A DNA stretch of 64,000 nt from Nocardioides sambongensis (GTDB taxonomy: Bacteria > Actinomycetota > Actinomycetes > Propionibacteriales > Nocardioidaceae), in assembly GCF_006494815.1 (NCBI RefSeq), contig NZ_CP041091.1:682001-746000 (forward strand), written 5' to 3'. Shown here piece after piece: positions 1 through 64,000 of the stretch. The notes under the pieces were generated by a model that searched no databases, was not told the DNA's origin, and saw nothing but the letters and a program-made list of their open reading frames with translations. Within the stretch, counting starts at the first letter, position 1, and the number at the start of each line of letters is the position of its first letter. The position numbers and the translations under genes are program-made.

Positions 1-2
1 TC

Positions 3-1069
3 TACTTCGAGGCCGAGAAGGAAGATCTCGACGCGGGCGGCAAGCCCGGGCTGCGCAAGGTCGGCTACTCCAAGGAACGCAGGGTCGACCCGCAGATCGT
101 GGTCGGGCTGCTGGTCGACCGGACCGGGTTCCCCTTGAGATCGGCTGCTTCGAGGGCAACAAAGCGGAGACGTTGACGATCTTGCCGATCATCGAGCAGT
201 TCCAGACCCGCCACGGCCTGACGGACATGGTCGTGGTTGCTGACGCCGGGATGCTGTCCGCGACCAACCTGCGTGAACTCGACGAAGCGGGGCTGCGGTT
301 CATCGTCGGATCACGCGTCACCAAGGCGCCCAAGGATCTGGAGTCCCACTTCCGCTGGCACGGGGATGCGTTCACCGACGCCCAGATCATCGACACCCTC
401 ACCCCACGCGACCAACGCGCCACCAAGTCGACTTCCAGCACCGGTCCGGCGGCGAGTGACCCGAACGTGCGCGCCGAGCCGGTGTGGGACCCCGAGATCC
501 ATCAGCGGTCCTGGCGCGCGGTGTGGGCCTACTCCGCGAAACGAGCAGTGCGCGACAACAAGACGCTCACGCTGCAGGAGAACAAGGCCCGTGCCGTCGT
601 GAACGGGGAGAAGACCGCGCGGACCCCGCGGTTCGTGAAGACCAGCAACGGCAACCGGAGCCTGGACGAGGCGTCGCTGGCCAGAGCCCGGCGGCTGGTC
701 GGGTTGAAGGGCTACGTCACCAACATCCCCGCCACCGTGATGGGTCCCGGGGAGATCATCGCCAGCTATCACGACCTGTGGCGAGTCGAGCAGTCGTTTC
801 GGATGTCCAAGACCGACCTGAAGGCCCGGCCGATGTTCCACCACACCCGCGATGCGATCGAGGCGCACCTGACCATCGTGTTCGCTGCACTCGCCATCGC
901 GCGTCACCTTCAAGACGCCACCGGGCTTACCATCCGCAAGATCGTGCAGACCCTGCGTCCGCTACAGCAGGTCACCGTCCGGATCGCCGGCCACGAGCAC
1001 CTCGCGAACGACCCGCTCACACCCGGCGCCGCCGCCATCCTTCACGCCCTGGACACCGCTGCCGAGTGA
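3..1069 (+). mobile_element. IS1634-like transposase, copy 1 (5'-truncated by window edge, frameshifted)
   Basis: DDE transposase of the IS1634 (IS4-like) group. Seen: a catalytic Asp context VVADAGM and, near the C-terminus, the Y-(2)-R-(3)-E-(6)-K signature in YHDLWRVEQSFRMSKTD, so the catalytic residues are intact. The start lies left of the window. The reading frame shifts at a run of four C (131-134): upstream it reads DRTGFPL, downstream EIGCFEGNKAE, and a fifth C joins the two without loss. The downstream part opens at 173 only because of this break. After the stop comes GGTGGCACGACTCAGG (about 1079-1094), which recurs in variant form after copy 3 and is probably part of the IS end. 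Whether it is a true pseudogene or a base-calling artefact cannot be settled here. Confidence 0.85.
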
Positions 1070-1101
1070 CACACCCCGGTGGCACGACTCAGGAGGATCG
1101 G

Positions 1102-1640
1102 GTCATCAACTACCGGTACCGCGCCGACCGTGCCCGCAGGACGCTGCGCGGGATCGATGAGCAGGTCGGCAAGGCCGAGAAGGCAGTCGCCGGGAAGATC
1201 GCGGTCAAGCGGAACCGCTACCTCCAGCTCGCCGGCGGCACCAGATCGGTGAACCGGGAACTCGAAGCCAAGCCCGGATGCTGGCTGGCTGGACGAGCTA
1301 CACCACCAGCCTGGTCGACGCCGAACCGGAGTTCGTGATTGGCGCCCATCACCAGCTGTGGCACATCGACAAGAGCTTCCGGATGTCCAAACACGATCTC
1401 AAGGCACGGTCGATCTACCACTACAAGCGCGAATCGATCCAGGCACACATGAACATCGTGTTCGCCGCGCTCGCCGTTACCCGGCTCGTCGAGTCCGCGA
1501 CCGACTGGTCGATCAAGCACTTCGCCCGCACCGCACGCCGCGATCCCACCGTCCAGATCAAGGTCGGCGAACACACGATCACCGCCGAGGATCCGCTGCC
1601 CGTCGATCTACGCGACGCGCTCGCACAGATCAACTGGGGC
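1102..1640 (+). mobile_element. IS1634-like transposase remnant, copy 2 (divergent C-terminal fragment)
   Basis: Second, more diverged transposase fragment lying directly behind copy 1. It begins mid-protein (NYRYRADRARRTL...), shifts frame near 1267-1275, and continues as LAGWTSYTTSLVDAEPEF. The catalytic signature is degraded: copy 1 has YHDLWRVEQSFR where this copy reads HHQLWHIDKSFR, so the Tyr, Arg and Glu are replaced by His, His and Asp. It has lost its N-terminal half. It is fused in frame to the next fragment at about 1640, so a single open frame (1278-1931) spans two unrelated insertions. Certainly inactive. Confidence 0.75.
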
Positions 1641-1649
1641 ACTAACTTG

Positions 1650-2133
1650 GCTCGAGTCAGGTCAAACGGCGAGAACATCGCCAAGGCACCACGGTTCGTG
1701 ATGATCATCAACGGCACCAGAACCCTCGATGGAGAATCTCGGGCACATCGGCTGGTCGGGCTGAAGGGCTACGCCACCAACATCCCCGCCGCCGTGATGC
1801 CCGCCGTCGAGGTCACCGCCTGCTACCACGACCTATGGAGGGTCGAGCAGTCTTTCCGGATGGGCAATACCGATTTACGGGCGCGGCCGATGTTCCACCA
1901 CACCCCCCGACGCGATCGAGAGGCCACCTGAGCATCGTGTTCGCCGCGCGCCCGCTGTCGCGCGTCGCCTACAAGACGTGACCGGGCTCAGCATCCGCAA
2001 GGTCGTCCAGATCCCGCGGCCGTTTCCCGCAGATCAGCTTCCGCGTCGCCGGTCACGAAAACATTGCATACGACCCGCTCCCCCCTCGCAATCCCGGGAA
2101 CTCATTCACGCGCTGGGCATCGAGTCCAACTGA
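1650..2133 (+). mobile_element. IS1634-like transposase remnant, copy 3
   Basis: Third fragment, closely resembling copy 1 (NGENIAKAPRFV against NGEKTARTPRFV, then VGLKGYATNIPAAVM and YHDLWRVEQSFRM). Frame is lost at about 1905-1920 (FHHTPRRDRE instead of FHHTRDAIEA) and again near 1950, so the C-terminus is scattered over three frames up to about 2133. It is followed by GGTGGCACGATCCAGG (about 2141-2156), the counterpart of the sequence behind copy 1. That supports copies 1 and 3 being the same IS type with a preserved right end. No intact terminal inverted-repeat pair could be assigned. Confidence 0.7.
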
Positions 2134-2237
2134 CGCCCCACGGTGGCACGATCCAGGTGATAGACCACGTGTGACGATCCTGGGATCTGCGCGGGGAGGT
2201 CCCGACCTCCAACCATCGAATATCGGGAAGCCGAAAT

Positions 2238-2426
2238 TCAGTCGTCGCCCCTAGCGCGTCGGTTCCGGAACGAGTGGAGAAGCACAAGAGTGCCGGTCAG
2301 CACCAAGGTGCCAGCGAGAGTTAACTCGAACCATCCTACAGCGAATCCCGAAACTGCGAGGACGGCAACTCCAAGAATCGCCATGACGGCGCCTATGAGA
2401 GGTGCCCTACTTTTCCTGTCAGTCAT
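2238..2426 (-). CDS. small two-helix membrane protein in accessory region
   Basis: 62 aa. Start chosen at ATG 2426 because it overlaps the stop of the upstream minus-strand gene as ATGACTGA, a translational-coupling arrangement. Sequence shows a short basic N-terminus (MTDRKSRAP), two hydrophobic helices (about residues 9-29 and 31-49) and a basic tail ending RNRRARGDD. No family recognised. Base composition of this gene and its partner is clearly poorer in G+C than the rest of the window, which suggests transfer. The arrangement of a secreted-looking aromatic protein followed by a coupled small membrane protein resembles a toxin or bacteriocin with its immunity protein, but that is inference only. 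Confidence 0.5.
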   Translation of the reverse strand: MTDRKSRAPLIGAVMAILGVAVLAVSGFAVGWFELTLAGTLVLTGTLVLLHSFRNRRARGDD

Positions 2427-2760
2427 TCGTCCACCAGGTCCAAGTGCCGTTTGAGTGTGCGCGAATTGTGTTCTCGGGATACGAGTGCCCAAAAGTGACT
2501 CCGCCGAACTCGTTCTTGAGGTGGCCCTTCTTGTAGTAATAGTGCCCGCTAATGTCAGAGCCGTCTGACCACTCATAGAAGTACTTCTTGGTCTTCACAT
2601 TGCCCTCCCAGGACACCGTGCCCCATTCTACGTCAATGTCCCAACCGGTTTTCACAGTGTTCACCGTGATCCAGCGTTGTGTTCGGAACCAGCACCACTT
2701 GGTCCACGTAATGTACTTGTACAGAACCTGAGTATGGGAGATGTTGTGCTTCCTGTTGGT
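2419..2760 (-). pseudogene. truncated Trp/Tyr-rich protein, 5' end lost
   Basis: Only the C-terminal part (about 110 residues) looks native: it runs from about KVTLTNRKHNISH to a terminal TWTWWTND and is extraordinarily rich in Trp, Tyr, His and Gly with alternating polar residues, as in small secreted beta-sheet proteins. Upstream of about 2760 the open frame continues to 3045 but becomes antisense to the conjugative helicase, so the true N-terminus, including any signal peptide, was probably removed by a rearrangement. The right boundary given is approximate. The gene is coupled to the small membrane protein downstream. Family not recognised; faint resemblance to small secreted bacteriocins is not enough for a call. 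Confidence 0.4.
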
Positions 2761-5608
2761 CAGAGTGACCTTGCGACACCCGGCCTCTTTGGAGGTGCCC
2801 CCAGAGCCACTTTCGACCCGCCCGATGATGTCACGATCGTTGATGGCCCTCCCGCCTCCGCCATTTTCGGCGCCGACATCGTCGTCGGAGGCCACCAACG
2901 ACGACGACCTCGGCATCGAGTGGGAGTTGCGGCAGAGGGGGCCGGATCGGAACCCGCGGTGGGAGATCACCGGCGTGACCGATGACCTGATCACGGAGTT
3001 CTCCAGCCGAACGCGCGAGATCGAGGTGAAAAAGGACGAGCTCATCGCCGACTACCTCACCCGCCACGGACGCCGACCCTCAGCCAAAACCATTGTGGAG
3101 TTGCGGGCGCAAGCCACGCTGGCTACGCGTCCGGCGAAGGAGGTCCGGTCCCTCGCCGACCTGACCACCGAGTGGCGTCAGCGGGCTGCCGAACGGTTGG
3201 GCACCGACCCCACGAGGTGGGCACAGACCCTGGTCGGGCGCGACCCCGATGCGTTGACGGTGGACGACGTCCCACCGACCGCGATCCAGACGATCGCCGA
3301 TGACGTGGTCGCGGCGGTGTCGGTGAAGCGGGCGGTGTGGACGCATTGGAATCTGGTGGCCGAGGCGGCGAAGCAGACCATGGACCTACGGTTCGCCACC
3401 ACCACCGACCGCGAGGCCGTCGCCGGCCTCATCGTGGACGCGGCCCAGGCACGCTCAGTAGTCCTCACGCCGCCGGAGCTCGCGAGCACCCCGACAAGGC
3501 TCCAGCGCGAGGACGGCACGAGCCGGTTCCGACCCCGGCATGGCGAGAAGTACTCCTCGACCGCAGCGCTTGAGGCCGAGGCGCGATTGTTGGCACGCGC
3601 CGAGAAGGTGACTGCGCCAACGGTGGCAGCCAGGGCCGCGGGGCGAGCAGGTGGTGGTGGCACGGTCCCGCTGACTGACGAGCAGCGGCGTGCGGCTGAG
3701 AGCATCTGTCGCTCAGGGCGCCAAGTGGACGTGTTGGTCGGGCCCGCTGGGGCTGGGAAGACCACCACGATGAGGGCGCTCCGCGCGGCCTGGGTCAGCG
3801 AGCACGGGCGGGGGAGTGTGGTCGGCCTGGCGCCGTCTGCCGCCGCAGCCCAGGCGCTGGCCGATGACCTCGGCGTCGCCTGCGAGAACACCTCGAAGTG
3901 GCTTCACGAGTACGACCACGGCCGAACCGAACTGCGCCGCGGTCAGCTGGTGATCGTCGACGAGGCGACTCTGGCTGACACGGTGACGATCGATCGGCTC
4001 ACGGGAATCGCCGCTGGCGCGGGCGCCAAGGTCCTGCTGGTCGGTGACCCTCACCAGCTTCAGTCCGTCGATGTCGGCGGAGCCTTCGCACTCCTGGTCG
4101 ATCGGCGTACGGACGCTCCGCGGTTGAACGAGATCCACCGGTTCGCCAACGAGTGGGAGAAGGAAGCCTCACTCGCGCTGAGCCGCGGAGACGTCCAGGT
4201 CATCTCGACTTACGGCCGCCACCAGCGGATCCGCGAAGGGCTCACTGAGGAGATGGTCGACGCCGCATACGGCGCCTGGCGCTCCGACTGCGCCGCCGGG
4301 CGCGCCAGCATCCTCGTGACGGAGTCGGCTCGCGACGTCCGCTTGCTCAACGAACGCGCCCGGGCCGAGCGGCTGCTCTTGGAGGGTGCGGTCGACCACC
4401 GCGAGGTCGACCTGATCGACGGCTGCCGAGCCTCGGTCGGCGACGTCGTCATCACGCGCCAGAACGACCGCCGGATCCGGACCACGCGAGGCGGGTGGGT
4501 GAAGAACGGCGACCGGTGGCTGATCACCGACATACGGCGGGACAGCTCTGTCGTCGTCAAGCGCCTCGGAGGCGACGGCCGGCGAACAGTCCTGCCGCCG
4601 CAGTATGTTGCCGAACACCTCGACCTCGGGTTCGCCGTCACCGCGCATAGAGCCCAGGGCGTCACCGTCGACACCGCGCACGTCGTCGTGACCGCATCCA
4701 CGACCCGCGAGAACCTCTACGTCTCGATGACCCGCGGCCGCGAGTCCAACATCGCGTACGTCGCCCTCGATCAGCCCGACGACAGCCACTCCACCCCCGG
4801 GGCGGATGACGTCACTGCCAGGACGGTTCTGTATGGCGTCCTGCAGCACAGTGGCGCCGACCTGTCGGCCACCCAAACGATCGAGGCCGAGTACGAGCTC
4901 CACGGGGGCATCGACCGTCTCGCGGCCGAACTCGAGACGATTGCCGCCGAAGCTCAGCACGACCGCTTCGCCGACCTGCTCAGCCGCTCCGGGCTGACCG
5001 CCGGGCAGCACGCCGCGGTCGTCGAGTCGACAGCCTTCGGCCCCCTCGCTGCGGCACTTCGTCGCGCCGAGGCATACCACCACGACCTTGAGCGTCTTCT
5101 GCCTCGAGTCGTCGGGCGGCACGGTCTCGAGGACGCCGACGACATCGCCGCGGTGCTCCGCTACCGAGTCGACAAGCTTGCAGCGACTCCGCCGCGCGGC
5201 TGCCGGCTCCGTCCACGACTGATCGCCGGCCTGATCCCCGAGCCGCTCGGCCCGATGTCAGCTGAGGACCGGGAGGCGATCGACGAACGGAAGGAGCTGA
5301 TCGAGTCGCGTGCTCGCGCCCTCGCCAACGACGCAGTCTCCAGCAATGAGGCGTGGACGCGGCGGCTCGGATCTCGTCCGCGTGGCCCGGGTCCTGACGA
5401 AGCCTGGCTCAATGCGGTGTCGACGGTCGCGGCATACCGGGACCGCTACAAGATCATCGCTGATCCGCCGGTGGGCGGCAGCACCAAAAATGACGCCCAA
5501 CGGGCGGATCGTCAGCGTGTGTTGGCCGCCCTCCGTCGGGCTGGGTCGGCGTTCGAGCGCCCCGCTGCGTCGCCGTCGATGGAGTCTCGAGCCATTCCGG
5601 TTCCATAG
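2741..5608 (+). pseudogene. MobF/TraA-type conjugative relaxase-helicase, relaxase domain missing
   Basis: The open frame encodes 955 aa, but recognisable homology begins only near residue 55-70 (WEITGVTDDLITEF), the segment that normally follows the relaxase domain in TrwC/TraA-like MobF proteins. The N-terminal relaxase, with its catalytic Tyr residues and metal-binding His triad, is absent, and the first 50 or so residues are junction sequence. The RecD-like helicase is complete: Walker A GPAGAGKTT (334-342), Walker B VIVDEAT (Asp407-Glu408), and a C-terminal motif TAHRAQG (634-640) followed by YVSMTRGRES. The family normally nicks oriT and unwinds plasmid or ICE DNA; this remnant could only unwind. 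Actinobacterial homologues are usually well over 1,100 aa. Real translation start, if any, is uncertain. Confidence 0.8.
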
Positions 5609-5707
5609 GCGGCCGCGGGGTGTTGTTGTCCACAAGGGACATGGGACGTCCTCCGCGCAATGGGTGGCGCGGCGTATCGAGAAGGTCTCGACCACCTGGA
5701 GGGACCT

Positions 5708-6061
5708 GTGCTGATCTTGATCGCGTTGCCCGTCCTCGTCGCCGTCGCGGCGGTCCATCGCTACCTGCAGTTCTACGCGCCCACGAACGTGCTCGCGCGT
5801 CGAGTCCGCACGGCGTTCCCGACGTTTCGCATGGTCTTGGCGCTGTTGGCGTTCGCCGCCGTGCTGCTGGTGCTGATGCACGTCATCGCTGGGTCCATCG
5901 CGGCCGGTGCCCCTGGTTGGCTCAACCTGGTCGTGCTCGTTCTCGCATGGGACACGCTCAAGGTCGGATGCCTTGCCCTGGCCGTCGGTCTCCGTAGGAT
6001 CTCCGTCGCTGCGCGGCGGGCCGCGGGCGCACGTCACCGGGTCGCGCTGCCCGCTTCGTAG
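5708..6061 (+). CDS. small integral membrane protein of the conjugative remnant
   Basis: 117 aa. GTG 5708 chosen because GGAGGG (5698-5703) sits at correct spacing; the upstream ATG at 5660 has no ribosome binding site. Three hydrophobic segments: residues 1-15, about 36-62 and about 70-92, followed by a basic Arg/Ala tail. Starts 99 bases after the helicase frame ends, on the same strand, so probably co-mobilised cargo or part of the transfer apparatus. No family recognised and no catalytic motif seen. Confidence 0.6.
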   Translation: MLILIALPVLVAVAAVHRYLQFYAPTNVLARRVRTAFPTFRMVLALLAFAAVLLVLMHVIAGSIAAGAPGWLNLVVLVLAWDTLKVGCLALAVGLRRISVAARRAAGARHRVALPAS

Positions 6062-6070
6062 GATTGCCCC

Positions 6071-6196
6071 GTGTCTGACGATCTCTCCCTCTTCGGCGAT
6101 GACCCAGCGCCGACGCCCGCTGCGTGCGGGTGGGGCACGTCGCCGTCGCGACTCGCTCGGTGCCGACTGCCGTGGCTGGTTGGCCGCAGTCGGTGA
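6071..6196 (+). CDS. short ORF, possible truncated gene start
   Basis: 41 codons from GTG 6071, nine bases after the preceding stop. The first 17 residues (MSDDLSLFGDDPAPTPA) read like the acidic N-terminus of a longer actinobacterial protein, then the sequence degenerates to Arg/Trp-rich text and stops. Probably the beginning of a gene cut by the rearrangement that ends the accessory region. Function unknown. Confidence 0.3.
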   Translation: MSDDLSLFGDDPAPTPAACGWGTSPSRLARCRLPWLVGRSR

Positions 6197-6215
6197 CGAC
6201 CGTAGCGACTTTTCT

Positions 6216-6280
6216 TGCGGACTGTGTGCGGACTACACTCAACAGAAAAGTGAGAACCCGCAGGTCAGAAGTGGTTTTGT
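6216..6280. other. att-like segment at the rnpB 3' boundary
   Basis: Two direct copies of TGCGGACT (6216-6223 and 6227-6234) spaced 11 bases apart, then an A/T-richer stretch that ends at the 3' terminus of rnpB. The 11-base phasing resembles integrase arm sites, and 3' ends of structural RNA genes are classic targets of tyrosine integrases. No integrase gene is visible in the window. Inference. Confidence 0.3.
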
Positions 6281-6657
6281 GGACGGGCTGGCCTGTAAGC
6301 CGGGTTCTGTCCCTGTTGCCAGGGGGCGACCATCCATCTACGACCAGCGTTGCCGGTGGCCTCCAGCGCCCTACCCGTGCACTCGGGCGAGCAGCCCTCC
6401 CGACCGAGGTCGTCGTGCACTGTCTGGACTTGCTCCGGGTGGGGTTTGCCGAGCTGCCCCGGTCACCCGGGGCACTGGTGGGCTCTTACTCCACCGTTTC
6501 ACCCTTGCCGACCCACGAGGAGTCGGCGGTCTGTTCTCTGTGGCACTGTCCCGCGAGTCACCTCGGGTGGGTGTTACCCACCACCCTGCTCTGTGGAGCC
6601 CGGACTTTCCTCGGGACCCCCGAAGGGATCACGCGGTCGCCCGGCCAGCCCGTCCGC
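6281..6657 (-). ncRNA. rnpB: RNase P RNA (bacterial type A)
   Basis: Catalytic RNA of RNase P, which matures the 5' ends of tRNAs. Read on the minus strand, the conserved blocks appear in order: GAGGAAAGTCCGGGCTCC near the 5' end (6596-6613), GGTGAAACGGTGGAGTAAGA, GGAGCAAG, and ACAGAACCCGGCTTAC near the 3' end (6295-6310). The outermost helix P1 is formed by GACGGGCTGGCC (6282-6293) with its complement at 6643-6654. Length about 377 nt, normal for actinobacteria. Its 3' end marks the border with the accessory region. Confidence 0.97.
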
Positions 6658-6715
6658 AGGTCAGCCTAGGCCATCGACCGGGAACAACCGTGTCCCCGGG
6701 ACAGTTCAGGTGGAC

Positions 6716-7147
6716 ATGAACAGCATGCCCTTCGACCCCGAGCAGATGCTCGCCGCCCCGGCGATCGTGTTCCCCGGGCAATCGGCCGGGCACGCCGCGG
6801 CATTCCGCAACGCCTGGGACCTGTTGTCCCGCCGGGCCCCGCGCGAGGCGCTGGAGCTGATTGAGCCCGCGCTCGAGGCCGACCCGGACAACCACGGCCT
6901 GCGCGGCCTGCAGGCGTGGGCCTTCCTGATGCGCGCGCAGCTCGGTCCCGCCGAGAAGGTGCTGCGTGGACTCGTCGAGGACGACCCCTCCGACGTGTGG
7001 TCCCGCCACGCCCTCGGTCGCGCCCTCGAGCGCCAGAGCAGGTACGACGACGCGCTGCCGCACCTGCGCCTGGCAGCCGTGATGAGCGGCGATGTCGAGC
7101 ACGAGCTCGACGTACTCCGCGTCGAGCGGCTGGCCGGGAAGGTCTGA
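6716..7147 (+). CDS. tetratricopeptide-repeat protein
   Basis: 143 aa. Helical repeat protein with at least two TPR-like units: FRNAWDLLSRRAPREALELIEPALEADPDN (split here as repeat one, about residues 30-60) and DVWSRHALGRALERQSRYDDALPHLRLA (about 100-130). Such proteins act as protein-binding scaffolds; no catalytic motif is present and no partner is visible nearby. ATG 6716 chosen (AGGTGG just upstream); GTG 6710 and ATG 6725 are alternatives. Transcribed divergently from rnpB and convergently with the carboxylesterase. Confidence 0.75.
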   Translation: MNSMPFDPEQMLAAPAIVFPGQSAGHAAAFRNAWDLLSRRAPREALELIEPALEADPDNHGLRGLQAWAFLMRAQLGPAEKVLRGLVEDDPSDVWSRHALGRALERQSRYDDALPHLRLAAVMSGDVEHELDVLRVERLAGKV

Positions 7148-7221
7148 CCGGAGCGCGCGCACGAGCTCTCCGGGCAGGGCCCACGAAGCGGGGCTCGAGG
7201 GGCCAGGTCCAGGGCCGGGGC

Positions 7222-8859
7222 TCAGGGGGCGAGCGAGGCCCAGAAGGCGCAGTTCGACGCCGCGGCGACGTCCTCGCGCCTGATCCCTCCGGCGGAGCCG
7301 ATGTCGAGGGCCAGCACGTCACGTGGGCTCCGGTACTCCGGCCAACGGGGGAGGCCCCGACCGAAGGGCACGCCGTAGGTGGCGAAGTTGGTCCAGTACT
7401 CGACCATCGCGTCCGACAGCGACTCCTGCTCGGCGCTCAGCCCGTCGCCGAAGAGCCCGGGGAAGAGGAACGGCAGCTCGGTCGCGTGGGCGGCGCCGTT
7501 CTGGTCGCCGAGGAGTTCGATGAGCGGGTCGGCCGTGCGGTCCTGGAACTGGTAGGCGTAGACCCGCGTGCCGCGGACCCGGTCGGTGACCTGGTAGGCG
7601 TCCACGTGCTCGCAGGTGGACAGCGGACTGTTGGCGTCGCTGAACACGGTGGACAGGGCGATGATCGGCGAGGGGTAGGCCGCCACGGGGTAGCGGTCCA
7701 GCACCGTGGGGGCGGCCGCTGCGAAGGTCCGGGTGAGGATCGCGACGTACTGCTCGGCGGTCAGGGAGGTGCCGTAGTCGAGCGGGACGAAGAGCCGGTT
7801 CTCGTCCAGCGTGTTCCCGTGGATCAGGTCCACCCGGTTGGCGGTGCCATCCACGAAGGCGGCTCGCGCCTGCTGCGGGAGCGCGGCGCCGCCGGCCACC
7901 ATCCGGCCACCGGGCCAGGCCTCCAGCAGGGTCTGCGTGTCGACCGCCCGGAGACAGGCCGCCACGTCCCCGGCCTCCGCGCAGCCGACCTCCTCGACGA
8001 CACCGGCGCCGACCGTCTCGGCCTGCGGCAGTGTCTCGACGTCGGTGGTGCACGAATAGCTCTGCGCGATCGCACGGTCGAAGAGGTCGCGGGCCGTCGG
8101 TGAGACGACGTTGGCGCACACCGAGGACGCGCCCGCGGACTCACCGACGATGGTCACCCGGTCCGGACTGCCGCCGAACGCCCGGATGTTGCGCTGGACC
8201 CACCGCAGCGCCGCCTGCTGGTCGAGCAGCGCGTAGGAGCCCGACCCGAGACGGGGGGCCTCGGCCGTCAGGTCCGACTGCGCCAGGAAGCCGAGCGGCC
8301 CGAGCCGGTAGTTGATCGTCACCACGACCACGTCGCCCTGAGTGGCCAGCTTGGCGGCGTCGTAGCTGCCGCCGGTGCCGGTGAGGAAGGAGCCACCGTG
8401 GATCCACACCATCACCGGACGGCCACCCGGGCGGGGGTGGCGCGAGGTCGGCGTGGTGACGTTCAGGTAGAGGCAGTCCTCCTCCACCGTCGTCGCGTTT
8501 CCGGTCCCGTTGGAGAGCTGGGCGCACTGGCTGCGCGGTGCGGACGCGTCCAGGGTGCCGCGCCACGCACGCACCGGCCGCGGCGGACGGAACCGGAGAT
8601 CCCCGACCGGGGGAGCGGCGTACGGGATGCCCTCGAAGGTGCGGTGGTCGCCCCGGTCCACGCCGCGCACCGCCCCCTCCTGGGTGCGGACGACCGGCTC
8701 GCCCCCGAGCCTGTCGGGGCGCGCGGAGGCCGGTGACGTCGCCGTGCCGAGGCCGGCGGCGAGGAGCGTGAGACCCAGCACGACGGCAACTCCGGCACGG
8801 GCCGGTCGGGAACGGTGGGTCGGACCCAGGCGCAGACCAGAGTGCAGACGACGGCGCAT
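7222..8859 (-). CDS. secreted type-B carboxylesterase
   Basis: 545 aa, alpha/beta-hydrolase of the carboxylesterase/para-nitrobenzyl esterase family that hydrolyses carboxylic esters. Seen: a Sec signal peptide (basic start MRRRLHSGLRLG, hydrophobic core VAVVLGLTLLAAGLG, cleavage near PASA-RP), EDCLYLNV, the oxyanion-hole segment WIHGGSF, nucleophile elbow GESAG with Ser241, and the His context HATELPF typical of the third triad member. GGAGGAGCTCTC precedes the ATG. Family members are usually about 500 aa, so the gene is complete. Substrate cannot be deduced; likely extracellular. Confidence 0.92.
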   Translation of the reverse strand: MRRRLHSGLRLGPTHRSRPARAGVAVVLGLTLLAAGLGTATSPASARPDRLGGEPVVRTQEGAVRGVDRGDHRTFEGIPYAAPPVGDLRFRPPRPVRAWRGTLDASAPRSQCAQLSNGTGNATTVEEDCLYLNVTTPTSRHPRPGGRPVMVWIHGGSFLTGTGGSYDAAKLATQGDVVVVTINYRLGPLGFLAQSDLTAEAPRLGSGSYALLDQQAALRWVQRNIRAFGGSPDRVTIVGESAGASSVCANVVSPTARDLFDRAIAQSYSCTTDVETLPQAETVGAGVVEEVGCAEAGDVAACLRAVDTQTLLEAWPGGRMVAGGAALPQQARAAFVDGTANRVDLIHGNTLDENRLFVPLDYGTSLTAEQYVAILTRTFAAAAPTVLDRYPVAAYPSPIIALSTVFSDANSPLSTCEHVDAYQVTDRVRGTRVYAYQFQDRTADPLIELLGDQNGAAHATELPFLFPGLFGDGLSAEQESLSDAMVEYWTNFATYGVPFGRGLPRWPEYRSPRDVLALDIGSAGGIRREDVAAASNCAFWASLAP

Positions 8860-8967
8860 GAGAGCTCCTCCGAGACGGGTGGCGGGCCTCGCCCGCCGCT
8901 GGTCGCGATGCTAGGGAGCACCGGCGCCCCGTCGATAGGTGCGACCTGCACAGAGCTCGTGGGAACC

Positions 8968-9810
8968 TCAGGCGAGCCGGGTCATCTCCACCGAGACCGA
9001 CATCTCCGAGCTGTCGGTGCCGGAGTAGATCCCGCGCAGCGGCGGGACGTCCTCGTAGTCACGACCGAAGCCGACGGCCACGTAGCGGTCGTCGGGCGCC
9101 GTGTCGGTGCTCGGGTCCAGTGCGTGCCAGCCGTCGTCCCACCACTCCACCCAGGCCCGGGAGTCGCCGGCGACCGTCTCGCCGATCACCGGCTCGGGGA
9201 CCGGGTGCACGTAGCCGGAGACGTAGCGTGCGGGGATCCCGATCGCGCGCAGCGCGCCGATCGTCAGGTGCACCATGTCCTGCACCGCCCCGGTCCGCTG
9301 CTCCCACGCCTGCCGCGCGGTGCTGGCCGCGTCGGTCGCGCCGGGGACGTAGCGGATCTCGTCGTGCACCAGCCGTACGACGGCCCGCGCCGCCTCACCG
9401 GGCAGCGCGGCGGACGCCGCGATCTCCCGCACCCGGGCGACCAGGTCCTCGGGCGGCGCGACCAGCTCGGGCCGCACCAGGTACTCGGTCCAGCGATCGG
9501 CGATGGCGCGGTCGTCGTACGCGTCCCAGGGGGTGCTGGGAGCCGGCGGCGCCGGACGGTTCACCTGCACCGTCGAGGTGGCGACCACCGTCATCTCCTC
9601 GTGCGGGTCGGCGATCTCGAAGGCGATCACCTGGGTGCCGAAGTAGTCGGTGTAGGGGTAGGTCCACGGCGACGGCGTCACGTCGAGCCGCTCGTGGATG
9701 ACGATCTGCTCGGGCGTGGTGCTCGGCGTCATCCTCGCCTGGTTGTAGGAGGCCGAGGCGCGGTCGTCGTAGTCGAACTCCGTGCGGTGCACGATGCGCA
9801 GCTGCATCAC
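8968..9810 (-). CDS. transglutaminase-like protein lacking catalytic Cys and His
   Basis: 280 aa. N-terminal beta domain (LRIVHRTEFDYDDRA...) followed by a transglutaminase-like core, as in the protein that accompanies alpha-E and ATP-grasp genes. Family members normally carry GVCQD for the nucleophile and SHAW for the His. Here these read GAVQD (Val176) and SRAW (Arg218), while the Asp-bearing LDPSTD and the terminal GRDYEDVPPLRG are kept. The fold is preserved but the Cys-His pair is gone, so it is predicted to be catalytically inactive, perhaps a binding or scaffolding subunit. Last gene of the cassette; GTG 9810 overlaps the alpha-E stop as GTGA, and ATG 9807 overlaps it as TGATG. Confidence 0.88.
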   Translation of the reverse strand: MMQLRIVHRTEFDYDDRASASYNQARMTPSTTPEQIVIHERLDVTPSPWTYPYTDYFGTQVIAFEIADPHEEMTVVATSTVQVNRPAPPAPSTPWDAYDDRAIADRWTEYLVRPELVAPPEDLVARVREIAASAALPGEAARAVVRLVHDEIRYVPGATDAASTARQAWEQRTGAVQDMVHLTIGALRAIGIPARYVSGYVHPVPEPVIGETVAGDSRAWVEWWDDGWHALDPSTDTAPDDRYVAVGFGRDYEDVPPLRGIYSGTDSSEMSVSVEMTRLA

Positions 9811-10742
9811 AGCTGGACCCCCTTCCAGGAGACCGCCTCGGCGCCCGCGAAGTAGCGCCGGGTGATCGCGTCGGTGGCTGCCGCGCAGGTGCGTTGCAGC
9901 CGTTCCATCTCGTCGGGCAGGTCGGCGACCAGGTCGGCCAGCGAACCGTACTCCAGCTCGGCGCGGGTGCGGCCGATCAGCCGGTGCGCCTCGTCCTGGA
10001 AGCCGGCCCTGCGCGGGTCGTCACCGAGGTTGTCCAGGCACTGCTCGGCGCGGCCGAGTGAGAAGACCACGGACCGCGGGAAGAGCCGGTCCAGCATCAG
10101 GAACTCCGCTGCCGCCCGCTCGGTCTCCACGCCGCGGTAGGTGCGCAGGAACGTCTCGTAGGCGCCCGAGGAGCGCAGGGTCGAGGTCCACTGCTCGCCG
10201 GTGCCGCCGGTCAACGTGGTCGAGGCGATCAGTCGCGAGGTCATGTCGGCCCGTTCGATGCTGCGACCCAGCATCAGGAACTGCCATCCCTCGTCCCGGG
10301 TCATCGTCGCGTCGGCGGTGCCGTTGATCAGCGCCGCTCGCTCGCGCACCCACTGGAAGACGTACGGCGGCCGCAGCGCCTCGAAGCGCCGTGCCGGGAT
10401 CGAGCGGTAGGTGGTGTTGATGACCTCCCACAGCGGCACCGGCAGGGTCTCCCGGGCGCCGCGTGCTGCCTCGCGGGCATTGGCGAGCGCGGTGGCGATC
10501 GACCAGGCGGACGCGGGGGAGTAGGCCAGCACCGCGAGCACGTGGTCGATGTCGAGCGCTGCGGGGAAGTCCTCGGGCTCGATCCCCATGCTGGCCAGCA
10601 GGTCCCGGCAGGTCTGCTCCTCGTCCACCCCGGCGTCCTCGAGCAGCACCTGCGTCTGAACGTCGAGGATCCGGGCGGTGTCCTCGGCCCGCTCGACGTA
10701 GCGGCCGATCCAGAACATCGACTCGGCGATCCGGCTCAGCAT
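9807..10742 (-). CDS. alpha-E domain protein (DUF403)
   Basis: 311 aa, all-helical alpha-E protein opening with the typical MLSRIAESMFWIGRYVERAEDTAR. The family is found almost only beside circularly permuted ATP-grasp proteins and transglutaminase-like proteins and is thought, from comparative genomics, to belong to a peptide-ligation or protein-modification system; the biochemical role is not established. Start overlaps the ATP-grasp stop by one base (TGATG at 10744-10740) and its own stop overlaps the next gene, so the three are one translationally coupled operon. Full length. Confidence 0.92.
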   Translation of the reverse strand: MLSRIAESMFWIGRYVERAEDTARILDVQTQVLLEDAGVDEEQTCRDLLASMGIEPEDFPAALDIDHVLAVLAYSPASAWSIATALANAREAARGARETLPVPLWEVINTTYRSIPARRFEALRPPYVFQWVRERAALINGTADATMTRDEGWQFLMLGRSIERADMTSRLIASTTLTGGTGEQWTSTLRSSGAYETFLRTYRGVETERAAAEFLMLDRLFPRSVVFSLGRAEQCLDNLGDDPRRAGFQDEAHRLIGRTRAELEYGSLADLVADLPDEMERLQRTCAAATDAITRRYFAGAEAVSWKGVQL

Positions 10743-12262
10743 CAGGCAACACCCTCCGGGCTCGTGGTGACTGCTCCGACCTGTTGTTGCTGCTGTTGCT
10801 GTTCCTGCTGCCGGGCGTCACCGTGGCCGGCGAGGACCCAGGTGTCCTTCGATCCACCGCCGCGCGAGGAGTTCACGATCAGCTCGCCCTTGGCCAGCGC
10901 CACCCGGGTCAGCCCACCGGGCAGCACCCAGGTGCGGTCGCCGTCGTTGACCGCGAAGGGTCGCAGGTCCACGTGTCGCGGGCCGAGCTCGCCGTCGACG
11001 AAGGTCGGCACCGTGGACAGCTGGACCACCGGCTGCGCGATCCAGGAGCGGGGGTCCTCCAGCACCTTGCCGCGCAGCTCGTCGAGCTCTTCCTTCGACG
11101 CCCGCGGCCCGATCACGATGCCCTTGCCGCCCGACCCGTCGACCGGCTTCAGGACCAGCTCGTCCAGCCGGTCGAGCACCTCCTCGCGGGCGTCCGCGTC
11201 GCCGCAGCGCCAGGTGTCGACGTTGCGCAGCACCGGCTCCTCGCCCAGGTAGTAGCGGATGATGTCGGGGAGGTAGGTGTAGACGAGCTTGTCGTCGGCC
11301 ACGCCGTTGCCGACCGCGTTGGCCAGGGTCACGTTGCCGGCGCGGGCCGCGTCGATCATGCCGGGGCAGCCGAGCACCGAGTCCGGCCGGAAGTGGACCG
11401 GGTCGAGGAACTCGTCGTCGATCCGGCGGTAGACCACGTGCACCGGGGCCAGACCCTTGGTGGTGCGCATCATCACCTCGCCGCGGTGGCAGACCAGGTC
11501 GCGACCCTCCACCAGCTCCACGCCCATGGTGCGGGCCAGCAGCGCGTGCTCGAAGTAGGCGCCGTTGTAGACGCCCGGTGTGAGCACCACCACCGTCGGG
11601 TCGGCGACTCCGGCCGGGGCCGCGGCACGCAGCGCGGCCAGCAGCCGCTGCGGGTAGCCGGCCACCGGTCGGATCCGGTGCTGGGCGATGGTCTCGGGCA
11701 GCGCCGCGGCGATCGCCCGGCGGTTCGTCATCACGTACGAGACCCCCGACGGCACCCGCACGTTGTCCTCCAGCACCCGGAACTCGCCGGCGTTGTCGCG
11801 GATCAGGTCGATCCCCGACACGTGCACCCGCACACCGTTGGCGGGGCGGATCGTGGCGGCCGCCCGGTGGAAGTGCGAGGAGGTGGTGATCACCCGGCGG
11901 GGGATGACGCCGTCCTCGAAGACGGTGCCGGCGTCGTACACGTCGGCGAGGAACATCTCCAGCGCCTTCACCCGCTGCTGGACGCCGCTCTCGATCGTGG
12001 ACCAGGTGTCCATCTCGATCACCCGCGGCAGGATGTCGAGCGGGAAGGCCCGCTCCTCCCCGCCGATGTCGAACGTCACGCCCTGGTCGAGATAGCTCGC
12101 CTGCAACGCCTCGACCCGACTGATCAGCTCGGGCGTCGTCATCCTCCCCAGCGAGTCGCGCAGTCGCAGGTACGGCGAGCGCAGGGCATCCCCGTCGAAC
12201 ATCTCGTCGTAGGCCGGGCTGGCCGGCTCTACCGTCCCGTACCCCTCGAACATGCTGCTCAT
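10742..12262 (-). CDS. circularly permuted type-2 ATP-grasp protein
   Basis: 506 aa, DUF404/DUF407-type ATP-grasp enzyme, predicted to form amide bonds between a carboxylate and an amine with ATP. Seen: the N-terminal region SRVEALQASYLDQGVTFDIGG and the nucleotide-binding segment VDGSGGKGIVIGP. The C-terminus carries an odd Gln tract (QQEQQQQQQQ) encoded by mixed CAG/CAA codons at about 10780-10808. First gene of the ATP-grasp / alpha-E / transglutaminase cassette. A leaderless promoter (TAGGGT at 12274-12269) places transcription at or next to the ATG, and no Shine-Dalgarno is present. The natural substrate is unknown. Confidence 0.92.
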   Translation of the reverse strand: MSSMFEGYGTVEPASPAYDEMFDGDALRSPYLRLRDSLGRMTTPELISRVEALQASYLDQGVTFDIGGEERAFPLDILPRVIEMDTWSTIESGVQQRVKALEMFLADVYDAGTVFEDGVIPRRVITTSSHFHRAAATIRPANGVRVHVSGIDLIRDNAGEFRVLEDNVRVPSGVSYVMTNRRAIAAALPETIAQHRIRPVAGYPQRLLAALRAAAPAGVADPTVVVLTPGVYNGAYFEHALLARTMGVELVEGRDLVCHRGEVMMRTTKGLAPVHVVYRRIDDEFLDPVHFRPDSVLGCPGMIDAARAGNVTLANAVGNGVADDKLVYTYLPDIIRYYLGEEPVLRNVDTWRCGDADAREEVLDRLDELVLKPVDGSGGKGIVIGPRASKEELDELRGKVLEDPRSWIAQPVVQLSTVPTFVDGELGPRHVDLRPFAVNDGDRTWVLPGGLTRVALAKGELIVNSSRGGGSKDTWVLAGHGDARQQEQQQQQQQVGAVTTSPEGVA

Positions 12263-12268
12263 GTTCGG

Positions 12269-12274
12269 ACCCTA
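12269..12274 (-). promoter_or_regulatory. -10 element of the ATP-grasp operon (leaderless)
   Basis: TAGGGT on the minus strand, six bases before ATG 12262. Fits the TANNNT-N6-ATG pattern seen throughout the window. Confidence 0.6.
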
Positions 12275-12350
12275 CTCATGTCGGGTAACGCGCACGTTGC
12301 GCCCGAGTGGCCCGGCGCGCCGCCCCACCGCTCGTGACGGGGTAGAGGGG

Positions 12351-12356
12351 TAGGTT
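12351..12356 (+). promoter_or_regulatory. -10 element (leaderless) of the 67-aa protein
   Basis: TAGGTT, seven bases before ATG 12364, with no ribosome binding site between. Confidence 0.55.
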
Positions 12357-12363
12357 CGGGCGC

Positions 12364-12567
12364 ATGGCCTTCTGGTTCTGCATCAAGCACCACACCGTCG
12401 AGGGCGACGAGGGCTGCCGGGCCAAGGACCGGCTCGGCCCCTACGACACCGAGGCGGAGGCGTCCCGGGCGCTGGAGACGGCTGCCGAGCGGACCGAGGA
12501 GTGGGACAACGACCCCCAGTGGAACGACGACGTCGAGGCGCGGGACGGCGCGGACGGACGAGACTGA
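12364..12567 (+). CDS. conserved small actinobacterial protein
   Basis: 67 aa. Begins MAFWFCIKHHTVEGDEGC and contains RLGPYDTEAEASRALETA, a short hydrophilic domain of the kind found as a stand-alone protein in many actinobacteria. The Cys/His-rich start (C6, H9, H10, C18) could bind a metal, but this is inference. Acidic tail. Stops two bases before the GTG of the next gene, so the two are likely co-transcribed. Function unknown. Confidence 0.75.
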   Translation: MAFWFCIKHHTVEGDEGCRAKDRLGPYDTEAEASRALETAAERTEEWDNDPQWNDDVEARDGADGRD

Positions 12568-12569
12568 TC

Positions 12570-12878
12570 GTGTGGCGCCGGCGACGCCGGGTCCGCCCGC
12601 TCGCCGTCGACCCGGCGAGCGGCGAGGTGGTCTCGCCGTTGCCGTTCGTGGCCCTGGTGCTGCTGGCGTCCTCGTTCTTCCTCAACGCCGCCAGCGGAGT
12701 GATCGCACCCTGGTGGGTGGTCGTGCTACTGCTGGTGGTGTGGGCGGGGCTCCTGCTGTCCTGCCTGCGCGCCTGGACCGAGGACCCGCCGCGGACCGTG
12801 CGGATCGGCATCGCCTCGATCGTGGTCTGGGCCGTCGTGGTGATCGGCGGCGGCATCGCGTTCGGCTGGTCCGGCTGA
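12570..12878 (+). CDS. small membrane protein with Arg-rich N-terminus
   Basis: 102 aa from GTG 12570. Starts VWRRRRRVRPLAVDP (positive-inside anchor), then three hydrophobic helices at roughly residues 26-42, 47-63 and 78-98. Only two bases separate it from the previous stop, suggesting an operon with the 67-aa protein. The Arg-rich start comes from a run of CGC/CGG codons. No family recognised. Confidence 0.65.
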   Translation: MWRRRRRVRPLAVDPASGEVVSPLPFVALVLLASSFFLNAASGVIAPWWVVVLLLVVWAGLLLSCLRAWTEDPPRTVRIGIASIVVWAVVVIGGGIAFGWSG

Positions 12879-12908
12879 CTGCGGCCGACCGGCCCTCCCG
12901 AGCGGGGC

Positions 12909-13175
12909 TCAGGCCAGGGCGAGGAAGAGCTTCTCCATCTTCTTCGCGTCGACGCCGTCGAGTCCCTCCTCGCCCTCGGCGAGGCAGTGCTGCAGTCCGG
13001 TCGCGACGATCGCGTAGCCGGCACGGGAGAGCGCCTTGTTGACCGCGGCCAGCTGGGTCAGCACGGACTCGCAGTCCGACCCTTCCTCCATCATCCGGAT
13101 CACGCTGGCGAGGTGTCCGTTGGCGCGCTTCATCCGCGTGATGATCGCCTTGATCTCGGTGGGTTCGAGGTCCAT
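12909..13175 (-). CDS. CsoR/FrmR-family transcriptional repressor
   Basis: 88 aa, all-helical repressor of the CsoR/RcnR/FrmR superfamily, which binds DNA as a tetramer and releases it on metal, aldehyde or sulfur stress. Start at ATG 13175 with AGGAG upstream; the longer frame to 13262 has no ribosome site. Conserved Cys35 (GSDCESVL) and Cys64 (LQHCL) are present. The His that lies four residues before the second Cys in copper-sensing CsoR is Gly60 here, so a Cu(I) site of the CsoR type is incomplete. A two-Cys, no-His arrangement is known in persulfide sensors of the CstR type; that role is inferred. A G/C-tract palindrome upstream is its probable operator. Confidence 0.88.
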   Translation of the reverse strand: MDLEPTEIKAIITRMKRANGHLASVIRMMEEGSDCESVLTQLAAVNKALSRAGYAIVATGLQHCLAEGEEGLDGVDAKKMEKLFLALA

Positions 13176-13243
13176 CCCTGCTCCTTCGTCCTTCGCGTCC
13201 CGTCCCGGCTCCGTCGGCGGCGCCGGTCGCTGCCCCATCCTAC

Positions 13244-13259
13244 AACCCCCAGGGGGGTT
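13244..13259. promoter_or_regulatory. putative CsoR-family operator
   Basis: Palindrome AACCCCC-A-GGGGGGTT, the G/C-tract dyad characteristic of CsoR-family binding sites. It lies about 70 bases upstream of the repressor start (13175) and about 80 bases upstream of the divergent HhH-GPD gene, so it could control either or both. Confidence 0.65.
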
Positions 13260-13324
13260 CAACTGGCGGGTGCTCGCCGGCGCTGCTCCTCAGCGGCGCG
13301 TCGGACCCGGTCGCAGCGGTGCGG

Positions 13325-13330
13325 GATACT
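13325..13330 (+). promoter_or_regulatory. -10-like element of the HhH-GPD gene
   Basis: GATACT six bases before ATG 13337; deviates from TANNNT in the first base but keeps the exact spacing of the other leaderless genes. Confidence 0.4.
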
Positions 13331-13336
13331 CGGCGC

Positions 13337-13912
13337 ATGGCGATCCACATCACCGGCGATGACGCCGCCGACCAGCTGCTGACCGACTCCCCGTTCGCCC
13401 TGCTGGTGGGGATGATGCTCGACCAGCAGTATCCGATGGAGCACGCGTTCGCCGGCCCGCACAAGGTCAACGGCCGTCTGGGTGGCTTCGACCCCGCGCA
13501 GATCGCCGCGGCCGACCCCGAGGAGTTCGCGGCGCTGTGCGCCACCACGCCGGCGATCCACCGTTTCCCCGGTTCGATGGCCGGGCGCCTGCAGGAGCTG
13601 GCCCGGATCGTCGTCGACGAGTACGACGGCCACGCCGAGCGGATCTGGACCGAGGCGTCCGACGGCAGGGACCTCGCCAAGCGGCTCACCGCACTGCCGG
13701 GCTTCGGCGCCCAGAAGGTGAAGATCTTCGTCGCGCTGCTCGCCAAGCAGCTCGGCGTCGTGCCGGCCGGGTGGGAGAAGGTCGCCGGTGACTATGCGCT
13801 GGAGGGATACCGCTCGGTGGCCGACGTGGTCGATCCGGCCTCGCTGCAGAAGGTGCGGGACCACAAGAAGGCCGCCAAGGCGGCCGCGAAGGCGGCCAAG
13901 GCCGCAGGCTGA
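13337..13912 (+). CDS. HhH-GPD-type base-excision DNA repair protein
   Basis: 191 aa, actinobacterial helix-hairpin-helix glycosylase-like protein. Seen: the hairpin LPGFGAQKVKIFVALLAKQLG at about residues 116-136 (split LPGFGAQKVK / IFVALLAKQLG) and the N-terminal helix FALLVGMMLDQQYPMEHAF typical of this subfamily. Such proteins recognise and excise damaged bases; the exact lesion is unknown. The C-terminus is a Lys/Ala tail (KKAAKAAAKAAKAA) resembling histone H1-like DNA-binding tails. Divergent from the CsoR-like gene. Start at ATG 13337 after a GATACT -10-like element. Confidence 0.85.
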   Translation: MAIHITGDDAADQLLTDSPFALLVGMMLDQQYPMEHAFAGPHKVNGRLGGFDPAQIAAADPEEFAALCATTPAIHRFPGSMAGRLQELARIVVDEYDGHAERIWTEASDGRDLAKRLTALPGFGAQKVKIFVALLAKQLGVVPAGWEKVAGDYALEGYRSVADVVDPASLQKVRDHKKAAKAAAKAAKAAG

Positions 13913-13927
13913 CCAGGCGTGTGGTTT

Positions 13928-13966
13928 CCTGAGTGTTGCCTGAGGGCCGCCTGAGTCATGACTGAG
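13928..13966 (+). repeat. four 11-bp-phased CCTGAG direct repeats upstream of the sigma factor
   Basis: CCTGAG at 13928, 13939 and 13950 and ACTGAG at 13961, each exactly 11 bases from the last (one helical turn). This geometry is typical of tandem binding sites for OmpR/PhoP-type response regulators. It lies between the repair gene and the sigma factor gene, about 210-250 bases before the latter. The identity of a binding protein is unknown. Confidence 0.5.
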
Positions 13967-14175
13967 GTGGGATCGAACGGTCGGTGAACGGCCGACGACT
14001 CCGGGGAGTACGCGAAGTCGTGCAGTGCCTCTGCAGTGGGAGGTTCGAATCGGCACGGGGGATGCGGAGGGCTCACCGGGGCCGTGGCACAATGAGTGTC
14101 AGCGCTCTTGACGCCTGCGGGCTTCGCTGCGCCCTGACCGCTTGTACGCTTCGCTGCCACTATCGAGAGGTGTTC

Positions 14176-15684
14176 GTGTCCTCGAACGCACGCAAGGTCC
14201 CGACCGAGGTGCTCGCGCACCCCTCCATCGTCGCCCTCGTCGAGCGAGCTGCCCCCACCGGCAGTGTCACGCCCGAGGACGTGCGTCAGGCGTTCACCGA
14301 CGCTGACGTGGCGCCGGCGCAGCTGAAGCCGCTGATGGCGCACATCGCCGGGCTCGGGATCTCGGTCGCGATGCCGGCCGACACCCGTGCCGTCGCCGCC
14401 TCCTCGCGCACCGCGACCCAGAAGGCCGCGACCAAGAAGCCTGCCGCGAAGAAGGCTCCGGCCGCGAAGCCCGAGCCCGCCGCCGAGGACACCTCGACGC
14501 CGGCGAAGAAGACGGCCGCGAAGAAGGCGCCCGCCAAGAAGGTCGCCGCGAAGCAGGCCGACGCGGCCGTCGTGGAGGCGCCCGCCGTGGAGGCGCCCGT
14601 GGTCGGCCCCGACGGCAAGAAGGTCCTGCCCGACATCCCCGACGACCAGTTCGAGAAGGACGTCGCTGCCGACCCCTCCATCAAGGAGGACGAGAAGGAG
14701 GCCGAGAAGCAGAGCTTCGTGGTCTCCGCGGCGGACGACACCGACGAGCCCGAGCAGCAGGTCATGGTCGCCGGCGCGACCGCCGACCCGGTCAAGGACT
14801 ACCTCAAGCAGATCGGCAAGGTCCCGCTGCTCAACGCCGAGATGGAGGTCGAGCTCGCCAAGCGGATCGAGGCCGGTCTCTTCGCCGAGGAGAAGCTCGC
14901 CAAGGGCGGCAAGATCACCCCGAAGGCCTTCGAGGAGCTCGAGTGGATCGCCGAGGACGGTCGGCGCGCCAAGAACCACCTGCTCGAGGCCAACCTCCGC
15001 CTGGTCGTCTCGCTCGCCAAGCGCTACACCGGCCGCGGCATGCTCTTCCTGGACCTGATCCAGGAAGGCAACCTTGGTCTGATCCGCGCGGTCGAGAAGT
15101 TCGACTACACCAAGGGCTACAAGTTCTCCACCTACGCCACGTGGTGGATCCGCCAGGCGATCACCCGGGCCATGGCCGACCAGGCCCGCACCATCCGGAT
15201 CCCGGTGCACATGGTCGAGGTGATCAACAAGCTCGCCCGGGTCCAGCGGCAGATGCTGCAGGACCTCGGCCGCGAGCCCACTCCGGAGGAGCTCGCCAAG
15301 GAGCTCGACATGACCCCGGAGAAGGTCGTCGAGGTCCAGAAGTACGGTCGCGAGCCGATCTCGCTGCACACCCCGCTGGGCGAGGACGGCGACTCCGAGT
15401 TCGGTGACCTGATCGAGGACTCCGAGGCGATCGTCCCGGCCGACGCGGTCAGCTTCACCCTGCTCCAGGAGCAGCTGCACGCGGTGCTGGACACCCTCTC
15501 CGAGCGTGAGGCGGGCGTGGTCTCGATGCGCTTCGGCCTGACCGACGGCCAGCCGAAGACGCTGGACGAGATCGGCAAGGTCTACGGCGTGACCCGCGAG
15601 CGGATCCGGCAGATCGAGTCCAAGACGATGTCCAAGCTGCGTCACCCCTCGCGCTCGCAGGTCCTGCGCGACTACCTGGACTGA
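14176..15684 (+). CDS. sigA: principal RNA polymerase sigma factor (SigA/HrdB type)
   Basis: 502 aa, group 1 sigma-70 factor for housekeeping promoters. GTG 14176 chosen because GAGAGG (14165-14170) lies five bases upstream. The N-terminus holds a globular segment (residues 1-70), then a long Lys/Ala/Pro-rich linker (about 75-130) and an acidic stretch, as in HrdB-like factors. Conserved core: [16 protein letters not shown] (region 1.2), [15 protein letters not shown] and [20 protein letters not shown] (region 2), [15 protein letters not shown] (2.3-2.4), IRIPVHMVE (3), and the region-4 helix-turn-helix ending [10 protein letters not shown]. The 260-base upstream region carries the phased CCTGAG repeats, so transcription may be regulated. 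Confidence 0.97.
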
Positions 15685-15809
15685 CACTCCCACCGCCCAG
15701 CTGTCTGGGCGCCGCAGGCACGGATCCCGACCGCCTGTGGATGACGTTCACGCGCTCCCCCGAGAAGCGGCACAGTGATGCCCGCAACCGATCTCGGGAG
15801 GATGCAGCA

Positions 15810-17231
15810 GTGGCGACGAACGATGAGATCGCGCGTGCCGCGATCAAGGCCGACATGGAGCACCGGGGCTACCGGGAGACCGGGCCGGGGGAGTTCCACC
15901 GCTCCGTCGCGGCCGGCGCGATGGGCCACGTCAAGATCGAGCACTGGGTCTGGGCGGCGGACGGGCGGGTCCACACCCGGATCGAGGAGAGCCCGCCCTA
16001 CCGCGCCACCGACTTCGCGGCCGAGGAGGCGGCGCTCGCGAACGCGCTGCAGCTCTCGGTCTTCGGATACTGGCCCTCTGCGATCGACGGGCTCTTCGCG
16101 GACTGGGAGCCGGGGGTGCTGCCGTGCCCGATGCCGTTCGAGATCGCGGCGAGCCTGGCCCGCGCGGCGGTGAGCGAGATCAGCGCCGGCGTCGTGGAGG
16201 AGGACCCCGCCGCCGGCTACGCACCCGGCAACCCGCGCCTCGCCAGCGATCTCAGCAACCTCGAGGAGCGCACCAAGCAGCTGAGCGGCCGATACGCCGC
16301 GACGTTCGCCGACACCTACGTGACCCCGCTGCCGGCGGTGATCGAGCGTCAGCGTTCGATGGTCGGGGTGCTGGCGGTGGCCGCGGCCGCCGAGGGTGAG
16401 GTGTGGGCCCGTGCCGCCGACGACGTCGCCGAGGTGAGACGACTCGGCCTCGCCGCGATGCAGGGCTCCGGCACTGCCTCCGAGGGCGACATCGACTGGA
16501 GCGTGGTGCTGACCGTGGTCGGCGCGGTCGCGGCCGGCGTCACCGCCTTCGCCACCGTCGGCAGCACCGCTGCCGTGGCCGCCGCCCTGCTGTCAGCGGG
16601 CGCCGGCGGCGCCGGCGACCTGATCGCCAGTCCGTCGGACGACAGCGCTCCGGAGCTGCCGCTCGGTGCCGGTGACCCGCACGCGGTGCTGGCCAACCTG
16701 CGCGCGGCACTGAGCGGCAGTGGCAACTCGCTCAGCGCGTCGATCCGGTCCCAGGAGCGCTCGATCCGACAGATGCTGGCCGCGGTCTCAGGGGCCGCGC
16801 GCGGAGCCCGACGCGGCATGTTCGACCTGCCGGAGCCGGAGGTGGCCGACGTCGGTGCCGGCGACCTGCTCGACCGGACCCAGTCCGTCATCGTCACACC
16901 GGAGATCATCGCCCGGATCACCGCGCTGTGGATCCCCACGATCAGCGCGGACCTGCGCACCGCTCGACGCCTGCTCGTCTGGGAGTCGGCCGGCGCCTGG
17001 CAACGACCGGCCGGGATCGGGTTGGGCGTCGCGGGACCGATGGCGGCCTACCAGGAGCTCCAGGAGACCGCACTCCGGCTGCTCGGCAACACTGCGGGGG
17101 AGTTGGACGACGCGGGCGTTGCCCTGGGCGACGCGGCTCGGATGATCGGACTCGTCGACGCGCAGGTCGAGCGTTCCTACGCGCGGCAGGCGCGACGGAT
17201 CATCGACCTCAACCTGAACCATGTGGCGTGA
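15810..17231 (+). CDS. large helical protein with central hydrophobic segment, possible secretion substrate
   Basis: 473 aa, no family recognised. GTG 15810 chosen from the GGGAGGA seven bases upstream. Three visible parts: an N-terminal mixed domain (about 1-110, with HRGYRETGPGEFHRS), a helical region leading into a strongly hydrophobic Ala/Gly/Val segment (about 232-270, VVLTVVGAVAAGVTAFATVG), and a C-terminal helical part ending in an amphipathic helix (ALRLLGNTAGELDDAGVALG). The last part resembles WXG100/EspC-like type VII secretion proteins in pattern, but the WXG motif is missing. Its stop overlaps the start of the next gene by 11 bases, so the two products are probably made together. 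Confidence 0.6.
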   Translation: MATNDEIARAAIKADMEHRGYRETGPGEFHRSVAAGAMGHVKIEHWVWAADGRVHTRIEESPPYRATDFAAEEAALANALQLSVFGYWPSAIDGLFADWEPGVLPCPMPFEIAASLARAAVSEISAGVVEEDPAAGYAPGNPRLASDLSNLEERTKQLSGRYAATFADTYVTPLPAVIERQRSMVGVLAVAAAAEGEVWARAADDVAEVRRLGLAAMQGSGTASEGDIDWSVVLTVVGAVAAGVTAFATVGSTAAVAAALLSAGAGGAGDLIASPSDDSAPELPLGAGDPHAVLANLRAALSGSGNSLSASIRSQERSIRQMLAAVSGAARGARRGMFDLPEPEVADVGAGDLLDRTQSVIVTPEIIARITALWIPTISADLRTARRLLVWESAGAWQRPAGIGLGVAGPMAAYQELQETALRLLGNTAGELDDAGVALGDAARMIGLVDAQVERSYARQARRIIDLNLNHVA

Positions 17232-18255
17232 CCGGGGGCCGGCGATGCGGGTCGCCGGAGCCGTCCTCGTGGTGGTCGTCGTGTCGCTGGTGGTCGCGGG
17301 CCTGGCCGGTCAACGCCCCGAGTCGCCGGCGACGTCCACGGTCGCCGGGGCCAGCCCGGGGTCGGTCCGCGGGACCACACTGTGGGTGCGAGTGCCGACC
17401 GGGAAGGTCGAGGTCGTGGTGGGTGACCCGGTCGCGACGATCCCGGCCGGCCGCACCGAGTCCGGCGAGTCCATCGCGGCGGCGCCGGGGATGCGTTTCC
17501 TGCCGGTGGGGGTGAGTGTCGGCGCCGGCCTCGGCCTGCGGGGCCTCGGGGTCGACTTCTCCGAGGCGCCGCGGGCGGCGCTGACGCTGCGGCTCGCCGG
17601 GGAGGGCTTCGACCTCCCCGCCGTCGTGCCGACCGACGGCCTCTACCTGCGGATCCCGTCGGCGGCGATCGAGCCCGAGCAGCTCCAGTTGGTCGCGGAG
17701 TACGACGGCGTCACGCAGACCGTCGACGGGACGGGTGAGCGCGAGCGTGGCGCGGCAGCCGCTCTCTACGGTCTCCCCGGGGACGTCCCGGCCCAGCCCT
17801 GCCACCGGGGTTGGCGCGCCCGCCCGCGTGCCACCGTGGTGGTCTCCTGCTCCGCCTACGTCCAGAGCCTGCCCTACCTGCCCGAGCTGGGGTGGGCCGG
17901 CCGGGCCGAGCCGGGAGCACTCTGGTCGGTGGCCGCGGTGACCAGCGTGCTGGAGTCCGCGTCGCTGCCGGCCCGCGGCGGCTCCTCCGGGGCGTGCACG
18001 CTCGTGCTGCCGGGCTCCGGACGGCTGCAGCTGGACGGAGAGGCGCCTCGGAGCGTCCTGACCTCCGTGGCCCGCTCGATCCCCCTCGGACAGGAGGTTC
18101 GGACCACGGGAGCGTTCCTGACCGTGGGAGTGGACCGGGCCCGGCTCAGGATCGTGCGTGACGTGCCGTGCCTGGCGCGGGGGAGTCGGTTCGACCTGCG
18201 CCTGGTGAGGGCGCGAGCGGTCGACCTGGGTGCGGGAGCCGGGCGGGCCCGGTGA
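17221..18255 (+). CDS. membrane-anchored extracytoplasmic protein
   Basis: 344 aa. A single N-terminal membrane segment (about residues 11-28, AGAVLVVVVVSLVVAGLAG) is followed by about 310 residues of beta-rich, Val/Gly/Ala-rich sequence with four Cys (in QPCHRGW, VVSCSAY, GACTLVL and DVPCLAR), suggesting two disulfides outside the cell. No catalytic motif recognised. Start overlaps the previous gene by 11 bases (translational coupling). Possibly an envelope partner of the upstream protein; inference. Confidence 0.6.
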   Translation: MWRDRGPAMRVAGAVLVVVVVSLVVAGLAGQRPESPATSTVAGASPGSVRGTTLWVRVPTGKVEVVVGDPVATIPAGRTESGESIAAAPGMRFLPVGVSVGAGLGLRGLGVDFSEAPRAALTLRLAGEGFDLPAVVPTDGLYLRIPSAAIEPEQLQLVAEYDGVTQTVDGTGERERGAAAALYGLPGDVPAQPCHRGWRARPRATVVVSCSAYVQSLPYLPELGWAGRAEPGALWSVAAVTSVLESASLPARGGSSGACTLVLPGSGRLQLDGEAPRSVLTSVARSIPLGQEVRTTGAFLTVGVDRARLRIVRDVPCLARGSRFDLRLVRARAVDLGAGAGRAR

Positions 18256-18263
18256 GCGCCGCC

Positions 18264-19123
18264 TCAGCCGATCGCGACCAGCGCCACGGCCACGCCGCAG
18301 AACGCCAGGCCGAGGAGCTGCGGGCGATAGATGTGCTCACGGAGCACCACGGCCGCCAGCAGCACGGTGACGGCCGGGTAGAGCGAGGTCAGCACCGCGG
18401 CCACCGTCAGCAGGTCGCTCTGGCTGGCCAGCATGAAGAAGAGCACGGCGGCGCTGGCCACCAGTCCCGCGACGATGCCCCAGGCCTCGGCCGGCCGGGT
18501 CATCCGCCAGGCGACCCCGAACCCCGTGGCGAGGGCGATCACGGTGACCACCGCCACCACCTGCGCGAGCGCCAGCGGCCAGAAGCCGGCGCCGTCGGGG
18601 ATCTGGCCGAGCGCCACGAACAGCAGGCCGAAGCCGACACCGGCCAGCAGCCCGTCCACGACCCCGCGGGCCGAGCCCTCGTCCGCCGGTGGACCCGCCG
18701 CCGTCAGTGGGTCGGCGACGTCGGGCTCACGCGCGACCAGCCAGATACCGGGGAGGGCGGCCACGATCCCGACCCACACCAGCGGCGCGGGACGCTCCCC
18801 GGTCAGCACGCTGATCACGACCGGGAGCAGCGCGGCGCCGACGGCCGAGACCGGCGCCACCACGCCCATCCGCCCGGACGCGAAGCCGCGGTAGAGGAAG
18901 GCGGTGCCGGCGCCGCTGCCGAGCCCGGCCAGCAGCCCCAGGCCAGGTGCGCGGGGGCCGGGTCGCCGGGGAAGGCGAGTGCCAGCACGACGGCGCCGAC
19001 GAGGGCGCCGATGCCCGAGGCGAGGGCGACCGGCCAGGCCGACGTACGACGTGCGGCGATGCCGCCGATGAAGTCGGAGACGCCGTAGGCCAGGGCCGCG
19101 GCGAGGGAGAGCAGGACGCCCAT
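18264..19123 (-). pseudogene. EamA/DMT-family transporter (frameshifted)
   Basis: Drug/metabolite transporter of the EamA type, normally ten helices in two repeats of five; the joined product would be 286 aa, the usual size. The N-terminal part starts at ATG 19123 (MGVLLSLAAALAYGVSDFIGG, a typical EamA start) and loses frame at a run of four C on the plus strand (18936-18939). The C-terminal part continues as MGVVAPVSAVGAALLPV in the next frame. One additional base gives AWGLLAGLGSGAGTAFLY across the junction, with no lost residue, so a base-calling deletion is as likely as a real mutation. Substrate unknown. Convergent with the membrane-anchored protein, whose stop is eight bases away. Confidence 0.85.
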
Positions 19124-19147
19124 CGGGGGTGCACCCTTCGGAAATGA

Positions 19148-19181
19148 CGAAGGGCCCAGGAGGATGTCCCGGGACCCTTCG
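19148..19181 (-). terminator. hairpin terminator after the DUF7455 gene
   Basis: CGAAGGGCCC (19148-19157) pairs with GGGACCCTTCG (19171-19181) with one bulged base, between the stop of the minus-strand DUF7455 gene and the start of the DMT transporter gene. Confidence 0.65.
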
Positions 19182-19201
19182 AAGGTGGTCGATGGGTGGC
19201 G

Positions 19202-19432
19202 TCAGCGCTCGTCGTCCGCGTCGGTCGACGGGGTACCGGTGAGCTTGTGGGTCTCGTCCTGCACTTGGACGGCGATGTCCTTGAGTGCCGCGCCGTGTTC
19301 GCGTGCGTGGTGAGCGCAGAAGAGGAGCTCACCGCCGGAGGCGAGTTCGACGCGGAGGTAGGCCTGAGCACCGCACCGGTCACACCGGTCCTCGGCGGTC
19401 AGCGGAGCGCTGGGGGCAACTGTGGTTGTCAC
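19202..19432 (-). CDS. DUF7455 zinc-ribbon-like small protein
   Basis: 76 aa from GTG 19432 (GAGAGAGAGG just upstream); the frame extends to GTG 19459, but family members normally begin near MTTTVAPSAPLTA. Contains CDRCGAQAY and, 20 residues later, FCAHHAREH, four potential zinc ligands. Widely conserved in actinobacteria next to the gyrase-like gene pair, as here, divergent from parE. Role unknown. Confidence 0.8.
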   Translation of the reverse strand: MTTTVAPSAPLTAEDRCDRCGAQAYLRVELASGGELLFCAHHAREHGAALKDIAVQVQDETHKLTGTPSTDADDER

Positions 19433-19672
19433 GACGGCCTCTCTCTCTTCGTTCACCACCTGATGGGGGTGGTGCCGGGATCAACGTAGCGACTTGCTCA
19501 AAGATTCCCGTCCCCGTGTGGTCTAACCCACGAACATCCAACCACGCAGATCGTCCCCGGCGACGGGATTTCCACTGCCCGAAACAACCTTGTGACCAAC
19601 AGCGGAGGCGATGCGCACATCGTGGACCGGCCCGGGCCCGTGTGCCTGCACCGACGCCCGGCGTGTCGCCGG

Positions 19673-19678
19673 TAGATT
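19673..19678 (+). promoter_or_regulatory. -10 element upstream of parE
   Basis: TAGATT, placing transcription start near 19685, just before the AAGGGAG Shine-Dalgarno at 19690-19696. This makes the in-frame TTG at 19677 part of the promoter rather than a start codon. Confidence 0.5.
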
Positions 19679-19703
19679 GGGGGCGTTCGAAGGGAGTTCC
19701 ACC

Positions 19704-21767
19704 ATCGCCGACAACACCTACAACGCCGCGCACCTCCTGGTCCTCGAAGGACTGGAGGCGGTCCGGAAGCGACCCGGTATGTACATCGGGTCCACGGACA
19801 CGCGCGGACTCATGCACTGCCTGTGGGAGATCATCGACAACGGCGTCGACGAGGCGCTCGGCGGTTTCGCCCACAGCGTCGAGGTGACGCTGCACGAGGA
19901 CGGCTCCGTCGAGGTGTACGACGACGGTCGCGGCATCCCGACCGACAAGGAGCCCAAGACCGGTCTGCCCGGCGTCGAGGTGGTCGCCACCAAGCTGCAC
20001 GCCGGCGGCAAGTTCGGCGGTGGCTCCTACAACGCGTCCGGCGGCCTGCACGGCGTCGGTCTCTCCGTGGTCAACGCGCTGTCCAGTCGGATGGACATCG
20101 ATGTCGACCGCTCCCCGGCGACCCAGGGGCTCTCCTTCCAGCGCGGCGTGCCGGGTGTCTTCGACGGCGAGGGCCCGACCGCCGCGTTCACCCCCACCTC
20201 GGGACTGACCCGGAAGGGCAAGCGGGTGGCCAAGGGCCGCACCGGCACCCGGATCCGCTTCTGGCCGGACCGGCAGATCTTCACCAAGGATGCTCGGTTC
20301 GAGCTCGCCGGGCTGCTGGGGCGTGCCCGGCAGACGGCCTACATCGTGCCCGGCCTCGAGCTGGTCATCCGGGACCGCTCCGGCGACGAGCCGACGGAGG
20401 AGAAGATCCGCCACGACGGCGGCATCTCGGAGTTCGCCGAGGCACTCAGCCACGGCGAGCCGGTCACCGAGGTGCTCCGGATCACCGGATCGGACACCTT
20501 CACCGAGACCGTCCCGATGCTGGACGAGAAGGGGCACATGACGCCCCAGGAGGTCGACCGGGAGCTCCTGGTGGACATCGCGGCACGCTGGGACACCGGC
20601 TATGACACCGAGGTCCGCTCCTTCGTCAACGTGATCGCCACCCCCAAGGGAGGCACCCACGTCGCGGGGTTCGAGGCGGCGCTGACCAAGACCTTCAACG
20701 ACGCCATGCGCGCCACGAAGGCGCTGAAGGTCAACGACGACGACGTGGTCAAGGACGACATCCTGGAGGGCATGACCGCGGTGGTCACGGTCCGTCTGGC
20801 CGAGCCGCAGTTCGAGGGCCAGACCAAGGAGATCCTGGGCACCCCGGCGGTCCGCGGCGCCGTCCGCAAGGTGGTGGCGACGCAGCTGAAGGACTTCCTG
20901 ACCTCCTCGAAGAGGGCGGAGAAGGCTCAGGCAAAGCTGCTCATGGAGAAGGTCGCGGGCGCGGCGAAGACGCGGATCGCGGCCCGTCAGCACAAGGAGA
21001 CCCAGCGGCGGAAGAACGCGCTGGAGTCCTCGACCCTGCCGGCCAAGCTGGCCGACTGCCGCTCCGGGGACAACGAGCGCACCGAGCTGTTCATCGTCGA
21101 GGGCGACTCGGCGCTGGGCACGGCGAAGCTCGCCCGCAACTCGGAGTTCCAGGCGCTGCTGCCGATCCGCGGCAAGATCCTGAACGTGCAGAAGGCCTCG
21201 GTCGCCGACGTGCTCAAGAACGCCGAGTGCGCGTCGATCATCCAGGTCGTCGGCGCCGGGTCCGGACGCACCTTCGACCTCGATGCCGCGCGCTACGGCC
21301 GGATCATCTTCATGGCCGACGCGGACTCCGACGGCGCGCACATCCGCACGCTGCTGGCGACCCTGTTCTTCAAGTACATGCCGGAGCTGGTCGCCGAGGG
21401 CCGGGTCTTCTCCGCGGTGCCACCACTGCACCGGATCGAGCTGACCAACCCGAAGAAGGGCCAGGACAAGTACGTCTACACCTATTCCGACGACGAGCTG
21501 CAGCGCAAGCTCGCCGAGCTGCGCAAGAAGAACCAGCGGTGGAAGGACCCGGTACAGCGGTACAAGGGGCTCGGTGAGATGGACGCCGACCAGCTGGCCG
21601 AGACCACCATGGACCCGCGTCGCCGCACGCTGCGCCGGCTGACCGTCGACGACGCGCAGGTCGCCGCGGAGGTCTTCGAGCTGCTGATGGGCTCCGACGT
21701 CGCGCCCCGTAAGGAGTTCATCGTCCAGGGTGCCTACGAGGTCGACGTCGAAGCGCTCGACGCCTGA
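19704..21767 (+). CDS. parE: type IIA DNA topoisomerase subunit B (ParE/GyrB-like), probable ATC start
   Basis: 687 aa, ATPase subunit that pairs with the ParC-like protein at 25239-27749 to decatenate or relax DNA. Seen: GHKL ATPase motifs WEIIDNGVDEA, YDDGRGIPTD and GLHGVGLSVVNALS, the TOPRIM motif EGDSALG and the metal site DADSDGAHIRTLL, and the C-terminal QRYKGLGEM. No ATG, GTG or TTG fits: the expected first residue is encoded by ATC (19704), seven bases behind a strong AAGGGAG. The only in-frame alternative, TTG 19677, lies inside a -10 box and has no ribosome site. Usual family length matches the ATC start. Confidence 0.93.
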   Translation: MADNTYNAAHLLVLEGLEAVRKRPGMYIGSTDTRGLMHCLWEIIDNGVDEALGGFAHSVEVTLHEDGSVEVYDDGRGIPTDKEPKTGLPGVEVVATKLHAGGKFGGGSYNASGGLHGVGLSVVNALSSRMDIDVDRSPATQGLSFQRGVPGVFDGEGPTAAFTPTSGLTRKGKRVAKGRTGTRIRFWPDRQIFTKDARFELAGLLGRARQTAYIVPGLELVIRDRSGDEPTEEKIRHDGGISEFAEALSHGEPVTEVLRITGSDTFTETVPMLDEKGHMTPQEVDRELLVDIAARWDTGYDTEVRSFVNVIATPKGGTHVAGFEAALTKTFNDAMRATKALKVNDDDVVKDDILEGMTAVVTVRLAEPQFEGQTKEILGTPAVRGAVRKVVATQLKDFLTSSKRAEKAQAKLLMEKVAGAAKTRIAARQHKETQRRKNALESSTLPAKLADCRSGDNERTELFIVEGDSALGTAKLARNSEFQALLPIRGKILNVQKASVADVLKNAECASIIQVVGAGSGRTFDLDAARYGRIIFMADADSDGAHIRTLLATLFFKYMPELVAEGRVFSAVPPLHRIELTNPKKGQDKYVYTYSDDELQRKLAELRKKNQRWKDPVQRYKGLGEMDADQLAETTMDPRRRTLRRLTVDDAQVAAEVFELLMGSDVAPRKEFIVQGAYEVDVEALDA

Positions 21768-21772
21768 TCCGG

Positions 21773-22153
21773 ATGAACGTCCCCGAGACCCGCAAGGCGG
21801 TCACCCGTCTGCTCAAGCAGCGCGGCGGCAAGGCCCGCAAGGGCCACCTGCGCCTGCCCGTCGGCGACCTCTTCTGGTACGTCGACCTCCGCGCCGAGTC
21901 CCCGGGACCGACTGCTCCGCTCCGCCTCGAGCTCGGCTGCTGGACCCCCGAGCTGCCACCAGAGCCGGACGGCGGCGCGGTCGACTGCCCGCTGCTGGTC
22001 GACCTGCAGCTGGGGGAGGACCCGCTGGCCGAGACAGAGCGCTATCTGGACCTGGTGGGCCAGATCGGGGACCTCGGCACGCTGGCGGTGCGGATGGTGG
22101 AGCTGCCGGGCGCGCTGGTCGACGTACCGCTGCGCGAGCTGCTGGAGGGCTGA
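21773..22153 (+). CDS. conserved hypothetical protein behind parE
   Basis: 126 aa. Starts five bases after the parE stop, so it is co-transcribed. Begins MNVPETRKAVTRLLKQRGGKARKGHLRLP, a basic helix, followed by an acidic, Leu-rich remainder of alternating strand and helix. No signal peptide or membrane segment. No family recognised. The basic N-terminus and location would fit a nucleic-acid-associated role, but nothing more can be said. Confidence 0.65.
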   Translation: MNVPETRKAVTRLLKQRGGKARKGHLRLPVGDLFWYVDLRAESPGPTAPLRLELGCWTPELPPEPDGGAVDCPLLVDLQLGEDPLAETERYLDLVGQIGDLGTLAVRMVELPGALVDVPLRELLEG

Positions 22154-22181
22154 CACCGGCCGCTGCGGGCAGCGGCCGGTG
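22154..22181. terminator. bidirectional hairpin terminator
   Basis: CACCGGCCGCTG (22154-22165) and CAGCGGCCGGTG (22170-22181) form a perfect 12-bp stem with a four-base loop, between convergent genes. Confidence 0.85.
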
Positions 22182-22189
22182 GGCCGGGA

Positions 22190-22699
22190 TCAGTACTTCT
22201 GGTCGAGCAGACCGGTGTCGACGTCGTAGATGAAGCCGCCGACCTTGACGGTGTCGGGGACCAGCGGGTGCGAAGTCACCCGGTGCACGTCCTGGCCGAG
22301 GGTGGCGACCTGGTCCTCGATGACGTGGAAGCGCTGCCAGGCCGCGTCCGTGCCGGCCGAGGCCGAGACCCGGTCGCGCAGCGTCTCCTCGCTGTTGGAG
22401 GCCACCGCGCAGCGGGTGTGCGGGATCACCAGCACACGCTGGACGTTGAGCAGGTGGACGGCCAGCACGATCGCCTCGAGCGCGGCGTCGGTGACCCGGC
22501 CGCCCGGGTTGCGGAAGATCTTGGCGTCCCCCGGTCGCAGGCCGATCATCTCCAGCGGCGCGATCCGGGAGTCCATGCAGGTCACCAGCGCGACGCCGGC
22601 ACGGGCGACGCCGTCGAAGCCGGAGTACTGGAAGTCGGTCGCGAACTCCCGGTTCGCGCTGAGCAGGTCGTCGAAGTGCAGGTCGTCGAGGTCAGCCAT
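22190..22699 (-). CDS. beta-carbonic anhydrase
   Basis: 169 aa, interconverts CO2 and bicarbonate in the cytoplasm. Zinc ligands and catalytic dyad are visible: Cys41-Met-Asp43-Ser-Arg45 (CMDSR) and His94-Thr-Arg-Cys97 (HTRC). Length is at the short end of the family, as in many actinobacterial enzymes. A -10 element TATTCT (22712-22707) lies seven bases before the ATG, so the mRNA is probably leaderless. Last gene of the minus-strand group with the MFS pump, lipoprotein and parC. Confidence 0.93.
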   Translation of the reverse strand: MADLDDLHFDDLLSANREFATDFQYSGFDGVARAGVALVTCMDSRIAPLEMIGLRPGDAKIFRNPGGRVTDAALEAIVLAVHLLNVQRVLVIPHTRCAVASNSEETLRDRVSASAGTDAAWQRFHVIEDQVATLGQDVHRVTSHPLVPDTVKVGGFIYDVDTGLLDQKY

Positions 22700-22706
22700 G
22701 CGGCTC

Positions 22707-22712
22707 AGAATA
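22707..22712 (-). promoter_or_regulatory. -10 element (leaderless) of the carbonic anhydrase gene
   Basis: TATTCT on the minus strand, seven bases before ATG 22699. Confidence 0.5.
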
Positions 22713-22720
22713 GTGGGGTC

Positions 22721-24439
22721 TCAGCCGGCCGAGCGCAGCGCCTCAGAGGTCGGAAGGGAGCGGGTCGCCGCGTCGCGCAGCAGCACCAGTGCCAGCACCG
22801 CGGCGAGCCCCGCGGTGACCGCGGCCCCGGCGAAGACGGCCTGCTCCTGCAGGATGCCGAGCTGGGTCAGGGAGAGGTCGGGCTGGTCGGCCTGGGCCTG
22901 GTGCAGCCGACGCAGCCCGATCGTGGTGAGCGCGGATATCCCGATCAGCATCCCCACCATCCGGGCGACCACGACCAGCGCGGAGGCCAGGCCGTGGCTG
23001 TCCCCGGTGGTGCTGGCGAGCATCGCCGCGTTGACCGGGGCCAGGGCGAGCCCGAAGCCCAGCCCGCCGACCACCAGCGGCAGGTTGGAGGCGAACGAGT
23101 CCAGCGTGGTGGCCTCCCACTGCGTCATCGCCGCGAAGGAGCCGGACGCGGCCACCATGCCGACCGCTGTCACCGGCCCCGCGGCGAAGTGACGCAGCAG
23201 CCATCCGCCGAGGACGGCCCCGACCGGGAGCGCCGCCAGGAAGCGGAGCAGCACCAGCGCCGCACCGAGCTGGGAGTCCTGGTGGATCGTGGTCCGGGCG
23301 AAGAGCGGGATGTCGACCAGCGCCGCGATCAGCGACCACCCGACCAGGAAGCTGACCACCAGCGAGCCCCAGGCAGGGCGGGCCCGGAGCGCCCCGCGCG
23401 GGACGACCGGGTTGTCGGCACGGCGCAGGTGGACCACGAAGCCGACCGCCGCCAGCGCTGCGCCGGCCAGGAACCAGGGACCCTGCGGGGAGAAGACCGC
23501 CACCGCCGGGTCCGCCGTGGCGAAGGCGAGGACCACCCCGGCGAGCGCCACACCGAGCAGCACCGCGCCGAGCAGGTCGGCCTCCCGTGCGGCACCGAGC
23601 CAGCCGCGCAGGTCCACGATCGGAGCCCGCGCGAACCAGCTCCAGCCGGTCCACAGCAGTGCCGCCACGATCGTGATGACGCCGATCGGGGTGATCCAGC
23701 GCGAGCCGTCCTCGACGTAGGGGATGAAGAGCCGGCCCCAGGTGAGGTCCCGCTTGATCGCGGACGGCTCGAGATAGGTGATCAGGCCCGCGGCCAGCAC
23801 GGCTACGGTGAGCAGCAGTCCGACCAGGTCGATCCGCGAGCGGGGCCGGGCCGTGCCGGACGGGACCGCTCCCGACGGAACACGGGCGTCCCGAGCGATC
23901 AGGCGCACCGCCACGGCCAGCAGCGCGCCGACCGCCAGGTTGATCGCGAAGATGCCGCGCCAGGTGGCGAAGGAGAGGACCAGGGCCCCGTAGAGCGGGC
24001 CGAGCACGCTGCCGAACTCCTGGACCGCGGAGACCATCCCGAGCGGAACGCCACGGCGCTCGGCCGGGTAGAGCGCCGCGACCAGCGACATCGTGGCCGG
24101 CACCAGCCCTCCGCCGCCCATGCCCTGGAGGAACCGCCCGGCCACCATGGTGACCAGCTCCGGGGCGACCGCGGTCAGCAGTGAGCCGAGGGAGAACAGC
24201 GTCAGCGACGCCGCGACCACCGGCACCTGGCCGCGCAGGTCGGCGATCCTCCCGATCAGCGGCAGGGCGGCGACGTACCCGAGCAGGAAGCCGGAGACGA
24301 TCGGGGCCGCGCGCTGCAGCTGCTCCACCGAGATGCCGACCGAGGCCATCATGTCCGGCAGCGCCAGCACCACGACGTAGGTGTCGACGGCCGCGAACGC
24401 GACGGCGAAGGCACAGAACGCCAGCAGGACGCGGTTCAT
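22721..24439 (-). CDS. MFS drug-efflux transporter (DHA2-like)
   Basis: 572 aa major-facilitator protein with about 14 hydrophobic helices, the DHA2 pattern of proton-coupled multidrug pumps. The start MNRVLLAFCAFAVAFAAVDTYVVVLALPDMM is the first helix with the conserved acidic residue, followed by GFLLGYVAALPLIGRIADLRG (signature loop 2-3, split GFLLGYVAALP / LIGRIADLRG). Substrate cannot be inferred. The start is 28 bases after the lipoprotein stop, same strand, suggesting one operon; LprG-type lipoproteins with an adjacent MFS pump are a known actinobacterial arrangement in cell-envelope lipid export. Confidence 0.88.
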   Translation of the reverse strand: MNRVLLAFCAFAVAFAAVDTYVVVLALPDMMASVGISVEQLQRAAPIVSGFLLGYVAALPLIGRIADLRGQVPVVAASLTLFSLGSLLTAVAPELVTMVAGRFLQGMGGGGLVPATMSLVAALYPAERRGVPLGMVSAVQEFGSVLGPLYGALVLSFATWRGIFAINLAVGALLAVAVRLIARDARVPSGAVPSGTARPRSRIDLVGLLLTVAVLAAGLITYLEPSAIKRDLTWGRLFIPYVEDGSRWITPIGVITIVAALLWTGWSWFARAPIVDLRGWLGAAREADLLGAVLLGVALAGVVLAFATADPAVAVFSPQGPWFLAGAALAAVGFVVHLRRADNPVVPRGALRARPAWGSLVVSFLVGWSLIAALVDIPLFARTTIHQDSQLGAALVLLRFLAALPVGAVLGGWLLRHFAAGPVTAVGMVAASGSFAAMTQWEATTLDSFASNLPLVVGGLGFGLALAPVNAAMLASTTGDSHGLASALVVVARMVGMLIGISALTTIGLRRLHQAQADQPDLSLTQLGILQEQAVFAGAAVTAGLAAVLALVLLRDAATRSLPTSEALRSAG

Positions 24440-24467
24440 CGCCTCGGCTCCGCTCCCACCGCACCCC

Positions 24468-25204
24468 TCACTCGGGCGCGGTGATGTCCTCGCTGACGTC
24501 GTACTCCTCGATGTCGATGGTGTAGGTGATCGGGTCGGCGCTCTCGAAGAAGGAACCGGTCATCTCCACGGTGCGCAGGTAGCCGTCGCCGTCCACCTCG
24601 AAGGTGGCCTCGACGTCCTCCGCGGCGGCGCAGGGCAGCACCGTCCGCAGCGCGTCGCCGGGCACGGTGCCGGCGTAGGGGTGATCACCACCGAGGCGTC
24701 GTCCTCGCTGCGCTGCGACTCGCCGGCCTCGACGTCGTCGGCCGCGGTGAGCAGCGAGGAGACGCCGCTGTCGGGGTCGAGCAGCGTGGCCGGGTCCGGT
24801 GCGCAGAAGTCGGCGGGCTGGTACTGGTCGGTCCAGCCCTGCAGCGGCACGTCGATGTAGACCGAGCCGTCGATGGAGACCACGCCGATGTCGCTGCCGG
24901 GGAAGCCGGCCACGCGGCCGGAGATCTTCCCCTCGAACGAGGCGGGATCGGCCACGATGGTGCCCGTCGCCTCGGAGAGGTAGTCGGTGCCCGGGTCGTC
25001 CGGCGTGCTCATCCGGACCGTGATCCCGCTGGTCTCGTCCAGCAACGACTTGGCCTCCGACAGCACGTCCTCGGGCGTCTGGTCGGCGGTCTCGGGCTCG
25101 TCGCTGCCGGTGCAGCCGGCCAGGGCGAGGGATGCGACGGCGGGTACGGCGATGGCCAGCGCGAGGCGTCGCGCGCCACCACGGCGCAGGGGAGCACGGT
25201 TCAT
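24468..25204 (-). pseudogene. LppX/LprA/F/G-family lipoprotein (frameshifted)
   Basis: Exported lipoprotein that in mycobacteria binds and ferries acylated lipids beside an MFS transporter. Start ATG 25204 gives a signal peptide with lipobox LALAGC (Cys is the lipidated residue). The body reads VLSEAKSLLDETSGITVRMS and IDGSVYIDVPLQGWTD, typical of the family. Frame is lost at a plus-strand run of four G (24678-24681): before it the protein reads VVITP, after it GDALRTVLPCAAAEDV. One extra base restores a 245-aa protein, the usual family length. This operon with the MFS gene mirrors the mycobacterial lprG arrangement. Confidence 0.85.
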
Positions 25205-25238
25205 GCGCTCACCCTGACACACCGCCGAAGCGGTCCGG

Positions 25239-27749
25239 TCAGGCATCCGCGGGAGGCGCCGGGGCGACGCCGACGGTAGCCGTCAGCGGTCCCGCGCAGG
25301 CGGTGATCGGCTGGCTGCTCGGCACGCCCGAGCCGTCCCTGCGGCCGGTGGCGGGCGGCAGGTCGACCGGTGCACCGCTCGCGGCGCTGCCGCGTGCCGG
25401 GGCGGGCCCGGACCAGGCGAAGACCAGGCGGTCCTCGCCCTTCAGGAATCGGTGGCAGCGCACCCCACCGGTGGCACGGCCCTTGCGGGGGTACTCGCCG
25501 AACGGGGTCACCTTCACCGAGCCGGAGTCGGTGCCGGGCAGCGCCGTCGACGAGCCCGACGCGGTCACCACGACCGCCCCGTCGGGGCTGTCCACGTCGC
25601 CGTTGGCCAGCGTGCCGAACCAGACGACCTGGTGACCCTCGGTCACCCGCACCCCGGCGACGCCCCCACCGGCGCGTCCCTGCGGCCGCACGTCCGAGGC
25701 CGGGAAGTGCAGCAGCTGGGCGTCACTGGTGATGAAGCAGAGCTCCTCGGTGCCGGCCAGCAGCTGGACGGCACCGACCACCTCGTCGCCCTCCTTGAGG
25801 CCGATCACCTCCCACTCGTCCTTGTTGAGCACCTCGGGGTTGACCCGCTTGACCACGCCGTTGCGGGTGGCCAGCGCGATACCGGGCCCCTCGGGGGTCA
25901 GTGCGGTCATCCCGACCACGCGCTCGCCGGCGGTGAGCGAGAGCATCTCGCTCACCGGCAGGCCGCCCTGCAGGTTCGGCTCGTTCGCCGAGGGCGGGAT
26001 GCCGGGGAGGTCGAGCACCCCCAGCCGCAGCAGCCGTCCGGTCGAGGTCAGCACGCCGACGTCGGCGCGGGCGGTGGTGCGCACCGCGGCCAGGATCACG
26101 TCGTGGTTCGCCCGACCGCCGCCGGAGCCGATCTCCCCGGCCGAGGATGTCCGGGCCAGCAGACCGGTCGCGGAGAGCAGCGCGAAGCAGGGGGCGTCGG
26201 GCACCTCCAGCGGGGCGGTGGCCGCGGCCACCGCCGCCGTACCGGCGGACTCCAGCAGCACGGTACGACGCGGGGTGCCGAACGTCTTCGCGATCTCGGC
26301 GAGCTCGTCGGAGACCACCTTCCGCAGCAGCTCCACATCGGCCAGGATCGCGTCCAGCTCCTCGATCTCGTGGCGCAGCGTCTCCTGCTCCTTCTCCAGC
26401 TCGATCCGGGAGAACCTGGTCAGCCGGCGCAGCTGCATCTCGAGGATGTACTCGGTCTGCGCCACGGAGAGGTCGAAGATGCTCATCAGCCGCTCCTTGG
26501 CGGCCGCCGAGTCGTCGCTGGACCGGATCACCTGGATGACCTCGTCGATGTCGAGCAGGGCGATCAGCAGGCCGTCGACCAGGTGCAGCCGGTCGGCCTT
26601 CTTGTTCCGGCGGAACTGGCTGCGCCGGCGGACGACCTCGTAGCGGTGCTCGAGGAAGACCTCCAGCAGCTGCTTGAGGCCGAGCGTGCGGGGCTGCCCG
26701 TCGACCAGCGCGACGTTGTTGATCCCGAAGGAGTCCTCCAGCGGCGTCTGCTTGTAGAGCTGCTCGAGCAGCGCCTCGGGCACGAAGCCGTTCTTGACCT
26801 CGATCACCAGGCGCAGGCCGTGGTCGCGGTCGGTGAGGTCCTTGACGTCGGCGATGCCCTGGATCTTCTTGTTCTGCACCAGGATCTTGATCCGCTCGAC
26901 CACCTTCTCGGTGCCCACGCCGTAGGGCAGCTCGGTGACCACGATGCCCTTGCGGCGTCCGAAGGTCTCGATCCGGGCGGTGGCGCGCATCTTGAAGGTG
27001 CCGCGGCCCGTCTCGTAGGCGTCGCGGATGCCGTCGAGCCCGACGATCTTGCCGCCGCCGGGCAGGTCGGGGCCGGGGATGAAGCGCATCAGCCCGTCGA
27101 CGTCGGTCTTGGGGTGCTTGACCAGGTGGCGCAGCGCCTGGATCACCTCGACCAGGTTGTGCGGAGCCATGTTGGTGGCCATGCCGACCGCGATGCCGGT
27201 GGTGCCGTTGACCACCAGGTTCGGGATGGCGGCCGGCAGCACCGTCGGCTCGAACTCGCGACTGTCGTAGTTGGGGCGGAAGTCGACGGTGTCCTCGTCG
27301 ATGGACTCCGTCATCGCGATCGCCGGCGGCGCCATCCGGCACTCGGTGTAGCGCATCGCCGCGGGCGGGTCGTCCGGCGACCCGAAGTTGCCGTGTCCGT
27401 CGATGAACGGCAGCCGCATCGACCAGGGCTGCGACATCCGGACCAGGGCGTCGTAGATCGCGCTGTCGCCGTGCGGGTGCAGGCGACCCATCACCTCGCC
27501 GACCACTCGGGCGCTCTTCACGTGACCGCGGTCGGGCCGCAGGTTCATGTCGTTCATCGTGTAGAGGATCCGGCGCTGCACCGGCTTCATCCCGTCCCGG
27601 GCGTCGGGCAGGGCCCGGGAGTAGATCACCGAGTACGCGTACTCCAGGAACGAGGTCTGCATCTCGTCGCGGATGTCGGTGTCGAGGATGTGCTCCTCGA
27701 AGTCCTCCGGGAGCGGATCGGGCTTGGTGCGACGTGCCATGGGGGTCAT
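25239..27749 (-). CDS. parC: type IIA DNA topoisomerase subunit A (ParC/GyrA-like)
   Basis: 836 aa, DNA-cleaving subunit partnering the ParE-like protein. Seen: the quinolone-target region [15 protein letters not shown], catalytic Tyr134 in [10 protein letters not shown], and six-bladed C-terminal repeats such as [13 protein letters not shown] and [15 protein letters not shown] 27749 and ATG 27740 (MARRTKP) are both possible; GGGGAGA precedes them. A low-complexity Pro/Ala tail (about the last 50 residues) is unusual. Unlike most bacteria, the two subunit genes are on opposite strands and 3.5 kb apart, an arrangement also seen in related actinobacteria. Confidence 0.94.
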
Positions 27750-27843
27750 TCTCCCCGGCCGAGGGGCCCGACGCCGGGCAGGGCACGCCGTGGGGGCCCG
27801 CGCGATCCGGCGCGGACCTGTTCATCTCGTCGGGTCCGCCCGA

Positions 27844-27849
27844 TAGATT
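27844..27849 (+). promoter_or_regulatory. -10 element (leaderless) of the GNAT/acyl-CoA ligase gene
   Basis: TAGATT, six bases before GTG 27856; no ribosome binding site. Confidence 0.6.
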
Positions 27850-27855
27850 CGGGGC

Positions 27856-30594
27856 GTGACCCCCCAGGACCTCCCCACCACGGACGAGATCGAGGCACCG
27901 CCGACCCACTGGGAGGGCGACGTGCTGCTGCGGGACGGGCGCACCGCACACATCCGGCCGATCGAGGCCGCCGACGGCGAGCTGATGACCGAGTTCTACG
28001 CCCGCGTCTCCGACGAGTCGAAGTACTACCGGTTCTTCTCGCCGATGCCGACCCTCTCGCCCACCGACCTGCGCCGGTTCACCCACGTCGACCACCGCGA
28101 CCGGGTCGCCCTGGTGGTGCTGCTCCAGGGGAAGATGATCGCGGTCGGACGCTACGACGTGGTCGGCAACCACGGCTCGGGCAAGGAGGCCGAGGTGGCC
28201 TTCCTGGTCGAGGACCAGCACCAGGGGCGCGGCATCGCCCAGCTGCTCCTGGAGCACCTGGCCCAGGCCGGCCGGGAGCGCGGGGTGGAGCGCTTCACCG
28301 CCGACGTACTGCCCGACAACTCGCGGATGATCCAGACCTTCCGGGACGCCGGCTACCGGGTGGCCAGCGGCTACGCCGACGGGGTGATCACGCTCGAGTT
28401 CCCGATCGACCCGACCGACACCGCGATCGGCGTGATGCACAACCGGGAGCACGTGGCCGAGTCCGCCTCGATCCACCGCTTCTTCCACCCCCGGTCGGTC
28501 GCGATCATCGGGGCCAGCCGCCGGCAGGAGACGATCGGTCACGTCCTGGTGCGCAACCTGGTCACCGCCGACTTCACCGGCCGGGTCTTCGTGGTCAACC
28601 CGAACACCCGCGCGGTCTCCGGGATGCCGGCGTACAAGAACGTCAACGAGATCCCCGACGACGTGGACGTGGCGATCGTCGCGGTGCCGGCCGACTCGGT
28701 GACCGACGTGGTCCTCGACTGCGCGGCCAAGGGCGTGCACGGGCTGGTCGTCATCTCCTCCGGCTTCGCCGAGACCGGCGAGGAGGGGCGCAAGCGGCAG
28801 CGCCACCTGGCCGGCCTCTGCCGTTCCTACGGCCTGCGCCTGATCGGACCCAACTGCCTCGGTGTGATCAACACCGACCCGGGCGTCCAGGTCAACGCCT
28901 CGCTCTCATCGGTGATGCCGACCCGCGGTCGCGCGGGGTTCTTCTGCCAGTCCGGCGCGCTCGGCTCGGCGATCCTGGAGAAGGTCCGCAACCGGGGCCT
29001 GGGCATCTCGACCTTCGTCAGCGCCGGCAACCGCGCGGACGTCTCGGGCAACGACCTCCTGCAGTACTGGGAGGAGGACGACGCCACCGAGGTGGTGATG
29101 ATGTACCTGGAGTCGATCGGCAACCCGCGCAAGTTCTCCCGCATCGCGCGCCGGGTGTCGCGGCGCAAGCCGATCGTCGCGGTCCGCTCCGGCCGGACCA
29201 CCCAGGGCGTTCCGATGGGACACACGGTACGCCGGATCGGCGCACCGCCTGCCGCCGTCGACGCGATGTTCCGGCAGGCCGGCGTGATCCAGGTGGACAC
29301 CCTCGACGACATGTTCGACGTCGCCCAGCTGCTCGCGCACCAGCCACTGCCGCGCGGGCGCCGCGTCGCGATCGTGGGCAACTCCGACGCGCTCGGCCTG
29401 CTCGCCGCCGACGCCGCCTCGGCGGTCGGACTGGTGGTGAACCGGTCGGTGGCCCTCGGCTCCGAGGCGACCGCCGAGGACTTCGAGGACGCGCTGGACG
29501 GCGCGATCGACGACCCGGACGTGGACTCGGTGATCGCGGTCTACATCCCGCCGCTCGACGTCACCGGCGAGGAGGTCGCGAACGTGCTGGCCGCCGTCGG
29601 GGAGCAGTCCGACAAGCCGTTGGTCTCCAGCTTCCTCGGCGCCGAGGGCGTGCCCGAGCTGCTGCGGGTGCCCGACGTCGCGGGTTCCTCTGCCGGACGT
29701 GGCTCGGTGCCGTCGTACCCGGCCGTGGAGGCCGCGGTGCGGGCGCTGGCGCGCGTCGTGGAGTACGCCGTGTGGGTGCGCACGCCGGACGGCGAGCACA
29801 CCGAGCCCGGCGAGGTCGACGACCAGGCCGCGAAGCGCCTGATCACCCGGGTGCTCACCGACGGCGGTCTGGAGGCCGCCGACGCGGGCATCGAGCTCAA
29901 CTCCGCCGAGGTCTCCGCGCTGCTCGCGACCTACGGCATCGACGTGTGGCCCGTCTACCCGGTGGCCGACCTCGAGGAGGCGAAGGCGATCGGGGAGCGG
30001 CTGGAGTGGGACGTCGTGCTGAAGTCGACCAGCCCGTCCGTGCGGGAGCGGCCCGACATGGCCCACGTGTGGCGCAACATCGGCTCGGCCTACGAGATGA
30101 CCGAGGCGTGGGAGACGCTCAACCACCACGCGGCGGATCCGGCGACCGCGGAGTTCGCGGTGCAGAAGACGGCGCCGCCCGGTGTGCCGGTGGCGATCCG
30201 TTCCACCGAGGACCCGCTGTTCGGTCCGGTCGTCTCCTTCGGCATCTCCGGTCCGGTCATCGAGCTGCTGGGCGACTGGTCCTACCGGATCCCGCCGCTG
30301 GACCAGCAGACGGTGAGCGCCATGGTGCGCGAGGTGAAGAGCTCGCCGCTGCTGTTCGGGTACCGGGGGACCGAGCCGATCGACGTGGCGGCGGTCGAGC
30401 ACCTGATCGCGAAGGTCGCCGCCATGCAGAACGACCTGCCGGAGATCAGCGGTCTGGAGCTGTCCCTGGTGCTGGCCGGGGCCAGCAGCGCCGCGGTGCT
30501 GACCGCCGGTGTGCGGGTGGCCCGGATCAAGGACCCCCGCCCCGACTCCTTCGTCCGCCGGATGCCGGACCTGATCACGACGATCCCCGACTGA
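27856..30594 (+). CDS. GNAT acetyltransferase fused to NDP-forming acyl-CoA ligase (Pat-like)
   Basis: 912 aa. N-terminal GNAT domain (about residues 20-180, with acetyl-CoA loop EDQHQGRGIAQLLLEHL), then the three parts of an NDP-forming acyl-CoA synthetase: CoA-binding Rossmann domain (SVAIIGASRRQETIGHV), ligase domain (PNCLGVIN, FFCQSGALGSAILE), and C-terminal ATP-grasp-like domain (KSTSPSVRERPDM and YRGTEPIDVAAVE). Proteins of this build acetylate lysines, classically on acyl-CoA synthetases, linking metabolism to acyl-CoA supply. Whether the ligase half is active was not judged. Leaderless promoter. Divergent from parC. Confidence 0.9.
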   Translation: MTPQDLPTTDEIEAPPTHWEGDVLLRDGRTAHIRPIEAADGELMTEFYARVSDESKYYRFFSPMPTLSPTDLRRFTHVDHRDRVALVVLLQGKMIAVGRYDVVGNHGSGKEAEVAFLVEDQHQGRGIAQLLLEHLAQAGRERGVERFTADVLPDNSRMIQTFRDAGYRVASGYADGVITLEFPIDPTDTAIGVMHNREHVAESASIHRFFHPRSVAIIGASRRQETIGHVLVRNLVTADFTGRVFVVNPNTRAVSGMPAYKNVNEIPDDVDVAIVAVPADSVTDVVLDCAAKGVHGLVVISSGFAETGEEGRKRQRHLAGLCRSYGLRLIGPNCLGVINTDPGVQVNASLSSVMPTRGRAGFFCQSGALGSAILEKVRNRGLGISTFVSAGNRADVSGNDLLQYWEEDDATEVVMMYLESIGNPRKFSRIARRVSRRKPIVAVRSGRTTQGVPMGHTVRRIGAPPAAVDAMFRQAGVIQVDTLDDMFDVAQLLAHQPLPRGRRVAIVGNSDALGLLAADAASAVGLVVNRSVALGSEATAEDFEDALDGAIDDPDVDSVIAVYIPPLDVTGEEVANVLAAVGEQSDKPLVSSFLGAEGVPELLRVPDVAGSSAGRGSVPSYPAVEAAVRALARVVEYAVWVRTPDGEHTEPGEVDDQAAKRLITRVLTDGGLEAADAGIELNSAEVSALLATYGIDVWPVYPVADLEEAKAIGERLEWDVVLKSTSPSVRERPDMAHVWRNIGSAYEMTEAWETLNHHAADPATAEFAVQKTAPPGVPVAIRSTEDPLFGPVVSFGISGPVIELLGDWSYRIPPLDQQTVSAMVREVKSSPLLFGYRGTEPIDVAAVEHLIAKVAAMQNDLPEISGLELSLVLAGASSAAVLTAGVRVARIKDPRPDSFVRRMPDLITTIPD

Positions 30595-30658
30595 TTCCCC
30601 GGCCGTCCGGTGAGCACGGACCCGGGGGATCGGTCGACGCGGCACCGACCCGGCGTGG

Positions 30659-30664
30659 CAGGAT
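30659..30664 (+). promoter_or_regulatory. -10-like element of the DUF5998 gene
   Basis: CAGGAT, seven bases before ATG 30672; off-consensus in the first base only. Confidence 0.35.
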
Positions 30665-30671
30665 CCGGACC

Positions 30672-31265
30672 ATGTCCCGCGCCACCACCGAACCGCCCGC
30701 CGACCGCGCCGCCGAGCTGCGCACCGCGATCGACCGGACCGGGTACTACCCGGAGGTGGTGGCCGCCGCGGTCACCGACGCCGTCGGCGGGGAGGGCGTG
30801 ATCTCCTTCTACGTCCACCACGAGCCCACCTTCGAGCGCGACGAGGTCCGCCGGCACCAGAGCGTGATCGTGCTGACCCCGACCCGCCTGATCCTGGCCC
30901 ACACCGACGAGCACACCGGCGACGACCTGCTGCCCGAGCCCTACACGTCGACCTCGACGGAGGCGGTGGCGCTCTCCTCGGTCACCTCCGTCGTGGTCAC
31001 CCGGATGGTCACCAGCCCCACCGACGGCCCGACCCCGCCGGTCGAGGCGGTGCTGACCATCGGGTGGGGCGGCGTCAGCCGGATGGACCTGGAGCCGGCC
31101 ACCTGCAGCGACCCCCAGTGCGACGCCGACCACGGCTACACCGGCGTGCTCTCCTCCGACGACTTCTCGCTGCGGGTCTCGGCCGCGGCGGACGGCAACG
31201 ACGCCGTCGGTGGCCTGCTCGGCTTCGCCGCCAGCCTCTCGGCCCGGACCCGAGGCGCGCGGTGA
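30672..31265 (+). CDS. DUF5998 family protein
   Basis: 197 aa, soluble. Reads as a mixed alpha/beta domain with ISFYVHHEPTFERDEVRRHQ and LTPTRLILAHTDEH, the family's conserved parts, and a metal-binding-looking CSDPQCDADHGY. The family is actinobacterial and nearly always sits beside the phosphodiesterase that follows here. Stop overlaps that gene's GTG (GTGA at 31262), so they form an operon. Function unknown. Confidence 0.85.
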   Translation: MSRATTEPPADRAAELRTAIDRTGYYPEVVAAAVTDAVGGEGVISFYVHHEPTFERDEVRRHQSVIVLTPTRLILAHTDEHTGDDLLPEPYTSTSTEAVALSSVTSVVVTRMVTSPTDGPTPPVEAVLTIGWGGVSRMDLEPATCSDPQCDADHGYTGVLSSDDFSLRVSAAADGNDAVGGLLGFAASLSARTRGAR

Positions 31266-32437
31266 CCCAGGTCCCCACCATCGGCGAACCCACACCGGCC
31301 TCCGGCGGCTTCTGCCCGCCCGCCTACGGGGAGCGCTCGCTCAGCGACATCGTCCCGGCCGTCGCCGCGGCCCTCGGCAGCCCGCTCGCGCCCGCCCCGG
31401 GAGCGGCGGTCCCGACGGACCGGCTCCAGCTGCCCGACGCGTCCTCCTACGTGGTGTTCCTGATCGACGGGCTCGGCGCCCGGCTGCTGGAGCGGTACGC
31501 CGAGGCGGCGCCGTACCTGGCCTCGCTGCTGGTGGGGTCACCGCGCGCCACCGCCACCGTGCCGTCGACCACGTCGACCAGCCTGACCTCGCTGGGCACC
31601 GGGCTGACGCCCGGCGGGCACGGCCTGGTCGGGTTCACCACCCGTGTGCCGGGCACCGACGAGCTGCTGAACGCGCTGCTCTGGGACGTCGACATCGACC
31701 CCGTGCAGTGGCAGCCGCACCCGACCGCCTTCACCCGGCTGCAGAACGCGGGGGTGCGGGTGAGCGTGGTCAACAAGCGTGAGTTCGACGGCAGCGGGCT
31801 GACCGTGGCGGCACACCGCGGCGCCGACTACGTGGGTGTCGACCGGGTCGGCGAGAGGATCGCCGCGGTCGTCGAGTGCTCCGCGCCCCGTCCGTCGCTG
31901 ACCTACGTCTACGACGGTGACCTGGACTGGACCGGGCACCGGTGGGGCGTGGCCTCCAGCGAGTGGCTGCAGCAGCTGGCGATGATCGACCACGAGGCCG
32001 AGCAGCTGCGCGAGGCCCTGCCCGCGGACCGCCGGATGGTGGTGATCGCGGACCACGGGATGGTGGACGTGCCGGCGTCGGACCGGATCGACGTCAGCGT
32101 GCAGGACCACCTGCACTCCGGGGTCGCCCTGGTCGGCGGCGAGGCCCGGTTCCGCCACCTCTACTGCGTCGGTGGCGCGGTGGACGACGTCGTCGCCACC
32201 TGGCGCGAGGAGCTCGGTGCGCGCGCCGACGTGCTGACCCGGGCCGAGGCGGTCCAGCGCGGTTGGTTCGGACGGGTCGACCCGTCGGTGCTGCCCCGGA
32301 TCGGGGACGTCGTCGTCGCCTGCCGCGACCACACCGCGGTGCTCGCCAGCGAGCACTTCCCCTACGAGGCGAAGCTGATCGGGATGCACGGCTCGCTCAC
32401 CGCCGACGAGATGCTGATCCCGGTACTGGTCGACTGA
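31262..32437 (+). CDS. alkaline-phosphatase-superfamily nucleotide pyrophosphatase/phosphodiesterase
   Basis: 391 aa. Type I phosphodiesterase/nucleotide pyrophosphatase family. Metal and nucleophile sites are visible: VFLIDGLGARLL (Asp), VPSTTSTSLTSLGTG (Thr nucleophile), ADHGMVDV (Asp-His) and GMHGSLT (His). No signal peptide, so probably cytoplasmic. Translationally coupled to DUF5998. Together with tdk, parC and the GNAT fusion this is a conserved actinobacterial neighbourhood. Substrate not determined; hydrolysis of phosphodiesters or nucleoside di/triphosphates is the family expectation. Confidence 0.88.
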   Translation: MTQVPTIGEPTPASGGFCPPAYGERSLSDIVPAVAAALGSPLAPAPGAAVPTDRLQLPDASSYVVFLIDGLGARLLERYAEAAPYLASLLVGSPRATATVPSTTSTSLTSLGTGLTPGGHGLVGFTTRVPGTDELLNALLWDVDIDPVQWQPHPTAFTRLQNAGVRVSVVNKREFDGSGLTVAAHRGADYVGVDRVGERIAAVVECSAPRPSLTYVYDGDLDWTGHRWGVASSEWLQQLAMIDHEAEQLREALPADRRMVVIADHGMVDVPASDRIDVSVQDHLHSGVALVGGEARFRHLYCVGGAVDDVVATWREELGARADVLTRAEAVQRGWFGRVDPSVLPRIGDVVVACRDHTAVLASEHFPYEAKLIGMHGSLTADEMLIPVLVD

Positions 32438-32480
32438 GCTCGCGAGGTATCTTTTCGCCGCCGTCGCGGGTCCTCGCTCC

Positions 32481-33272
32481 ATGAAGCGAGCAAACCACGG
32501 GCGCACGGCCCTCTCCGTGCTTGCCACGGCCGCCCTGGTGGCGGTCCTCCCCGGCCTCGCCGGCACCTCCCCGGCCGACGCCGCGGTCATCACCCGATCC
32601 GGCACCATCAACGCCAACGACCCGGTCATGGACGTCGTCTTCATCAACGGCACCAACGACACCTGTGGCGCGCAGGGCGCCACCGACGTCCGGTACGAGG
32701 TGATCCCGTGGACCGCACCGGTCGGCGGCACCACCGAGTTCCGGCTGACCAGCACCCCCGGGAACATCGCGTCGTTCTACGTCTACGACGGTCCGTTCGA
32801 CCCGACCAACGGCACCCAGAACTGCCTCGCCGCGGACAACAGCGTGGACACCCCGGCGGGTGAGAAGACGGTCACCCTCGACGTCGAGGACGGCCGTACC
32901 TACCGGCTGGTGGTCTTCGACGACACGTTCGCCCAGAGCGGCGTCAGCTTCAAGATGGACATCGAGGTCCCCGGCGGCAAGGCGATCTATCCCGCCTCCG
33001 GCCCGGGCAAGAAGTACCTGTCGATGCCGGGATCGTTCTCCTGCGCCAACCTGGACACCAACGTCACCTGGCGGGGCAAGTCCCAGAAGGTGCGTTCGGC
33101 CGTGATCAAGGGCAACGGAAAGGTCGTCGCCCGGCTCTTCGACCGTCAGATCGCACCGGGACGCACCACCTATCTGCCTGACCTGCCGGGCAACACGAAC
33201 CGCATCGTCGCCCAGCTGAACCTCAAGGGCGGCGGCAAGGCCACCGTCCGGCGGCTCTACACCCGCTGCTGA
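32481..33272 (+). CDS. secreted protein of unknown function
   Basis: 263 aa. Sec signal peptide MKRANHGRTA-LSVLATAALVAVLPGLAG with cleavage near PADA-AV, then an extracellular beta-rich protein with Cys residues in NDTCGAQ, QNCLAAD, FSCAN and the final Cys, likely two disulfides. FYVYDGPFDPTNGTQNC and YRLVVFDDTF suggest a jelly-roll-like binding domain. TATCTT (about 32447-32452) could be its -10 element. Function unknown; no membrane anchor. Confidence 0.7.
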   Translation: MKRANHGRTALSVLATAALVAVLPGLAGTSPADAAVITRSGTINANDPVMDVVFINGTNDTCGAQGATDVRYEVIPWTAPVGGTTEFRLTSTPGNIASFYVYDGPFDPTNGTQNCLAADNSVDTPAGEKTVTLDVEDGRTYRLVVFDDTFAQSGVSFKMDIEVPGGKAIYPASGPGKKYLSMPGSFSCANLDTNVTWRGKSQKVRSAVIKGNGKVVARLFDRQIAPGRTTYLPDLPGNTNRIVAQLNLKGGGKATVRRLYTRC

Positions 33273-33298
33273 GCTCCCGCCCAGCCCGACCCACCGAC

Positions 33299-33331
33299 CT
33301 GCCGTTCCCGGGCTCAGCCCGGGAACGGCAG
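33299..33331. terminator. strong hairpin terminator containing the tdk stop codon
   Basis: CTGCCGTTCCCGGG and its complement form a stem of about 15 bp, with the tdk stop (TCA at 33314-33316) in the loop. It can stop transcription from both convergent genes. Confidence 0.85.
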
Positions 33332-33997
33332 CGGTTCGGGGGAGAGGCTGACCGCGCGGGCCCGGGCCGCGGTCATCCCGCGCCGGTGGTGCTGGCGGCA
33401 GAGCACCTCGTAGGCGACCTCGACATCGGCCGGCAGCGGCGCCGGTGGGGCCTCCGCACTCTCCACGTCGCCCACCACGATCACCTCACCCTCGGTGACC
33501 ATCGCTCCGTCCTCGGTGCGTGCGTTGTGGGTGGCTCGCTTGCCGCACCAGCACAGCGCCTCGACCTGGAGCACCTCGGTGCGGTCGGCCAGCTCGACGA
33601 GTCGTGCGGAGCCGGGGAAGAGCCGGGTGCGGAAGTCGGTGAGGATGCCGAAGCAGAAGACGTCGACCTGCAGCTCGTCGACGACCTTGGCGAGCTGGTC
33701 GATCTGGGCCGGAGTGTAGAACTGTGCCTCGTCGCAGATCAGGTAGTCGAGGCGGGCGCCCTGGGTGAGCGCGTCGACGGTGTAGCGCCAGAAGTCGAAG
33801 TCGGCACCGACCTCCTGCGCCTGCGCGGTCAGGCCGAGACGGGAGGAGACCATCGCGGCGCCGGCCCGGTCGTGGGAGGTGAAGAGCCGGCCGACCCGCC
33901 CGCGGGCGGCGTGGTTGTGGTTGGTCTGCAGGGCCAGGGTGGACTTCCCGGCATCCATCGTCCCGGTCCGGAAGGTCAGCTCAGCCACGTTCGGCAT
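33314..33997 (-). CDS. tdk: thymidine kinase (TK1 type)
   Basis: 227 aa, phosphorylates thymidine with ATP for salvage. P-loop GTMDAGKST (12-20), catalytic Glu in CDEAQFY, substrate loop FGILTDFRT, and a zinc lasso built from CWCGK and the later LCRQHH. Length matches type II kinases. ATG 33997 used; GTG 33985 is possible. The gene ends inside its own terminator hairpin. Divergent from the M3 peptidase, 40 bases between starts. Confidence 0.95.
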   Translation of the reverse strand: MPNVAELTFRTGTMDAGKSTLALQTNHNHAARGRVGRLFTSHDRAGAAMVSSRLGLTAQAQEVGADFDFWRYTVDALTQGARLDYLICDEAQFYTPAQIDQLAKVVDELQVDVFCFGILTDFRTRLFPGSARLVELADRTEVLQVEALCWCGKRATHNARTEDGAMVTEGEVIVVGDVESAEAPPAPLPADVEVAYEVLCRQHHRRGMTAARARAVSLSPEPLPFPG

Positions 33998-34025
33998 TCT
34001 CGCATCCGTCCTCGTCCGTCCGTCC

Positions 34026-34031
34026 TATGGT
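34026..34031 (+). promoter_or_regulatory. -10 element (leaderless) of the M3 peptidase
   Basis: TATGGT, six bases before GTG 34038. Confidence 0.6.
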
Positions 34032-34037
34032 GACCCG

Positions 34038-36074
34038 GTGACGCACTTCCTTCTCGGGACCAGCGGCCTGCCCTACCACCTGCCGTCCTTCGCCGACATC
34101 GACGACGCCGACTTCGCCCCGGCGTTCGCGGAGGGCACGGCCGCCCAGCTCGACGCGATCCGGGCGATCACCGCGGACCCCGCACCGGCCACCTTCGACA
34201 ACACCGTCGTCCCGCTCGAGCTCAGTGGCGTCGGCCTGCACCGGATGCTGTCGATCTTCTTCAACAAGGCCAGCGCCGACACCAACCCGACGATCGACGC
34301 GCTGCGCGCCGAGCTGGCGCCCCGCCTCTCCGCGCACTCCGACCGGATCCGCCACGACCGTGCGCTCTTCGAGCGGTTACGAGCGGTCCACGCCCAGCGC
34401 TCCTCGCTGACCCCGGAGCAGCGCTACCTGGTCGAGCGGTACGTCACCGAGTTCACCCAGGCCGGAGCGGCACTCGAGGTCGCGGAGCAGGAGCGCCTGG
34501 CCGCCGCGAACGCGGCGCTCTCGGAGAAGGAGACCGCGTTCGAGCTGGCGCTGCAGGCCGACGCCAACGACCTGGCCGTTCTCGTCGACGACGTCGCCGA
34601 CCTCGACGGACTGACGCCCGGGGAGGTCTCCGCGGCCCGCGCCGCGGCGCAGTCGCGCGGGCTCGACGAGGGCTACCTGCTGACCCTGGTGCTCCCGACC
34701 TCCCACCCCCACCTCGCCTCGCTGACCGATCGGGAGGTACGCCGACGCCTCTTCCAGGCCCAGTCCGCTCGGGGCCGACGCGGCAACGGCAACGACACCC
34801 GGACGCTGGTCCTGGAGATCCTGCGGCTGCGGGCCGAGCGGGCGACGCTGCTCGGCTACCCCGACCACGCGGCGCTGGTCACCGAGGACAACACCGCCCG
34901 CACCCCCGCCAACGTCCGGGGCATGCTGATCCGGTTGGCCGGTCCGGCCGCGCGCAACGCCCGCGCCGAGCACGCCACACTCTGCGCCGCTGCAGGGTTC
35001 GAGGTCGAGGCGTGGGACTGGGCCTTCTACGCCGAGCAGGTGCGCGCCCGCGACCACGACGTCGACCTGGCCACGCTGCGGCCGTGGTTCGAGGCCGAGC
35101 GGGTGCTGCACGAGGGCGTCTTCCGCGCCGCGACGGAGCTGTTCGGCCTCTCCTTCACCGAGCGCACCGACCTGGACGGCTACCACCCCGAGGTGCGGGT
35201 CTTCGAGGTCGCCGAGGAGGACGGCACCCCGGTCGGGCTCTACCTGCTCGATCTCTACACCCGCGACTCCAAGCGGGGCGGGGCCTGGATGAGCAGCTTC
35301 GTCGACCACGCGACCCTGGTCGGCAGCTCGACCGCGGTGGTCTTCAACAACCTCAACGTGCCCAAGCCGGCGCCCGGCGAGGCCACCCTGCTCACCTTCG
35401 ACGAGACCTCGACGCTCTTCCACGAGTTCGGCCACGCCCTGCACGGCCTGCTCGGGCGGGCGACCTACCCGAAGCTGGCCGGCACCAACGTCTACCGCGA
35501 CTTCGTCGAGTACCCCTCGCAGGTCAACGAGATGTGGATGCTGTGGCCCTCGATCCTCGCGGCCTACGCGGTCCACCACGAGACCGGAGAGCCGATCCCG
35601 CCGGCGGTGGTCGCGCGGCTGGAGGAGGCGGCGACCTTCAACGAGGGGTTCGGAACCAGCGAGTATCTCGCGGCGGCCCTGCTCGACCTGGCCTGGCACG
35701 AGCTCGGTGCCGCCGACATCCCCGACGACGCCGACGGCGTCGAGCGCTTCGAGGCCGACACCCTCGCCGCGGCCGGCCTCGCCCTGCCGGCGGTGCCGCC
35801 GCGCTACTCCACGCCCTACTTCGCGCACGCCTTCTGCGCCGGTTACGCCTCGGCCTACTACTCCTACATCTGGAGCGAGGTGCTCGACGCCGACACGGTC
35901 GCCTGGTTCAAGGAGAACGGCGGACCGACCCGGGCCAACGGCGAGGTCTACCGCCGCCACGTCCTCGACATCGCCGGTACGACGGACCCGCTGGCGTCGT
36001 ACCAGGCGTGGCGTGGGCGGCCGGCGCCCCTGGAGCCACTGCTGCGGCGGCGCGGACTGGCCGAGCCGGCCTGA
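34038..36074 (+). CDS. M3-family metallopeptidase (peptidyl-dipeptidase Dcp-like)
   Basis: 678 aa, cytoplasmic zinc peptidase of the thimet oligopeptidase/Dcp family that trims short peptides. Zinc site HEFGH at 462-466 followed downstream by the Glu of VEYPSQVNEMW, plus the C-terminal substrate segment AHAFCAGYASAYYSYIW. Family length is 670-700 aa, so complete. No signal peptide. Leaderless promoter at 34026. Confidence 0.94.
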   Translation: MTHFLLGTSGLPYHLPSFADIDDADFAPAFAEGTAAQLDAIRAITADPAPATFDNTVVPLELSGVGLHRMLSIFFNKASADTNPTIDALRAELAPRLSAHSDRIRHDRALFERLRAVHAQRSSLTPEQRYLVERYVTEFTQAGAALEVAEQERLAAANAALSEKETAFELALQADANDLAVLVDDVADLDGLTPGEVSAARAAAQSRGLDEGYLLTLVLPTSHPHLASLTDREVRRRLFQAQSARGRRGNGNDTRTLVLEILRLRAERATLLGYPDHAALVTEDNTARTPANVRGMLIRLAGPAARNARAEHATLCAAAGFEVEAWDWAFYAEQVRARDHDVDLATLRPWFEAERVLHEGVFRAATELFGLSFTERTDLDGYHPEVRVFEVAEEDGTPVGLYLLDLYTRDSKRGGAWMSSFVDHATLVGSSTAVVFNNLNVPKPAPGEATLLTFDETSTLFHEFGHALHGLLGRATYPKLAGTNVYRDFVEYPSQVNEMWMLWPSILAAYAVHHETGEPIPPAVVARLEEAATFNEGFGTSEYLAAALLDLAWHELGAADIPDDADGVERFEADTLAAAGLALPAVPPRYSTPYFAHAFCAGYASAYYSYIWSEVLDADTVAWFKENGGPTRANGEVYRRHVLDIAGTTDPLASYQAWRGRPAPLEPLLRRRGLAEPA

Positions 36075-36093
36075 CCGGTGGACCTCGCCGCGG

Positions 36094-37278
36094 TCAGCGG
36101 CGCACGCGCACCCGGAGCAGCCGGTCGCGTCCGCCGCCGTTGCTGGTGGTGACCAGCAGCGACCCGTTGGTGTCCACGGTGACGCTGCGCAACCGGCCGA
36201 AGTCCCCGCGCAGGCGGACCCGCTGCGAGGTCAGGCGCCCCCGCTGGTCGAAGCGGAGGAAGACCAGCCGCTCACCGGCGAGGGCGGCGACCGCCAGCGT
36301 GCCGCCGAGACTCCGCCACCCGCGGCGCGGCAGGAACGTGGCACCGGAGGTGGCGATGGTCGGGTTGCCGGAGCGCCAGCGGGCGTTCCACTGCTTGCCG
36401 GGCAGCGAGTGGTCGGTCATCGGCACCGACTCGTCGTAGCCGGGTCCGGGGTCCCAGCCGTAGTTGCGGCCACCGCGGAGGAGGTTGACCTCGTCGTTGC
36501 GATAGCTGCCGTGCTCCACCGACCACAGGCTGCCGTCGGCGCGCTGGGCCAGGCCCTGCACGTTGCGGTGCCCGTAGGTGAGCACGAAGCGACTGCGGGT
36601 CTTGCTCCCGGCCCACGGGTTGCCCGGCCAGCGCCTCCCCGTGTTCCGGTCGATGCGCAGCACCTTGCCGCCCAGGGAGCGCCGGTTCTGCGGGTTCCGG
36701 CTCACCGCGGCGTCGCCGGTCCCGATCAGCAGCGAGCCGTTGCGCGCGATCAGGAGGCGGCAGCCGCCGTGCCGTCCGGAGGTGGTGGGCAGCCCGGTGA
36801 GCAGCGTGCGGCTGATCCTTGCGGACGTGCGTGCCTCGTTCAGCCGCCACCGGATCACCCGGATGTCGTGGCCTCCGGACGGGGCTGACCAGCCCGAGCA
36901 GGTGTAGAACCGGCCGTTGCGGGCGAACCGGGGATCGACCTCGAGGCCCATCAGCCCGGTCTCGCCGGAGGACCAGATCCGCTCGCCGCGCAGCCGCACC
37001 GTGCTGCGTCGGCCGTCCTCGATCAGGCTCAGCCGTTGCCGGTCCCGCTCGGTGAGCAGGAGGGCACCGTCCCCGGTCGGCCGCACGTCCCACGGGATGT
37101 CCAGGCCACGGGTGACCACCCGCACGCGCAGCCGTGGCGCCGGCGCGTCGGCGGTCCGGTCGGGCTGGGCGGCCCGGTGATCGGGGTGCGAGGCAGGCGG
37201 CTCGGCGACCCCGGGAGCGGACAGCCCGAGGGTGAGGACCAGCGTGGACGCGGCGGCCAGGGCGGCGACGGTGCGCAT
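36094..37278 (-). CDS. secreted PQQ-dependent sugar dehydrogenase-like protein
   Basis: 394 aa. Signal peptide MRTVAALAAASTLVLTLGLS, then a six-bladed beta-propeller of the glucose/sorbosone dehydrogenase family: LDIPWDVRPTGDGALLLTER, HGGCRLLIARNGSLLIGTGD, YGHRNVQGLA and GGRNYGWDPGPGYDES. The His-Gly-Gly motif and Arg in YGHRN are the usual PQQ-site residues. Whether PQQ is made by this organism is not visible in the window. Convergent with the M3 peptidase, upstream neighbour panB on the same strand. Confidence 0.85.
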   Translation of the reverse strand: MRTVAALAAASTLVLTLGLSAPGVAEPPASHPDHRAAQPDRTADAPAPRLRVRVVTRGLDIPWDVRPTGDGALLLTERDRQRLSLIEDGRRSTVRLRGERIWSSGETGLMGLEVDPRFARNGRFYTCSGWSAPSGGHDIRVIRWRLNEARTSARISRTLLTGLPTTSGRHGGCRLLIARNGSLLIGTGDAAVSRNPQNRRSLGGKVLRIDRNTGRRWPGNPWAGSKTRSRFVLTYGHRNVQGLAQRADGSLWSVEHGSYRNDEVNLLRGGRNYGWDPGPGYDESVPMTDHSLPGKQWNARWRSGNPTIATSGATFLPRRGWRSLGGTLAVAALAGERLVFLRFDQRGRLTSQRVRLRGDFGRLRSVTVDTNGSLLVTTSNGGGRDRLLRVRVRR

Positions 37279-37320
37279 GGCTGCACCGTACGCCGCCCGG
37301 CGCCGCGGATCAGCGCGTCG

Positions 37321-38181
37321 TCAGAACGTGTGCTCCTCGGCCGGGAACGCGCCCGACTTCACCTCGGCGTCGTAGGCGCGGGCGCCGTCCAGCAGCACCG
37401 ACCGCAGGTCGGCGTACTGCTTGACGAAGCGGGGCATCCGGCCGGTGCGCAGGCCGAAGGCGTCCTGCCACACCAGGACCTGCCCGTCGCACCGGTTGCC
37501 GGCACCGATGCCGATGGTGGGGATCTCCAGCTCCGCGGTGACCTGCGCGGCCACGTCGCCGGGCACCATCTCCATCACCACCGCGAACGCACCGGCCTCC
37601 TGCACCGCGCGGGCGTCGCGCAGGACCCGGTCCGCGGCGTCGCCGCGGCCCTGCACCCGGTAGCCGCCCAGGGTGTGCTCGGACTGGGGGGTGAAGCCGA
37701 TGTGGGCCATCACCGGGATGCCGCCACGGGTCATCCGCTCGATCTGCGGCGCCATCTCCACCCCGCCCTCGAGCTTCACGCAGTGGGCGCCGGCCTCCTT
37801 CATGAACCGCACCGCCGTCAGGTATCCCTGCTCCGGGGAGGCCTGGTAGGAGCCGAACGGCAGGTCGCCGACCACCAGCGCCCGCGAGACGGCGCCGCTG
37901 ACCGCGCGGGTCAGCGGGAGCAGCTCGTCGACCGTGATCGGCAGGGACGTGGCGTTGCCCAGCACGTTGTTGGATGCGCTGTCCCCGACCAGCAGGACCT
38001 CCACGCCCGCCTCGTCGAAGATCTCGGCGGTGTACTGGTCATAGCTGGTCAGCATGGAGAAGCGCTCGCCGCGCTGCTTCATCTCGCGCAGGTGCTGGGT
38101 GCGGATCCTCTTGATCGGTGGGGCGCCGGATGCCGGCGCGCCACCCGACCCGGACCCGTAGGGGGCGGTCTCTTCGCTCAT
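37321..38181 (-). CDS. panB: 3-methyl-2-oxobutanoate hydroxymethyltransferase
   Basis: 286 aa. First step of pantothenate (coenzyme A) synthesis: transfers a one-carbon unit from methylene-THF to 2-ketoisovalerate. Seen: MLTSYDQYTAEIFDEAG, VLLVGDSASNNVLG (Mg and substrate site), VKLEGG, VMAHIGFTPQS, and IGIGAGNRCDGQVLVWQD. ATG 38181 chosen with CGGAG upstream; the frame reaches 38217. A 20-residue Gly/Ser/Ala-rich N-terminal extension precedes the barrel. Divergent from nadE, another cofactor gene. Confidence 0.95.
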   Translation of the reverse strand: MSEETAPYGSGSGGAPASGAPPIKRIRTQHLREMKQRGERFSMLTSYDQYTAEIFDEAGVEVLLVGDSASNNVLGNATSLPITVDELLPLTRAVSGAVSRALVVGDLPFGSYQASPEQGYLTAVRFMKEAGAHCVKLEGGVEMAPQIERMTRGGIPVMAHIGFTPQSEHTLGGYRVQGRGDAADRVLRDARAVQEAGAFAVVMEMVPGDVAAQVTAELEIPTIGIGAGNRCDGQVLVWQDAFGLRTGRMPRFVKQYADLRSVLLDGARAYDAEVKSGAFPAEEHTF

Positions 38182-38332
38182 CGTCGAGCTCCGTTTCGTT
38201 CGATCTCGCGGCTCCACCGGGGGAGTCCACGGACGGTCAGGAACGTGACCGAGGCTAGACCGGCACCCGGGTCCACGGGGAGGGCCGCGGTCACCGCGGC
38301 GGTGTGTCCTCGGTCACCCGCGCCCGCATCCC

Positions 38333-38338
38333 TAGACT
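38333..38338 (+). promoter_or_regulatory. -10 element (leaderless) of nadE
   Basis: TAGACT, six bases before GTG 38345. Confidence 0.6.
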
Positions 38339-38344
38339 CGCGAC

Positions 38345-40411
38345 GTGGACTTCTACTCCGCCTACGCCCACGGCTTCGCCCGCGTCGCCGCGGTCACCGT
38401 GCCGGTGGCCGTCGCCGACCCCGCCACCAACGCCGAGCGCGTGCTGGAGCAGGCCCGCGCCTGCCACGACGACGGCGTCGCGGTCGCGGTGTTCCCCGAG
38501 CTCTGCCTCACCGGGTACGCCGTCGACGACCTCTTCGGCCAGGACACGCTGATCGACGCCGTCACCGAGGCGATCACCGAGCTCGCCGTCGCGTCCGCCG
38601 AGCTGTCCCCGGTGCTGGTCGTCGGCGCACCGCTCACGCACCGCAACCGGCTGCTCAACTGCGCCGTGGTGATCCAGGGCGGCCGGGTGCTCGGCGTGGC
38701 ACCCAAGTCCCACCTGCCGACCTACCGTGAGTTCTACGAGCGGCGCTGGTTCGCGCCGGGCGACGACCTGCGCGGGGAGAGCATCGAGATCGCCGGTGAG
38801 CGGGTGCCGCTCGGCCCCGACCTGATCTTCGAGGCCGCCGACGTGCCGGGCCTGCGGCTGCACGTGGAGGTCTGCGAGGACATGTGGGTGCCGGTGCCGC
38901 CCAGCGCCCACGCCGCGCTGGCCGGCGCCACGGTGCTCGCCAACCTCTCCGGCAGCCCGATCACCATCGCCCGCGCCGAGGACCGGCACCTGCACGCGCG
39001 CAGCGCCAGCGCCCGGTGCAACGCCGCCTACGTCTATGCCGCGGCCGGCCAGGGGGAGTCGACGACCGATCTCTCCTGGGACGGGCAGACGATGGTCTAC
39101 GAGTGCGGCGACCTGCTCGGGGAGTCCGAGCGCTTCCCGGAGGGCCCACGTCGTACGGTCGTCGATGTCGATCTGGACCGGCTGCGGCAGGAGCGGCTGC
39201 GTCAGGGGACCTTCGACGACAACCGGCGCGCGGTGGGCGCGGCGGCCGAGGGCTTCCGCACCGTGGGCTTCGAGCTGGCCCCGCCCGAGCGGGACCTGGG
39301 GCTGCTCCGCAAGGTGGACCGGTATCCGTTCGTCCCGGACGACCCGGCGCGGCTCGCGCTCGACTGCTACGAGGCGTACAACATCCAGGTCTCCGGGCTC
39401 GAGCAGCGTTTGCGGGCGATCGGCGGACCCGAGTTCTGGCCGAAGATCGTGATCGGCGTCTCCGGAGGGCTCGACTCGACCCACGCGCTGATCGTGGCGG
39501 CGAAGGCGATGGACCGGCTGGGCCGCCCGCGCAGCGACATCCACGCGTTCACCATGCCGGGCTTCGCCACCGGGGCGACCACCAAGTCCTACGCCACCCG
39601 GCTCGCCACGGCGCTCGGCTGCACCTTCACCGAGCTCGACATCAAGCCGGCCGCGACCCAGATGCTCCACGACCTCGACCACCCCTTCACCGACGGTGAG
39701 CCGGTCTACGACGTCACGTTCGAGAACGTCCAGGCGGGGCTGCGCACCGACTACCTGTTCCGGCTGGCGAACCACCGCGGGGGCATCGTGCTCGGCACCG
39801 GCGACCTCTCCGAGCTGGCGCTGGGCTGGTGCACCTACGGGGTGGGCGACCAGATGTCCCACTACAACGTCAACGCCGGCGTGCCGAAGACGCTGATCCA
39901 GCACCTGATCCGGTGGGTGATCGACACCGGCCAGCTGCACGGCGGCTCCTACGACGCCGAGAGCGACCTGGTGCTGCAGGAGATCCTGGACCAGGAGATC
40001 ACCCCGGAGCTGATCCCGACCGAGGAGGGGCAGCGGCCCCAGGCCACCGAGGACTTCGTCGGTCCCTACGCGCTGCAGGACTTCACGCTCTACCACGTGA
40101 TCCGACGCGGCTACCGGCCGAGCAAGATCGCCTTCCTCGCCCACCACGCCTGGCGGGACGCCCACCAGGGGGAGTGGCCCCCGGGCTTTCCCGCCGACGC
40201 CCGGGTCGCCTACGACCTGCCGACCATCCGGCGCTGGCTCGAGGTCTTCGTCCGTCGCTTCTTCGCCAACCAGTTCAAGCGCTCGGCGCTGCCCAACGGG
40301 CCCAAGGTGGTGGCCGGGGGGACCATGTCGCCGCGTGGGGACTGGCGGATGCCGTCGGATGCGAGTGCCGCCGCGTGGCTCGAGGACCTGGAGCGCGTCC
40401 CGGAGGCGTGA
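38345..40411 (+). CDS. nadE: glutamine-dependent NAD+ synthetase
   Basis: 688 aa. Last step of NAD synthesis, amidating nicotinic acid adenine dinucleotide with ammonia from glutamine. N-terminal nitrilase-type glutaminase with Glu (FPELCLTGY), Lys (APKSHLPTY) and Cys177 (VEVCEDMW); C-terminal synthetase with PP-loop SGGLDST at 373-379. Two-domain length is right for the actinobacterial form. GTG start without ribosome site; leaderless promoter TAGACT. Confidence 0.96.
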
Positions 40412-40580
40412 GCCGCGCCCGGATCCGTGCCGCCGACGATTGCCCGCGGGACGCCGGCGGTCGGTAACATCGAGGTAACGGCCGCACTCGCGGTCGTTGG
40501 ACGTGCATCTACCTAGTCCCGAGCGGGGCCAAGGCGGCACCACCGCCCGAGCGCCCGAGCCGATCCGTACGAGGTAGAAG
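40412..40580 (+). other. structured leader of the MFS gene
   Basis: Between nadE and the MFS transporter. TAACAT (about 40467-40472) could be a -10 element. Downstream, two GC hairpins follow in tandem (CCCGAGCGGG, and GGCGG-CACCA-CCGCC near 40533-40547), then AGGTAGAAG before the ATG. It matches no riboswitch class I can recognise. Confidence 0.3.
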
Positions 40581-41843
40581 ATGTCCCACCAGGTGCATGC
40601 GCCCGCCGCGCACCGAGCCGACCCCGGCTACGCCGACCGGGTGATCGAGGCCAGCGGCGCGTCGTACTTCCCCGTCGCGCTCGCGGCCCGGCTGCCCTAC
40701 GCGATGATGGTCGTCGGCGTGCTCACGCTGGTCGTGGCCGGCCGCGACTCGCTCGCACTCGGCGGTCTGGTCTCGGCGATGGTCGGGATCGGCACCGCGT
40801 GCTGCGGGCCGCTCGCGGGGGCCGCCGCGGACCGGTTCGGGCAGCGTCCGGTGCTGCTCACCACCAGCCTGCTCAGCACGGTGGCGTTGGTCGCGCTCAC
40901 CTGGGTGGTGCACAGCGACCTCCCCGACGCCGCGGTGCTGGCGGTGGCCTTCACGATCGGGGCGAGCGCACCGCAGGTCTCGCCGATGTCGCGGGCCCGG
41001 CTGGTGGGCCTGATCGGACGCCGGGTGCACCCGGCGCGCCGTACCCGCTCGTTCCAGGCGACGATGGGCTACGAGTCGGCCGCCGACGAGCTGGTCTTCA
41101 TCGTCGGCCCGGTCGTGGTCGGTGTGCTCGGCACGTTCTTCGGCCCGTCGGCCCCGGTGCTGGGGGCGGCGGCGCTGACCGCCTGCTTCGTCACCGCGTT
41201 CGCGCTGCACCCGACCGCCCTGCGGGCCGAGCACGGCGACCTGCACCAGCCCCCGGTCACTGCACCGGCCCGAGACCTGTTCCGTGCGCCGTTGCTGGTG
41301 ACGGTGCTGGGCATCGGGGGCATCGGCCTCTTCTTCGGCTCCACGCTGACCTCGTTGACCGCTTTCATGGGCGACCTCGGCAGGCCCGAGCAGGCCGGAC
41401 TGGTCTACGGCGCGATGGGGGTCGGCTCGGCCGCCCTCGCCCTCGGCGTCGCGCTCCTCCCGGAACGGTTCCGCCTGTCCGCGCGGTGGCTGGTCTTCGC
41501 CGGCACGCTGCTCGCCGGCACGCTGCTCATCCCCACCGCGGGCACCGTGGCCGGGATGACGGTCGCGCTGCTGGTCACCGGCATCGGCATCGGGCCGACC
41601 ATGGTGACCCAGTACAGCCTCGGCGCGCAGCGCAGCCCGGTCGGACGTTCGGCGACCGTGATGACCATGCTCGGCTCCGCGGTGATCGTCGGCCAGGCCT
41701 CGGCGTCGGCGATCACCGGTGCGGTGGCCGAGCGGGTGGGCACCGACACGGCACTGTTCCTGCCGGCCGTCTGCGCGATGCTGGTGCTGCTCGCCGGTGT
41801 CGCGAACCGGATGCTGGACGGCCGCGAGACCCGGACGGCCTGA
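40581..41843 (+). CDS. MFS transporter
   Basis: 420 aa, twelve-helix major-facilitator protein. Loop 2-3 carries the family signature GAAADRFGQRPVLL, and helices are evenly spaced across the length. The N-terminal cytoplasmic stretch is HAPAAHRADPGYADRVIEASG. Middle part GRRVHPARRTRSFQATMGYES is a long basic loop. Substrate unknown. A 170-base leader with two hairpins precedes it. Confidence 0.85.
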   Translation: MSHQVHAPAAHRADPGYADRVIEASGASYFPVALAARLPYAMMVVGVLTLVVAGRDSLALGGLVSAMVGIGTACCGPLAGAAADRFGQRPVLLTTSLLSTVALVALTWVVHSDLPDAAVLAVAFTIGASAPQVSPMSRARLVGLIGRRVHPARRTRSFQATMGYESAADELVFIVGPVVVGVLGTFFGPSAPVLGAAALTACFVTAFALHPTALRAEHGDLHQPPVTAPARDLFRAPLLVTVLGIGGIGLFFGSTLTSLTAFMGDLGRPEQAGLVYGAMGVGSAALALGVALLPERFRLSARWLVFAGTLLAGTLLIPTAGTVAGMTVALLVTGIGIGPTMVTQYSLGAQRSPVGRSATVMTMLGSAVIVGQASASAITGAVAERVGTDTALFLPAVCAMLVLLAGVANRMLDGRETRTA

Positions 41844-41890
41844 GAAGCACCCGCCCCGCGAGGCGGCGGCGCGGCGCGCTTGTGTCACGA

Positions 41891-41909
41891 TTAGGTAATG
41901 CAAGCCTTA
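41891..41909. promoter_or_regulatory. DtxR/IdeR-type iron box, upstream permease gene
   Basis: TTAGGTAATGCAAGCCTTA agrees at 14 of 19 positions with the DtxR/IdeR consensus. It overlaps the annotated ATG 41898, so either transcription starts here or the true start is GTG 41937. Confidence 0.65.
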
Positions 41910-42929
41910 CAGGCGCCGGGCGTCTCCGCGCCGCCGGTGACCTCGGTCGGTCGGTCCCAGCGCACCCTGGTGCTGGTGGGTTCCGTCGTGCTGCTCGTCG
42001 TCGTACTGATCGCGAGCCTGGCCCTCGGGGTGCGTGACGTCGCGCCCAGCGAGGTGTGGCGCGCCCTGGTGGATCCGGTGGCGGGCAACGTCGACCACGA
42101 CGTGGTCCGTGACCAGCGGATACCGCGCACCGTGATCGGTCTGCTCGCCGGCATCGGTCTGGGGCTGGCCGGAGTGCTGGCCCAGGCGATCACCCGCAAC
42201 CCGCTCGGCGACCCCGGCCTGCTCGGCCTCAACGCCGGGGCCTCGGTCGGCATCGTGATCGCGGCGGTCTGGTTCGGCATCACCTCGCCGGTCGCCGCGG
42301 TCTGGTTCGCCTTCGCCGGTGTCGCCCTCGCCGCCATCGTGGTCTTCGCGATCGGTCACGGACGCCCGGTGCAGCTGGCGCTCGCCGGAGCCACGGTGAC
42401 CGCGCTGCTCACCCCGTTGAGCACCCTGTTCCTGTTCCAGGACGTCAACGCGCTCAACCTGCTCCGGTTCTGGTCGGTCGGCTCGCTGGTCGGCCGCGAG
42501 CTCGACACCGCGCAGGCGCTCTGGCCGTTCCTGGCGTTCGGCATGGTGGTCGCCGCGCTCGTCTCGCACCGGCTCAACGGACTGGCCCTGGGCGACGACG
42601 TCGCGACCGCCCTGGGGCAGGGCGTGGGCGTGACCCGCGCCTGGTCGGGTCTGGCCATCATCGCGCTGGCCGGTACGGCGACCGCGCTGGCCGGTCCGAT
42701 CGCCCTGGTCGGCCTCGTGGTGCCGCACGCCGCCCGCCGACTGGTCGGCACCGACTACCGCTGGATCGTGCCGGTCTGTGCGGTCCTCGGACCGGTGATG
42801 CTGGTCACCGCCGACGTGGTGGGCCGACTGGTCAAGTCCGACGAGCTCGAGGCGGGCGTCGTCGCCGCCCTGATCGGCGCCCCCGTTCTGATCGCCGTCG
42901 CCCGGAGCCCGCGGGTGGCCGGGCTGTGA
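41898..42929 (+). CDS. iron-siderophore ABC permease (FecCD family)
   Basis: 343 aa, first of two membrane subunits of a ferric-siderophore importer. FecCD signatures: RIPRTVIGLLAGIGLGLAG, QAITRNPLGDPGLLGLNAGAS (split QAITRNPLGDP / GLLGLNAGAS), and LVGLVVPHAARRLVG near the C-terminus; about ten helices. Start used is ATG 41898 inside an iron box; GTG 41937 is a plausible alternative that would leave the box upstream. Coupled to the second permease by a GTGA overlap at 42926. Confidence 0.93.
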   Translation: MQALQAPGVSAPPVTSVGRSQRTLVLVGSVVLLVVVLIASLALGVRDVAPSEVWRALVDPVAGNVDHDVVRDQRIPRTVIGLLAGIGLGLAGVLAQAITRNPLGDPGLLGLNAGASVGIVIAAVWFGITSPVAAVWFAFAGVALAAIVVFAIGHGRPVQLALAGATVTALLTPLSTLFLFQDVNALNLLRFWSVGSLVGRELDTAQALWPFLAFGMVVAALVSHRLNGLALGDDVATALGQGVGVTRAWSGLAIIALAGTATALAGPIALVGLVVPHAARRLVGTDYRWIVPVCAVLGPVMLVTADVVGRLVKSDELEAGVVAALIGAPVLIAVARSPRVAGL

Positions 42930-43999
42930 CCGCGACCGCCGAGCGGCCGACGCCCGCTCCCGACCAGTCGCCCGAGGCGGCATCGGCCGCGCAGACCGTC
43001 CGGCAGCTGCGCCGACGGCAGTGGCTGCGCGCGTGCGCGGTGGTGCTGATCGGCACCGTCGTCTGCTTCACCGTGCTGGTGCTGACCTTCGGGATGGGGG
43101 CGGCCGGGTTGCCTCCGGCGCGCTCGATCCCGGCGTTGGTCGGCATCGGTGACCGCTTCGACGTCCTGCTGGTCCAGGACCTGCGGGTCCCGCGCGGGGT
43201 CGCGGCGATCGTCGCCGGCGCCGCGCTCGGGCTGGCCGGTGCGCTGTTCCAGTCGACCCTGCGCAACCCACTCGCCAGCCCGGACATCCTGGGCATCTCC
43301 GGCGGTGCGTCCCTGGGCGCGATCACCGCGGTGATGGGCTACGGCGCGACGGGCAACATGGTCACCCTCTGCGCCTTCGCCGGCGGGCTGGCCGCCGCCG
43401 CCGCGATCTGGCTCTTCGCCTGGCGCGGTGGCCTGCACGGCATCCGGTTCGTCCTGGTCGGCGTCGGCATCGCCTACGTGTGCACCTCGCTGATCTCCTG
43501 GCGCCTGGCCGAGGCCGAGCTGCGCGAGGCGGGCACGGTGCTGCTGTGGACCGTCGGGTCGGTGGCCGACGTGCGCGAGGGCACCTTGGGACTGCTGGTC
43601 GTGGGCGTGGCGCTGCTGACGCTGCTGGCGCTGCTGTTCGGCCGCGAGCAGCGGGTGCTGGCACTCGGCGACGAGCACGCCCGGGGACTGGGCATCGGCC
43701 CGGACCGGGCACGGGTGATCGCCCTCCTGATCGGGGTGGGACTGGTGGCGCTGGCCACCTCGATCGCCGGTCCGATCGCCTTCGTCGCGCTGGTGGCGCC
43801 GGCGATCGCCCGGCGCCTGGTCGACGACGGCGGACCGGCGCTGCTGCCCTCGGCGGTGATCGGCGCGACGCTCACCCTGACCGCCGACGTGATCGGCCAG
43901 TACGCGCTGCCCGTGATCGCACCGGTCGGGGTGGTCACCGGCGTGGTGGGCGCGCCGTACCTGCTCTGGCTGCTCGCGCGCAGCGAGCGGGGGAGATGA
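42926..43999 (+). CDS. iron-siderophore ABC permease, second subunit (FecCD family)
   Basis: 357 aa. Same family as its neighbour: DLRVPRGVAAIVAGAALGLAG, STLRNPLASPDILGISGGAS, and IAFVALVAPAIARRLV. A cytoplasmic N-terminal extension rich in Pro, Gln and Arg precedes the first helix. GTG 42926 overlaps the previous stop. Heterodimeric permeases of this type form the channel with the ATPase that follows. Confidence 0.93.
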   Translation: MTATAERPTPAPDQSPEAASAAQTVRQLRRRQWLRACAVVLIGTVVCFTVLVLTFGMGAAGLPPARSIPALVGIGDRFDVLLVQDLRVPRGVAAIVAGAALGLAGALFQSTLRNPLASPDILGISGGASLGAITAVMGYGATGNMVTLCAFAGGLAAAAAIWLFAWRGGLHGIRFVLVGVGIAYVCTSLISWRLAEAELREAGTVLLWTVGSVADVREGTLGLLVVGVALLTLLALLFGREQRVLALGDEHARGLGIGPDRARVIALLIGVGLVALATSIAGPIAFVALVAPAIARRLVDDGGPALLPSAVIGATLTLTADVIGQYALPVIAPVGVVTGVVGAPYLLWLLARSERGR

Positions 44000-44069
44000 G
44001 GCCGATGCCCGGCACCGCGAGCAGTGTCCACGAACCACACGGCCCCCGGCCGATCCTGAGGAGGAAGCG

Positions 44070-44885
44070 ATGAGCACGGCGATCAGGGCCGAGGGTGTGA
44101 GCCTCGGTTACCGCGGACGTCGGGTGATCGAGGGCCTGGACCTCGAGATCCCGCCCGGGAAGATGACGGCGATCGTCGGGCCGAACGCGTGCGGCAAGTC
44201 CACGCTGCTGCGTGGGCTGGCCCGGCTGCACCCGCTGGAGGAGGGGCGGGTGACGGTCGACGGGACCGACATCGCCTCGCTGTCCCGCAAGGACCTCGCC
44301 CGACGGGTGGGCGTGCTGCCGCAGGCCTCCGTGGCGCCGGACGGCGTCCGCGTGGCCGAGCTGGTCGCTCGCGGTCGCTTCCCGCACCAGGGCTGGTTCG
44401 GCCGGCACACCAGCAGTGACGACCAGGTGGTGATGCGGTCGCTGGCCGCCACCGGCACCGCCGACCTCGCCGAGCGACGGTTGGAGGAGCTCTCCGGCGG
44501 TCAGCGGCAGCGGGTCTGGATCGCGATGGTGCTGGCCCAGGAGACGAGTGCGGTGCTGCTCGACGAGCCGACGACGTACCTCGACGTCACCCACCAGCTG
44601 GAGCTGCTGGAGCTGCTGGTCGACCTGAACGTCGACCGCGGCACCACCGTGGTGATGGTGCTCCACGAGCTCAACCACGCCGCCCGGTACGCCGACCACC
44701 TGGTCGTGATGGCCGGAGGGCGGATCGTGGCCGAGGGTCCTCCGGCGGAGGTGATGACGGTCGAGACCATCCGCTCCGCGTTCGCCCTGGATGCGGAGGT
44801 GATACCGGACCCGGTGACCGGCGGCCCGCTGGTGGTGCCGCGCGGACGTCCGCGGGGTGGGGTCGTGCTCCCGAGCGCCGGCTGA
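44070..44885 (+). CDS. iron-siderophore ABC transporter ATPase (FepC-like)
   Basis: 271 aa. Walker A GPNACGKST, signature LSGGQRQR, Walker B AVLLDEPTTYLD, and switch His in VLHELNHA: complete ABC ATPase that powers the two permeases. GAGGAGGAAGCG gives an excellent ribosome site. The gap of 70 bases behind the permease gene holds no other gene. C-terminal tail is Pro/Gly/Arg-rich. Confidence 0.94.
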   Translation: MSTAIRAEGVSLGYRGRRVIEGLDLEIPPGKMTAIVGPNACGKSTLLRGLARLHPLEEGRVTVDGTDIASLSRKDLARRVGVLPQASVAPDGVRVAELVARGRFPHQGWFGRHTSSDDQVVMRSLAATGTADLAERRLEELSGGQRQRVWIAMVLAQETSAVLLDEPTTYLDVTHQLELLELLVDLNVDRGTTVVMVLHELNHAARYADHLVVMAGGRIVAEGPPAEVMTVETIRSAFALDAEVIPDPVTGGPLVVPRGRPRGGVVLPSAG

Positions 44886-44889
44886 TCGG

Positions 44890-44908
44890 TTAGGGTTGCC
44901 TCACCTAT
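44890..44908. promoter_or_regulatory. DtxR/IdeR-type iron box upstream of the binding protein gene
   Basis: TTAGGGTTGCCTCACCTAT matches the DtxR/IdeR consensus at about 15 of 19 positions, allowing either base at the dyad centre. It lies 22 bases before GTG 44931. Confidence 0.7.
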
Positions 44909-44930
44909 CCCGAGAGCAAAGGAGACGCAC

Positions 44931-45974
44931 GTGCGCACGACACGTGGCTTCCGCAAGACCGCGGCCGTGATCGCCGGGCTCGCCTCCGTCCTCGCCCTGG
45001 GCGCCTGTGGCGCCGACGAGTCGGGCGACGACACCAAAGCAGCATCGACCACCGACGTGACCGACGAGTTCCCGATCACGATCGAGCACGCCTACGGCGA
45101 GACCACCATCGAGGAGGCGCCCGAGCGGGTCGCCACCTGGGGCTGGGGCTCGACCGAGGCCGCGATCGCTGTCGGGGTCTACCCGGTCGCCGTCGCGGAG
45201 CAGATCTGGACGGTGGGCGAGGGCAACCTGCTGCCGTGGGTCGAGGACGCCTACGACGACGCCGGCGTGGAGCACCCGGCCGTGCTCTCCGACGCCGCCG
45301 GCGGTGCCGAGATCGTCTACGACGAGTTCATCGAGGCCAAGCCGGACGTCATCCTGGCTCCCTACTCGGGTCTGACCGAGGAGCAGTACAAGGAGCTCAG
45401 CAAATACGCCCCGGTGGTGCCGTTCCAGGACGCCGCCTGGACCACGCCGTGGGACAAGACGATCGAGCTCACCGCCGAGGCGCTGGGACGCAGCGAGAAG
45501 GGCGCCGAGGTGCTCGACGGCATCGACGGCTACCTGGCCGAGCAAGCCGAGGCGCACCCCGAGTTCGAGGGCGAGTCCATCGCCGCGATCTGGGCCGCCC
45601 CCAACTCGCTGTCGGTCTACACCGGTCTCGACCCGCGGGTCGCGATCTTCACCGACCTCGGCTTCGAGGTCGCGGAGAGCGTCGCGGACCTGGACACCTC
45701 CGACGGTGGCTTCTACTACGACATGAGCTACGAGAAGGCCGACCAGCTCGAGTCGGACGTGGTCGTCAGCTATCACAGCACCCAGGACGAGGCCGACGCG
45801 ATGCTCGCCGACAAGAAGGCGCAGGCGATCCCGGCCGTCAAGGACGGCCAGGTCGCCCAGGTGATCGGCAACCCGCAGATCTCCTCGGTCTCGCCGCCGA
45901 CCGCCCTCACCTTCGAGTGGGACGAGGGTCTGCCGGTGCTGATCGACCAGCTCTCCGGCCTGCTGCAGGACTGA
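44931..45974 (+). CDS. iron-siderophore ABC transporter substrate-binding lipoprotein
   Basis: 347 aa. Lipobox VLALGAC within the first 27 residues anchors it to the outer face of the membrane. Class III (FepB/FhuD-like) binding fold: ITIEHAYGETTIEEAPERVATWGWGSTEA, KPDVILAPYSGLTEEQYKEL. AAAGGAG precedes GTG 44931. It has its own iron box, separate from the permease operon's, so it can be expressed independently. Siderophore unknown. Some lines of the ligand pocket are Trp/Tyr rich (WAAPNSLSVYTG). Confidence 0.92.
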   Translation: MRTTRGFRKTAAVIAGLASVLALGACGADESGDDTKAASTTDVTDEFPITIEHAYGETTIEEAPERVATWGWGSTEAAIAVGVYPVAVAEQIWTVGEGNLLPWVEDAYDDAGVEHPAVLSDAAGGAEIVYDEFIEAKPDVILAPYSGLTEEQYKELSKYAPVVPFQDAAWTTPWDKTIELTAEALGRSEKGAEVLDGIDGYLAEQAEAHPEFEGESIAAIWAAPNSLSVYTGLDPRVAIFTDLGFEVAESVADLDTSDGGFYYDMSYEKADQLESDVVVSYHSTQDEADAMLADKKAQAIPAVKDGQVAQVIGNPQISSVSPPTALTFEWDEGLPVLIDQLSGLLQD

Positions 45975-46000
45975 CGCAGCGCCCACGCGGGACACCCACG

Positions 46001-46038
46001 CGCAACGCCCCTGCCCGGGACCGGGCAGGGGCGTTGCG
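46001..46038. terminator. strong hairpin terminator of the siderophore operon
   Basis: CGCAACGCCCCTGCCCGG (46001-46018) is followed after two bases by its exact complement (46021-46038), an 18-bp palindromic stem. Confidence 0.9.
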
Positions 46039-46092
46039 CTGCTTCGGCGGCGACGCCGGGCAGGGGCGTTGCGCTGCTTCGGCGGCGACGCC
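46023..46092. repeat. 35-bp perfect tandem duplication overlapping the terminator arm
   Basis: Unit beginning GGGCAGGGGCGTTGCGCTGC occurs at 46023-46057 and again at 46058-46092, identical, then a partial third GGGCAGG. Each copy includes the right arm of the terminator. Confidence 0.9.
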
Positions 46093-46149
46093 GGGCAGGC
46101 CGGGCGCCCATCTTTGCTCACCCGCCGCCGACGGTGTGCGCTCACGCCC

Positions 46150-46155
46150 TAGGCT
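46150..46155 (+). promoter_or_regulatory. -10 element (leaderless) of glnA2
   Basis: TAGGCT, six bases before ATG 46162. Confidence 0.6.
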
Positions 46156-46161
46156 TCAGTC

Positions 46162-47502
46162 ATGGGTAAGCAGGAAGACTTCGTTCTCCGCGCTCTCGAG
46201 GAGCGTGACGTCCGGTTCGTCCGGCTGTGGTTCACCGACGTCCTGGGCTCGCTGAAGTCGGTCGCGGTCGCACCGGCGGAGCTGGAGGGCGCCTTCTCCG
46301 AGGGCATCGGCTTCGACGGCTCGGCGATCGAGGGCTTCGCCCGCGTCTACGAGGCGGACATGCTCGCCCTGCCGGACCCCACCACGTTCCAGATCCTGCC
46401 GTGGCGCAGCACCGAGGGACCGGCGACGGCCCGGATGTTCTGCGACATCGTGATGCCCGACGGGTCGCCGTCCTACGCGGATCCGCGCAACGTGCTCAAG
46501 CGCACCCTGGCCAAGGCCGCCGACCAGGGCTTCACCTTCTACACCCACCCCGAGATCGAGTTCTACCTCTTCAAGAACGACCCCGCGCCGGGCGTGGAGC
46601 CGGAGCCGATCGACCGCAGCGGCTACTTCGACCACACCGCGCACTCCTACGGGTCGGACTTCCGCCGCGAGGCGATCACGATGCTCGAGGCGATGGGGAT
46701 CTCGGTGGAGTTCAGCCACCACGAGGCCGGGCCGGGTCAGCAGGAGATCGACCTGCGGTACGCCGACGCCCTCTCCACCGCCGACAACATCATGACCTTC
46801 CGCACCGTGATCCGTGAGGTGGCGCTCGGCCAGGGCATCTGGGCCACCTTCATGCCGAAGCCGTTCACCACCCACCCGGGCTCGGGCATGCACACCCACG
46901 TGTCGCTCTTCGAGGGCGACCAGAACGCCTTCTACGAGGCGGGCGCGGAGTACCAGCTCTCCAAGACCGGGCGGCAGTTCGTCGCCGGAGTGCTCAAGCA
47001 CGCCCCCGAGATCAGCGTGGTGACCAACCAGTGGGTCAACTCCTACAAGCGGATGATGTTCGGGGGAGAGGCGCCGTCGTACATCTGCTGGGGACACAAC
47101 AACCGCTCCGCGATGGTCCGGGTGCCGATGTACAAGCCGCACAAGGGTCAGTCGGCCCGGGTCGAGCTGCGGACCATCGACGCCGCCTGCAACCCCTACC
47201 TCGCCTACGCCACCGTGTTGGCCGCCGGCCTGAAGGGCATCGAGCACGACTACGAGCTCCCGCCCGAGGCCGAGGACGACGTCTGGGCCCTGACCGAGCG
47301 GGAGCGGCGCAGCCTCGGCATCGAGCCGCTGCCGAAGAACCTCAACGAGGCCATCATCATCGCGGAGAGCTCGGAACTGCTGGCCGAGACCCTCGGCGAG
47401 CAGGTGTTCGACCACTTCCTGCGCAACAAGCGCGCGGAGTGGGACGAGTACCGCGGCCAGGTGTCGGCCTTCGAGCGGGACCGGATGCTGCCGGTCCTGT
47501 GA
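46162..47502 (+). CDS. glnA2: glutamine synthetase, GlnA2 type
   Basis: 446 aa, type I-alpha glutamine synthetase: joins ammonia and glutamate with ATP. Seen: LWFTDVLGSLKSV, GIGFDGSAIEGF, THPEIEFYLF and MHTHVSLF metal ligands, and NNRSAMVRVPMY. Where regulated GlnA has the adenylylation Tyr (NLYDLPPEE), this protein reads NLNEAIIIAES, so it has no adenylylation site. GlnE, encoded 37 bases downstream, therefore probably regulates another synthetase elsewhere. Length and neighbourhood equal mycobacterial GlnA2. Leaderless promoter. Confidence 0.94.
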   Translation: MGKQEDFVLRALEERDVRFVRLWFTDVLGSLKSVAVAPAELEGAFSEGIGFDGSAIEGFARVYEADMLALPDPTTFQILPWRSTEGPATARMFCDIVMPDGSPSYADPRNVLKRTLAKAADQGFTFYTHPEIEFYLFKNDPAPGVEPEPIDRSGYFDHTAHSYGSDFRREAITMLEAMGISVEFSHHEAGPGQQEIDLRYADALSTADNIMTFRTVIREVALGQGIWATFMPKPFTTHPGSGMHTHVSLFEGDQNAFYEAGAEYQLSKTGRQFVAGVLKHAPEISVVTNQWVNSYKRMMFGGEAPSYICWGHNNRSAMVRVPMYKPHKGQSARVELRTIDAACNPYLAYATVLAAGLKGIEHDYELPPEAEDDVWALTERERRSLGIEPLPKNLNEAIIIAESSELLAETLGEQVFDHFLRNKRAEWDEYRGQVSAFERDRMLPVL

Positions 47503-47539
47503 CCGGGGCCGGGACCGAGGACTGCCGGCGGGTGCTGCG

Positions 47540-50533
47540 GTGATCCGGGGGACGGTGCGCACCGAGCTGGTGCGGCTCGGCTTCGTCGACACCGAGCGGG
47601 CGCAGGCCGACCTGACTCGGCTGGGTGAGGTCGGTCGCGAGGTCATGGCGATGTTCGGCCGGGTCGCCGACCCCGACGGTGCGCTGGCGGCGCTGGCCGA
47701 CCTGGCCGATGCGGTCGAGGACCGCGAGGCCTTCATCGGCGAGGTCGCTGCCGACGAGGGGCTGGCGATGCGCCTGCTCTCCGTGCTCGGCGCCAGCTGT
47801 GCGCTGGCCGATCACCTGGTGACCCACCCCGAGCACTGGCGTGAGCTGTGCGACCCGAGGCTCGGCTCCACCCGCACCCCCGCCTTCGCCTACCGCAACG
47901 CGCTCCTCGCGGCGGTCGCCGCCGAGGACGCCGGGGGAGCCGGCGGTCCGGTGGCCACGCTGCCCGACCACGAGGCCGTCGACGCCCTGCGCGTCGAGTA
48001 TCGCCGGCTGCTGCTGCGCATCGCGGCCCGCGACCTCGCCCACGACCTCGGTGTGGACGACTGCGCCGCCGAGCTCTCCGACCTGGCCGCGGGGACCCTC
48101 GAGGCGGCGCTCGCGGTGGCCCGGGCGCGGGTGGGCGTCGAGCAGGCGGCCGAGGTCCGGCTCGGAGTGATCGCGATGGGCAAGTGCGGTGGCCACGAGC
48201 TCAACTACGTCTCCGACGTCGACGTCGTCTTCGTGCACGAGGCGGCGGACCCGGAGGCCGACCAGGCTGCGGTCGCCGCGGCCGGTCGCACCGCGGCCAA
48301 GCTGGCGGCGCAGATGATGCAGGTCTGCTCCGACCAGACCCGCGAGGGGACGATCTGGCCGGTCGACGCGGCGCTGCGGCCCGAGGGGAAGGCGGGGCCG
48401 CTCAGTCGCACCCTCGCCAGTCATCGCGGCTACTACGAGCGATGGGCGGCTGCCTGGGAGTTCCAGGCGCTGCTGAAGGCGCGCCCGGTCGCCGGCGATC
48501 TCGGGCTCGGCGCCGAGTTCGTGGCGATGGTGCAGCCGATGGTGTGGACCGCCGCGGACCGCGAGGGGTTCGTCGAGGCGGCGCGCGCGATGCGGCGCCG
48601 GGTCCTCGACCACATCCCGGCGCGGGAGGCGGACCGGGAGCTCAAGCTCGGCTCGGGCGGACTGCGCGACGTCGAGTTCGCGATCCAGCTGCTGCAGCTG
48701 GTCCACGGCCGCACCGACGAGCGGATCCGGCCACCCACCACGCTGAGCGCGCTCGCCCGGCTCACCGAGGGCGGCTACGTCGGCAAGGAGGACGGCGAGA
48801 AGCTGCACCGCGCCTACGCCTTCCTGCGCCAGCTCGAGCACCGGATCCAGCTGCACCGGTTGCAGCGCACCCACCTGGTGCCCGACGACGACGACGCGTT
48901 GCGCCGCCTCGGCCGAAGCCTCGGCATGTACCGCGACTCCGGCAAGGCCCTGGAGGAGACCTGGGAGGGTCACCGCCGCGAGGTCAGCCGGTTGCACCAG
49001 AAGCTCTTCTACCGACCGCTGCTCACCGCCGTCGCCCACATCACCGGCGCTGAGGCACGACTCTCCTCCGAGGCCGCGCGCGACCGACTGGCCGCGCTGG
49101 GGTACGCCGACCCGGAGGCCGCGCTGCGACACCTGGAGGCGCTCACCGCCGGGGTCTCCCGCACCGCCTCCATCCAGCGGGCTCTGCTCCCGGCGATGCT
49201 GCAGTGGCTGGCCGAGTGTGCCGACCCGGACGCCGGCCTGTTCGGCTTCCGTCGGCTCAGCGACTCGCTCGGATCCAGCCCGTGGTTCCTCGGCACCCTG
49301 CGCGACGAGGGGCAGGCCGCGGAACGGCTCGCCCACCTGCTGGGCACGTCCCGCTACTGCACCGACCTGCTCGAGCGGGAGCCGCAGGGCGTCCGGCTGC
49401 TCGGTGGCGACCTCACGCCGCTGAGCGCGGAGCAGATGCGCGAGGAGATGGTGGCCACCGCCCGCCGTCAGTCCGACCCGACGAAGGCGATCCGCGCGCT
49501 GCGCGCCGTACGACGTCGCGAGCTGTTGCGGATCGCGGCCGGCGACGTGCTCGGGCTGACCGACGTGGCCGACGTCGGCTTCGCGCTGACCCGCCTGACC
49601 GACGCCACCCTGAGCGCAGCGCTGGAGGTCGCCGAGGCGGCGGTGCGGACCGAGCGCGGGTTGGACGAGGCGCCCACCGCCCTCGCCCTGGTGGCGATGG
49701 GTCGCTACGGCGGGTTCGAGCTCTCCTACGCCTCGGACGCGGACGTGCTCTTCGTGCACGACCCCTATCCGGACCAGGATCCTCAGGCCGCGTCCGGCTA
49801 CGCCAAGGCGGTCGCCGAGCAGGTGCGCTCGATGCTGGGGGCACCGGGCCCGGACCCTGCGCTGGTGGTCGACGCCGACCTGCGCCCCGAGGGCCGCCAG
49901 GGCCCGCTGGTGCGGACGCTGGACTCCTACGCCGCCTACTACGCGAAGTGGTCGAAGGTGTGGGAGGCGCAGGCGCTGCTCCGCGCCGATGCCGTGGTCG
50001 GCGACGAGGGGCTGCGTCGCCGCTTCACCGACCTGATCGACCCGCTGCGCTACCCCGAGAACGGTCTGAGCGCCCAGGACATCCAGGAGGTGCGCCGGAT
50101 CAAGGCGCGGGTGGACACCGAGCGGCTCCCGCGTGGGGCGGATCCGACCACCCACCTCAAGCTCGGCCGCGGGGGACTGGCGGACATCGAGTGGACGGTG
50201 CAGCTGCTCCAGCTGCGCTACGGCGCCGAGCACGAGGGTCTGCGCACGGTGCGCACCCTGGCGGCGGTGGAGGCGGCCGCGGAGGCGGGTCTGCTGAGCG
50301 TGCCTGACGCCGCGACGCTGACCGACGCCTGGCGCATGGTCAGCCGGGTCCGCAACGCGGTGCTGCTGGCGCGCGGCAAGCCGGCCGACCAGTTCCCGCG
50401 TGCGTCGCTGGAACGCACGGCGGTGGCCGGGATCATGGGCTATCCGCTGGACCAGACCGACGCGTTGGCCAACGACTACCTCCGCACCACGCGGCACGCG
50501 CACCTGGTCGTGGACCGCGTGTTCTGGGACTAG
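47540..50533 (+). CDS. glnE: bifunctional glutamine-synthetase adenylyltransferase/deadenylase
   Basis: 997 aa, adds or removes AMP on glutamine synthetase in response to nitrogen state. Two nucleotidyltransferase domains each carry the GG-E-L-SD-D pattern: GKCGGHELNYVSDVDVVFVH (N-terminal, deadenylylating) and GRYGGFELSYASDADVLFVH (C-terminal, adenylylating). Helical linker in between. GTG 47540, 37 bases behind glnA2. Family length about 950-1,050 aa. Its target is presumably a GlnA outside the window because the adjacent GlnA2 lacks the Tyr. Confidence 0.95.
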   Translation: MIRGTVRTELVRLGFVDTERAQADLTRLGEVGREVMAMFGRVADPDGALAALADLADAVEDREAFIGEVAADEGLAMRLLSVLGASCALADHLVTHPEHWRELCDPRLGSTRTPAFAYRNALLAAVAAEDAGGAGGPVATLPDHEAVDALRVEYRRLLLRIAARDLAHDLGVDDCAAELSDLAAGTLEAALAVARARVGVEQAAEVRLGVIAMGKCGGHELNYVSDVDVVFVHEAADPEADQAAVAAAGRTAAKLAAQMMQVCSDQTREGTIWPVDAALRPEGKAGPLSRTLASHRGYYERWAAAWEFQALLKARPVAGDLGLGAEFVAMVQPMVWTAADREGFVEAARAMRRRVLDHIPAREADRELKLGSGGLRDVEFAIQLLQLVHGRTDERIRPPTTLSALARLTEGGYVGKEDGEKLHRAYAFLRQLEHRIQLHRLQRTHLVPDDDDALRRLGRSLGMYRDSGKALEETWEGHRREVSRLHQKLFYRPLLTAVAHITGAEARLSSEAARDRLAALGYADPEAALRHLEALTAGVSRTASIQRALLPAMLQWLAECADPDAGLFGFRRLSDSLGSSPWFLGTLRDEGQAAERLAHLLGTSRYCTDLLEREPQGVRLLGGDLTPLSAEQMREEMVATARRQSDPTKAIRALRAVRRRELLRIAAGDVLGLTDVADVGFALTRLTDATLSAALEVAEAAVRTERGLDEAPTALALVAMGRYGGFELSYASDADVLFVHDPYPDQDPQAASGYAKAVAEQVRSMLGAPGPDPALVVDADLRPEGRQGPLVRTLDSYAAYYAKWSKVWEAQALLRADAVVGDEGLRRRFTDLIDPLRYPENGLSAQDIQEVRRIKARVDTERLPRGADPTTHLKLGRGGLADIEWTVQLLQLRYGAEHEGLRTVRTLAAVEAAAEAGLLSVPDAATLTDAWRMVSRVRNAVLLARGKPADQFPRASLERTAVAGIMGYPLDQTDALANDYLRTTRHAHLVVDRVFWD

Positions 50534-50755
50534 GGCGCGTCGCGCAGCCGCGTCGCACGAGATTCCCGGCGCGTCGCTACTCGCGAGTATGCCGATCTCA
50601 CCGACGGTATGCCATGATTGTCGCGTCGGGTCGCGGCCGACCCCCCAGAGGCCGCGGCCCGATCTTGTTTTTCCCGGGCGGTTCGGCGCGGTCGCGCGTC
50701 GACGTCGCGGCGTCCCCAGAGGCACGGGTGGAGCGGAGGTCGGGTCCGAGGCGGC

Positions 50756-50771
50756 TCGAACAGGTGTTCGA
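50756..50771. promoter_or_regulatory. LexA (SOS) box
   Basis: TCGAAC-AGGT-GTTCGA, an exact match to the actinobacterial LexA consensus TCGAAC-N4-GTTCGA. It sits nine bases before the TATCCT -10 element of the 92-aa gene, where repressor would block polymerase. Confidence 0.85.
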
Positions 50772-50779
50772 TCCAGCGG

Positions 50780-50785
50780 TATCCT
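50780..50785 (+). promoter_or_regulatory. -10 element (leaderless) of the SOS-boxed small gene
   Basis: TATCCT, six bases before ATG 50792. Confidence 0.6.
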
Positions 50786-50791
50786 CGGACC

Positions 50792-51070
50792 ATGCCCGGA
50801 GTCGGTCCTGGCACGCGTCGCCGTACGCCGCCGGTGCACGTGTGGGTGGACACCACCATGCGGTGGGGGCCGAGCGCCCTGCCCGGGATCCTGCTGACCT
50901 GGCGGCGTCAGGAGCGTCGTGAGGGCGTGTGGGTGTGGCAGGGGCTCTGCGTGTTCGCCCTGGTCCCGCCGCCGCGTTCGCCCGACGACCTGATCGTCTA
51001 CCAGCAGTGGGTGGACGCGGCGCACCTGCGCCCGATGGCGGACGCCGACCCTCCGCGCGCCACGGGCTAG
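50792..51070 (+). CDS. small protein under predicted LexA control
   Basis: 92 aa, uncharacterised. Reads MPGVGPGTRRRTPPVHVWVDTT then TMRWGPSALPGILLTWRR, with a compact beta-rich core (VWQGLCVFALVPPP) and IVYQQWVDAAHLRP near the end, a pattern like small SH3-type folds. No catalytic motif, no membrane segment. Leaderless promoter overlapped by a perfect LexA box, so expression should rise after DNA damage. In many actinobacteria similar LexA-controlled small proteins accompany imuA'-imuB-dnaE2 mutagenesis genes, none of which lie here; a link is only a guess. Confidence 0.7.
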   Translation: MPGVGPGTRRRTPPVHVWVDTTMRWGPSALPGILLTWRRQERREGVWVWQGLCVFALVPPPRSPDDLIVYQQWVDAAHLRPMADADPPRATG

Positions 51071-51092
51071 CCCACAGGGGAGAGTGCTGGGG

Positions 51093-52058
51093 CTACAGCC
51101 GCTCGCGACCGTGCGGGGTCAGCCAGGCCGACGGATCGGGTCCGCGAGGGATGATGCCGGTCGGGTTGATGTCCTCGTGCACCACGTAGTAGTGCGCCTT
51201 GATCTGGTCGAAGTCGATGGTCTCCCCGAACCCCGGCGTCTGGAACAGGTCGCGGGCGTAGCCCCACAGTGCGGGCATCTCGGTGAGCTTGTTCCGGTTG
51301 CACTTGAAGTGGCCGTGGTAGACGGCGTCGAACCGGGCCAGCGTGGTGAACAGGCGCACGTCGGCCTCGGTGATCGAGCCACCCATCAGGAAGCGTCGGT
51401 CGGACAGGCGCTCCTCCAGCCAGTCCATCGCCGCCCAGAGGCGGTCGTAGGCCGCATCGTAGGTGTCCTGGGAGCCGGCGAAGCCGCAGCGGTAGACGCC
51501 GTTGTTGACCTCGGTGAAGACCCGCTGCATCACCTGCTCCATCTCGTCCCTCACGGCGTCGGGCCAGAGGTCGGGCGCGTCCGCGCGGTGGTGGTCGCGC
51601 CACTCGAAGAAGAGGTCGTGGGTGATCCAGGGGAAGTCGTTGGTGACCACCGACCGGGTCGGGACGTCGACCATCGCGGGCACGGTGATGCCCCGCGGAT
51701 AGTCGGGGTAGCGGGCGAAGTACGCCTCCTGGAGGCGCTCGTAGCCGAGCACCGGGTCCACGCCCCCCGGGTCGAGGTCGAAGGTCCAGGAGCGGGCGTC
51801 ATGGGTGGGGCCGGTGAGGCCGAGCGAGATCACGTCGTCGAGGCCGAGCAGCGTGCGCACGATGATGGCGCGGTTCGCCCACGGGCAGGCTTTGGCGGCG
51901 ACCAGCCGATAGCGTCCGGGCTCCACCGGCCAGGTCCGCACGGCCAGCTCCTGGTCGTCGTGGCCGTCCTCGGAGCGCCCTTCGGTGCGGGTGATCCGGT
52001 CCGGGATGTAGTTCATGTCCCGGTCGAACGCCTTGCCCTGCTCGGTGTAGGTCGGCAC
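51093..52058 (-). CDS. glutathionyl/mycothiol-type hydroquinone reductase (Xi-class GST)
   Basis: 321 aa, larger than ordinary GSTs, as expected for Xi-class hydroquinone reductases. N-terminal thioredoxin fold with active Cys in KACPWANRAIIVR, conserved VPAMVDVPTRSVVTNDFP, and C-terminal helices with ITEADVRLFTTLARFDAVYHGHFKCN. Members remove a thiol from quinone-thiol adducts. Actinobacteria use mycothiol rather than glutathione, so the natural thiol is probably mycothiol; inferred. Convergent with the 92-aa gene, divergent from the helicase. Confidence 0.9.
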   Translation of the reverse strand: MPTYTEQGKAFDRDMNYIPDRITRTEGRSEDGHDDQELAVRTWPVEPGRYRLVAAKACPWANRAIIVRTLLGLDDVISLGLTGPTHDARSWTFDLDPGGVDPVLGYERLQEAYFARYPDYPRGITVPAMVDVPTRSVVTNDFPWITHDLFFEWRDHHRADAPDLWPDAVRDEMEQVMQRVFTEVNNGVYRCGFAGSQDTYDAAYDRLWAAMDWLEERLSDRRFLMGGSITEADVRLFTTLARFDAVYHGHFKCNRNKLTEMPALWGYARDLFQTPGFGETIDFDQIKAHYYVVHEDINPTGIIPRGPDPSAWLTPHGRERL

Positions 52059-52355
52059 GGGTCCTCTCCTCCCGGGTCCGTGGACCCGGCGTCGATCGCG
52101 ACGGGGAGCCGCGGGGTGGATGGTTGACCTGTCCTCAATCCTACGTCGACCTGCGTGAGCAACGCCACGGGTCGAACCGGCCCGGCGATGCCGCCCCTCG
52201 GGCCGGTCGCCGCTAGCGTGGAGGAATCAGCTCGCAGGTCCCGCCGCGAGTTGGCCGCATGTCGCAGTGCCGGGTCTGTCCGGCGCTCCGTGCGGGGCCC
52301 ACCGCGACCCGCGGAGCTCCGGGTTGCCGGCGGGCGCGAGAACGAGGAACGCCGT

Positions 52356-53812
52356 ATGACCACTTTCGCCGAGCTCGGCCTGCCCACCTCCCTGGTCGAG
52401 GTGCTGGCCGCCCGGGACATCCACACGCCCACGCCGATCCAGGCCGCGACCCTGCCGGACGCGCTCGCCGGTCGTGACGTCCTCGGTCGGGGCCGCACCG
52501 GCTCGGGCAAGACCTATGGCTTCCTGCTGCCGGTCGTCGCACGACTCTCCTCGGGCGCTCCCGCTCGCGCCCGGGCGCCGCGTGCACTGATCCTGGCGCC
52601 GACCCGCGAGCTGGTCGGACAGATCCACGAGGCGCTCGCGCCGCTGGCGGAGGCCGCCGGCCTGCGCACCTTCACCGTCTTCGGTGGCGTCGGCCAGCAG
52701 CCGCAGGTCAACGCGCTGGCGCGGGGCGTGGACGTGCTCGTCGCCTGCCCGGGTCGGCTCGAGGACCTGATCGGCCAGGGCAAGTGCGACCTGGGATCGG
52801 TCGAGATCGCCGTCCTGGACGAGGCCGACCACATGGCCGACCTCGGCTTCCTGCCGGCGGTACGTCGACTGCTCGGGCAGACCCCGCGCGAGGGTCAGCG
52901 CCTGTTGTTCTCGGCGACCCTCGACGCGGGCGTCGACGTCCTGGTGAAGCGGTTCCTGGACAAGCCGGTGACCCACGAGGCGGACTCGGCGCAGTCGCCG
53001 GTGTCGACGATGAGCCACCACGTGCTGCACGTCGAGCGCGAGCAGCGGGTGCCGGTGCTGGTCGACCTGGCCAGTGCGCCCGGTCGCACCGTGGTCTTCA
53101 CGCGGACCAAGCACGGCGCGAAGGCGCTCGCCCGGCAGCTGAACCGGAACGGGGTGCCGGCCGTCGAGCTGCACGGCAACCTCGGCCAGAACGCCCGCAC
53201 CCGCAACCTCGCCGCCTTCCACGACGGCCGTGCGATGGCGCTGGTCGCCACCGACATCGCTGCTCGGGGATCCACGTCGACGACGTCGCGCTCGTGGTGC
53301 ACGCCGACCCGCCCGCCGAGCACAAGGCCTACCTGCACCGGTCCGGTCGCACGGCCCGCGCCGGTGCCGAGGGCACCGTGGTCACCTTGATGACCAGCGA
53401 CCAGCGCGGTGACGTGCGGGCGCTCACCCGGGCGGCCGGCATCCAGCCGACCACCACGCGGATCTCCGGCAGCGACCACCCGGTGCTGTCCGAGCTCGCA
53501 CCGGGGGAGCGGCAGCGTCCCGGCGCCCTCGAGCTGACCGTCGCACAGCCCGCCAACAGCGGCGGAGGCGGCCGTGGTCGCCAGCGCGGTGGCTCCGCGA
53601 ACGGCGCGTCCGGCGGTGGGCGGTCCCGGCGCTCGGGCTCCGCGCAACGGAGCCAGGGCGGGTCCGCCCAGTCCGGTCGGGGCCAGGGCGGTCGGGGCCA
53701 GTCCGGTCGCGGTCAGCAGGGCTCCGGCCAGGGCGGTTCCGGGCAGGGTGCGTCGGGTCAGGCCGGCCGTCGCCGCTCGCGACGCACCGGAGGCGGCGCG
53801 CCCCGGGGCTGA
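52356..53812 (+). pseudogene. DEAD-box RNA helicase (frameshifted in G-run)
   Basis: ATP-dependent RNA helicase. Motifs in order: Q motif (PTPIQAATLP), I RTGSGKT, Ia APTRELV, II DEAD (LDEADHMADLG), III SAT (LFSATLDAG), then ATDIAARG and HRSGRTARAG. The frame breaks at four G (53266-53269) between ATDIAARG and IHVDDV; one extra base rejoins it to give 485 aa. The C-terminal 80 residues are Gly/Gln/Ser/Arg repeats (GRGQSGRGQQGSGQGG), a disordered RNA-binding tail. GAGGAA precedes ATG 52356, with a 5' leader of about 130 bases behind TAGCGT (52213-52218). The stop lies in a hairpin (53802-53819). Confidence 0.88.
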
Positions 53813-53819
53813 CCCCGGG
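53802..53819. terminator. GC hairpin with helicase stop codon in its loop
   Basis: CCCGGGG, loop CTGA, CCCCGGG: a 7-bp stem just before the convergent XRE gene end. No T-run follows, so efficiency is uncertain. Confidence 0.5.
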
Positions 53820-53828
53820 TCCGCCCGG

Positions 53829-54092
53829 TCAGCGCGCGTCGGTCGGCGCGACGCCGTCGGCCGATCCAACGGCACCGCCCGGTGCGGCGGCGGGCTCCCA
53901 GCGGAGCACGTCGCCGGGCTGGCACTCCAGCACGGCGCAGACCGCCTCCAGCGTGCTGAAGCGCACCGCCTTCGCGCGGCCGTTCTTGAGCACGGCGAGG
54001 TTCGCCGGGGTGATGCCGATGCGCTCGGCGAGCTCCCCGACCGACATCTTCCGGCGTGCCAGCATCACGTCGATGTCGACCACGATCGGCAT
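53829..54092 (-). CDS. XRE-family helix-turn-helix regulator
   Basis: 87 aa. Short Cro/C1-type DNA-binding domain: VMLARRKMSVGELAERIGIT-PANLAVLKNGRAKAVRFSTLEAVC, the YozG-like form that always partners a DUF2975 membrane protein. Acidic Ala/Gly tail. Start ATG 54092 overlaps the DUF2975 stop (TGATG). It probably regulates its own operon, perhaps through the CTATCG palindrome at 54633. Confidence 0.85.
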   Translation of the reverse strand: MPIVVDIDVMLARRKMSVGELAERIGITPANLAVLKNGRAKAVRFSTLEAVCAVLECQPGDVLRWEPAAAPGGAVGSADGVAPTDAR

Positions 54093-54589
54093 CAGATGAC
54101 CTCGTCCAGCTCGGCCCGCAGATGGACGGCCTCCCGGTCCCGGGCGACCGCCTGGACCAGGAGCGCGCGCATCACCACGATCACCAGGGCGATCCCGGCC
54201 ACGGTCAGTCCCGCGCCGCCCAGCAGCAGGACCACCCCGGGTGCGACCTCCTCGCCCGGTGCGAGGAGGCCGCCCAGTCCGACCAGGAGCAGTGCGGCGA
54301 ACGCCACCGCACCGATGATGATGTCGACGAACCGGAACGACGCGGGCGAGAAGACCGTGCCGCGTCGTACCAGGGTGAGCAGGCGCCAGGTGCAGACCAG
54401 CACCACCTGGCAGCAGACGATCCCGGCCAGCACGATGGACAGGGCCGGGATGCGGAGGTCGCGCGCGGCGCGGCCGGCGTCGTCCAGGTCGAGGTAGACC
54501 ACCGGCAGCATCACGGCCTGCACGAAGAGCGAGCCGCCGAGCACCAGGGCCAGGACCACACGCAGGGCCCCCGTCGTCAGTCGTCCCAT
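54092..54589 (-). CDS. DUF2975 membrane protein
   Basis: 165 aa with four hydrophobic helices (about residues 8-30, 47-68, 90-110 and 118-145). Family of integral membrane proteins co-encoded with a small XRE regulator. It may sense a membrane signal and sequester the regulator, but that is not shown. ATG 54589 follows GAGAGGAAGCG. Operon of two with TGATG coupling. Confidence 0.82.
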   Translation of the reverse strand: MGRLTTGALRVVLALVLGGSLFVQAVMLPVVYLDLDDAGRAARDLRIPALSIVLAGIVCCQVVLVCTWRLLTLVRRGTVFSPASFRFVDIIIGAVAFAALLLVGLGGLLAPGEEVAPGVVLLLGGAGLTVAGIALVIVVMRALLVQAVARDREAVHLRAELDEVI

Positions 54590-54632
54590 CGCTTCCTCTC
54601 CGCCTCATTGCCTACCGAGCAACGATGTTTAA

Positions 54633-54649
54633 CTATCGAAAAACGATAG
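54633..54649. promoter_or_regulatory. CTATCG palindrome upstream of DUF2975/XRE operon
   Basis: CTATCG-AAAAA-CGATAG, an A/T-centred inverted repeat in an otherwise GC-rich stretch. A likely operator for the XRE protein; it contains a TATCGT (-10-like) on the minus strand. Confidence 0.5.
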
Positions 54650-54682
54650 CACGGAGGTGATGCGGATGAAGGTCCGACCGCG

Positions 54683-55873
54683 TCAGTAGCTCTTGGGCAG
54701 GCCGAGCATCTGGGTGCCGATGTGGGCGAGCACCAGCTCCTCGGCGACCGGGATGTTCTTCGCGATCCGGGCGTCCCGGAAGATCCGCTCGACCGGGTAC
54801 TCCTTGGAGTAGGCCATCCCCCCGAGCGTCTGGAACGCCTGGTTGGCGGCCTCCCAGCCGACCTGGGCGCCGGTCAGCTTGGCCACGTTGGCCTCGTTGC
54901 CGCACGGCCGCCCCTGATCGAACAGCCAGGCCGCCTTGTAGGTCATCAGGCGACCGAGCTCGGTCTTCGCCTTCAGCTGCGCGAGCGGGAACTGCAGCCC
55001 CTGGTTGGCCCCGATGGGGCGACCGAAGACCTCCCGCTCCCGGGCGTAGTCGCTGGCGATCCTCAGTGCGGCGTCGGCGGTGCCGACCCCGCCGGAGGCA
55101 GCCAGGATCCGCTCCGGGTTGAGCACGTCCCAGAGCACGGAGAAGCCGGCGTCGACCTCGCCGATCACGTTCTCCGCCGGCACCCGGACGTCGTCGAAGA
55201 AGACCTGGGAGGAGTGCAGGATGTTGCTGCCCATCTTCGGGATCGGGGTGTAGGAGAGCGTGCCGTCGGCCAACGCCTGCTTCACGTCGACCAGGAACAG
55301 GGTGAAGCCCGCGGTGCGCGGCAGACCGCGCTCCTTGGTCTCCGCCGCCGGCACGGTGCGGGTGACCGCCACCATCCAGTCGGCGTTCTCGACGTTGGAG
55401 ATCCACACCTTCTGGCCCTTGATCGCGAACTCGTCGCCGTCGCGGCGCGCCGAGGTCTTGATCTCGATCGCGTTCGAACCGGCGTCCGGCTCGGTCAGTG
55501 CGAGGCAGAACTGGATCGACCCGTCGGCCAGGCCGGGCAGGATCCGCTGCTTCTGCTGATCGGTGCCGTGCCTGGTCAGCGTCATCGCGCCGAAGCCGGG
55601 CGTGGTCACGTAGAAGAAGGTGCCGGCCACGCCGCCGGAGGCACACAGCGTCATGTTCGCGACGGCCAGCTCGAGCAGTCCCTGCCCGCCGCCGCCGTAC
55701 TCCTCGGGCACGCACAGGCCGAACCAGCCGCCACTGCCCAGGTCGTCGAAGACCTCCTGGGGGAACCGGTGCTCCTCCTCGCAGCGCGACCAGTACGCGT
55801 GGTCGTACTGCGCGGCGACGGCCGCCACGCCCTCGCGGACGGCTTCGGCGGTCTCGGGCAGGTCGAAGTCCAT
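54683..55873 (-). CDS. acyl-CoA dehydrogenase
   Basis: 396 aa flavoenzyme, first step of beta-oxidation. ATG 55873 chosen (GAGAG upstream). Signatures CLALTEPDAGSNA and GQKVWISN, QVFFDDVRVPAENVIG, and the C-terminal QTLGGMAYSKEYPVERIFRDAR where the catalytic Glu/Arg segment is found. Divergent from the TetR regulator, with a palindromic operator between them. Substrate chain length unknown. Confidence 0.94.
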   Translation of the reverse strand: MDFDLPETAEAVREGVAAVAAQYDHAYWSRCEEEHRFPQEVFDDLGSGGWFGLCVPEEYGGGGQGLLELAVANMTLCASGGVAGTFFYVTTPGFGAMTLTRHGTDQQKQRILPGLADGSIQFCLALTEPDAGSNAIEIKTSARRDGDEFAIKGQKVWISNVENADWMVAVTRTVPAAETKERGLPRTAGFTLFLVDVKQALADGTLSYTPIPKMGSNILHSSQVFFDDVRVPAENVIGEVDAGFSVLWDVLNPERILAASGGVGTADAALRIASDYAREREVFGRPIGANQGLQFPLAQLKAKTELGRLMTYKAAWLFDQGRPCGNEANVAKLTGAQVGWEAANQAFQTLGGMAYSKEYPVERIFRDARIAKNIPVAEELVLAHIGTQMLGLPKSY

Positions 55874-55988
55874 GGGGATGCTTCTCTCGTTCGGGGGTGG
55901 GATCAGATGAGCGGGCGTGCGGGTGCGTCGGGGGAGAGCGTCATCGCGGGTCCTTTCGCGGGCGGTCGCGGCCCAGGCTAGTGGCTTG

Positions 55989-56003
55989 TTGGCAGGGTGC
56001 CAA
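55989..56003. promoter_or_regulatory. TetR operator candidate
   Basis: TTGGCA-GGG-TGCCAA, perfect inverted repeat just upstream of the TAGGAT -10 of the TetR gene, between it and the divergent acyl-CoA dehydrogenase gene. Confidence 0.7.
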
Positions 56004-56006
56004 TAG

Positions 56007-56012
56007 TAGGAT
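56007..56012 (+). promoter_or_regulatory. -10 element (leaderless) of the TetR gene
   Basis: TAGGAT, six bases before ATG 56019. Confidence 0.6.
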
Positions 56013-56018
56013 GCCGCC

Positions 56019-56618
56019 ATGACCACCGCCGTGCCTCCGCGTCGCCGACTGGACCCCGACGAGCGCCGCGAGCAGATCCTGCAGGCCGCGGAGCGACTCT
56101 TCGCCGAGCGGCCCTACGCACAGGTCTCCACCACGCGGATCGCCCAGGAAGCCGGCGTCGCCCGCGGTCTGCTCAACCACTACTTCGGTGACAAGCGAGC
56201 GCTCTACCTGGAGGTGGTGCGCCGCGCCTCGCTGCTTCCGGAGTTCGGCGACGCGCCACTGCCGCGCGGCTCCCTCGAGGAGCGCGTCGAGGTCGCGGTC
56301 ACCTGGTTCCTCGGGTCGATCACCCGGCAGCGGGCCAGCTATCTGACGGTCCGCGCGGCCGAGGGGGTGGGGGAGGACGCGGAGACCCGCGCGATCCTGG
56401 ACCAGGCCCAGGACATCGCCGCGGGGCGGGTGCTGGAGATGGTCGGCGGCGACCCCGGCGACCGGGCGGCCCGGGCCGTGGTGCGCGCCTACGGAGAGCT
56501 CGCCCGGGGTGCCATCCGGGAATGGTCCCGGGAGGAGAACCTCAGCCGGCCCCAGGCCCACCTGCTGCTCAGCCGGGCGCTGCTGACCATCGTCCGCGAC
56601 GTGCTACCGGGCCTGTGA
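56019..56618 (+). CDS. TetR/AcrR-family regulator
   Basis: 199 aa. N-terminal helix-turn-helix REQILQAAERLFAERPYAQVS, then TTRIAQEAGVARGLLNHYFGDKRALY; C-terminal ligand domain is all helical. Probably represses itself and the divergent acyl-CoA dehydrogenase gene through the TTGGCA palindrome, with a fatty-acyl-CoA as likely inducer (inference from the neighbour). Ends convergent with the exonuclease gene, overlapping its stop region by 15 bases (56604-56618). Confidence 0.9.
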   Translation: MTTAVPPRRRLDPDERREQILQAAERLFAERPYAQVSTTRIAQEAGVARGLLNHYFGDKRALYLEVVRRASLLPEFGDAPLPRGSLEERVEVAVTWFLGSITRQRASYLTVRAAEGVGEDAETRAILDQAQDIAAGRVLEMVGGDPGDRAARAVVRAYGELARGAIREWSREENLSRPQAHLLLSRALLTIVRDVLPGL

Positions 56619-57623
56619 GGCCGGTGGCTCGGTGAGCACCCGCAGCGCCAGCTGCCGGGTCGACTCGACGTCGAGGTGGGCCACCACGCGCGACACCGTC
56701 GGAGGGTCGAGCGGCAGCATGCCCGCCGAGCCCGGCCGCTCCGGGTCGAAGCCCAGGTCCAGGTCGTCGCGGCCGGCCATGATCTCCACGTTGAACTCGA
56801 ACATCTCGCGGGCTCCGTCGGCCGCCAGTCGGCGTACCAGACCGGTGCCGATCCGGCGGCCGCCGAGCTCGAGGCTGTAGGAGTCCACCGCGGCGGCGAC
56901 GTGCAGGCCGCCGGCGTGCTCGAGGTCCGCCCAGACCGCTGCCATCGGCCCGGCGGCCTCCAGCAGCAGGGCCGCGGACTTCTCACCGATCCCGGCGACG
57001 CCGGGCAGGTTGTCGCTGGCGTCGCCGCGCAGGGCGGCGTACTCGAGGTAGTGCTCGGCGGCCACGCCGTACATGGTGCGCAGCCGGGCCGGGTCGAGCA
57101 GCGGGGAGCCGTTGATCCCACCGTTGATCAGCCGCAGCACCCGGGTGTGCTCGCTGATGTGGGCGAACGAGTCGCGGTCGGAGGTGATGATCACGCAGTC
57201 CCACCCGTGCCGCCCCGCCCAGGTGGCGGCCGAGGCGTTGACGTCGTCGGCCTCCAGCCCCGGCGGGGTCAGCGTGGCCAGGCCGAGCGCGTCGAGCAGC
57301 GCGCCCGCCCGTTCGAGCTGGTCGACCAGGTCGGCGTCCTTTTCCGCACGCCCGGCCTTGTAGGCGGGATAGCGGGCCGAGCGCACCGAGTGCTGCCGGT
57401 CGTCGAGTCCGAACAGCACGGCGTCCGGCGCGAACCGGTCGATGGCCTCCAGGATCTGGCGCAGCATCCCGTGCAGGGCCCATGCCGGGCGGCCCGAACG
57501 GTCGCGCAAGCCGGTCTCGGCGCGGGCGTGGTGGTTGCGGTGCAGCAGCGACGGGGCGTCGACGGCCAGCAGCAGGCGGCGTGATCCCCCGGGCGACCGG
57601 GTCGGTGAGGACGCGGTGGTCAG
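56604..57623 (-). CDS. 5'-3' exonuclease (PolA-exo-like), probable CTG start
   Basis: 339 aa. Stand-alone flap nuclease of the type found in the N-terminal domain of DNA polymerase I. Seen: LAVDAPSLLHRN (metal Asp), ALFGLDDRQHSVR-like VLFGLDDRQHSVR, APGLEADDV-like PPGLEADDVNA, IITSDRDSF, and the H3TH segment LRGDASDNLPGVAGIGEKSA. No ATG, GTG or TTG precedes the conserved start; CTG 57623 overlaps the previous stop as CTGA (57623-57620), exactly the ATGA-type coupling, with AAGAGGG upstream. I therefore call a CTG start. Confidence 0.85.
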   Translation of the reverse strand: MTTASSPTRSPGGSRRLLLAVDAPSLLHRNHHARAETGLRDRSGRPAWALHGMLRQILEAIDRFAPDAVLFGLDDRQHSVRSARYPAYKAGRAEKDADLVDQLERAGALLDALGLATLTPPGLEADDVNASAATWAGRHGWDCVIITSDRDSFAHISEHTRVLRLINGGINGSPLLDPARLRTMYGVAAEHYLEYAALRGDASDNLPGVAGIGEKSAALLLEAAGPMAAVWADLEHAGGLHVAAAVDSYSLELGGRRIGTGLVRRLAADGAREMFEFNVEIMAGRDDLDLGFDPERPGSAGMLPLDPPTVSRVVAHLDVESTRQLALRVLTEPPASQAR

Positions 57624-58033
57624 CGGACCCTCTTCTTGTCGTCGTCCTCGCGCAGGTGCTCCACCCCGGCCTTGACCAGGAGGAACGGGATCGCCAACGA
57701 CGCGACCGCGGTGACTAGCCAGACGATCACCGTGGCGGCGATCCAGGTGACCGCACCGTCGATCTCCATCGAATCGCCGCCCAGGAGGCTCGCGACCAGC
57801 AGCGCGATCAGGGTGGCGACCAGGGCGGTGCCGCCGAGGAAGGCGGAGGCGTGCAGCGCGGCCATCTTGGTGACGAAGGGCTGCACCACGGCCTGGATGA
57901 TCGAGTAGACGACGACCACGACGATGAAGCCGGTGGCCTCCAGGCGCATGTCCTCCAGCAGCATGTCCGCCACCAGGATGCCGACCGCGGACGAGAGCAG
58001 GAAGACCAGCGTCTTCCACAACAGACGGACCAT
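57620..58033 (-). CDS. holin-like small membrane protein (phage-holin family 4 superfamily)
   Basis: 137 aa. ATG 58033 follows GGAGGTAG. Four hydrophobic helices: MVRLLWKTLVFLLSSAVGILV, ATGFIVVVVVYSIIQAVV, GTALVATLIALLVASLL and AATVIVWLVTAVASLAIPFLLV; basic end DDDKKRVR. These actinobacterial proteins are named for a resemblance to phage holins; no lysis role is established. Coupled to the exonuclease by the CTGA overlap. Confidence 0.8.
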   Translation of the reverse strand: MVRLLWKTLVFLLSSAVGILVADMLLEDMRLEATGFIVVVVVYSIIQAVVQPFVTKMAALHASAFLGGTALVATLIALLVASLLGGDSMEIDGAVTWIAATVIVWLVTAVASLAIPFLLVKAGVEHLREDDDKKRVR

Positions 58034-58150
58034 GGGACTACCTCCGGACGACGGACGCCGGCACACGGCGTGGATGCACTGTCCGGCTATTCCTACCAGC
58101 GCAGGCCGCCGCCCGGAGTCAGGCACGGCCGGTGTGGGGAGGACGACCGC

Positions 58151-58633
58151 TCAGAACGGCAGCGCGTCGTGCGCGCTGTCCGCGGCGGTGCCGACCTTCT
58201 TCGCCGCCTTCTTGCCGGCGCGCCGGGCGCCGTTGAAGAAGCCCTGGAGGGCCAGGGTGGCCCCGGCGCCGACGAGCCACACGTCCTTCGCGATCGGAAG
58301 ACCGTCCTCGCTGGGGCGGATGCTGCCGGGCTGGCGCAGGCCGGGGACCTTGATGTAGAGGCCCAGCAGCCCGGCCCCGAAGCCGGCGAGGGCCGTGCCG
58401 GCCACGGCCGAGGGAACCTTCGGGGTGAGCAGTGCGCCGCCGAGGGCGATCTCGCCGATCGCGAGCATCTTGGCGAACTGTCCGGGCTCGATGCCCTGCA
58501 GGTTCGGATAGGCGGCCGAGGCGAAGCCGTGCAGCTTCTGCGCCGTCTCGGCGTCCGCTCCGAGCTTCGTCAGGCCCGAGTTCAGGATGAAGGCGCCGGT
58601 CGCGGCGCGCAGGGGAGCGTGCGTCAGGTTCAT
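58151..58633 (-). CDS. DoxX-family membrane protein
   Basis: 160 aa. Starts MNLTHAPLRAATGAFILNSGLTKLG, the typical first helix of DoxX-like proteins, with four helices in all (residues about 5-20, 60-80, 85-100 and 125-140). The C-terminus is Lys/Ala rich (RRAGKKAAKKVG). DoxX-like proteins act in quinone or thiol redox at the membrane; substrate here unknown. Divergent from DUF4031. Confidence 0.8.
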   Translation of the reverse strand: MNLTHAPLRAATGAFILNSGLTKLGADAETAQKLHGFASAAYPNLQGIEPGQFAKMLAIGEIALGGALLTPKVPSAVAGTALAGFGAGLLGLYIKVPGLRQPGSIRPSEDGLPIAKDVWLVGAGATLALQGFFNGARRAGKKAAKKVGTAADSAHDALPF

Positions 58634-58690
58634 GCTGCCCACCATAGTTCGGGCCCGGGAGCGGGCGGGTCCGGCGCCCGCGACGCGGCA

Positions 58691-58696
58691 TAGGAT
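58691..58696 (+). promoter_or_regulatory. -10 element (leaderless) of the DUF4031 gene
   Basis: TAGGAT, six bases before ATG 58703. Confidence 0.55.
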
Positions 58697-58702
58697 GCCG
58701 GG

Positions 58703-58971
58703 ATGGTGCTGCTGATCGACCCGCCGCTGGTGCCGTGGCGCGGACGGATGTGGTCCCACCTCGTCTCGGACCACTCGCTCGACGAGCTGCACGCGTTCGC
58801 CGCCGGGCTCGGCGTCCCCCGCGAGCCTTCAGCAACGACCACTACGACGTGCCGAGCGAGGTCTTCGAGCTGGCGGTCGAGGCGGGCGCCCAGGTGGTGC
58901 GCAGCCGGGTGATCGTGCAGCGGCTCAGCGCGGCGGGCCTCCGGCACCGTCCGCACCTGTTCGACGGCTGA
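58703..58971 (+). pseudogene. DUF4031 protein (frameshifted in C-run)
   Basis: Small actinobacterial protein starting MVLLIDPPLVPWRGRMWSHLVS and ending in SEVFELAVEAGAQVVRSRVIV, both family-typical. Frame is lost at five C (58816-58820) after AAGLGV; a sixth C gives PPRAFSNDHYDVPSEVF and an 89-aa protein, the normal length. Leaderless promoter TAGGAT. Its 3' end overlaps the convergent carboxyltransferase gene by 47 bases. Function unknown. Confidence 0.8.
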
Positions 58972-60502
58972 CGCCCGCGGCGCGCAGGGTCGCCGCGATC
59001 ACGGCGGCGGACTCCGCGGGGTCGATGACGTCGTCGATCTCGAAGACCCGGGCGACGTTGAGGGCGTGCGCGTGCTTGCGCATCTGCTCGGTCTGCTCGG
59101 CGACGACCGCCTCGCGTTCGGTCGGCGGCATCGCCGCGAGCTCGTGGGCCATCGACAGCCGGACGGCACCCTCGAGGCCCATCGGCCCGAGGTGGGCATG
59201 CGGCCAGGCGACCGTCAGCAGCGGGCGGTGCGTGCTGCCGCCGAGCATCGCCTGCGCGCCCAGCCCGTAGCCGCGGCGCAGCACCACGCCGACCAGGGGC
59301 ACGGTGAGCCGGGAGCCCGCGGTGACCATCGCCGAGGCGTGCCGCACCAGCCCGGTGCGCTCCGCCTCGGGGCCGACCATGAAGCCCGGTGTGTCCACCA
59401 GGGACACCACCGGCAGCCTCCAGCGCTCGCACAGCCCGAGGAAGTCGGCCGCCTTCTGCGACGCCGCGGCGGTGATCGCCCCGGCGAGGCTGGTGGACTG
59501 GTTCGCCAGCACGCCGACCGCGATGCCGTGCACCCGGGCCAGGCCGGTGACCAGCTCCGGCGCCCACCCCTCGCGCAGCCAGGTCACGCTCCCGGAGTCG
59601 GCGAGCCCCTCCACCAGCGGCCGTACGTCGAAGGCCTCGCGATCGTTGTCGGGCAGCAGGTCGCGCAGGGCGGTGGGGTCGCTCGGCGCCGCGGGGGCGA
59701 CCGGCTCGGCGGTGTAGGCCAGGAGACGTCGTACGGTGGCGACGGCCTCGGCCTCGTCGTCCACCACCACGTCCAGCACGCCGTTGGCGGCCTGCTCGGC
59801 CACCGGTCCGATCTCCTCGGGCGCGAATCGGCCCAGGCCGCCGCCGGCGATCATCGCGGGGCCGGCCATGCCGAGGTTGGCCTCCGGCGTGGCCACCCGC
59901 AGGTCGGCCGATCCGGCCAGCACCGCGTTGCCGGCGAAGCAACGCCCCGAGACCACGGCGATCCGCGGCGCCGCACCCTGCAGCTCTCCCCACAGCGCGA
60001 AGGAGCCGACGTCCAGGGCGGAGACGAGGGGGATGTCGACGTCCCCGGGGCGTCCGCCGCCGCCCTCGGTGAAGAAGACGACCGGGAGGCGCATCCGCCC
60101 GGCGACCTCGATCAGCCGGTCGGACTTGCGGTGACCCCGCATGCCCTGGGTGCCGGCCATCACCAGGTAGTCGTAGGAGAGGACCGCGACCGGTGTGCCG
60201 TCGACCGTGGCGGTGCCTCCGATGATGCCGTCCGCGGGGGTCTCGGTGACCAGGTCGGCGAGGTGGCGACGCTGCTCCTGCGCCGCGGTGACGAAGCGTC
60301 CGTACTCGACGAAGGAGCCGGCGTCGATCAGGTCGGCGATGTTCTCCCGCGCCGTACGACGCCCCTTGGCGTGCCAGGCGGCGACCTTCTCGGGCCGGGC
60401 GGCGTCGGTGGTCAGGAAGCGCCGCGCGAGCAGCTCGTCGAGTCCGGTGGCGGGGGCGTCCTGGTCGGCGGGGCGGATCGTCTCGTCGCTCACGCGGGCC
60501 AT
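58925..60502 (-). CDS. acyl-CoA carboxylase carboxyltransferase subunit
   Basis: 525 aa. Crotonase-fold carboxyltransferase that moves CO2 from biotin to an acyl-CoA (acetyl-, propionyl- or similar). N-terminal half ADLIDAGSFVEYGRF and MAGTQGMRGHRKSDRLIEVAG; C-terminal half LVDTPGFMVGPEAERTGLVRHAS and LTVAWPHAHLGPMGLEGAV. ATG 60502 used; ATG 60505 and GTG 60493 are alternatives. No biotin-carrier or biotin carboxylase gene is adjacent. Upstream neighbour on the other strand is a FabH-like ketosynthase, which fits acyl-chain metabolism. Confidence 0.9.
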   Translation of the reverse strand: MARVSDETIRPADQDAPATGLDELLARRFLTTDAARPEKVAAWHAKGRRTARENIADLIDAGSFVEYGRFVTAAQEQRRHLADLVTETPADGIIGGTATVDGTPVAVLSYDYLVMAGTQGMRGHRKSDRLIEVAGRMRLPVVFFTEGGGGRPGDVDIPLVSALDVGSFALWGELQGAAPRIAVVSGRCFAGNAVLAGSADLRVATPEANLGMAGPAMIAGGGLGRFAPEEIGPVAEQAANGVLDVVVDDEAEAVATVRRLLAYTAEPVAPAAPSDPTALRDLLPDNDREAFDVRPLVEGLADSGSVTWLREGWAPELVTGLARVHGIAVGVLANQSTSLAGAITAAASQKAADFLGLCERWRLPVVSLVDTPGFMVGPEAERTGLVRHASAMVTAGSRLTVPLVGVVLRRGYGLGAQAMLGGSTHRPLLTVAWPHAHLGPMGLEGAVRLSMAHELAAMPPTEREAVVAEQTEQMRKHAHALNVARVFEIDDVIDPAESAAVIAATLRAAGVSRRTGADGAGGPPR

Positions 60503-60616
60503 CATCCACCAGCCCAGGTCGCGGCGAGCGGGACTCCGGGTCCCGGGACGATCCGGATCGGTACGCTGCCGGGGGCCGTCGCGGAGTGCCGCGGCCCCGT
60601 CGTCGAGGAGGACAAC

Positions 60617-61617
60617 ATGCCGATCAGCCAGCGCACCGGTGCCGCAGCGACCGCCCTGCTCGGGTTGGGGTGCATCGCCCGGCGCGGATGGTGGACAACG
60701 CGGAGATCTGCGAGGTGCTGGACTCCGACGACGAGTGGATCCGGACCCGGACCGGCATCGCCTCGCGGCGGTTCGCCGCCGAGGGGGAGAGCCTGGTCGA
60801 CATGGCGACGGCGGCGGCGGAGAAGGCACTCGCCGTGGCGGGGGTGGGGGTCGAGGAGATCGGGCTGGTGATCGTGGCCAGCTCCACCCACGCCCAGCAC
60901 ACGCCGCACGCCGCGCCCCTGGTCGCGGACCGTCTCGGCTCGAGGGCGGCGGCGTTCGACGTCTCAGCCGGCTGCGCCGGCTTCTGCCACGCGCTCTCGG
61001 TCGCCTCGGACCTGGTGCGCGGCGGCAACACCGGTCACGCGCTGGTGATCGGCGCCGAGCGGCTCAGCAGCTTCCTCGACCCGACCGACCGGTCGACGGC
61101 GATGATCTTCGCCGACGGGGCGGGGGCGGTGGTGGTCGGTCCCTCGGAGACGGCGGGGATCGGCCCGGTCGCCTGGGGGTCCGACGGGTCGCAGGCGCAC
61201 GTCATCCGGCAGGAGCCCGGTTGCCGCTCGGTCGACGCCGACCACCCGCCGGTGGTGCAGATGGAGGGGACGGCGGTCTTCCGCTGGGCACCTTTCGCGA
61301 TGGCCGACGTCGCCCGCGCGGCGGTGCAGGCGGCCGGCCTGACCCTCGATGACCTCGACGCCTTCGTGCCGCACCAGGCGAACCTGCGGATCACCGAGAC
61401 GTTGGCCCGCAACCTGAAGCTCCCCGAGGAGGTGCGGATCGCCCGCGACATCGTCGACTCGGGCAACACCTCGGCGGCGTCGGTGCCGCTGGCGATCGAG
61501 CGGATGGTTCGCGACGGTCAGGCCGAGCCCGGTGACACCGCCCTGCTGATCGCCTTCGGCGCGGGGCTGAGCTATGCCGGCCAGGTGGTGGCCCTGCCGC
61601 CGGTCGCCGTCGGCTGA
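60617..61617 (+). pseudogene. 3-oxoacyl-ACP synthase III-like ketosynthase (FabH type, frameshifted)
   Basis: KAS III-fold enzyme that condenses an acyl-CoA with malonyl-ACP to begin chain synthesis. GAGGAGG precedes ATG 60617. Frame breaks at four G (60667-60670) after ALLGLG; one extra base restores HRPARMVDNAEICEVLDSDDEW and 333 aa. Triad intact: Cys120 in SAGCAGFC (numbered with the added base), His in VPHQANLR and Asn in SGNTSAAS. Divergent from the carboxyltransferase gene. Whether it serves fatty acids or a special lipid is unknown. Confidence 0.88.
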
Positions 61618-61655
61618 CCGCCGCACGCGGCCTGGATCCCGCCGACGCCGTCCCC

Positions 61656-61661
61656 TAGGCT
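61656..61661 (+). promoter_or_regulatory. -10 element (leaderless) of the 133-aa protein
   Basis: TAGGCT, six bases before ATG 61668. Confidence 0.55.
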
Positions 61662-61667
61662 TCGAAC

Positions 61668-62069
61668 ATGCGTTCGGAGCGGTCGGCGGGTGACGAGCAG
61701 GGGATGCTGCCCTTCGAGCTGGAGGTCCCGGAGGCCGCACGCCCACGACGTGCGGCGAGAGCGGCGCCCCAGGACGTGGTCCCGGTGCCGTTGCGGCACC
61801 GGATGGCGACCGATGCGCTCGCCTCCCGCGGCTGGCCGGAGGGCACCGAGCTGCTCGTCGCCCGGGGACGCCGGCCGCGCCGGGGCGACGTCGCCCTGGT
61901 CATCGACGGCGGCCGGCGACGCGTCGGTGTCTACGGACTCGAGCTCGGCCGGGTGGCCCTGCGCAGCGACCACGGCTCGGTGTGGCTGGGGCCCTCGGCG
62001 GAGGTGCTCGGCGTGGTGGTCCAGGTCGCGGCGCCCCTTCCCGAGCCCCCGCCGTCCGGGCGAGGGTGA
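61668..62069 (+). CDS. degenerate S24/LexA-peptidase-like protein (tentative)
   Basis: 133 aa. The C-terminal 85 residues follow the beta-strand order of S24/signal-peptidase-like folds: GTELLVARGRRPRRGDVALVIDG, RRVGVYGLELG, VALRSDHGSVWLG, EVLGVVVQV. The usual catalytic Ser-Met motif is absent, so it would be a non-peptidase relative. The N-terminal 45 residues are Arg/Ala-rich and disordered. Leaderless promoter. Fold assignment is by eye and uncertain. Confidence 0.5.
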   Translation: MRSERSAGDEQGMLPFELEVPEAARPRRAARAAPQDVVPVPLRHRMATDALASRGWPEGTELLVARGRRPRRGDVALVIDGGRRRVGVYGLELGRVALRSDHGSVWLGPSAEVLGVVVQVAAPLPEPPPSGRG

Positions 62070-62078
62070 CCGGGCCGG

Positions 62079-63284
62079 TCAGTTCCAGATGGCGTCCGCC
62101 CACTCCGGGTGGTCGATGAACGGGTTGCGGTTGAACTGGAACTCCTCGTAGATCACGTCGTTGCGATGCATCTCGAACGCGCTCGGCGGATCCTCGGCGT
62201 TCCACTCCAGCAACGTGGAGAGCCTGCCGTGGTTGGGCGCGCTCCCGTTGCTCACCCGGTCGTTGACCTCCAGGTCCGCGAAGCCGTCGCCGCCCTCGTA
62301 GCGGACGGACATGTAGAAGATCATCCGTGCCACGTCACCCTTGACGGCGTCGCGCGGCTCCCAGGAGTCCCCGTCGGCGTAGTTGCCGGGAGCCTCGTCG
62401 TTCTCGGTGCCGCCGTCGTCGAAGTCGAGGTTGCCCCGGTCGGAGTTGACGGTGACGTCGGTGGGGCGCAGGTGGTGGATGTCGGTCCCGGGCCCGGTCG
62501 CGGTGCCGAAGTCGCCGTGCGACTTCGCCCAGACGTGCTCGCGGTTCCACTGGTCGACGCCGCCGCCGTTGTCGGACTTCGGCAGGGACCATCCGGTGTA
62601 GAGGGCGATCACGCTCGAGGAGTCGCTCGGGTCCTCGTCGGTCTCCTTCAGTGCCTCCCAGACCTGGGAGTAGGAGAGCCGGGTGACGCCGGTGGAGATG
62701 ATCTCGTGCAGCTCGGTCTCGAGGGCCGCGCCGGTCAGGTCGAGGGCGTCGGCCCAGTAGGTGTCGTCGTAGGCGTCGGTGCCGCCGGTCGCGCCACCGG
62801 GGTCGGTCGGGTCGGTCGGGTCGGTCGGGTCGGTGCTGCCGACGTCGGTGAAGGCGGTGGCCGACTTCAGCCCCGGTCGGGAGAAGTACGCCGTCAGCGC
62901 GCCGGTCACCTCGATCCGTTGTCCCAGCAGGTCGGGGTTGGACGCGAGACCCCAGGACGCCCGGAACGAGCCGGGGATCTGCACGTAGAGCATCTGGGAG
63001 GTGCTCGTGGTGCTCGCGGAGTCCGACAGGGCCAGCGCGTAGTCGTTGGGGAAGTCGTCGGTCACGACGGTGTCGGAGGCGGTCGGCTGGCCGACGACGT
63101 ACCCGGTCACCGTGGCGGTGGAGCCGTCCTGGCCCGACCGTGCCGCGGCGACGGAGATGCCGGCGGCCTGGGCCGGCGACGGCGCGACCAGGGCCGCGCC
63201 GATCAGTGTGAGGAGGAGGACGAGCAGGGCGGAGGAGGTCGCGGCCGCACGGCGGCCTTTCCCGAGAGACATGACGCTCAGCAT
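62079..63284 (-). CDS. secreted endonuclease I (EndA/NucM) with N-terminal OB domain
   Basis: 401 aa. Signal peptide SLGKGRRAAATSSALLVLLL with cleavage near AQA-AG; then an OB-fold-like domain (about 45-140, TVTGYVVGQPTASDTV), a Thr-Asp-Pro repeat linker (DPTDPTDPTDP), and an endonuclease I domain. The catalytic DNase signature is WNREHVWAKSHG with GTDIHHLRPTD and SDRGNLDFDDGG. Extracellular, non-specific nuclease of the beta-beta-alpha-Me type, probably for nutrient scavenging. ATG 63284 used; 63296 and 63272 are alternatives. No immunity gene is visible. Confidence 0.9.
   Translation of the reverse strand: MLSVMSLGKGRRAAATSSALLVLLLTLIGAALVAPSPAQAAGISVAAARSGQDGSTATVTGYVVGQPTASDTVVTDDFPNDYALALSDSASTTSTSQMLYVQIPGSFRASWGLASNPDLLGQRIEVTGALTAYFSRPGLKSATAFTDVGSTDPTDPTDPTDPGGATGGTDAYDDTYWADALDLTGAALETELHEIISTGVTRLSYSQVWEALKETDEDPSDSSSVIALYTGWSLPKSDNGGGVDQWNREHVWAKSHGDFGTATGPGTDIHHLRPTDVTVNSDRGNLDFDDGGTENDEAPGNYADGDSWEPRDAVKGDVARMIFYMSVRYEGGDGFADLEVNDRVSNGSAPNHGRLSTLLEWNAEDPPSAFEMHRNDVIYEEFQFNRNPFIDHPEWADAIWN
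62798..62834. repeat. 9-bp microsatellite coding for the TDP linker
   Basis: About four copies of GGTCGGTCG in tandem, encoding the Asp-Pro-Thr repeat between the two nuclease domains. Copy number may vary by slippage. Confidence 0.7.
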
Positions 63285-63463
63285 CGTCGGCGGCATCGCG
63301 GGCGTAAAGGGTGGACGGGCAGCCGCAACGCAGTGTTCACCGTGTCCGGCCCCCGCCCGGCCCCGGATCGGTCCGATCCCCGTCCGTGACCGCGCGGGGC
63401 GCTCTGACATGCTGGCCCACCACACGCGCGCGCCCGGGATGGCGCTAGGAAGGCACGCAGAGC

Positions 63464-64000
63464 ATGAGCGACATCGCCGGTGAGCTGGCGCGCGTCAAGG
63501 GCGCGTTCGCGCAACCGACCCTGACGCTGCTGCACCAGCGGCAGGCGCCCGTGGTGATCACCGTGTTCCGGGCGGCGTTCGGGCGCAACAACCGGCCGAT
63601 CCCGACCGCGCGGCTGCACACCCAGGTCGAGGAGCACCTCGCCGAGATCCGCCAGTCCGGCGAGCTCGAGGTGCCCAGCGGGAGCGGACGCGACCTGTGT
63701 CAGCGGTGGATGCGCGGCCAGTGGCTGGTCCGGGCGCTGGACGAGACCGGCGACGAGGTCTACTCGCTGACCTCGCACGCACAGCAGGCGCTGGAGCTGG
63801 TGACCGGCATGACCCGGGACCGGGCGACGCTGAGCGAGCACCGGATCGCGACCATCCTGGGCACCGTCCGGCGGTTCAACTCCGAGGCCAACCCCGACCG
63901 CACCGCGCGGGTCACGCTGCTCAACGAGGAGATCGCGCGGCTCCAGACCGAGCGGGACCGGCTCGTCGACGGGGCGGAGCTGGTCAGCGCCACCGAGGAC
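63464..64000 (+). CDS. jetA: DUF3375 protein, JetA of a Wadjet-type SMC system (partial)
   Basis: 179 codons seen; the gene runs off the right edge. ATG 63464 follows AGGAAGG by ten bases. The sequence opens SDIAGELARVKGAFAQPTLTL and continues TLLHQRQAPVVITVFRAAFGR, then CQRWMRGQWLVRALDE, YSLTSHAQQALELV, SEHRIATILGTVRRFNSEA and LLNEEIARLQTERDRL: the order and spacing of conserved blocks in DUF3375. This is the MukF/kleisin-like subunit of Wadjet (JetABCD), which loops and cleaves invading plasmids. JetB, JetC and JetD would follow outside the window. Identification by pattern, no profile search possible. Confidence 0.8.
   Translation, partial: MSDIAGELARVKGAFAQPTLTLLHQRQAPVVITVFRAAFGRNNRPIPTARLHTQVEEHLAEIRQSGELEVPSGSGRDLCQRWMRGQWLVRALDETGDEVYSLTSHAQQALELVTGMTRDRATLSEHRIATILGTVRRFNSEANPDRTARVTLLNEEIARLQTERDRLVDGAELVSATED

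Follow-up and report, generated by a model that had tools for sequence, protein, structure and literature searches.

At the right edge of the window, by which we mean the whole 64,000-nucleotide stretch of the Nocardioides sambongensis genome analyzed here, we detected the beginning of a three-gene operon, jetA-jetB-jetC, that appears to encode the kleisin, KITE and SMC ATPase of a complex derived from type I Wadjet, with the nuclease JetD absent and probably lost. The locus is a Wadjet-type core and not a Wadjet. Judging from sequence comparisons, we think it probable that JetABC is a Wadjet-derived, MksBEF-like auxiliary SMC complex that would move DNA without cutting it.

An ATG frame opens at 63464 on the forward strand and, in the open reading frame reading of the window, runs stop-free for 179 codons to the window's end. 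Sequence comparison showed that the last 6,000 bases of the window are the first 6,000 of genome stretch L003 (G000:C1:740001-760000), on which the frame extends to L003:7020 and gives a product of 518 aa, 179 of these within the window. The preliminary description had taken this unfinished frame, with its DUF3375 signal, for JetA, and the complete protein confirmed it: the full 518-aa JetA matched Pfam DUF3375 (PF11855) at E 1.4e-109, far above chance, over residues 14-494 and profile positions 3-473 of 474, and PADLOC JetA1 at E 2.4e-188. A genome-wide family search located the DUF3375 match at G000:C1:745503-746945. The features at the edge are as follows.

62079..63425, reverse strand: Endonuclease_1 (PF04231, E 5.4e-39) with N-terminal DUF6359 (PF19886, E 9.2e-23), divergent from jetA
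63464..64000, forward strand: jetA, 5' part, 179 codons; kleisin subunit, DUF3375; gene end at G000:C1:747020, 1,020 bp past the window
L003:7017-7811: jetB, start codon chosen by us; KITE; DUF4194 E 8.7e-37, PADLOC JetB1 E 8.5e-123
L003:7808-11326: jetC; SMC ATPase; PADLOC JetC1, E reported as 0
L003:11361-12257, reverse strand: aldo/keto reductase, 35 bp past the end of jetC (11326) and convergent with it

The jetB and jetC genes each overlap the preceding gene by 4 bp, and all three proteins were matched by their families over nearly full length; the Pfam MksE model gave the window's JetB 16.4 bits, below its cut-off of 27 bits. Downstream of jetC, the aldo/keto reductase gene is followed by one for a glutaminase/STAS protein. 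Three partners had been expected just past the edge, and JetB and JetC are indeed there, but JetD is not and the aldo/keto reductase stands instead.

JetD absence was judged by Pfam JetD_C, by a profile made from 11 JetDs of the family and by PADLOC on 98 flanking genes. The Pfam search found no JetD_C match at the window's jetABC locus, where the gene after jetC is the opposite-strand aldo/keto reductase, and a complete canonical Wadjet at the window's edge is ruled out by the lack of JetD. No JetD remnant was found downstream of jetC (best tblastn E 0.049), nor did the JetD profile reveal one outside the JetD-bearing loci (best match E 0.041). Because the operon has no JetD, and the sole JetD_C match of the genome lies at 3.44 Mb while jetABC lies at 0.75 Mb, the anti-plasmid Wadjet locus proposed earlier cannot be claimed. 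The distant match belongs to a second locus, in which another DUF3375 match (G000:C1:3435133) goes with JetA, JetB, JetC and then JetD_C, and the JetC of this locus sits on a branch distant from that of the window's JetC in a quick tree. Its JetD is split: the N-terminal part and the C-terminal part occupy separate frames that overlap, L004:14500-15243 and 14934-15653. The split JetD at L004:14500-15653 is either a broken gene or an assembly error, and no intact JetD was found in the genome as assembled.

The absence of JetD at the window's locus is not local decay. Profile searches of 215 Nocardioides genomes found DUF3375 in 129 and JetD_C in 32. We paired DUF3375 and JetD_C places lying 3-9 kb apart on one strand, which gave a genus count of 143 DUF3375 places in 127 of the 129 genomes after G284 (a fragment) and G280 (three pieces) were left out; the latter genome is 61% complete and its DUF3375 is fragmented. 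JetD adjoined 7 of the 120 loci in the JetA class of the window (340-390 bits) and was absent at 113, an upper bound because contig ends were examined for minus-strand places only (G308 and G229 were flagged). It adjoined all 16 loci of the other main class (at least 400 bits), which serves as the detection control for the window's class, and 6 of 7 lower-scoring DUF3375 loci. The 113 JetD-less loci are in as many genomes, 99 of them without a JetD_C match anywhere and the remaining 14 with some match elsewhere, fragments included.

Beyond the genus, a first family sample of 149 genomes had DUF3375 in 29 and JetD_C in 14. From its 33 DUF3375 places, with the G010 place left out, we took 20-kb stretches, 30 in all, of which two were cut short by a contig end; among 31 loci with JetABC calls, both loci of the window's genome included, 20 were without JetD and 11 with it. 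L044 carries JetD and is absent from every gene-based count, having no gene calls. A phylum-wide sample of 396 genomes had DUF3375 in 17 and JetD_C in 23. Nineteen DUF3375 places in it were over the cut-off, the two loci of the window's genome among them, and when the lists were compared by eye 9 had JetD_C nearby and 10 did not; the G651 genome, source of one of these 10, carries a partial JetD_C match on a separate contig. All ten phylum-sample loci that we retrieved (nine JetD-less and the JetD-bearing G594) had JetA, JetB and JetC, with JetD in G594 only, and they scatter over several tree branches. JetD-less JetABC is not peculiar to Nocardioides, and other actinobacterial branches are also without JetD.

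Relatives were gathered by a scan with four JetCs, from which the best 80 of 350 loci were taken; this set and the genome samples share species, and their counts were never summed. Two loci without a single JetC frame (L096 and L109) were left out of trees and counts, and contig ends leave L053, L065 and L098 undecided for JetD. In the JetC tree of these best 80 of 350, with four rows from the other set, the window's branch held 51 JetD-less, 4 JetD-bearing and 2 undecided rows, and the JetD profile detected JetD there in L070, L078, L080 (in two frames) and L086 (Nocardioides sp. Root240) only. A second branch among the best 80 of 350 is JetD-less in 7 of 7 loci (L112, L116, L119, L120, L121, L122 and L124), from Arachnia, Arthrobacter, Galactobacter and Microbacterium. 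Near outgroups with JetD, in the tree of the best 80 of 350 and the samples, are Aeromicrobium (on a long branch), Modestobacter, Virgisporangium, Kineosporia L097 and G131; those without it are L099 (N. alkalitolerans, its JetC identical to that of L033) and Kineosporia L100. Since most near outgroups carry JetD, these trees, which are quick, without bootstrap, rooted on outgroups of our choosing and subject to long-branch warnings (L106, L105 and L163 included), suggest that JetD was lost within type I Wadjet; the window's clade, embedded as it is among relatives with JetD, appears to have lost it separately.

The few JetD-bearing members of the window's clade have a JetD more divergent than their JetC: L086 and L070 are 57% identical in JetD against 88% in JetC, and dN/dS was 0.50 for JetD and 0.18 for JetC, while the two proteins were on a par in three JetABCD pairs used as controls. 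For the control pair L107-L094 the JetA value was an artifact, the L094 contig beginning inside the operon, and was excluded. Relaxed selection on these JetDs was not upheld, because in the three measured pairs (of L086, L078 and L070) JetD dS was about twice that of JetC, which makes separate acquisition or recombination as good a reading as decay.

The three remaining genes are intact and under purifying selection. The window's JetC has a Walker A motif (GASGVGKS), a signature motif (KSGGESQ) and a Walker B motif (FLDEGF), and of the 20 first-set loci without JetD, counting the window's, 19 have these motifs, some with one-letter variants; the exception is L031, in which a contig end removes the last two. 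In L154-L163 the Walker B pattern matched no row and the signature pattern missed L163, and these loci were excluded from the motif claims. Across six close JetD-less pairs, dN/dS was 0.11-0.25 for JetA, 0.16-0.32 for JetC and 0.24-0.47 for JetB, the ends of which are variable. SMC_prok_B was over its cut-off in all 22 genomes examined, which makes JetABC an extra complex.

All 20 first-set loci without JetD also keep a short motif, [FW]EGDEG, at the N-terminus of JetB. An IFDR motif at the JetB N-terminus contacts JetD elsewhere, according to part of a review (PMC10586767), and by analogy a partner could still dock at the Nocardioides motif, which is likened to IFDR by position. In the JetB of a P. 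aeruginosa plasmid a candidate equivalent, LFDQYR, stands close to the N-terminus, at a greater distance from the fold than the motif in Nocardioides. A few residue changes coincide in the two JetD-less clades (for example JetB W213 and JetC E353, in 3 of 7 second-clade rows); we did not rely on them as a mark of JetD loss, since JetD-bearing members of the window's clade have them too and there was no chance control.

When the genes of 32 loci were clustered (identity of 30% or more over 60% of the length), no conserved alternative fourth gene was found, the largest non-Jet cluster covering 5 of the 32. The gene after jetC lies on the opposite strand at 10 of 19 loci of the first set and, among the best 80 of 350, at 26 of 48 clade loci without detected JetD, the contig-cut L053 included. 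Followers of jetC that were scanned or inspected by eye resembled ordinary enzymes, regulators or transporters, and the JetD-sized followers of L116 and L119 resembled, by eye, hydrophobic transporter proteins. The Endonuclease_1 neighbor is probably secreted, given a hydrophobic N-terminus noted by eye; it had been flagged from the start as a possible coincidence, and it looks like one, for gene clustering found no homolog in the stretches around 19 other JetD-less loci. A functional tie between jetABC and this endonuclease was rejected, as the neighbor is not conserved at the other loci compared.

We also scanned three genes per side at 17 of the 20 JetD-less loci, with L025, L026 and L029 omitted to limit near-copies, no downstream genes at L031 and one 1,876-residue neighbor of L027 above the length limit. 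At a threshold of E 1e-10 the 98 genes beside these loci matched nine PADLOC families (best 1.1e-30), weaker matches including mad3, seen for three genes, and LmuB, at 7.8e-20, whereas the 66 genes beside 11 JetABCD loci matched 101, down to E 3e-267; the contrast is qualitative, because families and not proteins were counted and one protein may match many models. Among 25 of the 101 families were Type III methyltransferase, Type IV restriction, GajA, ThsB and PDC-S39 (E 5e-36 to 3e-267). The commonest 25 of the 141 Pfam families beside JetD-less loci were mostly regulators and metabolic enzymes.

Phage or plasmid carriage was rejected on JetC in both record sets and on the JetD of L022 in phages. 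In 50,697 phage records this JetD had no match and the window's JetC had one, at 27.8% identity over 55%; in 72,556 plasmid records the window's JetC matched 15, all below 60% identity and none of the 15 named Nocardioides. Across 19 JetD-less loci, JetC and RpoB distances gave a Mantel rho of 0.14, with 328 of 2000 permutations as high. The two proteins agree for close groups (G111 with G146; G067, G082, G117, G120 and G143), and RpoB pairs the window's genome, G000, with G006, the JetCs of which do not pair. It is likely, though not proven, that species have exchanged jetABC; some forks of the RpoB tree are open. Because 102 of the 215 genus genomes show no JetD-less locus of the window's class, the loci occupy differing genomic sites in most species, and JetC does not track RpoB, the distribution is accessory-like, unlike that of a core condensin, and this counts against a condensin reading. 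Two JetABCD loci, L037 (G085) and L038 (G013), are near-identical, with JetC 0.9% and RpoB 13.6% different and several neighbors in common; their sequences mark a recent transfer of a complete Wadjet.

Type I Wadjet is JetABCD, known as EptABCD in M. smegmatis and MksBEFG in C. glutamicum. The window's locus resembles it in its JetA, JetB and JetC families (a DUF3375 kleisin, a DUF4194 KITE and an SMC ATPase with intact motifs), in gene order, in overlapping genes and in its mostly JetD-bearing near outgroups, and differs in lacking JetD, as most of its class does, and in having no strong defense-gene matches among the flanking genes scanned. The portion of the review cited above that deals with Wadjet describes JetD, a CAP-Toprim nuclease, as its effector, states that all four Jet subunits are needed in B. 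subtilis, and proposes that P. aeruginosa MksBEF likely derived from Wadjet through JetD loss (PMC10586767). A nuclease-free complex of this kind is thus already known: P. aeruginosa MksBEF is described as working alongside Smc (PMC7485682). The Nocardioides complex is alike in gene content, in that a MukBEF-like kleisin, KITE and SMC occur, MksG/JetD is missing and the cell has Smc as well; it is unlike it in being nested among actinobacterial JetD-bearing JetC rows, so that its loss was probably separate. With no JetD here or in most relatives examined, the task of the motor is probably one for which DNA need not be cut. By analogy with descriptions of JetABC and MksBEF, it would most likely still load on DNA and carry out ATP-driven loop extrusion or bridging; it would not cut DNA, and would act like an MksBEF-type auxiliary condensin beside ordinary Smc, its role most likely being DNA organization instead of plasmid killing.

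Several other readings have to be set against an MksBEF-like complex. Counting against the latter, besides the accessory-like spread, are the JetD-bearing 7 of 120 loci of the class, the weaker PADLOC matches and the retained JetB motif. That motif, together with the second Wadjet locus of the window's genome and the 14 of 113 genomes with some JetD_C match elsewhere, would fit a JetABC that continues to restrict circular DNA because JetD or some other nuclease, encoded elsewhere in the genome, acts in trans; we consider this unlikely, as JetD_C is without a match in 99 of the 113 genomes, the window's genome has its JetD divided between two frames, and no non-Jet cluster exceeds 5 of 32 loci in the locus neighborhoods. 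JetABC might instead handle foreign circular DNA uncut, entrapping, compacting or silencing it as does eukaryotic Smc5/6, which the same review, in its passage on the subject, describes as acting against viral DNA by preventing its expression (PMC10586767). The patchy, apparently horizontal distribution fits such an anti-mobile-DNA role, yet JetD-less loci are not beside strong defense-gene matches, and we rate it as possible but unlikely. A more specific form, in which horizontally exchanged JetABC uses loop extrusion to recognize small circles of DNA and suppresses these by entrapping or silencing them, a Wadjet disarmed of its nuclease but kept, is a doubtful proposal on present sequence evidence; if true, it would be a bacterial counterpart of Smc5/6-type restriction.

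Decay after JetD loss, with the operon on its way out, would account for JetD being absent or broken at many loci, including the two-frame JetDs of L080 and of the window genome's second locus, and for the fragmented DUF3375 of G280. The low dN/dS of JetA and JetC (0.11-0.32 in six pairs), the conserved ATPase motifs and the occurrence of JetD-less loci in as many as 113 of the 215 genomes already disfavor this, and we regard it as very improbable. The least credible reading is that JetD is present and too divergent for the profiles. Absence does rest on the Pfam model, the 11-JetD profile and PADLOC for 98 flanking genes; still, the Pfam model detects JetD at 16 of 16 other-class loci and at 7 of 120 in the same class, the follower is on the opposite strand at about half of the clade and first-set loci counted above, and the followers scanned or read by eye look ordinary.

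Other reported systems bear on how an MksBEF-like JetABC should be placed. C. glutamicum MksBEFG is described as acting on plasmids (PMC10123090, PMC7083940), with no chromosome-folding role found in the part of PMC7083940 that concerns it, and Borrelia MksB, without MksEF, is shown to shape the chromosome (PMC10406323). M. smegmatis, an actinobacterium with Smc and EptC, likewise has a further MukB-like SMC, MSMEG_0370, as outlined in PMC6135046; as a guess, six JetD-less f4-family loci may belong to this type, and unlike the window's clade they form a distant separate branch. A second 'Wadjet' locus of Paenarthrobacter lasiusi is tabulated as JetA, JetB and JetC only (PMC11719660), the same three-gene content in one genome, likened here by description.

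Among the titles and abstracts listed for JetD absence and for Nocardioides with Wadjet, MksB or DUF3375, no report of this clade appeared, and one may exist. Nocardioides offers a step from Wadjet to an MksBEF-type complex between close relatives: the JetCs of L070 and L081, with and without JetD, are 0.08 changes per column apart in a quick tree. Such close JetC pairs, together with more than 100 genomes and a sister class in which all 16 loci have JetD, make a defense-to-condensin transition testable. For annotation, plasmid defense does not follow from JetABC matches by themselves or from a JetA at the edge of a contig. JetD has its own stray occurrence in our searches, G225:C1:2033303-2033824, where JetD_C matches strongly (E 3.8e-53) and DUF3375 has no match in the vicinity, marking a JetD without a type I JetA.
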